Assembly (NCBI GenBank): GCA_018242565.1
Contig: JAFEBR010000609.1
Span: forward strand, 1-34,064
DNA: 34,064 nucleotides
Source of the DNA: Planctomycetota bacterium
GTDB taxonomy: Bacteria > Planctomycetota > Planctomycetia > Planctomycetales > Planctomycetaceae
Direction: 5' to 3'
Within the stretch, counting starts at the first letter, position 1, and every line of letters starts with the position of its first letter. The notes beneath the pieces were generated by a model. The model saw only the letters and a program-made list of their open reading frames with translations, had not been told where the DNA came from and made no database searches. Position numbers and translations under genes: made by a program. Of the stretch, positions 1 to 34,064 are shown piece after piece.

Positions 1-474
1 GTCGCGGTCCCCAAGGGAGATCGCTTTGGCTGGCTGGTGGAAAAAGCCACCGAGTTGGGGGTCGCGCGTCTTGTCCCCCTGTTAACGGAACGCAGCGTCG
101 TGATCCCAGGCGACGGCAAGCTCGACAAGATGCGGCGGACAATTATTGAAGCCAGCAAACAGTGCCGACGCTCCCGGTTGATGGAGCTCGACGAATCCCA
201 GGAGTGGCCCGCCTTTACCTCGCGTCAACCCACCGACCGGCCATTTTGGGTGGCACACCCGACCGGCCAGCCCTTAGAGCGCAGTACCCTGCCCGTCGCG
301 GGGCACCTCACCGTCGCCATTGGCCCGGAGGGGGGCTTTACGGACCGCGAAATTGCCCTGGCCGTCGCGCAGGGGGCCCGGCTGATCACCCTGGGCGCGC
401 GCATCTTGCGCATCGAAACCGCGGCACTCGCTGTGGCGGCCGCTCTGGGTGTGACCACCGGTCACTCTGGCTGA
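1..474 (+). CDS. rsmE: 16S rRNA (uracil-1498-N3) methyltransferase RsmE, 3' part
   Basis: The frame is open from base 1, so the 5' end lies outside the window; 157 residues remain of a family usually about 240 long. The missing part would be the N-terminal PUA-like RNA-binding domain. What remains is the SPOUT methyltransferase domain: an early GWLVEKATELGV segment, then IGPEGGFT and LGARILRIETA near the C-terminus, which form the trefoil knot that binds S-adenosylmethionine. Family knowledge: RsmE methylates N3 of U1498 in helix 44 of 16S rRNA, acting on the 30S subunit in the cytoplasm. It converges with the minus-strand gene ending at 499, leaving 24 bp. A GTG at 37 exists but cannot be the true start, because conserved sequence (VAVPKGDRFGW) precedes it. 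Confidence 0.95.
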   Translation, partial: VAVPKGDRFGWLVEKATELGVARLVPLLTERSVVIPGDGKLDKMRRTIIEASKQCRRSRLMELDESQEWPAFTSRQPTDRPFWVAHPTGQPLERSTLPVAGHLTVAIGPEGGFTDREIALAVAQGARLITLGARILRIETAALAVAAALGVTTGHSG

Positions 475-498
475 AGGCCACGTCCCGGGAACCCATCG

Positions 499-1662
499 TC
501 AGCGGTCAGAGCCGAGTTCCTGTTGCACGAAGTCCGGATCGAGCTGGCGGATCTCTTTCAGGTACCGCTCGGCGTCGCGGACATGCGCGGGGGGTTCTTG
601 CGGCTTCTGCCCCTCGGTATCCGCCCGACAGGCCCGCAGATAATGGAGAATTCCCCGCTTGGAGGCCTTGTCGTCAGCAGCGGCCTCCTCGTAGGCTTTG
701 CGAACTTTGTCGCGGACACTCCAGTCTTTCCACCTCGCCAAATGCGCCAGGACGAGCCCGCGCACCCGGGGATCATCCAACAGCAAATGCAGCGACGATC
801 GGACCCGTTCGGCAGGAATCCGCTGTTGGCCATGCTCGCCCAGGTACGCCAGTGACTGCAGCGCCGCCTGGATCAGGGTGGGCTTCGTCGTTTTCTCTTT
901 CAACAGCAGTTCGTCAATCTCGGCCAGGCCGTCGGTTCCCGTCGCCCACAGAAAACCGGTCAGCACACTTTCGCGGTCCGCCTGCAAATCATCGGCGCGG
1001 GCCAGCAGCATGCCCAGCAACAGATCGCCATCGTCCGCATGCTGGCCCAAACCCAGCATCAGTGCATACAAGGGGAGCCGATTCTGGGGCAGTTCGGGAT
1101 CGCTCAGCCAATCGAGCAGCGATTCGCGCGGCAGGGTGTCAGCCAGTTCGATGAGCCGTTCTCGCGGTGCCCGAGCCACCTGCGTAAACGCATCCTCGGC
1201 GACAATCGGATCCTGGTCTTCCAGCCGGCTGACGTAATACGCCAGTTGATCCGTCTCCTCCGCCTCGGCCGCGGGTGCCCGCGTCAGGTAATTGTACCGC
1301 CGGGAATTGATCTGCTGGGGAATCGTCCAGTTCAATTTGTCGGGGCCGGCCTCTTGCCCCAGTAACAGAACGACGCCGTCCTGATCCCCCGCGCGTTTCT
1401 CAGAGATCGTGATTCGCGTGCCGCGTGCCGGCGATTTGCCGGCCCCGCGCGGCACCTGCACAATTTCATAGGTCGTGCTGCCCAGATCATCCGGTCCGGT
1501 GGGCTCGCGCACGGCGACGCGCTTCGCCAGCACGGCCACCTCGGCCTGCCGATAACGATCGGTCAACGTCGAATGGGGAGGTGGCTCGTCCGCGTGGGAC
1601 GTGGACGACAACACTCCCCCGACGAACAAGACGGCTGCGCTTGCCAGGTGATTCCGCCTCAT
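499..1662 (-). CDS. Secreted protein of unknown function, paralogue of the upstream CPYC protein
   Basis: 387 residues. A Sec-type signal peptide covers about residues 1-24, with probable cleavage after SHA. The ATG at 1662 has a GGGAG ribosome site 5 nt upstream. It is a clear paralogue of the next gene (1739-2923): both share a DLGSTTYEIV/KLGSTTYEIV segment near residue 60, a YALMLGL/YGLMLGL segment mid-protein, and LARWKDWSVRDK/LARWKDWSVQDK near residue 310. The mid and C-terminal parts are helix-rich and could form HEAT-like repeats. Unlike its sister it has no CPxC motif after the signal peptide. It is the last gene of the minus-strand unit that starts with the ABC transporter at 7402. 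I do not recognise a named domain; an envelope accessory role to the transporter is inference from position only. Confidence 0.8.
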   Translation of the reverse strand: MRRNHLASAAVLFVGGVLSSTSHADEPPPHSTLTDRYRQAEVAVLAKRVAVREPTGPDDLGSTTYEIVQVPRGAGKSPARGTRITISEKRAGDQDGVVLLLGQEAGPDKLNWTIPQQINSRRYNYLTRAPAAEAEETDQLAYYVSRLEDQDPIVAEDAFTQVARAPRERLIELADTLPRESLLDWLSDPELPQNRLPLYALMLGLGQHADDGDLLLGMLLARADDLQADRESVLTGFLWATGTDGLAEIDELLLKEKTTKPTLIQAALQSLAYLGEHGQQRIPAERVRSSLHLLLDDPRVRGLVLAHLARWKDWSVRDKVRKAYEEAAADDKASKRGILHYLRACRADTEGQKPQEPPAHVRDAERYLKEIRQLDPDFVQQELGSDR

Positions 1663-1738
1663 GGTCGCTCCCCAGCGCTCGCAGAGTGCCGCACTTTATC
1701 CCCAACGCGCGCCGGCAGAACCGGCACGGGCGAATCGC

Positions 1739-2923
1739 TTACTGCAGGAAGAAGTACTTCTCGGCTTCGGTCACCGTCTTGGGATCGAGTTTACGCAGTT
1801 CTTCGAGATGCCGTTTGCCATCGACCACATGTTTCGCCGGAGCCTCACCCCCGCCTTCGGGCACATCTTTCGTGCTCGAGATCATGTAGCGGACGATGGC
1901 CCGCTTGATGGAAGGAATGTTGTATTCTTCGGCTCCGTACAGGCCGCGGAGTTTGTCCTGCACCGACCAGTCTTTCCAGCGGGCGAGGTCGGCAATCACG
2001 AGGTCACTGACTTCGGGCCGATCGAGCAGCAATCGCATGGATTGTTTGAGCCGATCTCCCGGGATCTTGCCATTGCCATAGGTCCACATGAACCGCAGCG
2101 CCGTCATGGCGGAATAGGTCTCACTGAAGGGCACTTTCTTGTTGATGATTTTTGATTTTTCGAGAACTTCGAGCCCGCGTTCCCCTGTCAGCACGAGAAA
2201 GCCACCCATCAAACCGTCGATCCCCAGCCGAAAATCGGTGGTCTCTTCGACAATCTTGGCTTCCATCATTTTGGCGTCTTCGTCATCGCCACAGAGCCCC
2301 AGCATCAGGCCGTACAGATTGATGCGGGTCGCCAGCGTCTTGGGATCATTCACCCATTTTCGCAGCGAATCGCGAGGGAAATCTTTCGCGAGCGGCACGA
2401 CGTCTTTATAGGCCGCATTGGCAAACTCGCCGAACGCGTCAGCCGCGATCATGGCATCTGAATTTTCCAGGAATTTCAAATAGTACTTGAGGCGGACATC
2501 CGGCTTCTCTTCGAACTTGGGGGCTTCGACGAGGAACTTGAAGCCAGCGTCCGAGATATCCAGCGGCGCGCCCCAGTCGATCGAATCGCCGCGAAACTTG
2601 CTGCCGAACACCATCGACAAATCGCCCGGCTTGCCCTGTCGGTACCGTTCGAGAGTGATCTTCTTGCCCTTTTCGGTGGTCTTGCCGAAGGCGCGGGCCA
2701 CATCCACGATCTCGTAGGTCGTGCTGCCCAGTTTTTCTTTGGTGGGCATTTCGGCCGAGACCCATTTCACAAGCACGGCGACATCCGCCTTGGCAAACTG
2801 CTCGGTGATCGTGAGCGTTGGTTCACAGTAAGGACAGGCCGAGACAGGCACCGGCCACGCCATCGCCAGCAGCAAAGCTGCGAGAGACAAACTGGCAACA
2901 AGAAATCGGGGCGTCGGCTTCAT
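1739..2923 (-). CDS. Secreted CPYC-motif protein of unknown function
   Basis: 394 residues from the ATG at 2923, which has a GGAG ribosome site 9 nt upstream; a TTG at 2938 is less likely. The signal peptide ends in PVSAC, which also fits a lipobox, so the mature protein may be a lipoprotein with Cys30 lipidated. Cys30 and Cys33 form a CPYC motif at the mature N-terminus. The rest is a roughly 360-residue domain shared with the paralogue at 499-1662. CPxC resembles thioredoxin active sites and metal-binding pairs, but I see no thioredoxin fold around it. I recall similar planctomycete proteins starting with CPFC next to DUF3299 genes; that is memory, not a search. The gap to the upstream DUF3299-like gene is 45 bp, consistent with one operon. 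Confidence 0.8.
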   Translation of the reverse strand: MKPTPRFLVASLSLAALLLAMAWPVPVSACPYCEPTLTITEQFAKADVAVLVKWVSAEMPTKEKLGSTTYEIVDVARAFGKTTEKGKKITLERYRQGKPGDLSMVFGSKFRGDSIDWGAPLDISDAGFKFLVEAPKFEEKPDVRLKYYLKFLENSDAMIAADAFGEFANAAYKDVVPLAKDFPRDSLRKWVNDPKTLATRINLYGLMLGLCGDDEDAKMMEAKIVEETTDFRLGIDGLMGGFLVLTGERGLEVLEKSKIINKKVPFSETYSAMTALRFMWTYGNGKIPGDRLKQSMRLLLDRPEVSDLVIADLARWKDWSVQDKLRGLYGAEEYNIPSIKRAIVRYMISSTKDVPEGGGEAPAKHVVDGKRHLEELRKLDPKTVTEAEKYFFLQ

Positions 2924-2968
2924 GAGGTTCCACTCCAACTCGATCTGCGGGAATTCGAGGAATTTCAG

Positions 2969-3553
2969 TTATCTGTGAATGATGACGGCATCATCCAGAT
3001 GATACAAGAACAACAGCATCGGCCCGGAATCTTCGGGGATGACCGTGGCTTCAATCCGCAGGCGTCCCGCCACATCGAACGGCAACAGGTCAATGTAATC
3101 GGCGGTCGTGCCCGCCTTCAGAGTGACGGCGACCATGTGGTCGACCCGCCCCACCCGTGCAAAGCAGCACATGTCGGTGCTGCGGACCAGCAGGAATTCG
3201 GGAAGGCTGGTGGCCACCCCCGTCGGTTTCATATACCCCCGCAGAACGATCCGCTGTCCGGCCAATTCTCGAATCGATTGCGGAATCTGATCTACACAAT
3301 CAGCCGTCAGCACGTTCAGCCCGGCATGTTTGGCGAGATCGAGTTCTACGAAACTCACGCGCTGTGCGCCAGCTTCGGGACCAGTTCGGAGTTCTGCCGC
3401 GCGCTCCCCAGAGGGCGCAAGAGCGGGGGCAGCAGACGGGTTGGGGTTCTCTGCGAGTTCGAGATCCCAACCGGCACGCCGCACGGCGGCCGAGCCCACC
3501 AACGCCAACCCACATAAAATCGCACCGATCAGCAACGGGCTGGATTTTCGCAT
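2969..3553 (-). CDS. DUF3299-like envelope protein with N-terminal anchor
   Basis: 194 residues. The ATG at 3553 has GGAG 6 nt upstream. Residues 7-24 form one hydrophobic segment, either an uncleaved anchor or a signal peptide, followed by an Ala/Pro-rich linker to about residue 65. The C-terminal domain (66-194) matches the next gene upstream: FVELDL, a conserved Cys86 in DCVDQIP, LRGYMKP near 105-110, the pair Cys129-Cys130 in DMCCF, and a C-terminal LYHLDDAVII. The GYMxP, Phe-Leu-Leu-Val and Cys pattern resembles the DUF3299 family of small periplasmic proteins encoded beside MacB-type ABC transporters. Function is unknown; adjacent cysteines facing the periplasm suggest metal or thiol chemistry (inference). 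It lies 47 bp downstream of the second DUF3299-like gene. Confidence 0.8.
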   Translation of the reverse strand: MRKSSPLLIGAILCGLALVGSAAVRRAGWDLELAENPNPSAAPALAPSGERAAELRTGPEAGAQRVSFVELDLAKHAGLNVLTADCVDQIPQSIRELAGQRIVLRGYMKPTGVATSLPEFLLVRSTDMCCFARVGRVDHMVAVTLKAGTTADYIDLLPFDVAGRLRIEATVIPEDSGPMLLFLYHLDDAVIIHR

Positions 3554-3600
3554 GGTTGACTCCGCGGGAGGCCGATTCCTGTCACCGACTGAGCAGGCGA

Positions 3601-4398
3601 CTATTTGCGAATGATCGCCGCATCATCGATGTGATACAAGAGGAAGATCAGCCCGTCGTCGAGTTCGACCTTTTCAATCCGGAATTTGCCCACCACGTCA
3701 AATGGCTTCAGTTCAATGTAATCGGTGGTGGTTTTCGGTTTGAGTTTGACGGCGATCAGGTGATACACCTTGCCCTTGGGGCCGAAACAACACAGATCGG
3801 TGCTGCGGACAAACACAAATTCCGGAATCTCCGAATCGACGCCGCTGGGCTTCATGTAGCCTCGAATTCGCACGTGTTTCCCGTCGAGCGCCCGGAGCCA
3901 GGGAGGCATCTTCTCGACGCAGTCGGAGGTGACCGGTTCCATGTTGATGATTTTCAACAGGTCCAGGTCGTCGAAACCGATCCGCAGGGCGTCGCCCGGG
4001 CCTTCAACCACGAAGTGCCGAGCCGGGAGGGGGTTTTCGGGCGAAACCGGCGGGGGCTCTGCCGTGCTGCCGTGGGACGGTGTGCCGACGCTCTCAGGAG
4101 CATTGGGCGATACGGGTTCGCCGGGCCCTGCGCTTGGCGTCGCATCGGGGGCAGTCCCCGAAACCGCGGAACCTTCCTGGACGGAATTGGCATCGACTCT
4201 GGCTGGTGGCGAAGTCAGATCTGTGGAGTCTGTCGAACTCTCCGCACCGGGTTGTTCGTCGGTCGATTTCTGGATTTCCGGATAGGACCGGGCCGACACG
4301 GCAGGTTCATCGTGGCAACCCCACGAGACCAGACAGAGCAACCCTGCGCAGCCGGTCGCGAAGATCTGGTGTCGCCAGTCAATCCGGTCGTGGCTCAT
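3601..4398 (-). CDS. DUF3299-like lipoprotein with long low-complexity linker
   Basis: 265 residues. The hydrophobic N-terminus ends in LVSWGC, a slightly atypical lipobox that would make Cys28 the lipidated residue. Residues 29-125 are a Ser/Thr/Pro/Glu-rich linker without predicted fold, as expected for a tether spanning the periplasm. The C-terminal domain (about 130-265) has Cys160 (TSDCVEKMP), IRGYMKP at 178-184, Cys203-Cys204 in DLCCFG and a terminal LYHIDDAAIIRK, closely matching its neighbour at 2969-3553. The start ATG overlaps the stop of the upstream DUF3299-like gene (ATGA, 4395-4398), so the two are translationally coupled. The two C-terminal domains look like a duplication whose N-terminal anchors then diverged. 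Confidence 0.85.
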   Translation of the reverse strand: MSHDRIDWRHQIFATGCAGLLCLVSWGCHDEPAVSARSYPEIQKSTDEQPGAESSTDSTDLTSPPARVDANSVQEGSAVSGTAPDATPSAGPGEPVSPNAPESVGTPSHGSTAEPPPVSPENPLPARHFVVEGPGDALRIGFDDLDLLKIINMEPVTSDCVEKMPPWLRALDGKHVRIRGYMKPSGVDSEIPEFVFVRSTDLCCFGPKGKVYHLIAVKLKPKTTTDYIELKPFDVVGKFRIEKVELDDGLIFLLYHIDDAAIIRK

Positions 4399-5102
4399 TT
4401 GAAATGCGTTCCTTCGATGACATAGACGGCGTTCAAACCGGCCGACCGGGTGGGAGCCAGCGCCCGGAACACGCCTCCCACACCAACCAGTTGCTGTTCC
4501 CGGTGGTTGACGGTCAGATCCTCAAATTTGACGACGATCATGTCGGTCAACTTGGGCTGGCCACCGAAGCAACATTGGCCGGTGTCTTTGACCAGGACAA
4601 ATTCCGTTAATCCCTGGAGCTGTTTCGTGGGATACATGTATCCCTTGACGTAAATCTGCTTGCCGTCGAGGGCTGCGACTTCCGGAGCGATCTGGGGCTC
4701 ACCATTCTCGGCGACCGTGGGCGGAGTGGCTTTGGCCAGTTCAGAAAAGCTCACCCGCAGGTAACCTTCCGGCAACTCGGTGATGTAATCATAAGTGTGG
4801 AAGGCAGCGGCCCCCAAAACCAGCACCAGGGACAAGCTCGTCCCCAGCCAGGCGACCGTACGGCCACCGAATTCCCCCGCCGCGCGGCGAATCTGCCAAA
4901 GGGCAATGACGCCCGTGATCATGCCGACGATGCCGATGGCCAGGCAGGGAATCGCCAGGAAGCCGGCAAGCGAGCACAACGCCAGGAACAAACTGATCGG
5001 AGCCATGGCCGGGACCGGGCGATACGCAAATTCATCATTCGGATCGCCAGCCTGATCCCGCACGGGCGACGCAACGACTGAACCTGAAAGTATTTGCGAC
5101 AT
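4395..5102 (-). CDS. DUF4190-like membrane domain fused to a DUF3299-like domain
   Basis: 235 residues from the ATG at 5102, which has AGGTG 6 nt upstream; a GTG at 5111 lies inside that ribosome site and is rejected. Residues 26-105 contain three hydrophobic stretches (about 33-48, 50-70, 84-102) with the Tyr-Arg-Pro-Val opening and the small-residue pattern of DUF4190-type membrane domains. Residues 115-235 carry the DUF3299-like domain: VKGYMYP near 152-158, TEFVLVKD, Cys177-Cys178 in QCCFGG, and IVVKF. Its C-terminus differs from the other two copies and lacks the LYHxDDA ending. It is the first of five closely packed genes after a 300-bp gap from the permease, and it overlaps the next gene by 4 bp. 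Confidence 0.8.
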   Translation of the reverse strand: MSQILSGSVVASPVRDQAGDPNDEFAYRPVPAMAPISLFLALCSLAGFLAIPCLAIGIVGMITGVIALWQIRRAAGEFGGRTVAWLGTSLSLVLVLGAAAFHTYDYITELPEGYLRVSFSELAKATPPTVAENGEPQIAPEVAALDGKQIYVKGYMYPTKQLQGLTEFVLVKDTGQCCFGGQPKLTDMIVVKFEDLTVNHREQQLVGVGGVFRALAPTRSAGLNAVYVIEGTHFK

Positions 5103-5402
5103 ACTGCACACCTGGGCCGAGAAATCCGCCCGTCCATTGCGGGCACTTCACATTCTAACACACCCCGACGGCCGTTCCAGTCCGGGTATAAAGGTTACGT
5201 GCTTTCCCGCCGGACTGCTGGCTCGTCCGCCCCATTGGTGGCCCTCTGCGGGTGATCTGAGACACCTGGCCCGCAAAACCGATTTTGACTGCTGCGCTGG
5301 ACCGGGCACCGGCAAAAGGGAGGCTGACGGGTCAGACCATGGACCAGCCCCACCATCGGGGACGGGCACCGGAATCGGGCAGTGCGTCGCGGCTGTTGGA
5401 TC
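5103..5402 (-). promoter_or_regulatory. 300-bp gap inside the ABC/DUF3299 unit, possible internal promoter
   Basis: This gap separates the permease stop (5403) from the DUF4190/DUF3299 start (5102). On the minus strand a TAGAAT hexamer at 5157-5152 would place transcription start about 43 nt before the ATG. The matching -35 region is poor, so the call is weak. No hairpin with a T-run is visible, so I see no terminator separating the transporter genes from the five downstream genes. No convincing short gene is visible in the gap. Confidence 0.25.
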
Positions 5403-6731
5403 TTATTCGCTCAAGCCTTTGGCCACATCGGCCCGGTACGCGGTGATCCCGGGGACCAGACCGACAATGACGGCCAGGACCAGCAAGGCGGGCAGGATCC
5501 AAAGTTCGTGCTGCTCAAAGAACCAGGGGTCAATCAGGATGTCGCTGCGGGATTCGACGATTGGACCGGCGACAAACACGAAGGCATGTCCCAGCAACAA
5601 ACCCATCAGGGCGCCTCCCAGGCACAGCAGGACCGACTCGGCAATGATGATCGAAAACACGGTATGACGGCGGGCGCCCAGAGCGCGCATGATCGCGATC
5701 TCGCGTTTCCGGTCTGACATCGAATTGTAAATGCTGACGAAAATCCCCACGCCGGAAACCACGATGATCAGGGCCGTCATCACCACCAGCATTGTTCGAA
5801 TGTTGCCAACCACATCGTTGAGCAACTTCTTGATCTGCTCAATGGGATTGACCGCCTGGGCCACGGACCCTTTGTTGATGCGGGGCATGATCAGAAACGC
5901 CACGGCCGACTGCTCGGCGGAACTCTTGCCGGCCGACTGCACCAGAATGGCCGTGACCTGTTTCTGCTCATCCGAGATTTTTTCTTTCTTGCCCCCTGCG
6001 GGGTGAGCGGGCGGTGCCGAATCGGGGGGCGGCTGAGGAATGACAATTTCGGCATCCCGGCGGGCCTGCTCTTCGAGTTCCACCTCGGCCTTCGACTTGC
6101 CATGCCCTTCAATCTCGTAGAAACCGTCGTAGTTGATGAACACGGCGCGATCGATCGGCAGGCCGGTGGGGGCCAGCACTCCCGAGACCGTGAATTTCTC
6201 ATCGTGAATGTCGCTCGTATTGCCGCCATGCGCAATCGGGAATTTCTTGCCTACCGACCAGCCATAGGCCCGAGCCACCCGCGCACCGATCACGGCGTCG
6301 AAGGTACCGCTGATGGGTTTGCCCGCTTGAAACTCAAATTTCTTGCCGGGCACATAGTCGCATTCGAAATACTCCGGGATCGTGCCGACGATGCGGAACT
6401 TGCCGTCTTCGGTGGTGTCACCCAGGGCAAACGGAATGGCATGGGCCGCCCACTTCTTCTTTTTGATATCCAGGTAGTACTTGTACGGAATGTTCTCGAT
6501 CGGCTTGTCGAGAAAATAGATCGTGTTCAACACGAGTTGCATGGGGCTGCCCTTGGCACCCAGGATCATGTCGAAACCGGTCGCATTCTGGCTGAACATT
6601 CGGCTGACGACGCCGTTGATCACCAGCACCGCCACCATCAGCGCGACACCGAGCGCAATACTCAGTGCCGTCAGACACGAGGCCAGCCAGCGTTGTCGAA
6701 TACTTTTCGCCGCGATCGTTACCAGATTCAT
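5403..6731 (-). CDS. MacB/FtsX-like ABC transporter permease
   Basis: 442 residues with the layout of the MacB/LolE class: one transmembrane helix at about 18-42, a large periplasmic core (about 43-310, containing FDMILGAKGSPMQLVLN at 53-69), then three helices at about 315-340, 360-390 and 410-432 forming the FtsX domain, with MSDRKREIAIMRALGA between the first two. A charged Pro/Lys-rich insert at about 225-260 sits in the periplasmic part. Such permeases act as mechanotransmission machines for lipoproteins, peptides or metal-linked substrates rather than as simple channels. Its ATG overlaps the ATPase stop (ATGA, 6728-6731), so the two subunits are coupled. The substrate cannot be read from the sequence. 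Confidence 0.92.
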   Translation of the reverse strand: MNLVTIAAKSIRQRWLASCLTALSIALGVALMVAVLVINGVVSRMFSQNATGFDMILGAKGSPMQLVLNTIYFLDKPIENIPYKYYLDIKKKKWAAHAIPFALGDTTEDGKFRIVGTIPEYFECDYVPGKKFEFQAGKPISGTFDAVIGARVARAYGWSVGKKFPIAHGGNTSDIHDEKFTVSGVLAPTGLPIDRAVFINYDGFYEIEGHGKSKAEVELEEQARRDAEIVIPQPPPDSAPPAHPAGGKKEKISDEQKQVTAILVQSAGKSSAEQSAVAFLIMPRINKGSVAQAVNPIEQIKKLLNDVVGNIRTMLVVMTALIIVVSGVGIFVSIYNSMSDRKREIAIMRALGARRHTVFSIIIAESVLLCLGGALMGLLLGHAFVFVAGPIVESRSDILIDPWFFEQHELWILPALLVLAVIVGLVPGITAYRADVAKGLSE

Positions 6732-7402
6732 GCTACCGCCTCCGTGCGGTTGAAATCGGTCAACCGATCCACTCGCTGAAACCGACCCGCAACTTCCAGC
6801 GAGTGGGTGACCATCAACAACGACACCTGATTCTCGTGGCAGGCCGTACAGATCAGATCGAGAATGGTGTTCTGATTTTTGACGTCGACATTGGCGGTGG
6901 GTTCGTCGGCCAACAGCAGCGACGGCTTGTTGGCCAGGGCCCGGGCCACGGCCACCCGCTGCTGTTCACCCACCGACAGTCGTGACGGTTTGTGATGCAG
7001 TCGATGCGACAGGCCCACCTGGTCCAGAAGTTCGAGGGCCCGCTTGCGATCGACCGGCTTGCCCGAAAAACTCATTCCCAGCAGCACATTTTCCAGGGCG
7101 GAAAACGCCTGCAGCAGATTGAAGGTTTGAAACACAAACCCGATTTTCTGGGCCCGAAATCGATCTCGCCGCACTTCGTGCAACCGGGCCAGGTCGATGT
7201 TGTCGATGAGCACAGCCCCGGAATCGGGCAGAGTGATGCCCGAAATGACATTCAGCAGGGTCGTTTTGCCACCACCGCTGGGGCCCAGCAGTGCCACCTG
7301 CTCACCCGATTGCACCGTGAACTCGGCAATGTTCAGCACCGGCAGGGCGCGGCCATCGGGTTCACGATAGGACTTACGGACATCCTTGAGGACAAGCGAC
7401 AC
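6728..7402 (-). CDS. ABC transporter ATP-binding protein (MacB/LolD-type)
   Basis: 224 residues from a GTG at 7402 preceded by GGGAG about 10 nt upstream; the frame stays open to 7657, but that extension is low-quality sequence and the family starts at LVLKDVRKSY. Walker A is GPSGGGKT at 40-47, the Q-loop glutamine is about residue 92, the signature is LSVGEQQRV at 142-150, Walker B is LLLADEPTA at 162-170, and the switch histidine is in LMVTHS. The LSVGEQQR signature is typical of LolD/MacB ATPases. It powers the permease encoded immediately downstream and heads the minus-strand unit. The upstream region is shared with the divergent gmd gene. Confidence 0.93.
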   Translation of the reverse strand: MSLVLKDVRKSYREPDGRALPVLNIAEFTVQSGEQVALLGPSGGGKTTLLNVISGITLPDSGAVLIDNIDLARLHEVRRDRFRAQKIGFVFQTFNLLQAFSALENVLLGMSFSGKPVDRKRALELLDQVGLSHRLHHKPSRLSVGEQQRVAVARALANKPSLLLADEPTANVDVKNQNTILDLICTACHENQVSLLMVTHSLEVAGRFQRVDRLTDFNRTEAVA

Positions 7403-7939
7403 GAATCGACGGCTCCCGGCGAAGAAATACAGTGTGCAATCAGTCGTAATCGTACAGGGGCGATGCGTCACGCGCGATCGCCGCCGCTCAGGTTCGGTAT
7501 CTTGGCAACCCCCTCCCAGGCATGCAAGGGGTGTTTGACTGCACCGACTTGCCGGGCGCGGGCCGACCCGCTCACAGCGCCGAATCGTCGCTTTGAGAGC
7601 GCGTGACCAATGGTGCCTCAGCCAGATGCGACCAACGCCGGACCCTTGGCACTTCACTTACGCCAATCGGCCTGATCGCGTGGGATTTCTCTGGAGAATT
7701 CCTGGTGACGCGCTCGAACTACGGAGAATTTTCAGGATCCTTCCCGAAATCGACGGCGAACAAATCGGTCTGCAAGATGGAAATGCACACCCGATGCAAT
7801 CGCAAAAGTCGTCTCGTGTGGTCAGGGTGAAAAGGCAGAACGCCGTGGTCGCTCGCCGCCTGCAAGTTCTGACGGCTCAAGGTTTCCGAAATCCCGCAAC
7901 CAACGTAGAATGTCGTTTTTGTTACGGGAACACTGGTTC
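7403..7939. other. 537-bp divergent intergenic region between ABC ATPase and gmd
   Basis: No convincing coding sequence is seen on either strand. The region must hold the outward promoters of the ABC unit (minus) and gmd (plus). A TAGAAT hexamer at 7906-7911 could be a -10 element for gmd, about 30 nt before its likely ATG at 7940, but there is no good -35. Two 8-bp direct repeats, GGAGAATT at 7693-7700 and 7723-7730, lie 30 bp apart; their meaning is unknown. Confidence 0.4.
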
Positions 7940-8965
7940 ATGGCTTCCACAAGCGGTCGTCGCGCACTGATCACCGGCATTACCGGGCAGGATGGTTCTT
8001 ATCTGGCGGAATTTCTGCTGGAAAAGGGCTATGAAGTGCATGGCATCGTCCGCCGTTCCAGCACCAGCAACACGCAGCGCATCGACCACCTGTGTGTCGA
8101 TCCCCATGTGGGCAATCCGCGGCTGAAACTGCATTACGGCGACATGGCCGACGGGCAGTGCCTCACGAACCTGATCCTCGATCTGAAACCGCACGAGATC
8201 TACAACCTGGCGGCACAAAGCCATGTGCGGGTGTCTTTTGACAAGCCCCTGTACACCGTTGATGTCACCGGTGTGGGAGCACTGCGAATTCTCGAAGCGG
8301 CCCGGCAGTTGAATCCTCAACAACCGGTGCGGGTCTACCAGGCCTCGTCGAGCGAGATGTATGGTGAAGTCCACGAAGTGCCGCAAACCGAGCGGACGGC
8401 GTTTCACCCGCGCAGCCCGTACGCGTGCGCGAAGGTGTTTGCGTTTCACCAGACGGTGAACTACCGCGAAGCGTATGGGCTGTTCGCGTGCAATGGCATT
8501 TTGTTCAATCACGAGTCGCCTCGCCGAGGTGAAACGTTTGTCACCCGCAAAATCACCCGTGCGGCCACCCGGATCAAAGAAGGGCTGCAGCAGAAACTGT
8601 ACTTGGGGAACCTCGATGCCAGACGGGACTGGGGCTACGCCCGGGAATATGTCGAGGCGATGTGGCTGATGCTGCAACACGAGCAACCGGAAGATTTCGT
8701 GATCGCCACCAACGAGAATCATACGATCAGGGAGTTTCTCGACGCGGCGTTCGCTCGTGTGGGTCTCAACTGGCAGGAGTACGTGGAGATCGATCCCCGC
8801 TACTACCGCCCGGCCGAGGCGGACGAGTTTCGGGGAGATTACAGCAAGGCGGCGCGATTGCTGGGCTGGAAACCACGGACTTCGTTTCGGGAGCTGGCAG
8901 AACTCATGGTGGATGCCGACTGGATACTTGCGCGGAAGGAACGAGACGCCGGCGGAACCGCGTAA
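7940..8965 (+). CDS. gmd: GDP-mannose 4,6-dehydratase
   Basis: 341 residues from the ATG at 7940, which has GGGAA 9 nt upstream; an ATG at 7910 has no ribosome site and overlaps a possible -10. It is a short-chain dehydrogenase/reductase of the extended NDP-sugar type: NADP-binding GITGQDG at 13-19, the serine/glutamate catalytic segment SSSEMYG with Glu139, the YxxxK pair Tyr161 and Lys165, and the Gmd-specific [16 protein letters not shown]. It converts GDP-D-mannose to GDP-4-keto-6-deoxy-D-mannose, precursor of GDP-fucose, GDP-rhamnose or GDP-perosamine for surface polysaccharides. No partner epimerase/reductase (fcl/wcaG) or aminotransferase lies beside it, so the end product cannot be told here. 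The next gene starts 59 bp downstream and is not obviously related. Confidence 0.96.
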
Positions 8966-9024
8966 ACGCCCGAGAAGGCCACCGCCGCATTCGCTCTTCG
9001 TCAGCTGGATTTGTTGGAGTTGCG

Positions 9025-10755
9025 ATGACCTTGAGTTCCCGCGTTCATGTCTGGTTCCGCGCCGCGGTGCTGTGCTGGTTCACGACTCTGCCGGTGTCGA
9101 TTTTCGCGCAGGCTCCGGAATCGCGACCGGCGGAAACCGTGTTTCTGAATGGCGCCGTGTACACGGTCGATGCCAGCCGCAGCTGGGCCGAGGCGGTCGT
9201 CATCCGCGACGGGAAGATCGTGTATGTGGGAACCACGCGCGGGGCCAGTCCCTGGATCGGGCCGCAGACCAAGACCATTGACCTGCAGGGCAAGATGCTG
9301 CTGCCGGGGTTTCATGACGCGCACGTCCATCTGGTCGGAGGCGGAATTGAACTCGGCGAATGCGACCTCAATGGGCTGACCAAACTCGAAGACATTCTGG
9401 CGGCGGTACGCAAATACGCAGCCGAGCATCCGCACAAAAAATGGATTCGCGGTGGTGGGTGGCCATTGACGCTGCAGAAACAGATCCACAAATCACAGCT
9501 CGATCAAATCGTCCCGGACCGTCCGGTGCACCTCGATGCCGCGGATGGTCATTCCTCGTGGGACAACTCGCTGGCGCTGGCCGCCGCCAAAATCACCAGG
9601 GAGACACCGCAGCCCGCCCGGGGCCGCATTGAACATGACCCACAGACGGGCGAACCCACCGGCGTGCTGCGCGAAGCAGCGGCGTTTCTGGTCGCCGACG
9701 AGATTCCGCCCCACTCTCCTGAAGAATACCAGGAGGGGCTGCGTCGCGGGCTGAAACTGGCAAACCGTCTGGGGATCACCTCGGTCTGCGAGGCGCGGGT
9801 CACTGATCGGCACCTGGAGGCGTTCGCCGCCCTGGAGAAACGAGGCGAATTGACGGTCCGCGCTGTCTGCGCCATGGGCTACACCGATTCCGGAGAACTC
9901 TCGGAGATTGCCAAGTTCGTCGACTGGCGGAAGAAATACCAGGGGCGGCGGTTCCGAGCGACGGCCGTCAAGATTTTTGAAGATGGCGTGATTGAGTCGA
10001 AAACAGCCGCGCTGCTGGAACCCTATCTGGGTGGCGACAAGCCGGAAATGGGCTGGCTCAACGTGGAACCCGACGTGCTCAACCCGCTGGTTGCGCAACT
10101 GGACAAGCTGGGCTTTCAGGTGAAAGTTCACGCGATCGGCGACCGAGGCATTCGCGCCACCCTCGATGCGTTCGAGTTCGCCCGGAACCGCAATGGCACC
10201 CGCGACTCACGGCATCACATCGCGCACATCCAGATGTTCCACCCGGCTGACATTCCCCGGTTTCGTCAACTGGGAGTCGTCGCCAACTTTCAACCACTGT
10301 GGGCCTACGCCGACCCGTACATCATGGACCTGACGATTCCGATTATCGGCGTCGAACGTGCACGGTTCATGTATCCGATTCGCAGCCTCGCCAAATCGGG
10401 GGCCGTAGTGGTCTGCGGGAGCGACTGGTCAGTGTCGTCGATGAACCCGCTGGAGGCGATCCAGATCGGCATCACCCGCCGCGGACTGAAAGACGGCCCC
10501 GGCCCCGGCTGGCTGCCCGACGAAATGGCCGATCTGCCATTGCTCCTGGCGGGGTACACCATCAACGCGGCCTATGTGAACTTCCAGGAATCGGAAACCG
10601 GTTCGATCGAACCGGGGAAAGCGGCCGACCTGGTGGTGCTCGACCGGAACCTGTTCGAGATTCCGGCCCACGAGATTCATCGCGCCCAGGTCCTGCTGAC
10701 ACTGCTGGACGGCCAGGAAGTCTATCGTGCCGAAAAGGCCGATTTTTTGCGGTGA
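9025..10755 (+). CDS. Secreted amidohydrolase, YtcJ-like (amidohydrolase 3 family)
   Basis: 576 residues from the ATG at 9025 with GGAG 5 nt upstream; the frame is open further 5' inside gmd, but that part is a shadow. A signal peptide covers about residues 1-30 (IFAQAPES). Metal-dependent hydrolase motifs are in order: HDAHVH at 97-102, whose His100 and His102 are the expected HxH metal ligands; HAIGDRG from His369; HHIAHIQ with His401; and GSDW with Asp467. The C-terminal GSIEPGKAADLVVLDR closes the composite beta-sandwich typical of the superfamily. YtcJ-like enzymes hydrolyse amide or carbamate bonds of largely unknown substrates. The envelope location suggests scavenging of a nitrogen-containing organic compound (inference). 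Confidence 0.92.
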   Translation: MTLSSRVHVWFRAAVLCWFTTLPVSIFAQAPESRPAETVFLNGAVYTVDASRSWAEAVVIRDGKIVYVGTTRGASPWIGPQTKTIDLQGKMLLPGFHDAHVHLVGGGIELGECDLNGLTKLEDILAAVRKYAAEHPHKKWIRGGGWPLTLQKQIHKSQLDQIVPDRPVHLDAADGHSSWDNSLALAAAKITRETPQPARGRIEHDPQTGEPTGVLREAAAFLVADEIPPHSPEEYQEGLRRGLKLANRLGITSVCEARVTDRHLEAFAALEKRGELTVRAVCAMGYTDSGELSEIAKFVDWRKKYQGRRFRATAVKIFEDGVIESKTAALLEPYLGGDKPEMGWLNVEPDVLNPLVAQLDKLGFQVKVHAIGDRGIRATLDAFEFARNRNGTRDSRHHIAHIQMFHPADIPRFRQLGVVANFQPLWAYADPYIMDLTIPIIGVERARFMYPIRSLAKSGAVVVCGSDWSVSSMNPLEAIQIGITRRGLKDGPGPGWLPDEMADLPLLLAGYTINAAYVNFQESETGSIEPGKAADLVVLDRNLFEIPAHEIHRAQVLLTLLDGQEVYRAEKADFLR

Positions 10756-10891
10756 CGGGCGAGATTGACATAGTCCATCAAAGCAGCCCGGTACAAAATT
10801 CTTCAAAAAGGCCTTAATAGGCCCGGCCTGCGGGCCGTCTTCCTGTTGGAACTGAATCGAACTCTTCGAATTCTCCACCAGGAAAGCCGCC

Positions 10892-13800
10892 ATGCTGGAC
10901 CAGCCCCTCTCTCGTCGGTCGTTTGTCACAGGAATGCTGTATCTGGGCACGGGTGCCGTCGGCCAGATGTGGTTGCGAGATGCCGAGGGAGCCCCGAACC
11001 CGAACTCCCCCCCGCCATTTCCGGATTCCCGGTTGTGTGGCGGACCAAACCACTATCTGACGTACGTGTCGACCGACAAACCGATCTACCGATCGGGGGA
11101 CAAGGTCTACGTCCGTGGCGTCGTGCTGCAGCACACGACTCATGAACCACTCCCCTCACAGCCAGCGGTCCACTCCACGATCGAGATCGTGGGCCCCAAA
11201 GGTGATGTGGTGGCGACCGGCGCGATCGCCGTCGAAGATGCCGTGCTCGGATTTTCGTGGACCGTCCCCGAAGGCCAACCGGGGGGCGAATACACTGCGA
11301 AGATCACCTTTCCCCACTTCGGTCATACCCCCGCCGAGCGCAAATTCGACATTCGCAGTTACCGCGCGCCGCGGCTGAAATCACAAATTCAATTTCTGCG
11401 TGAAGGCTACGGCCCCGGCGACGAAGTTGTGGCCACCTGGCACATCGAGCGGGCCGAAGGAGGCATTCCCACCGACGCGAAATTGACCGTGACCGCCCGA
11501 GTCGATGAACAACAGGTCTTTCAAGGCCCGGGCACACTCGACCCCGAGGGCCGGGGCATCGTGCGATTTCGACTGCCTGCAGACATCGTGCGCGGAGAAG
11601 GTACGCTGGCGGTCGTCATTGAAGACGGCGGAGTGGTCGAAACGGCCACCAAGACCTTGCCCATTCTGTTACAGACCGTCGATGTGGCGACCTTTCCGGA
11701 AGGAGGCGAGTTGCTCGCCGGCGTGAAAAACCGGGTGTATTTCGAAGCCCGGACGCCGGCCCAACGACCGGCCGACATTGCCGGTGTGGTCGTGGATGCA
11801 ACGGGGCAGGAAATCGCCCGGTTTCGCAGTGAACATGAAGGCCGCGGGCGATTCGAGTTCACTCCTGCCGCCGGGCAGACGTACGCGCTGCGGATTACCG
11901 AACCCGCCGGCCTGCGGCAGACGTATCCGCTGGGTGACATCCGCACTACGGGTGCGGTGCTCTCTGCGGTGCGCGAGACATTTCGCCACGACGAACCCAT
12001 TCGAGTGGAGGTGGCCACCCCTTTGCCCAGTGTCGTGGCCACGCTATCGCAACGGGAAGTTCTGCTGAATCGGCAAGTCGTGTCGCCTCGGGAGGCCCAG
12101 CCAGCCACGGTCACCTTTGAGACGCCCGCCACGGCCTGCGGCGTCTTGACCGTGACGTTGTGGGATGCCGAAGGCAAACCGCTGGCCGAGCGTCTGGTCT
12201 TTCGGCAACCAACCCATTCCGTCCAGGTGCGGCTTAAGACCGATGCGGCGAGCTATTCTCCGGGGGGCAAAGTCTCGCTGCAGGTCCAGACATCCGATGA
12301 ACGAGGCGCGCCCATCAGCGCGATCGTGGGCCTGACCGTGACGGACGACAGCGTTCTGGAAATGGTGGAAAAGCGTCAGCAGGCCGCCCGCCTGCCCGTG
12401 ATGGTGTATCTGGAAAATGACGTCCGCGAACTGGCGGACGCCCAGATCTACCTCGACCCTCACAGTGATCGAGCCGAATTGGCCGTGGACCTGCTGCTGG
12501 GAACACAAGGCTGGCGGCGCTTCGCACTGGTGGACTGGCAGAAATTTGTCGAGCAGCATCAGGACGCCGCCCGACGGGCCTGGGCCTTGACCGTTCCCGT
12601 TCAGGAGGACGAATTAATCATGGATCGCTCCGAGGGGGCACGGGTCTTCTCCTTTCGTGGCCTGTCCCTGGCTCGATCCGCCCGCAGTGCCCCAATTGAT
12701 GCCCTCTTGTTCAAAGAGAAAGCCGACAAAGATCTTGCCAAAGGTGGGGCAGGCGATCGCGATCAGGCCCGTTTCATCCTGGCCGATCGCGAAGTCGGAC
12801 TGAAGCTGGAAGCCGGCGTGGAAGAAGTCGCGGCCAAACGGCGGGCCGATTCACAACTCGTGAGTTCCGCGTTCGTGTATGTCCGGGTTTACGCGCACCA
12901 GGTAGCGGGGCCACGGACGCCAGAGACCCGCACCGACTTCACCGAAACGCTGTTCTGGCATGCGGGCTTGAAGACGGATGCCCGCGGCCAGGCGACGATC
13001 GAATTTGCCCTGAATGATGCGATCACCACGTTCCGCGCGCTGGCCGATGCCTTCACGAAGACGGGCGCCGTCGGCACGGGGACGACCCTGATTGAATCGG
13101 TACGGCCCTTCTACCTGGAACCCAAACTGCCGCTGCACGTGACCCAGGGTGACCAGATCGTGTTGCCGATCGCCTGCGTCAACTCGACCAGTCAACCGCT
13201 CGACAACATTCAAGTCTCGCTGACAACCGCGGGTGCCTCGGCAGTCTCGCCTTCGAAAAAGTTGCGGTCGCTGCCGGCACGCAGTCGCGAACGCACGCTG
13301 ACGGAATTATCAGCCGGTGCCCACTGTGGTCCCACAACCGTCACGGTATCCGGGTCGGCGGGCCCCTTCCACGACCAGGTGTCGCGAACGTTTGAAGTTC
13401 ACCCCCGCGGATTTCCCGTCGAAGTGGCCGCAGGGGGCTTGATCGAGGCGGACTCGACGATCCGCCAGACCATTGAGATTCCACCGGACGTTGTGGCGGG
13501 CAGTTTTGTTTCGCAGGTGGACATTTATCCCACCCCACTGGCCAGCCTGACGGAAGCTCTGCAGGCCCTGTTGCGAGAACCCTGCGGCTGTTTTGAACAA
13601 ACGAGTTCGACCGTCTATCCGCTGATCATGGCGCAGGCCTATTTCCTGTCGCACCAGGGAGTTCCTGCGGCGCTGATCGAGAAGAGCGCGGCGATTCTCA
13701 ACAGTGGCTATGACCGCTTGCGCGGGTTTGAGTGCCAAAACGGCGGTTTCGAGTGGTTTGGGCACGATCCCGGACATGACGCACTCACCGCGTACGGACT

Positions 13801-14998
13801 GATGGAGTTTTCCGATCTGCAAAAGGTTCGGCCGGTCGACTCGACGCTGATCGAACGCACCCGGAAATGGTTACTCGATCAGCGGAACGGCCGCGGGACT
13901 TTTGAACGCAAGACACACACACTGCACACCTGGCTCGCTGAGCCCGAGGTGTCGACCGCTTACAACGTGTGGGCCCTGTTGTCGGCGGGTGCCACGGAAG
14001 ATCTGTCGACAGAGATTCAGTGGATCCGCGACGCGGCTGTACGAACGGCGAACACTTACGTGCTGGCACTGTCCACGCTGGTGCTGCAAATGGCGGGAGA
14101 CAAACCTGCCGCGCTGCTCGACCGCCTGGCCGGCCAGCAGACAGCGGGTGGCGCCGTCGAAGGCGCCACCGTATCGGTGATCGGGAGCACGGGCGAAGCG
14201 CTGCAGATTGAGACGACGGCCTTAGCGGTGCTGGCCTGGTTGCCCGACCCGCAATTCGCGGTGCAGGTCGAACGGGGAATTCGCTTCCTCGCGGAAAGCT
14301 GCAAAGCGGGCCGGTTTGGTTCTACACAATCGACCATTCTGGCGCTCAAGGCCATTCTCGCTTACGACCAGGCACGAGCCGTGCCGTTGGCTGCGGGGCA
14401 GGTCGAACTGCGAGTCGATCAGCAACTCGTGGGGACGCCGGTGCACTTCGACAAACAAACGCACGGAACGATTTCACTGCCCCGCTTGCCGGTACTGACT
14501 CCCGGTCAGCACACCATCGAACTGCGAATGACCGGAGGTTCGCGCATGCCTTATGCGGTCGCCGCCCGCTTCACGCGATTGCAGCCCGAAACCTCGGATC
14601 GCTGCCAACTGACCTTGGAAACGACCCTCAAAGACCGCAAGGTTGTGGAAGGGGCGGTGACCGAAGCCCGGATCGCCATCGTCAATCGCACGAATGAGAC
14701 GGTCCCGACGCCCCTGGCCGTCATTGGAATTCCGGGTGGCCTGGAAGTCCGGCACGATCAATTGAAAGACCTGGTCAAAGCCGGCACGATCGCCGCGTAC
14801 GAAGTCCTGGGCCATGAACTGGCACTCTACTGGCGGGCCCTGCCCCCCGAAGAACGTGTCTCGCTGCCGATCAGTCTGGTGGCGGCGGTTCCCGGTCGGT
14901 ACACCGGTCAGGCGAGTCGTGCGTACCTGTACTACACCAACGAAGACAAATTCTGGGCACCCGGCCTGCAGGTCGAGATTACCCCCGTACGAGGGTAA
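10892..14998 (+). CDS. Alpha-2-macroglobulin family protein with CxEQ thioester
   Basis: 1368 residues. The ATG at 10892 has AGGAAA about 7 nt upstream. Residues 7-13 read LSRRSFV, a twin-arginine motif followed by a mild hydrophobic stretch, suggesting Tat export. Domains in order: MG2 (about 45-150, YVSTDKPIYRSGD); further macroglobulin domains to about 560; a probable bait region about 570-670; the A2M domain from about 680 (ETLFWHAGLKTDARG, ITTFRALADA); a thioester domain about 880-1180 with Cys900-Phe-Glu-Gln903 (the CxEQ thioester); and a C-terminal receptor-like domain to 1368. Bacterial relatives trap proteases in the periplasm by bait cleavage and covalent thioester attachment. It is shorter than the E. 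coli protein (about 1650) and has no lipobox. No penicillin-binding protein 1C gene sits beside it, unlike in many proteobacteria. Confidence 0.93.
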   Translation: MLDQPLSRRSFVTGMLYLGTGAVGQMWLRDAEGAPNPNSPPPFPDSRLCGGPNHYLTYVSTDKPIYRSGDKVYVRGVVLQHTTHEPLPSQPAVHSTIEIVGPKGDVVATGAIAVEDAVLGFSWTVPEGQPGGEYTAKITFPHFGHTPAERKFDIRSYRAPRLKSQIQFLREGYGPGDEVVATWHIERAEGGIPTDAKLTVTARVDEQQVFQGPGTLDPEGRGIVRFRLPADIVRGEGTLAVVIEDGGVVETATKTLPILLQTVDVATFPEGGELLAGVKNRVYFEARTPAQRPADIAGVVVDATGQEIARFRSEHEGRGRFEFTPAAGQTYALRITEPAGLRQTYPLGDIRTTGAVLSAVRETFRHDEPIRVEVATPLPSVVATLSQREVLLNRQVVSPREAQPATVTFETPATACGVLTVTLWDAEGKPLAERLVFRQPTHSVQVRLKTDAASYSPGGKVSLQVQTSDERGAPISAIVGLTVTDDSVLEMVEKRQQAARLPVMVYLENDVRELADAQIYLDPHSDRAELAVDLLLGTQGWRRFALVDWQKFVEQHQDAARRAWALTVPVQEDELIMDRSEGARVFSFRGLSLARSARSAPIDALLFKEKADKDLAKGGAGDRDQARFILADREVGLKLEAGVEEVAAKRRADSQLVSSAFVYVRVYAHQVAGPRTPETRTDFTETLFWHAGLKTDARGQATIEFALNDAITTFRALADAFTKTGAVGTGTTLIESVRPFYLEPKLPLHVTQGDQIVLPIACVNSTSQPLDNIQVSLTTAGASAVSPSKKLRSLPARSRERTLTELSAGAHCGPTTVTVSGSAGPFHDQVSRTFEVHPRGFPVEVAAGGLIEADSTIRQTIEIPPDVVAGSFVSQVDIYPTPLASLTEALQALLREPCGCFEQTSSTVYPLIMAQAYFLSHQGVPAALIEKSAAILNSGYDRLRGFECQNGGFEWFGHDPGHDALTAYGLMEFSDLQKVRPVDSTLIERTRKWLLDQRNGRGTFERKTHTLHTWLAEPEVSTAYNVWALLSAGATEDLSTEIQWIRDAAVRTANTYVLALSTLVLQMAGDKPAALLDRLAGQQTAGGAVEGATVSVIGSTGEALQIETTALAVLAWLPDPQFAVQVERGIRFLAESCKAGRFGSTQSTILALKAILAYDQARAVPLAAGQVELRVDQQLVGTPVHFDKQTHGTISLPRLPVLTPGQHTIELRMTGGSRMPYAVAARFTRLQPETSDRCQLTLETTLKDRKVVEGAVTEARIAIVNRTNETVPTPLAVIGIPGGLEVRHDQLKDLVKAGTIAAYEVLGHELALYWRALPPEERVSLPISLVAAVPGRYTGQASRAYLYYTNEDKFWAPGLQVEITPVRG

Positions 14999-15099
14999 CA
15001 CGCGGCGCTGGGAAATTCGCCGGGCAGGGTAGAGTGTCGGCAACACATAAATTCTCGAACGACCAGAGCAGGACGTCAGCGTCCGCGCCGGGTTTCGTG

Positions 15100-15105
15100 T
15101 ATAAT
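15100..15105 (+). promoter_or_regulatory. Possible -10 element just upstream of the ECF sigma gene
   Basis: A perfect TATAAT lies 7 bp before the ATG at 15113. Transcription would then begin at or within a base or two of the start codon, giving a leaderless message. No good -35 and no extended -10 (TGn) is visible, so chance occurrence is possible. Confidence 0.35.
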
Positions 15106-15112
15106 CGGGGGC

Positions 15113-15856
15113 ATGACCCCAACCCCTGATCTGCGGCAGCCGGCACTCGGATCGGCGCGATTTGCGACCACCCAATGGACGGTGGTCCTCACGGCGGCCG
15201 GTGCGGGCTCGACCGCCGCCCATGCCGCTTTGTCTCAACTCTGTCAGCGGTATTGGTATCCGCTGTATGCCTACATTCGCCGGAGCGGACACTCGACACA
15301 CGCGGCGGAAGACCTTACCCAGGAATACTTCACCCGCCTGCTGCAAAAACAAACGCTGGCTGACGTCGATCGGGAAAAAGGGAAGTTTCGCTCGTTTCTG
15401 CTGGCCTCGCTGAAGCATTTTCTGGCAAACGAAAATGATCGGGCACAGACATTGAAACGGGGCGGCCATCTCCAGATTGTGTCTCTTGACGCCGACAGCG
15501 CCGACAACCGGTATCGCCTGGAACCGACACACAGTCTGACACCCGATAAACTGTTTGAACGCCGCTGGGCCATGGCCGTGCTGGAACAGGTGCTCGCGCG
15601 CCTGTCCGATGAACAAGTGGCCGCCGGCAAGCAAACACTGTTCGAGCATTTCAAGCCGTTTCTCACGGCGGACCGCTCGGAACTGACTTATGACCAGGTC
15701 GCTGCAAAACTCGCGATGACCGAGGGCGCTGTCAAAGTGGCCCTGCACCGATTGCGGAAGCGGTATCGCGAATTATTGCGGGACGAGATCGGGCAGACGG
15801 TCTCCAACCCGGCCGAAATCGACGAAGAACTGCGGTATCTGCAGTCGTGCCTGTAA
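15113..15856 (+). CDS. ECF-type RNA polymerase sigma factor (planctomycete kinase-linked type)
   Basis: 247 residues. The N-terminus FATTQWTVVLTAAG is typical of the planctomycete sigma factors that accompany Ser/Thr kinases. Region 2 spans about 35-110 (DLTQEYFTRLLQ at 67-78, for core binding and -10 recognition). Region 4 spans about 155-225 with the helix-turn-helix YDQVAAKLAMTEGAVKVAL near 193-211 (-35 recognition). A linker of about 40 residues separates them. No anti-sigma gene is adjacent; in this group the neighbouring kinase is thought to act as the regulator (family context, inference here). GGGGG lies just before the ATG but too close to act well as a ribosome site. The kinase start is 164 bp downstream. 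Confidence 0.92.
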   Translation: MTPTPDLRQPALGSARFATTQWTVVLTAAGAGSTAAHAALSQLCQRYWYPLYAYIRRSGHSTHAAEDLTQEYFTRLLQKQTLADVDREKGKFRSFLLASLKHFLANENDRAQTLKRGGHLQIVSLDADSADNRYRLEPTHSLTPDKLFERRWAMAVLEQVLARLSDEQVAAGKQTLFEHFKPFLTADRSELTYDQVAAKLAMTEGAVKVALHRLRKRYRELLRDEIGQTVSNPAEIDEELRYLQSCL

Positions 15857-15926
15857 GACGGGACCACACCGGGCCTCCCGCCCCATCGATGCTCAGAGAG
15901 GCCGCGTCAAATTTTCTGAAATTCTG

Positions 15927-15933
15927 TGTAACC
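15927..15933 (+). promoter_or_regulatory. Possible ECF -35 element (TGTAACC) upstream of the kinase
   Basis: TGTAACC lies in an AT-rich patch between the sigma factor and the kinase, about 88 bp before the kinase ATG at 16021. GTAAC-like -35 elements are common for ECF sigma factors. A similar AAATTTCGGTAACC occurs at 20824-20837. If real, the adjacent sigma factor could drive the kinase. The -10 is not clear. Confidence 0.25.
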
Positions 15934-16020
15934 TGAATTGCGATTTGCTTCTGTAATGGTTGTCGCCGCGTTGTTCAGTTCGAACGGCGGCCTGCCCAGA
16001 CCATGCGGAAGGCAAACCCC

Positions 16021-18120
16021 ATGAACGAATCAAGAATCTGCAGCACCTGCGGCCAACCGCTCAGCACCGATGCCCCGGCAGGACTCTGTCCGGCCTGTCT
16101 GTTTCAGCGCGGACTCGACAGCCAGACGATGGATCCGGCCGTGACGGCTCCGCGTGGCCCGGCGGCCGAACCACTCACGCCCGCCGAACTGGCCCCGTTT
16201 TTTCCGCAACTGGAAATCCTGTCGTGTCTGGGACGGGGGGGCATGGGGGTCGTTTATCGGGCCCGACAAAAGTCGCTGGACCGACTCGTCGCGCTGAAGA
16301 TTCTGGCCCCCGAGCGCGAGGCGGATCCGGCCTTTTCAGAACGGTTTGCCACCGAAGCGCTGGCACTGGCTCGACTCAATCATCCGCATATTGTGACGAT
16401 TTACGACTTCGGTCAGGCGGGCACGTTTTATTACCTGCTGATGGAATTCGTCGACGGCATGAATCTGCGGGACTTGCAGCAAACCCGCCGACTGGAACCG
16501 CGCGAGGCTCTGGCCATCGTGCCCCCCATCTGTGAGGCACTGCAGTTTGCCCATGACCATGGCATTGTGCACCGCGATATCAAGCCGGCCAATCTGCTGC
16601 TCGATAAACAGGGGCGAGTGAAAATCGCCGACTTTGGTATCGCCACGATCCTCGACAGACGGAATGCCGACGCGGCTGAGCAGGCGGCGGGCACACCGGG
16701 CTACGCAGCCCCCGAACAAGTGTCGCATCCGCAACAGACCGATCATCGAGCCGACATCTACTCGCTGGGCGTCGTGTTGTACGAACTGCTGACTGGAGAA
16801 CTTCCCACCCGACAACTTGAGCCCCCGTCGAAGAAAGTGCAGATCGATGTCAGGCTGGATGAGATCGTGCTGCGCGCCCTGGAACAAAACCCAGACCGCC
16901 GCTATGCCCAGGTCAGCCAGTTCAAAACGCAAATTGATAACGTCACGACGGCCGCGACGCATTCCCCCAAAGCGGAATCCTCGACAGTACAACCGGCTTT
17001 CAAATGGTTCGACAGGGATGCGTGGACGATCTGTAATGTCCCCATCGTCGGAGTTCGCGATGGCCGCGCTTGGCCATGGTTTCCCGGTCTGGCAATATTG
17101 GCGGCGACCAGCGCCGTGGTGGCGTTTTTCTGCTCGATTTTGGTCGTTTTGATCACCGGCCATCGACTGGCCGACATCAACCCGCTACTGGCCATACCAT
17201 CCCTGTACGCCGCTCTATTCATCCCCGCATTGATTGTGCGACGGGCGCTGAAAGCGCCACACGAAAAACTCAGGCAACTGCCGGCGATTCCCGCTGTGCC
17301 CGCGGTCCCACCTCCGGAGTGGGCCTTGCGGATGGCATCGCGGTCTACTGCCAGTCGACGGGCCTGGCGACTGGTGTTGATGTCCGCCGGGTTCTTTTTC
17401 ACAGGCTGCTTTCTGGCCCCCGGGTATGAAGTCACACAACTTTCGGGCGCCTATCATTGGAGATCGGTGCTGACGGCCGGTTGGCCAAATCCGTGGCTGT
17501 ATCAGATCCAGGAGTTCAATCCAGGACAGAACTGGCAAGAAGTGCATCTGACCCGTTTGTCTTTTTTCTGTGGGCTTGCCGCGGCTCTGGTGTGGTTCAT
17601 GTTTTGGCGCTATGCCCTCGCCGAGGAACGGGCCAGCGGCATTCTCGAACCCGCGGATCGTGTGTTTGCCCCGCGCCGGCAAATGAATGCCGATGGCACA
17701 CCACGAGTGGACTGGTCACACGTGGGCGTATTGACAGGCGGATTGTGTGCTACCACGTGTGTGGGACTGGGGCTGATGACCGCTGGAATGGTCAGGTTTC
17801 TCGGGGCCGCAGGGATGTTACCGACGCTGATCCCCATGGCCATGCCCCCGCTGTTTGTGGGTTTCTCGCAGATCGTCCGCTGGAGTCTGCACGGCCAGAC
17901 CGATCAGTTACCGGTGTATCGAATCCGTCCCCGGTATCTGGTGATCAGCGTCGTGCTGTTGTTCGTGATCGTGGTGGCGCTAGCCCTGTGGGCCGCTGCA
18001 CGACAGCAAAGCTTTCAACCGCCTCACCCGTCGGGCGAATCCCGATTGCCCGAGACGGGCGTAATTCAGCCACCCGCATCAGTGGACGCCGGCAAGCCTT
18101 CGGAACAGGTTGGGGAATAG
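16021..18120 (+). CDS. Membrane Ser/Thr protein kinase with N-terminal zinc ribbon
   Basis: 699 residues from the ATG at 16021 (AAGG 8 nt upstream); an ATG at 16003 has no ribosome site. Cys7/Cys10/Cys23/Cys26 form a zinc ribbon (CSTC...CPAC). The Hanks-type kinase domain covers about 65-320: glycine loop GRGGMGVVY at 71-79, catalytic Lys93 (VALKIL), HRDIKPAN at 184-191 and DFG at 204-206, followed by an APE motif, so all key residues are present and it should be active. The C-terminal half carries about six hydrophobic segments (near 350-380, 385-405, 455-475, 515-540, 570-620, 640-660) instead of the single helix plus sensor domain seen in PknB. It follows the ECF sigma gene, suggesting phosphorylation control of that sigma factor or a shared envelope stimulus (inference). 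Confidence 0.93.
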   Translation: MNESRICSTCGQPLSTDAPAGLCPACLFQRGLDSQTMDPAVTAPRGPAAEPLTPAELAPFFPQLEILSCLGRGGMGVVYRARQKSLDRLVALKILAPEREADPAFSERFATEALALARLNHPHIVTIYDFGQAGTFYYLLMEFVDGMNLRDLQQTRRLEPREALAIVPPICEALQFAHDHGIVHRDIKPANLLLDKQGRVKIADFGIATILDRRNADAAEQAAGTPGYAAPEQVSHPQQTDHRADIYSLGVVLYELLTGELPTRQLEPPSKKVQIDVRLDEIVLRALEQNPDRRYAQVSQFKTQIDNVTTAATHSPKAESSTVQPAFKWFDRDAWTICNVPIVGVRDGRAWPWFPGLAILAATSAVVAFFCSILVVLITGHRLADINPLLAIPSLYAALFIPALIVRRALKAPHEKLRQLPAIPAVPAVPPPEWALRMASRSTASRRAWRLVLMSAGFFFTGCFLAPGYEVTQLSGAYHWRSVLTAGWPNPWLYQIQEFNPGQNWQEVHLTRLSFFCGLAAALVWFMFWRYALAEERASGILEPADRVFAPRRQMNADGTPRVDWSHVGVLTGGLCATTCVGLGLMTAGMVRFLGAAGMLPTLIPMAMPPLFVGFSQIVRWSLHGQTDQLPVYRIRPRYLVISVVLLFVIVVALALWAAARQQSFQPPHPSGESRLPETGVIQPPASVDAGKPSEQVGE

Positions 18121-18325
18121 CAACCTCACGAGTTGACACTGAGGCGAAGCAGAGCCACGCGACCAGTCCCCGGCCTCGTGCCAGTCTGAGATCAAGATTG
18201 GTATGCTATGACCGGAGCACGCTACCGGTCACATCCGGAATGGCGTGTCGACCGGATGAGAGAGACAGAAAAACAGTACGTAACACGGCAGCACGACCGA
18301 AATTCCGGGATGCAAGCACACCATC

Positions 18326-18607
18326 ATGGGTCAACGGCGGAAGGTTTACACAGCGGAGTTCAAGGCCCGGGTGGCGCTGGCCGCGATCAAAGGGGCACAG
18401 ACCGTCGCCCAGTTGGCCACGCAATATCAAGTTCATCCGACACAGATCCAGCGCTGGAAAAAGCAGTTCCTGGAAGGTGCGGAAGGAGTTCTGGCCGATG
18501 TCGCCAGCGCTCACAACAACTCTCCGAAGAAAACTGAGACGGCGGCTGACTTGATGAAACAGATTGCCCATTTGCAGAGGCAAGTGGGCTTTCTCAAGCG
18601 ACGTTGA
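18326..18607 (+). CDS. IS3-family transposase OrfA-like protein, solo remnant
   Basis: 93 residues. YTAEFKARVALAAI opens a helix-turn-helix (QLATQYQVHPTQIQRWKKQF) followed by a short leucine-zipper end (LMKQIAHLQRQVGFLKRR), which is the OrfA layout of the IS3 family. OrfA normally binds the element's ends and is joined by frameshifting to OrfB, the DDE integrase. No rve-type integrase frame follows within the next kilobase on either strand, and no convincing terminal inverted repeats flank it, so this looks like a decayed or partial insertion. A 7-bp inverted repeat (TGACCGG/CCGGTCA) at 18209-18231 lies upstream and could be a relic of an end, but that is weak. Confidence 0.75.
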   Translation: MGQRRKVYTAEFKARVALAAIKGAQTVAQLATQYQVHPTQIQRWKKQFLEGAEGVLADVASAHNNSPKKTETAADLMKQIAHLQRQVGFLKRR

Positions 18608-18990
18608 CCAAACCGGTACGGGCCCGACACATGCCAAGCCGATCTCGCTCCTCGGGGAACGAAACGTCGCCGAAACTGTACGTCGACGGAGTTTTTCGCA
18701 GTGAACTCCAAATCGTGGGCGACGGTGCGTGATATTTGGCGGGCAGCACCGCCTGTCCCTTTGAGTCGTACATCAGCCTGAGCCGAGCGATACCACCAAC
18801 GGCCATGTACGTCGCCGACTTTGAGGTTAACGTCTCAAGGGATCCTGCGGTCATGCCGGGTGCAGGGCCAAGGTGTGCGATACGACCTTGCGGCCGAGGC
18901 GAGGGAGTGCGAAAGGCGCAGGCTGACGACCAGGTCCTGGAGTCGGCGCACCCAATGTCATCCGCATATCAACCAAATTCGGAGTTGGCC
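18608..18990. other. Gene-free stretch after the IS3 remnant
   Basis: No gene is supported on the plus strand. On the minus strand an 86-codon frame (18594-18854) has a normal-looking composition (for example ARLRLMYDSKGQAVLPAKY) and no relative I recognise. It may be a fragment of an older gene cut by the insertion, or chance. No terminator or IS end is evident. Confidence 0.3.
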
Positions 18991-20106
18991 ATGTTTGACC
19001 AGAAACTGTTATTCAGGATCATGCTGTGGTCACTGGCGGCGACGGCGGTGCTCGGGGTGACGGCCGTGCTGACGGCCCGTATGGATGTCGTCGGTCGGGT
19101 CACAGGCACGGCGATTGTCACCACCTGCGCAGCCGCCATTTTATGGCGGTCTGCCGTACGTTTTGAGAACAATCTGACGTCGGTCCGCCTGTCTCAAACC
19201 GGCGCACTGGCGTTTTACCTGCTCACGATCGCCGCGATCTGGGGAGAGCAGTATTCCGGAGAACTCTGGGGAACGGCCGGGGCCTGTCTCGGCAGCCTGC
19301 TCACCGCGGCCACAGGCTGGTCGCTGCGGCGACAAAAGGCGTATGTCTACCCAGGGTGGGTGGCCAGTGTCGTGTCGATTGTCTGCGGCATCTGCTGGCT
19401 GAGGGGGATCTGGACAGACGGTTATGACAGTCGCATTGCCGCCACCGGGTTTTCAATCGCCATGTGGAGCAGCCTGGCGGCACTGTGCCTGATCGGTCAG
19501 GGAGCAAATCCCTATCGTCCCTGGCGCTGGATCGGCGTCGTGGCGGCCGCTGTGGGTCTTGGGATATCCGAGTATGCGATTTACCACAGCTTCTCCGAGG
19601 CCTGGGTGCATCAGGGCATGTTTGTGGCCGGATCCATCGCGTTCTGCGTGATCCATGCGGTGCTCTGCACGTGCCACGACATCCTCACAACGAAACTGCC
19701 GATCCGCCGAGTGGCCATTGCTTCCACGATCGTGACCGCGGCACTGGCCGATGCGATCATCATTCAGAAACAGTTAGCCGACCAACTGGTGATTCGCCTG
19801 ACAATCGCCGCGGCCATGGTCGCATCCACAAGCACCATCGCCACGGCATTCCTGCTGCAGAGACACTGGAAGAAATCACAGGACGAGCCGGCTGATGTCT
19901 GCGGTCCGGTTGCGGCCACCGAAGAGACCGAGTCGAGCTACACATCGATTCGTGTCGAATGTCCAGAATGTCGGCACTCGGTTCCGCTGGCTTTGGGCGA
20001 TTCGACCTGTCCGCACTGTGGCCTGAGATTTCACATCGAACTCTACCGAGCCACGGCGGCGGGCGGCCATGAACGAGACAACTCCCTGGCGTTTGGCCAC
20101 GGATAG
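18991..20106 (+). CDS. Polytopic membrane protein with C-terminal zinc ribbon, unknown function
   Basis: 371 residues from the ATG at 18991, which has GGAG 6 nt upstream. The frame is open further back, with another ATG at 18955, but without a ribosome site. About eight to nine hydrophobic segments fill residues 8-300. After a short polar linker come Cys324, Cys327, Cys340 and Cys343 (CPEC...CPHC), a rubredoxin-like zinc ribbon, then a Gly/Ala-rich tail. Zinc ribbons on membrane proteins are frequent in Planctomycetota (the kinase at 16021 has one at its other end), but I do not recognise this family. No neighbour shows its role. The upstream side is the degraded IS3 region, so it probably has its own promoter. 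Confidence 0.75.
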   Translation: MFDQKLLFRIMLWSLAATAVLGVTAVLTARMDVVGRVTGTAIVTTCAAAILWRSAVRFENNLTSVRLSQTGALAFYLLTIAAIWGEQYSGELWGTAGACLGSLLTAATGWSLRRQKAYVYPGWVASVVSIVCGICWLRGIWTDGYDSRIAATGFSIAMWSSLAALCLIGQGANPYRPWRWIGVVAAAVGLGISEYAIYHSFSEAWVHQGMFVAGSIAFCVIHAVLCTCHDILTTKLPIRRVAIASTIVTAALADAIIIQKQLADQLVIRLTIAAAMVASTSTIATAFLLQRHWKKSQDEPADVCGPVAATEETESSYTSIRVECPECRHSVPLALGDSTCPHCGLRFHIELYRATAAGGHERDNSLAFGHG

Positions 20107-20335
20107 CCACGGCCTGGCATGCACCGCCGATCGTCGTCGAGACAGATTCTGGCACGGCCGATTCTCGGAGTGCCAGGCAACCGCGAGCACGTGGGTGGCA
20201 CATGGTCGCTTCAACAGCGCGTCGCGAGACCACAGACTCAACTTCGAGTTCGTATCCAAGGGGTGCTGGACACCGTCCACCCAGATATGGACTTTGCGGC
20301 AGCAGGCAAACAGCGTGGCCCAAGGATCGGGTGTT

Positions 20336-20776
20336 TCACTCGTGGGGTTCGCCGTTCGATGTACCGCGGCGTAAGCGATCCGCCTCGGCTTCCAGTTCGC
20401 GACGCAGGCGATTGAGATTCAACTGCCGGGAGTTCATCGCACGGCGGAAGACGCGCAGCGAGAGCCAGTCGAGCGCCGCCAGGAGCATGACCCAGAATGT
20501 CAGGAGCAACAGGCCAGACGCCATGACTGTGAAGGCACGGGCGGAGCTGTTGGTGCTCATGTAATCCAGAACGGGCACAAATAAGCCCAACAGCATCAGC
20601 AGCACGGCGACCTGCAGGCGACGACGGAACTGCGTGCGGTAGAACGATTTCTCGCGATCCGAGAGTGTGGCGTTGCCGCGATGCTCGCTCCATTGGGCCC
20701 GATGCCAGCGAAATAAGGCCCCACCGCCGAGAATCAGGGCTGTGCCGAACACCAGCGAGACGAGGAGGTCCATCAT
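20336..20776 (-). CDS. Small membrane protein of unknown function
   Basis: 146 residues if translation starts at the ATG at 20776; a second ATG at 20773 and a TTG at 20788 are alternatives, with an AAGGA about 12 nt upstream. There are three hydrophobic segments at about 3-20, 52-70 and 80-100. The segments are separated by Arg-rich loops (SDREKSFYRTQFRRR), and the protein ends in an Arg/Glu-rich, possibly coiled tail (LNRLRRELEAEADRLRR). Positive charge between helices suggests an inner-membrane protein. It is transcribed divergently from nrdJ. I recognise no domain, and nothing suggests a functional link with nrdJ. Confidence 0.65.
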   Translation of the reverse strand: MMDLLVSLVFGTALILGGGALFRWHRAQWSEHRGNATLSDREKSFYRTQFRRRLQVAVLLMLLGLFVPVLDYMSTNSSARAFTVMASGLLLLTFWVMLLAALDWLSLRVFRRAMNSRQLNLNRLRRELEAEADRLRRGTSNGEPHE

Positions 20777-20904
20777 GCCGCGCCCCAATCCTTCATGCGA
20801 TCTTCATTGGTCTTCATTTTTTTAAATTTCGGTAACCCCTATGTTCGACTGGCGTTTACGTTGATTCCGCTCGGTTCGGGGGTCAGGAAACGTCAGCGGC
20901 GATA

Positions 20905-20932
20905 TTGACAATCCGGAGTGCCGGTTTATATT
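20905..20932 (+). promoter_or_regulatory. Sigma70-type promoter of nrdJ
   Basis: A perfect TTGACA at 20905-20910 and TATATT at 20927-20932 (five of six to consensus) are separated by 16 bp. The predicted start is about 20939. It is the best housekeeping promoter visible in the window and would give nrdJ a leader of about 220 nt. Confidence 0.65.
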
Positions 20933-20945
20933 GGCATCCTCTTCA

Positions 20946-20995
20946 CACCCACAACATTGTGGGTGCAGGGGCGGCTCAAAGCCCTACATGTTGTG
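20946..20995 (+). promoter_or_regulatory. Palindrome and alternative stem at the start of the nrdJ leader
   Basis: CACCCACAA at 20946-20954 and TTGTGGGTG at 20957-20965 form a perfect 9-bp inverted repeat with a 2-bp centre, 7 to 26 bp after the predicted transcription start, an ideal repressor position. In addition CACAACAT (20950-20957) is perfectly complementary to ATGTTGTG (20988-20995), and that stem would enclose a GGGC/GCCC hairpin (20969-20984). The two pairings share bases and exclude each other. It does not match the NrdR box consensus and I see no B12 box. Further short hairpins lie at 21058-21075 and 21104-21131. Confidence 0.5.
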
Positions 20996-21162
20996 CCATC
21001 TCTTTTTCACCAGACTTGATTTTTTACTGATCAACAGTATAGTTGAAGGCTGGGATTTGCCGATACTTTTCGGCAGCAGAGATCTGTTTTGTTACGGTCA
21101 GTTGCCCCTCGGAAATGATTTATCGTGGGGCGAGTTACGCGCAGGAATCTTTTAAGGAACGC

Positions 21163-24156
21163 ATGATGCGTACAAAGCACGGAAAAGCTGCTAACGGTCG
21201 TATTTCTACCACAGGCCGCGGGGTACAGGAACCGTCCCTGGAATTTGCTGGGCCCACCGCCATGAAAGTCCCGTCTTATTTCTGCCCCGAGGGCATCGAC
21301 CCGTTCGAAACGGTGGAATGGGACAAACGCTCGGCTCACATTAAAGACGAAAACGGGAAGATTCTGTTCGAGCAGAAGGACTGCGAAGTTCCCGTCGCCT
21401 GGTCGGCCCTCGCGACCAACGTCGTGGTGAGTAAGTACTTCTACGGGGAAGCGGGCACTCCCGAACGCGAGTCGAGCGTGCGGCAGGTCATCTACCGGGT
21501 GGCCCGCACGATCGCCGACTGGGGCACCAAAGACGGTTATTTCGCCTCACAAGAAGATGGCGAGAACTTCTACCGTGAACTGGCCTGGCTGTGCCTGCAT
21601 CAGCACGGTTGCTTCAATTCGCCCGTGTGGTTCAACGTCGGTCTGTACCACCAGTACGGGGTGCGCGGCAGTCGCGGCAACTACCGCTGGGACACCGAAA
21701 CCAATTCGATTCAGCGTCCCGACACGCCGTATGAATATCCGCAGGCCTCGGCCTGTTTTATTCAATCGGTCGACGACAACATGGAAGACATCATGCGCCT
21801 GGCGACCAGCGAGGCGATGCTCTTCAAGTTCGGATCGGGCACTGGCACCGACCTGTCGACCATTCGCAGTTCGAAAGAAAAGCTGTCGGGCGGCGGTGTG
21901 CCTTCGGGTCCGCTGTCGTTCATGCGGGTGTATGACCAGATTGCGGCTGTCGTGAAGTCTGGTGGCAAGACCCGCCGGGCCGCGAAGATGCAGAGCCTGA
22001 AGGACTGGCACCCCGACATCCTGGAATTCATCCAGGCGAAAGCCAAGGAAGAAAAGAAGGCCCGCACGCTGATCGCCAGCGGCGAGTATGAATCGAACTT
22101 CAATGGCGAAGCCTACAGTTCGATCATGTTCCAGAATGCGAACCTGTCGGTCCGCGTGAGCGACGAGTTCATGCAAGCCGTGCAGAATGACGGTGCCTGG
22201 CGGACGCGGTGTGTCACCGACAAGGCCAAGTTCGGTCCGGAATACAAGTCGCGGTATCTGTTCCGACAGATGGCCGAAGGGACCTGGTATTGCGGCGACC
22301 CGGGCGTGCAGTACGACACCACGATCAATCGCTGGCACACCTGCCCGAACTCCGGGCCGATCAATGCCAGCAATCCGTGCAGCGAGTACATGTTCCTGGA
22401 CGACACGGCGTGCAACCTGTCGAGCCTGAACCTGAAGAAGTTCCAGCGGGCCGACGGAACGTTCGACGTCGAACGCTACGTCCGCGCCGCGTCGATCTAC
22501 ATCACCGCCCAGGAAATCCTGGTGGATCACGCCAGCTATCCGACGCCGATGATTGCCGAAAACAGTCACCGGTTCCGTCCGCTGGGTCTGGGCTTTGCCA
22601 ACCTGGGCAGCCTGCTGATGTCGATGGGCATTCCGTACGACAGCGATGCCGGCCGCGGAATCTGCGGGGCCTTGACCGCCCTGCTGACCGGGCAGGCTTA
22701 CCTCACGTCGAGTGAGATTTCGGGCAACATCGGTCCGTTCGCGGGATACAAAGAAAACGAACAGGCGATGTTGAATGTGATGCAGATGCATCGGGATGCG
22801 GTCGAGAACATCGACCCCGCGTGTCCGACCTATCTGCGTGACGCAGCCCGCAAGGTGTGGAACGACTGCCTGGCTTCGGGCAAGGTCAACGGTTACCGCA
22901 ATGCGCAGGCCACCGTGCTCGCCCCGACCGGAACGATCGCGTTCATGATGGACTGCGACACGACCGGCATCGAGCCTGACATCGCTTTGGTCAAGTACAA
23001 GCAGTTGGCCGGCGGCGGCATGCTGAAAATCGTGAACCGGACTGTCCCGACGGCGCTCAAGACGCTGGGTTACAGTCAGGAACAGATTGATGCGATCATT
23101 GCGTCGATCGATCAGCACGACACGATTGAAGGTGCTCCGAATCTGAAGGCCGAGCACTTGCCGGTCTTCGATTGTGCCTTCAAGCCGCAGAACGGCAAGC
23201 GGTCGATTCCGTGGCGGGCCCACGTCACGATGATGGCCGCCGCGCAACCGTTCCTGTCGGGTGCGATTTCGAAAACGGTCAACATGCCGGAAGAATCGAC
23301 GGTCGAAGACATCGAGAACGCCTACATGGAAGGCTGGAAACTCGGTCTGAAAGCCCTGGCGATTTATCGCGACGGTTCGAAGAGCAGCCAGCCCCTGGCG
23401 ACCTCGAAAGAATCGGACCGTAAGAAGAAAGGTGAAGAGCCGGTCGCTGCTGCCCCGGCTCCCGCACCGGTGGTGCCGGCGCCGTTCCGCCGTCACCTGC
23501 CGGCCACACGTCGGTCGCTGACCCACAAGTTCTCGGTGGGCGGTCACGAGGGTTACATCACCGTCGGCCTGTTTGAAGACGGCAAACCGGGTGAACTGTT
23601 CATCACGATGGCGAAAGAAGGAAGCACGATCGGCGGTCTGATGGACACGATCGGCACCCTGACGTCACTGTCGCTGCAATACGGCGTGCCCGTGGAAGCG
23701 ATGGTCAACAAATTCGCCCACATGCGGTTTGAACCGTCGGGCTGGACGGGCAATGCCGACATTCCCAATGCCAAGAGCGTTCCCGACTACATCTTCCGCT
23801 GGCTGGGGATGGAATTCATCTCGGGTTATCGGGAAGCGAATGCTCCGCAGCGGAACGGCAACGGATCGAATGGCCATGCCTCCAACGGTCACGCCGCCAC
23901 GGGTGGCAATGGGACCGTGAAATCCGCCGAGGGAAATGGCCATGTCGCCCAGGCGACTGACCATGCCCCCAGTGCCCACTCGGTGCACTCGCTGGAAGGC
24001 GCCCTGCAGTCGGCTGAAGGACCTCATGTCCGCAGCCAGCAGTTTGCCAAGTTCCAGGCTGACGCACCGGCGTGTGACAACTGCGGAGCGATCACCGTCC
24101 GTAACGGGAACTGCTACTTGTGCCACAACTGCGGCAACAGCATGGGCTGCAGTTGA
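21163..24156 (+). CDS. nrdJ: Class II (adenosylcobalamin-dependent) ribonucleotide reductase
   Basis: 997 residues from the ATG at 21163; the adjacent ATG at 21166 is better spaced (7 nt) from AAGGA at 21154-21158 and may be the real one. An in-frame extension to 21043 is rejected because it precedes that ribosome site. Catalytic core: HGCFNSPVWFNVG, ACFIQSVDDNMED, FGSGTGTDLS, Asn404-Pro-Cys406-Ser-Glu408 (the N-C-E radical triad), and APTGTIAFMMDCDTTGIEPD. After an Ala/Pro linker comes a TSCPD-like domain (FSVGGHEGYITVGLFEDG), then a Gly/Asn/His-rich linker and a terminal cysteine-rich zinc finger beginning CDNC at 971. It makes deoxyribonucleotides with or without oxygen, needing B12. It stands alone between a strong promoter and a strong terminator. 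Confidence 0.97.
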   Translation: MMRTKHGKAANGRISTTGRGVQEPSLEFAGPTAMKVPSYFCPEGIDPFETVEWDKRSAHIKDENGKILFEQKDCEVPVAWSALATNVVVSKYFYGEAGTPERESSVRQVIYRVARTIADWGTKDGYFASQEDGENFYRELAWLCLHQHGCFNSPVWFNVGLYHQYGVRGSRGNYRWDTETNSIQRPDTPYEYPQASACFIQSVDDNMEDIMRLATSEAMLFKFGSGTGTDLSTIRSSKEKLSGGGVPSGPLSFMRVYDQIAAVVKSGGKTRRAAKMQSLKDWHPDILEFIQAKAKEEKKARTLIASGEYESNFNGEAYSSIMFQNANLSVRVSDEFMQAVQNDGAWRTRCVTDKAKFGPEYKSRYLFRQMAEGTWYCGDPGVQYDTTINRWHTCPNSGPINASNPCSEYMFLDDTACNLSSLNLKKFQRADGTFDVERYVRAASIYITAQEILVDHASYPTPMIAENSHRFRPLGLGFANLGSLLMSMGIPYDSDAGRGICGALTALLTGQAYLTSSEISGNIGPFAGYKENEQAMLNVMQMHRDAVENIDPACPTYLRDAARKVWNDCLASGKVNGYRNAQATVLAPTGTIAFMMDCDTTGIEPDIALVKYKQLAGGGMLKIVNRTVPTALKTLGYSQEQIDAIIASIDQHDTIEGAPNLKAEHLPVFDCAFKPQNGKRSIPWRAHVTMMAAAQPFLSGAISKTVNMPEESTVEDIENAYMEGWKLGLKALAIYRDGSKSSQPLATSKESDRKKKGEEPVAAAPAPAPVVPAPFRRHLPATRRSLTHKFSVGGHEGYITVGLFEDGKPGELFITMAKEGSTIGGLMDTIGTLTSLSLQYGVPVEAMVNKFAHMRFEPSGWTGNADIPNAKSVPDYIFRWLGMEFISGYREANAPQRNGNGSNGHASNGHAATGGNGTVKSAEGNGHVAQATDHAPSAHSVHSLEGALQSAEGPHVRSQQFAKFQADAPACDNCGAITVRNGNCYLCHNCGNSMGCS

Positions 24157-24227
24157 TGGTGCCTTAGCGAAGGCAGTCACTTTCAGTGGGGCGTAATGGA
24201 ACCCAGCACGGAAGCTCGCCCCCATCG

Positions 24228-24267
24228 GAAGCGCCTCGGTCCCTCACCGAGGCGCTTCTGTTTTTTT
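24228..24267 (+). terminator. Rho-independent terminator of nrdJ
   Basis: A perfect 13-bp stem (24228-24240 with 24246-24258), a 5-nt loop and TG followed by seven T at 24261-24267. It lies 72 bp after the nrdJ stop. A smaller 6-bp hairpin (24160-24175) precedes it. Confidence 0.95.
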
Positions 24268-24688
24268 ACAGGCTCCTCCCCGCGCTGCTGCCACTGCTCG
24301 TTCGCCAGCGCCTCGTCAGTCGTCGTGATCATTGTCTGCCCTGATGCAGCCGAGCGCGCGATCTTCCGTCCTGTCTGACGCCAGCCAGACAGCCGATCGG
24401 ACACCGTGGGAGTTACGGCCAGCAGCAAGACACGCTGCCAGCCGGCCAACTTCATCCGTCAGTCCGGCGATCTCGCCGGAGCAGATGACGACCACAGCCC
24501 CCGTGTTCCAGACGACCGCATCGAGGCCAGAAATCTTTGCTGCCCTTGCGGAATTCTGTGTACAGCGGCAACACCACCAGGCAAAAAACTCCACAAACTA
24601 TTGTCACATATACACTTAAAATATTTTCTTCGAACTGACGAGTTTTTTCCTGAATTCGATGATCCGCATGCCACTTGATTGCGTTTCC
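24268..24688. other. Gene-poor stretch with a possible minus-strand gene remnant
   Basis: No gene is firmly supported. On the minus strand, 24594-24316 encodes 92 codons with GC-rich third positions, like the real genes around it, and a natural-looking sequence (AVVWNTGAVVVICSGEIAGL, GVRSAVWLASDRTEDRALG). No ribosome site precedes it and I recognise no family, so it may be the 3' remnant of a lost gene. From about 24595 on, the DNA becomes AT-rich, as expected for the promoter of the SPFH gene. Confidence 0.3.
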
Positions 24689-24721
24689 ATATCAAAGTGA
24701 TATCATTTCGATATTCACCAA
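24689..24721 (+). repeat. 11-bp tandem direct repeats upstream of the SPFH-RHH operon
   Basis: Three consecutive 11-bp units begin at 24689, 24700 and 24711: ATATCAAAGTG, ATATCATTTCG and the weaker ATATTCACCAA. The first pair also contains the inverted repeat ATATCA-AAG-TGATAT (24689-24703). A possible -10 (TATCAT, 24701-24706) lies inside. Tandem sites one helical turn apart suit ribbon-helix-helix repressors, and such a protein is encoded in this operon. Confidence 0.5.
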
Positions 24722-24755
24722 GAACAATGCTGTTCCTCAGAAAAGGAAAGACGTC

Positions 24756-25640
24756 ATGAGTCGCGAGAAACCCATTCAGGTCAAAAGTGGCTGGCAGATG
24801 CTGCCTCTGCACCTGACCATGTTGATCGGTAGCATTCTGGCCACGATTGCAATCGCCGTCTGGTCCAAGGAAACCGGGAATCCTCCCTGGCCGTTGATCG
24901 CCACCATCCCCTTGATCGTGGTCTCTGCGGTCTTCATGTGCGGGTTCTTCACACTGCAACCCAACGAAGCCCGCGTACTCGTCTTGTTTGGTGATTACCG
25001 AGGCACGGTTCGCGAAAGCGGCTTTTTCTGGGCGAACCCGTTCTATACGAAGCTGCAGATGTCATTGCGAACCCGCAACATGGAAACGCAGCGTTTGAAG
25101 GTTAATGACAAACGGGGTAACCCCATCGAAATCGCCGCCGTCGTGGTCTGGCAGATTCAAGACACGGCCCAAGCCTGTTTCGATGTGAATCGCTATGAGG
25201 AGTATGTGAAAATCCAGAGTGAAACGGCGGTTCGCCACCTGGCCAACACCTACGCCTACGATCATGGCGAAGAAGGCGAAACGACTTTGCGAAGCAGTGT
25301 CGAAGAAGTCTCGGCGGCCCTGTGCAAGGAGTTGCAGGATCGCGTGGGCAAGGCGGGTGTGATCGTCGAAGAAGCGCGGCTGACTCACCTGGCTTACGCC
25401 CAGGAAATTGCCAATGCCATGTTACGACGGCAGCAGGCGGAAGCGATCATCGCCGCCCGGCAGAAGATCGTACATGGTGCCGTGAGCATGGTGCAGATGG
25501 CGCTCGACGAACTGGCGGCGAAGGAGGTGGTCGAACTGGACAATGAGCGCAAGGCCGCCATGGTCAGCAACCTGCTCGTGGTTTTGTGTGGCGAAGCCGA
25601 GGTCACCCCGGTCGTCAACACGGGAACTCTCTACACCTAA
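24756..25640 (+). CDS. SPFH/band 7 (prohibitin-stomatin type) membrane protein
   Basis: 294 residues from the ATG at 24756 with AAAGGAAAG 5 nt upstream. Two hydrophobic segments at about 17-36 and 46-66 are followed directly by the band 7 domain ([26 protein letters not shown], then [24 protein letters not shown]). A helical coiled-coil part follows at about 200-260 ([22 protein letters not shown]). SPFH proteins form large membrane-bound oligomeric cages tied to membrane microdomains and FtsH-type proteolysis. No NfeD or FtsH partner is next door. Instead the stop is 5 bp from a small ribbon-helix-helix gene, an arrangement I recall from other bacteria. The AT-rich upstream region carries 11-bp repeats. 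Confidence 0.92.
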
Positions 25641-25645
25641 TTCCG

Positions 25646-25834
25646 ATGGCAACCCGCAAGTCATTCCTGTTACGGCTGGATCCAGCGCTCTACGAAGCCT
25701 TAGAGCGCTGGGCCGAACAGGAACTGCGCAGCGTCAATGGCCAGATTGAATTCCTGCTGAAGCAGGCGGTCCGAACCCGCGACCGCAAAGCCCTGCCGCC
25801 GGAAACAGAACCAGACGGTGCAACCGATTCGTAA
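25646..25834 (+). CDS. Small Arc-type ribbon-helix-helix protein
   Basis: 62 residues. The N-terminus [22 protein letters not shown] gives the beta strand and first helix, and [14 protein letters not shown] the second helix of an Arc/MetJ-type ribbon-helix-helix fold; such proteins dimerise and bind DNA through the paired strands. The C-terminal 18 residues are acidic and probably disordered. Its ATG lies 5 bp after the SPFH stop with no ribosome site of its own, so translation is probably coupled. It may autoregulate the pair through the repeats at 24689 (inference). No toxin gene is adjacent, so I do not call it an antitoxin. Confidence 0.82.
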
Positions 25835-25837
25835 AAT

Positions 25838-25863
25838 GGCTCTGGCCGGGGGCCGGGCCTTTT
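25838..25863 (+). terminator. Probable terminator after the SPFH-RHH operon
   Basis: A GC-rich hairpin (GGCTC at 25838-25842 pairing with GGGCC at 25855-25859, inner GGCC/GGCC stem with a GGG loop and one bulged T) is followed by four T (25860-25863), starting 4 bp after the stop. The T-run is short. Confidence 0.5.
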
Positions 25864-25883
25864 CGGATGTGTGACGTGCTGCG

Positions 25884-27080
25884 TCACCAGCGCTCAATCG
25901 GCCCCGCGGGGACGGGGATGTGCATATCGGGCAAGGCCGCCGTGCGATTGCCCGACACGGGGCCATGTTCGACAATCAAGGCCAGCGCGGCCTCGGCCGC
26001 CTCGATCGTCTGAGCATGTTGAAATTCGTTTCGCAGTCGCGGCGGAACCTGCATCGACTTGAGATACCAGTGGGCCATTTTCCGGAAGAAGGGCAAGGCG
26101 CGGTCGGCTCCGCGCAACTCGACCACATACGCCAACTGCTGCCGCAGCAAGTGCAGGCGATCGTCGAAGGTTCCGGGGGGATCATACCGGCCGGTCGTTT
26201 CCCACTGCAGCAATTGCCGAAAAATCCAGGGATTTGCCAGCGCCCCGCGACCAATCGAAATGGCCCGACAACCGGTCTCGCGAAACATACGTGCCGCGTC
26301 GGCGACGGTGCGTACATCGCCATTTCCCACCACGGGAATCGACTGCACCGCGTCGACCACTTTTCGAATCCCGTCGAGGCTCACTGTTCCGCTGAACCCC
26401 TGGGCCCGGGTGCGCCCATGAATCGCAATCGCCGCCACTCCGATTTTCTCGAATTCCCGGGCAAATTCGGGAGCCGTAATCTGCGTCTCGTCCCAGCCCA
26501 GACGCATTTTCACAGTCACCGGCAAGCGTACCGCCTGGACGATCTGTTCCACGAGCGCCACAGTTTCGGACCGTCGACACATCATGCTGGCGCCGGAACC
26601 GTTCTTCACCACCTTGTTCACCGGGCAACCCATGTTGATGTCGATGGAATCGACCCCCTGCCCTTCCAGCAGACGCGCTGCCTCGACCATCATGTCGGGC
26701 TCGCTGCCAAAAATCTGGACGGACAACGGCCGATCCCCCGGGCAGGTGGCGATCAACTCTAATGCCTTGGGATTCTGGGCCAGCAGGCTCCGGGCATTCA
26801 CCAGGTCGGTGGTTGCCAACCCCAGACCTCCGAACGCACGGACGATACGGCGGAACGGCAGATTGGTGAAACCCGCCAGCGGCGACAGCAGATAACGGGT
26901 CGCCAAAGTCAAATTTCCATAGGAGACTGGCGGCAACTGAGGGGGAGCAGGATAATCCGGTCGCTGAACTTCGTTCACGTCGTAACTGACTTGCTGAGAG
27001 GTATCGAAAAGCCCGCCTGTGGCGATCCGGTCTGTGCCGGAATGACGCGGAACAACGGCCGCGTGCCCTATGTTACCCAC
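25884..27080 (-). CDS. tRNA-dihydrouridine synthase (Dus family)
   Basis: 398 residues if the GTG at 27080 is used; no ribosome site is visible there, and the conserved domain begins only near residue 55, so a later start such as the GTG at 26978 is possible. The TIM-barrel FMN enzyme motifs are all present: LLSPLAGFTNLPFRR near 64-78, SVQIFGSEP, INMGCPVNKVVKNGSG with catalytic Cys152, TVKMRLGWDE, AIHGRTRAQGFSG, VVGNGDV and ISIGRGALANPWIF. It reduces uridines in the D-loop of tRNA using NADPH. The motif set is closest to DusB, but I do not assign a subtype. It converges with the SPFH-RHH operon and diverges from the PVC-type gene, with 25 bp or more between starts. Confidence 0.93.
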   Translation of the reverse strand: MGNIGHAAVVPRHSGTDRIATGGLFDTSQQVSYDVNEVQRPDYPAPPQLPPVSYGNLTLATRYLLSPLAGFTNLPFRRIVRAFGGLGLATTDLVNARSLLAQNPKALELIATCPGDRPLSVQIFGSEPDMMVEAARLLEGQGVDSIDINMGCPVNKVVKNGSGASMMCRRSETVALVEQIVQAVRLPVTVKMRLGWDETQITAPEFAREFEKIGVAAIAIHGRTRAQGFSGTVSLDGIRKVVDAVQSIPVVGNGDVRTVADAARMFRETGCRAISIGRGALANPWIFRQLLQWETTGRYDPPGTFDDRLHLLRQQLAYVVELRGADRALPFFRKMAHWYLKSMQVPPRLRNEFQHAQTIEAAEAALALIVEHGPVSGNRTAALPDMHIPVPAGPIERW

Positions 27081-27105
27081 ACTTCACGTGCTGTACGAGA
27101 CAAAC

Positions 27106-30100
27106 ATGACGCTTGCCCGGTTTCTCGGCCTCGGAAATCCTGCCCTCCGTAACCCCGCGACAGCCGCTGGCGCTGCCCTACGGCACGCTGGGAAATCGAC
27201 GCGACCGCCGTCGCATGTTACCCGTCAGGCCTGCGGCAGGGCGCAGATTTCCCCGGCAGCCCTTATCTGGTCGTGCCTGGTGGTGCTGGCAAGCCTGCCC
27301 GCCGCGACGGCGCAGGCCCAGGCACAGGATGCGCCACCCAAGTCACTCGATTCACGTCTGCAGGTACAACTCTTCGCCGAGCACCCGCAGATTGTCACTC
27401 CCACCGGCATTGACGTCGATGCACGCGGCCGGGTCTGGGCGGTGGAAAGCAACACGCATTTTCCTCCCGCCGACTACAAAGGACATCCGACCGACCGGGT
27501 GCTGGTCTTGAGCGACTCAACCGGCGATGGCAAGGCCGACCAGAGCGTCGTGTTCGTCGACGGGCTCAAATTCACGATGAGTGTCGCGGTCAAACCTCGC
27601 TGGGCCCGAACGGCCCCCAACGAGAAGGGTGGGGGCACCGGGGGCGTCTACATCGCGACTCGTCGTGAAATTCGGCTGTTTCACGACGACGACGGAGACG
27701 ATCGCGCGGACCGGTCAGAACCGATCGCCCGGCTCGAAACCAGGGGCGACTATCCGCATAACGGCCTGGCGGGATTTGCATTTGACGCCCGGGGTTGGCT
27801 GTATTTCGGCTGTGGCGAAAACCTGGGCGCCGATTACACGTTGGTCGGCGCCGATGGCACCACGTTCAGCGGAGGGGGCGAAGGAGGCAGCCTGTACCGA
27901 TGTCGGCTCGATGGAACTCAACTGGAACGCGTGGCGACCGGGTTCTGGAATCCCCATGCGAACTGCTGCGACGCATTCGGCCACCTGTTCAGCGTCGACA
28001 ACGATCCCGACAGTCGCCCCCCCTGCCGTCTGCTCGAGGCCATTCCGCAGGCGGACTTTGGCTATCGCTTTCGCAACGGACGCAAAGGTCTGCACCCGTT
28101 CACCGCCTGGAATGGCGAGATCCCGGGCACCTTGCCGATGGTGGCAGGGACCGGTGAGGCTCCGTCCGGAGTTCTGGCGTACGAATCGGATGGATTTCCG
28201 GAAGAGTATACAGGCCAACTGCTGGCCACCAGTTGGGGAGACCACCGGATTGATCGCTTTCGACTGCAGCCTCGGGGCACGTCATTCAGCTCCAATCCCG
28301 AGCCATTGATCGTGGGTGGCGAAAACTTCCGCCCGGTCGGAATCGCCTGCGCCCCCGATGGCAGCGTGTACTTCACCGACTGGGTCAAACGGGATTATAC
28401 GCTGCATGGTCACGGACGAATCTGGCGCATCGCGCCGGTCGAGGCACGAAAGACACCGGTCATTGACCTGGCCACGATTCCCAAACGACCAGCCGACGAA
28501 CTGACAACTCTCACCACGTCGCGACGATTGGATGTGCGCCGGCTGGCATCCCAGACACTGGCAGCCAGTTCCGCGGGACGAGCCCTGCTGTTCGAGGCGC
28601 TGCGAGATCGGGCCCGACCGCAACGCGAGCGGGTCGAAGCCCTGTGGGCCCTGGCGCAGGCCGGCTCGGGCGATGTCGACCTCAAACAGGCCAACCTGTT
28701 TACGTCGGCCGATTCGGTCGCCGCGGCCGCAGGCTGGCTGATCGGGACTCCCGAATTGGCGCTCGACCAGGCGACGGCGCGAAACCTGGCGGAAGCGCTG
28801 GTTGCCGAGCGACTGGGACAGCGAACGAGCCGCCTCGTTGATGGCTCTGCCCTGCTGGGAATCCTGGCGCAATGCAGCCTGGCTCCCGGCGATCGACTGG
28901 TTCCCTTGGCGCTGTCGATTGACGACCCGTTTTTAATGACCGTGATCGTCCAGTCCCTGACCCGCCATGGCACTCCCGACGGATTCGCCCGATACCTGGC
29001 ACCGGGATCGAATGCCGCACCGCGGGTCCGAATCGCGACGGTCCTGGCCGCCCGACTGCACGCTCCGAAAGATACGACACTCGTCACCATGGCACTGGGG
29101 GATCATGACCCAGACGTCCGGCGGCTGGCCGTTCAATGGGTGGCGGAAGAAAAGCTCGCCGACCTGCGTCCGCGAGTGGAAGCCGTATTCAATTCAGCGT
29201 CGGTAACAGCCGACTTGTTCATGGCGACCCTGGCCGCGCTCGAAATGCTCGACGGTGCGAATCCCGCCGAAATCGACAAAACGCCAGCGGCGAAATACGT
29301 CCTGCCGTTATTGACGGATGAACGGCGGTCGCCCGCGGTCCGGGCCCAGGCGCTGCGGCTGGTGGCCCCAAACGATCCGGCCTTGACGCAGTCCGTTCTG
29401 GAAACGTTCCTCAAAAGCGGCCAGGCGCTGCTCACCCGCGAGACGATTCAGACATTGCAGTTGGCGGGGCCTGACCGAGCCGCCCCCCTGCTGTTACCGT
29501 TTGCCGCCGATTCGCAACAGAACTCTCAACAGCGGGCCGACGCTGTCGCCGGACTGGCGGCGGCAGCCCGTGCCGAAACCGCGGGTGGTCCCATTCGCCG
29601 ACTGCTCGCCGAGGCCATGACCAGCCAGGATGCCAGTCTGCGTCTCGAGGGGCTGCGGAGCGCTCGCGGGTTGTTCGGCAGCGATTCAAAACTACGCGAC
29701 GCCCTGTTGTCGGTCGCCGGCACTTTGAAATCGACGGCAGTGCCGTTGACCGACGCCCAACAGGATCTGGTCGATCAACTTGAATTGGCCAGCCAGGGGG
29801 AACAGGTTGCGCTGCCCGCCGAGGTGTCACGCCTTCGATCACGCAAGCCGGCGAACAAGGCGGAATGGCTGGCCCAGCTTAACCGCGGCCGGACGGCAGA
29901 TCCCGAAGCGGGTCGTCGACTGTTCTTTCATACGAACGGACCGGGTTGCTACAAGTGTCATCTCGTCAATGGTCGGGGTGGCCGGGTGGGCCCAGATCTG
30001 TCGCGCATCGTGGAATCGATGAATCGGATACAGATGATTCAGTCGATTCTGGATCCCAGCAGCGAAATCGCGCCCCAGTTCGTGTCATGGTCATTCGAAA

Positions 30101-30315
30101 TCACCGACGGTCGCGTTGTGACCGGCATGATCGTGCACGAAAACGAAGGCAAAACCGTGATTGGAGATGCCGAGGGCAAACTGACGGAATTCAAGACCAT
30201 TGATATCGTGCAGCGCGTGCCGCAGGCGAAATCGGTGATGCCCGAAAAATTGACCGATCTGCTGACCCTGCAGGAATTCCGCGACCTCCTCGCCTATCTG
30301 GAATCGCTGAAATAG
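27106..30315 (+). CDS. PVC-type propeller/HEAT/cytochrome c protein
   Basis: 1069 residues from the ATG at 27106; the frame is open to 27070 but that would overlap the dus start. The ribosome site is weak. A long polar N-terminus leads to a hydrophobic segment (about 54-73) ending in ATAQAQAQ, giving export. Domains: a beta-propeller resembling membrane-bound sugar dehydrogenases, about 80-450 (DGKADQSVVFVDGL, GLAGFAFDARGWLYFGCG, FSVDNDPDS, VYFTDWVKRDY); a HEAT-like helical array about 460-930; and a C-terminal c-type heme domain with Cys948-Tyr-Lys-Cys951-His952 and a likely distal Met1045. This architecture is strongly expanded in the PVC group and is thought to serve oxidation of sugars or other organics outside the cytoplasm. 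The substrate is unknown. Confidence 0.92.
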   Translation: MTLARFLGLGNPALRNPATAAGAALRHAGKSTRPPSHVTRQACGRAQISPAALIWSCLVVLASLPAATAQAQAQDAPPKSLDSRLQVQLFAEHPQIVTPTGIDVDARGRVWAVESNTHFPPADYKGHPTDRVLVLSDSTGDGKADQSVVFVDGLKFTMSVAVKPRWARTAPNEKGGGTGGVYIATRREIRLFHDDDGDDRADRSEPIARLETRGDYPHNGLAGFAFDARGWLYFGCGENLGADYTLVGADGTTFSGGGEGGSLYRCRLDGTQLERVATGFWNPHANCCDAFGHLFSVDNDPDSRPPCRLLEAIPQADFGYRFRNGRKGLHPFTAWNGEIPGTLPMVAGTGEAPSGVLAYESDGFPEEYTGQLLATSWGDHRIDRFRLQPRGTSFSSNPEPLIVGGENFRPVGIACAPDGSVYFTDWVKRDYTLHGHGRIWRIAPVEARKTPVIDLATIPKRPADELTTLTTSRRLDVRRLASQTLAASSAGRALLFEALRDRARPQRERVEALWALAQAGSGDVDLKQANLFTSADSVAAAAGWLIGTPELALDQATARNLAEALVAERLGQRTSRLVDGSALLGILAQCSLAPGDRLVPLALSIDDPFLMTVIVQSLTRHGTPDGFARYLAPGSNAAPRVRIATVLAARLHAPKDTTLVTMALGDHDPDVRRLAVQWVAEEKLADLRPRVEAVFNSASVTADLFMATLAALEMLDGANPAEIDKTPAAKYVLPLLTDERRSPAVRAQALRLVAPNDPALTQSVLETFLKSGQALLTRETIQTLQLAGPDRAAPLLLPFAADSQQNSQQRADAVAGLAAAARAETAGGPIRRLLAEAMTSQDASLRLEGLRSARGLFGSDSKLRDALLSVAGTLKSTAVPLTDAQQDLVDQLELASQGEQVALPAEVSRLRSRKPANKAEWLAQLNRGRTADPEAGRRLFFHTNGPGCYKCHLVNGRGGRVGPDLSRIVESMNRIQMIQSILDPSSEIAPQFVSWSFEITDGRVVTGMIVHENEGKTVIGDAEGKLTEFKTIDIVQRVPQAKSVMPEKLTDLLTLQEFRDLLAYLESLK

Positions 30316-30531
30316 AGACAGCCGCGGGCCTGGGGTTTGCAGCGTTTGGCGACGTAGGCACACGTCGACCGGTTCTGGAAACCCGCTCGTCAGGGGCCAG
30401 CGCCATTCGTGCCACCCACACCAGGGCCCCGCAGATCCAAGCGCGGGGGGCACCGGTGACCTGTGGCGCTGGGCGGTCTGCCTGGGGTCGGGAAGAAGTC
30501 ATGGCCTGTCGCCGGCACGATTCCGTCGGCG

Positions 30532-31545
30532 TTACTCGGCCGCCGTCGCCGGTGTCTTGAGTGCCACCAACTCGTGCCAGATCCCCTTCAGCAGTTCAGG
30601 CAACCCTTTGCCCGTCACGGCAGAGATACACAACACGGGAGTTCCCAACTCGGCCTGCAGGCGCTGCGCGACGGCTTGCGTTTCGGGCAACTCGGCCTTG
30701 GACACCACGACGATTTCCGGGCGTTCCAGCAGTGCCGGGTCGTGCAACCGCAATTCCTCACGAATCTGCCGGTAATTGTCGACCGGGTCAGTTTCGTCCT
30801 GGGGATGAGGTTCGACCAGATGCACCAGCACCTTGGTGCGTTCCACATGCTTCAGGAACTCGTGACCAAGCCCGGCACCGGCATGCGCGCCTTCGATCAA
30901 GCCTGGAATGTCGGCTACTACGAACGCGATGTCCTGGCTGAGCGAGACCATGCCCAGATTGGGGTACTTGGTGGTAAACGGATAGTCGGCGATTTCGGGA
31001 TGGGCCCGCGAGATTCGACTCAGCAGCGTGGACTTACCGGCGTTCGGTTTGCCCAGCAGTCCCACATCGGCGATGACTTTCAGTTCCAGGGTGATGTTCC
31101 GTTCTTCGCCCGGAAAACCCCGTTCGAATTCGCGCGGCGCGCGATTGGTCGCCGTCTTAAAGAAGGTGTTTCCATGCCCGCCACGTCCACCGGCGGCGAC
31201 AACGATTGAATCGCCGACGTTGGTCAGATCCCGAATCAAATCGTTGGTCTCGGCGTCACGGATCACGGTTCCGGGCGGGACCAGAATGACAACATCGGCA
31301 CCATCTTTTCCGGTCCAGGTACTCCCCTGCCCGGGCTTGCCCCCTTCGGCCCGCCAGTGCTTGTGCCCGGCCAAGGGCGCCAGGCTGTCGACGTTTTCTT
31401 CGGCCTGAACGATGACGCTGCCCCCTTTACCACCATCGCCGCCGTTGGGCCCACCCCGGGGAACCTTGAATTCCCGCCGGAAACTCATGCAACCGTCTCC
31501 GCCGTCGCCTCCCTTCACAAAAATCGTCACGCGGTCAAGAAACAT
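30532..31545 (-). CDS. obg: Obg/CgtA ribosome-assembly GTPase
   Basis: 337 residues from the ATG at 31545; the longer frame to 31701 adds sequence unlike the family, which begins FLDRVTIFVKGGDGGDG. The N-terminal glycine-rich Obg fold covers about 1-158. The G domain follows: G1 GKPNAGKS at 165-172, switch I PFTT at 189-192, G3 DIPGLIEG from 212, and G5 SAV at 309-311. At the G4 site the sequence is VSKAEL (282-286) rather than the usual NKxD, so guanine recognition may be altered; a variant of this sort may be normal in this phylum. There is no C-terminal OCT extension. Obg binds the 50S subunit and links GTP/ppGpp level to ribosome maturation. No rpmA/rplU genes precede it, unlike in many bacteria. 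Confidence 0.95.
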   Translation of the reverse strand: MFLDRVTIFVKGGDGGDGCMSFRREFKVPRGGPNGGDGGKGGSVIVQAEENVDSLAPLAGHKHWRAEGGKPGQGSTWTGKDGADVVILVPPGTVIRDAETNDLIRDLTNVGDSIVVAAGGRGGHGNTFFKTATNRAPREFERGFPGEERNITLELKVIADVGLLGKPNAGKSTLLSRISRAHPEIADYPFTTKYPNLGMVSLSQDIAFVVADIPGLIEGAHAGAGLGHEFLKHVERTKVLVHLVEPHPQDETDPVDNYRQIREELRLHDPALLERPEIVVVSKAELPETQAVAQRLQAELGTPVLCISAVTGKGLPELLKGIWHELVALKTPATAAE

Positions 31546-31722
31546 ATTGGTTTGCTGGGCAAAAACAGAAACGGCAGTAAAAGACAACCCGCGAGGATAC
31601 GGCAACTGGTGCCGATAGGCAACTGCATCCCGTTGAACCAGGACGCCGGGGAACCCGCGGCACCGAGTGACAGTGTCGCAGGGTGCCGGCCCGATTGGCA
31701 CTCACAAGCCTCGGTCGCGGTA

Positions 31723-31765
31723 AAAAACAACAACACCGCGGGGGATCGAGACCGCGGTGTTGTTG
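31723..31765 (-). terminator. Rho-independent terminator after the small lipoprotein gene
   Basis: Read on the minus strand, a perfect 14-bp stem (31765-31752 with 31742-31729) and a 9-nt loop are followed at once by six T (31728-31723). It lies 66 bp after the lipoprotein stop and insulates obg from it. Confidence 0.93.
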
Positions 31766-31831
31766 AAATTTGAATTGCAGAGACGGTGGTTCCAATTCGT
31801 CGCCTGCATGTTCAGGCAGCGAACTGAACGT

Positions 31832-32338
31832 TCACTCATCCCGAGGACCGACGGCCCCACCGACGGCACCGCCCCCCTCCTCGTCGAGATTGAAGTTGAA
31901 GACATTGTCCTGCTCTTTCACTTCGCGATTCAGTCCCGACGTTTTGGGATCGGCAAATTTCAGCGGAATCAGGCTGGGGGGCGCCGTCTCCGGATCATCA
32001 TTCGGGCCGGGTTCCGGATACGCCAGAATGGTCACCATGTATTTTCCCGCCGGGGCGCCTTCATTTTCAGTCCCCCAGGTAACCAGAAAGTTCCCGTCGT
32101 CGTCAGTTTCCGCGGCGGCACGATCTCCGGGCAATCCCGCCCGCTTGGCATCATCCTTATTCATGGGAATGAACGTGATCTTGGCGCGCGGAACCGGCTT
32201 ACCTTGATAGGTTACTTTGCCAGTCACCTGGTAGAGTTCGGGAACCTCAACTTCGGCACCGCACCCGGCCAAGGTCAACATCAGGAACAGGCAAGCGGAT
32301 CTGGCAAGACCCGAGCCACGGCAACAACGAGGGGACAT
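31832..32338 (-). CDS. Small lipoprotein with a carboxypeptidase-regulatory-like domain
   Basis: 168 residues. A signal peptide ending in LTLAGC makes Cys26 a clear lipobox cysteine. The mature part is one beta-sandwich-like domain (VTGKVTYQGKPVPRAKITFIP, then TDDDGNFLVTWG and PAGKYMVTILAYP), the pattern of transthyretin or carboxypeptidase-regulatory-like domains found in many small planctomycete lipoproteins, ending in a Gly/acidic tail. The ATG at 32338 has AGGAG 12 nt upstream, rather distant. Such genes often follow a DUF1559 gene, as here, but a terminator-like hairpin lies between. Its role is unknown; carbohydrate or protein binding at the cell surface is only a guess. Confidence 0.85.
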   Translation of the reverse strand: MSPRCCRGSGLARSACLFLMLTLAGCGAEVEVPELYQVTGKVTYQGKPVPRAKITFIPMNKDDAKRAGLPGDRAAAETDDDGNFLVTWGTENEGAPAGKYMVTILAYPEPGPNDDPETAPPSLIPLKFADPKTSGLNREVKEQDNVFNFNLDEEGGGAVGGAVGPRDE

Positions 32339-32410
32339 GATTGAGCGTCACTCCTGAAACATATCAATCGCAACAGGCCGCACGGGCGCGCTGCCGGTGA
32401 GGCACTTAGC

Positions 32411-32458
32411 AAAAACAACCGAAGCTCCAGATCGCACAAAATGCCAGCCTGGAGCTTC
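32411..32458 (-). terminator. Probable terminator after the DUF1559 gene
   Basis: On the minus strand a perfect 10-bp stem (32458-32449 with 32430-32421) with an 18-nt loop is followed by GGTTG and five T (32415-32411). The large loop and the interrupted T-run make it weaker than the other two, so partial read-through into the lipoprotein gene is possible. Confidence 0.6.
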
Positions 32459-32537
32459 AAACACCGCGTCACCAAACACATGTGCCATGCGGGGGGGGGC
32501 AAATTTGGAACCCACCCCGCACAGCAGCAAATTCCGA

Positions 32538-33608
32538 TTAGTAGTCGCCGATCACGCCACCGTCTTTCGGCAGGGCGATCATGCGGACCGTCTGGATGTT
32601 GATGTTTTCCGAAATGAATCGCACGTGGCCGTCAGCGAACAGAGCCTGAACGCCACCAGCATGCAAGCTGAAGGGTTCATCGTTCGGACCGCAGTTGTTC
32701 GCGGCCCAAGGACAGGTCGCCGGACCGTTGTTCGGGCTCTTGTTGTTGTTGATCACCTGACTCAACGTGCCGCTGATAAACAAACTCGAAGTCGGATCCT
32801 GGGTCGGGGGACCCGAGATGCCGCTGCCGCAATCGGGATCAGCCCAACGCGCCGGAGCCGAGAAATTACCACCAAAGGCACCAGGGACGACGTTCGCCGC
32901 AGCGAACATCTGAGTCGAGTCGTACCCGAACGCACCGCCGATGGTCTTCACGGTGACATCGTAACTGCCAGCGGTCTGCGGCAAGTGCGACGCGTCTTCG
33001 ATGATCGTCAGCGTGTTGCTGGTGCCGTCGGTGATGTCCGACAAGCGACGTGAGCTGTGCAAGGCGCCCGACCGATCGGCACCCAGATTCGTGCCCGAGG
33101 ACTTGTTGCGCAAGCCGGTGACCGGATCAATATCGCAATACGCAATAGGCATGTAGTCAGAGGTTTCATAGCCCAGCGCATCAGGACCGCCGAGAGCGGC
33201 CGAGGGGCAGTTCAGGACTTGCAGTTTGGTCTTGGCCAGCAGGGCATTCGTCGAATTCGCCGAGTTCGAATAGTGGTAGCTGTAATTCCACTGGCTGCCG
33301 AGGTTGGCCTGATCGAGGTTGGGCAGCAACGCGACGAACGTCGAGACCGGGAAGAACTGCCGCGTGATCAACGATTCGTTGGTGAATTCACCTGACGAGG
33401 GCAAACGATTGAACTGGGATTCGTAGTTGGCGATCGCGAGACCCAACTGCTTCAGATTGTTCTGACACTGCGAACGGCGAGCCGCTTCGCGGGCCTGTTG
33501 AACGGCAGGCAACAACAACGACACGAGGACTGCGATAATTGCAATCACAACGAGCAATTCGATCAGGGTGAAACCCCGCTTCTTGCTCAAACCATTCCTT
33601 GACTTCAT
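32538..33608 (-). CDS. DUF1559 protein with prepilin-type N-terminus
   Basis: 356 residues. The ATG at 33608 has GGGAG 6 nt upstream. [20 protein letters not shown] at 9-28 is a class III (type IV pilin-like) leader: cleavage after Gly12, methylated Phe13 and the conserved Glu17. The helix continues with [17 protein letters not shown]. The large C-terminal domain is of DUF1559 type and ends in the family's H-x-G-G-V-x-x-L-F-x-D-G-H-V-R-F pattern near 325-340. Planctomycetes carry dozens of these; they are thought to be pseudopilins of a type II secretion or pilus-like system, with diverse exposed domains. It is followed by a hairpin and the small lipoprotein gene, a common pairing in this phylum. 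Confidence 0.93.
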
Positions 33609-34064
33609 TTGAAACTCCCAAAAAATTTAGATAAACAAACAGCTTGACATACACGAAATCAGCGACATACGGTCCGCTAAATCAATCTATTCAAAAGCCA
33701 CCCCAACGACGCGGCGGGAACCTTTAAATCTGCCGTGACTGCCTCACGGCGACTCCTGCTAACCCCAGGCAGGCCATGCCGACAAATGGAGTGACAAACG
33801 TGCAGAAGAACACAAGGCCATTACGAAACGGATCGTGTGAATTCCCAACAACGCTCACGAAACTGCCGTATGAACAATGTCTTCAGCAATTGTGCGGTGC
33901 TCGAATCCGTTGCCACGCCGCCGTCGCCACAGTGTGCGGTCTCAGTTCCCAACTGAATTTGTGGCGGAATCCTACGCACCAAATGTGAAAAGAGTGTGAA
34001 GCCCATGTGAAATCTCGAACAGGTGCGTGCGACCTAGAAGCGAATATTATGAAGAATTCTTCAC
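33609..34064. other. 456-bp stretch upstream of DUF1559, no complete gene
   Basis: This holds the minus-strand promoter region of the DUF1559 gene, without a promoter I can call, and at its right end the TGTGAA repeats (33983-34011). An ATG at 34049 with AGAAG 8 nt upstream could begin a new plus-strand gene that leaves the window after five codons. TATTAT at 34045-34050 could equally be a -10 element. GAAGAATTCTTC at 34051-34062 is a perfect 12-bp palindrome. Confidence 0.4.
33983..34011 (+). repeat. Three 7-bp direct repeats at 11-bp spacing (PhoB/OmpR-like site)
   Basis: ATGTGAA at 33983-33989, GTGTGAA at 33994-34000 and ATGTGAA at 34005-34011 are separated by 4 bp each, an exact 11-bp period. 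This 7+4 layout is that of Pho boxes and other OmpR-family response-regulator sites. The site lies about 33 bp before a TATTAT hexamer on the plus strand. Confidence 0.45.

Follow-up and report, generated by a model that had tools for sequence, protein, structure and literature searches.

The nrdJ locus

The window, by which we mean the whole stretch of DNA analysed (34,064 nucleotides from a Planctomycetota bacterium), contains nrdJ, the gene for an adenosylcobalamin-dependent class II ribonucleotide reductase (RNR). The gene matches NF005122 at 1419.6 bits and TIGR02504 at 587 bits, and the genome gives no other match to the RNR barrel family. The ATG at 21166 is the conserved start codon, with the ATG at 21163 as an alternative. 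The features of the locus, compared where possible with a congener of the window's organism, are the following.

20905–20932, + strand: promoter P1 (−35 TTGACA at 20905–20910, 16-bp spacer, −10 TATATT at 20927–20932); kept in the congener
20946–20965, no strand assigned: perfect 9-bp palindrome; genus level only (8 of 9 pairs in the congener)
20949–20964, + strand: predicted NrdR box 1, CCACAACATTGTGGGT; one departure from the core CWANATNTWG; identical in the congener
20981–20996, + strand: predicted NrdR box 2, GCCCTACATGTTGTGC; perfect core CTACATGTTG; GCCCAATATCTTGTGT in the congener
21016–21043, + strand: possible second promoter (TTGATT, 16-bp spacer, TATAGT), 3′ of the boxes; tentative
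21102–21133, + strand: leader hairpin UUGCCCC/GGGGCGA; genus level at most, the congener stem being shifted and still pairable
21154–21159, + strand: nrdJ ribosome-binding site AAGGAA; Shine–Dalgarno sequence aligned in relatives
21159–21171, + strand: start-codon hairpin ACGCA-TGA-TGCGT, enclosing the ATG at 21166–21168; family consensus GTGCA-YGA-TGCAC
21166–24156, + strand: nrdJ coding sequence

A preliminary description of this DNA had placed a palindrome directly after a near-consensus promoter, and both are present. P1 agrees with the consensus at 11 of 12 positions, and the 600-bp region holds three promoter-like sites where shuffles would lead one to expect 0.4. From the position of the −10 element, transcription is predicted to start at about 20939, which gives a leader of about 220 nt up to the start codon, as had been estimated. 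The palindrome is a perfect 9-bp inverted repeat, CACCCACAA-CA-TTGTGGGTG. Within it, CACAACAT (20950–20957) is perfectly complementary to ATGTTGTG (20988–20995), and two further hairpins fold at about 21057–21076 and about 21102–21133. At the other end of the gene, 72 nt past the stop codon, lies a 13-bp perfect hairpin (GAAGCGCCTCGGT-CCCTC-ACCGAGGCGCTTC, 24228–24258), which is probably the nrdJ terminator.

Predicted tandem NrdR boxes downstream of P1

By itself the palindrome is only mildly unusual: the 34-kb window holds six perfect inverted repeats whose arms measure 9 bp or more and whose loops span 0–8. What lies far beyond chance is the NrdR-box content and tandem spacing of the region around it. 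Judged by sequence, a tandem pair of NrdR boxes underlies both the palindrome and its 'competing' partner, which makes the site a new example of an already described DNA-repressor system. The NrdR-box consensus used here, ACACWANATNTWGTGT with the core CWANATNTWG, is of the published type and was not derived de novo. Boxes 1 and 2 are the joint top scorers against this consensus among all 16-mers of the window; the core of box 2 is perfect and that of box 1 has one mismatch. As a tandem pair, too, they rank first in the window, with 32 bp from start to start and a 16-bp spacer (about 15–16 bp, or 31–32 bp start to start, being the arrangement looked for), and they adjoin the promoter of an RNR gene. 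Across the 9.3-Mb assembly, a tandem pair of cores with at most one mismatch and a 22-base gap occurs once, at 20952–20993, and the same search with a 21-base gap found none. The genome encodes one NrdR (TIGR00244, 183 bits), on another contig than nrdJ, and the protein carries the paired CxxC motifs and the DNA-contacting residues D15 and R17.

The preliminary description had read the leader as two mutually exclusive stems, belonging either to a repressor operator in DNA or to an RNA switch. The complementarity on which this rested is real. It arises because every NrdR box is a near-palindrome built on one shared consensus, such that any left half-site pairs with any right one; the halves of two boxes pair here, and no RNA switch is needed. 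Tandem palindromic operators can in this way mimic competing RNA stems. The operator alternative is the one supported, and the operator can now be named.

The perfect 9-bp dyad overlaps box 1, and its centre is 1 bp away from that of the NrdR dyad. This offset is what could favour a different reading of the palindrome, as the operator of a non-NrdR repressor or as a transcription-termination signal. However, the family does not preserve this off-register dyad (the congener retains 8 of 9 pairs, and the next best among the members scored has 5 of 9), whereas the NrdR register is conserved, and dyad symmetry across relatives is at its maximum there. Tandem sites 32 bp apart are typical of NrdR, and the region contains no terminator-like site. 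We regard a different operator or a terminator as very improbable; the conserved feature is the box pair and not the 9-bp dyad.

Conservation of the promoter and box pair

The promoter, the boxes and the 31/32-bp spacing recur before nrdJ across Planctomycetaceae and Pirellulales. Of 105 nrdJ loci, 67% have a tandem pair with this spacing and a score of at least 19 in their upstream region; shuffles reach this in 0.6% of cases and coding stretches in 0%. The 105 loci are related and their counts are not independent. About one-third of the loci score below 19. Among box spacings, 31 and 32 bp stand out as a sharp maximum. Box 1 has a TTGACA/TATA-type promoter ahead of it at a near-fixed distance, the −35 element lying 42–46 nt from box 1 in Planctomycetaceae and mostly 35–41 nt in Pirellulales, and a wider sample of one family agrees. 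In the congener, whose nrdJ contig ends in the leader and whose upstream part was located at the end of another contig, the −35, the −10, an identical box 1 and a box 2 with perfect core are kept at the same spacing, and the sequence between the boxes has diverged.

Among Rhodopirellula-type nrdJ leaders, seven (L089, L095, L097, L098, L104, L109 and L110) share the motif GGATGA, roughly 10 nt upstream of the ribosome site. At one further locus (L066:1501-5886) the nrdJ match spans about 4.4 kb rather than 3 kb, which suggests a 1.4-kb insertion such as an intein.

The leader as RNA

We weighed the box pair against an RNA switch, in which the stem at 20946–20965 and the pairing of 20950–20957 with 20988–20995 would be alternative folds, and a ligand such as cobalamin or a dNTP would decide nrdJ expression. 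The leader of this genome, with the palindrome included, folds better than dinucleotide shuffles (z = −3.04), and the segment 20997–21190 gives z = −2.09 against shuffles. In the congener, the outer pair of the first stem has changed from C-G to A-T on both sides and another pair has become T·G, leaving the RNA stem in place. However, this stem is lost outside the genus, and it was rejected as a conserved hairpin. The alternative stem is one pair short in the congener, and across 34 loci the pairing of box 1 with box 2 (mean 4.8 of 8) is no better than that of box 1 with itself (4.9 of 8), so that it too was rejected as a conserved pairing.

In the stretch from box 2 to the ribosome site, the leaders could not be aligned across the family. 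On average, the 92 leaders folded after box 2 resemble shuffles (mean z = −0.39), on which ground a general leader structure was discarded. The hairpin at 21102–21133 was not found across the family. NrdR, for its part, accounts fully for box conservation and for the 31/32-bp spacing. An RNA switch is therefore highly unlikely in our assessment: it has no Rfam match, no leader that aligns or folds significantly, and no preserved alternative pairing. A genus-level hairpin at the 9-bp dyad is left as a small possibility, because the congener keeps 8 of 9 pairs with one two-sided change.

Cobalamin riboswitches control B12-related genes and, in some bacteria, RNR genes too. The preliminary description had seen no B12 box in the nrdJ leader, and an Rfam scan agrees: no family matched the leader at gathering score, only implausible matches (Yfr1, snoRNAs) appeared below threshold, and the cobalamin riboswitch (RF00174) matched neither at gathering score nor at E ≤ 10. 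This is so although a cobalamin riboswitch was detected elsewhere in the genome, the only one, at 104 bits and on another contig (L208:1501-1731, which is G000:C44:10693-10923). The next long same-strand open reading frame after that riboswitch has a prepilin-like N terminus and is no obvious B12 gene.

Sites resembling the possible second promoter at 21016–21043 occur in several close relatives and are weak across the family. Second promoters of at least 9/12 are found in 15% of leaders and in 6% of shuffles, some of those in leaders being possibly misassigned, or some of them possibly misassigned; a family-wide second promoter was rejected on these figures, and the site in the window is left as tentative.

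Proposed control of nrdJ by NrdR

The region 20905–20996 is very probably an NrdR-controlled promoter of nrdJ, at which ATP/dATP-loaded repressor would occupy both boxes. Counted from a start at about 20939, the 16-bp boxes would occupy roughly +11 to +26 and +43 to +58, some three turns apart and facing the same side of the helix. By analogy with other bacteria, from which nucleotide sensing, binding and repression are carried over here, a rise in dATP would lead an ATP/dATP-loaded NrdR tetramer to bind both boxes simultaneously and to block nrdJ initiation or promoter clearance. When dATP falls, NrdR would oligomerise and release the DNA. The outcome would be dATP feedback on the sole RNR detected, a likely mode of dNTP feedback for planctomycetes in which the B12-dependent class II enzyme is the only RNR detected.

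Many NrdR sites overlap the −35 and −10 elements; unlike these, both boxes in the window lie downstream of the predicted transcription start. A functional NrdR box downstream of the promoter is known from Escherichia coli nrdAB (PMC12176259). A close parallel is Streptomyces coelicolor nrdRJ, where a class II nrdJ is likewise preceded by a pair of palindromic NrdR boxes spaced about three helix turns; the NrdR tetramer binds the two boxes and needs ATP plus dATP, and D15 and R17, shared with the NrdR of the window's organism, provide base specificity (PMC9110341). The two systems differ in that nrdR and nrdJ form one operon, in that order, in S. coelicolor whereas nrdR lies on another contig here, and in the position of the boxes downstream of the predicted start. 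In E. coli and Salmonella, tandem boxes 31–32 bp apart (15–16-bp spacer), like those of the window, precede nrdAB, nrdHIEF and nrdDG (PMC2892513, PMC12176259), but these are class I and III RNR operons, several per genome, in place of a single class II gene with one site. Published distances between NrdR boxes are about 31–32 bp (PMC2892513), and NrdR binding tolerates spacers of 14–17 bp (PMC12051234). No study of NrdR and nrdJ in planctomycetes was found in the literature searched.

A hairpin enclosing the nrdJ start codon

The preliminary description had also given weight to structure near the ribosome site. A different element bears this out, just beyond the range described (20939–21162). 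The sequence ACGCA-TGA-TGCGT at 21159–21171 forms a hairpin around the nrdJ start codon, and in-frame GCAYGATGC is found in 76 of 82 Planctomycetaceae nrdJ genes: 69 read GTGCA-YGA-TGCAC, 6 read ACGCA-YGA-TGCGT and 1 has TGCGA. The other six sequences were read by eye and include three near-variants, in G063 (loop AGA) and in G058 and G092 (GTGCTGGATGCAC), and a fourth, shifted form in G042. The untranslated arm GTGCA is near-invariant (1.57–2.0 bits), compared with at most 0.2 bits in the flanks from −13 outwards. Across the stem, 98.7% of cells are paired, against 0.7–59% for slid partners, and two pairs have changed on both sides in the window's clade. All 62 unique sequences use CAC for the second-codon His, whereas nrdJ bodies use it in 64% of cases. 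A genome has about one copy of the 13-mer GTGCAYGATGCAC, which usually lies at nrdJ. A literature search on start-codon hairpins of RNR genes gave nothing relevant, and the element is apparently new to description and conserved across the whole family. It is absent from Pirellulales nrdJ and only sporadic outside Planctomycetaceae.

This conservation raises a two-layer arrangement, which would add to NrdR control rather than replace it: repression of transcription at 20949–20996, and control of translation initiation by the hairpin at 21159–21171, for example as the site of a regulatory protein. The recurrence of the element in 76 of 82 genes and three near-variants, the near-invariant arm, the compensatory changes, the fixed CAC codon and the nearly single-copy 13-mer all speak for a second layer. 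Against it, a folding energy of −3.7 to −3.9 kcal/mol makes for a weak stem, relatives that lack the hairpin have start regions that are no more accessible, the compensatory change probably arose once, in one clade, Pirellulales nrdJ lacks the element, the same 13-mer stands at the start of an unrelated gene in a genus without detected nrdJ, and a symmetric DNA-binding site would look alike. Taken together, a second layer on top of the NrdR operator is possible but doubtful.

Simple occlusion of the start codon is unlikely, because the stem is weak and the start is no less accessible. With low confidence, we prefer the hairpin as a recognition site for a factor. We tentatively suggest that Planctomycetaceae may control their class II RNR at translation initiation through GTGCA-YGA-TGCAC, recognised by a factor that could be NrdJ itself, although the odds are against it; any such function is read from sequence patterns. 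As a family-wide element it offers a fresh way into how dNTP synthesis may be controlled at translation, and it is the part of the locus that deserves attention.

The second copies of GTGCAYGATGCAC that we sampled were mostly coding matches elsewhere, without a ribosome site. A multi-gene regulon was rejected, most extra copies being ordinary coding matches, save for one gene in genus g51. There, in several species read (L209–L213 and L218, near position 2000 in each), a TPR lipoprotein gene bears the identical 13-mer at its start codon, together with a GGAG-type ribosome site, and nrdJ was not detected in the genome searched; this may be coincidence or a shared element. In the window's own genome, a second copy of ACGCATGATGCGT either coincides with the start of a SecA-like open reading frame or falls just within it (L133:1501-1513, which is G000:C413:2895-2907).
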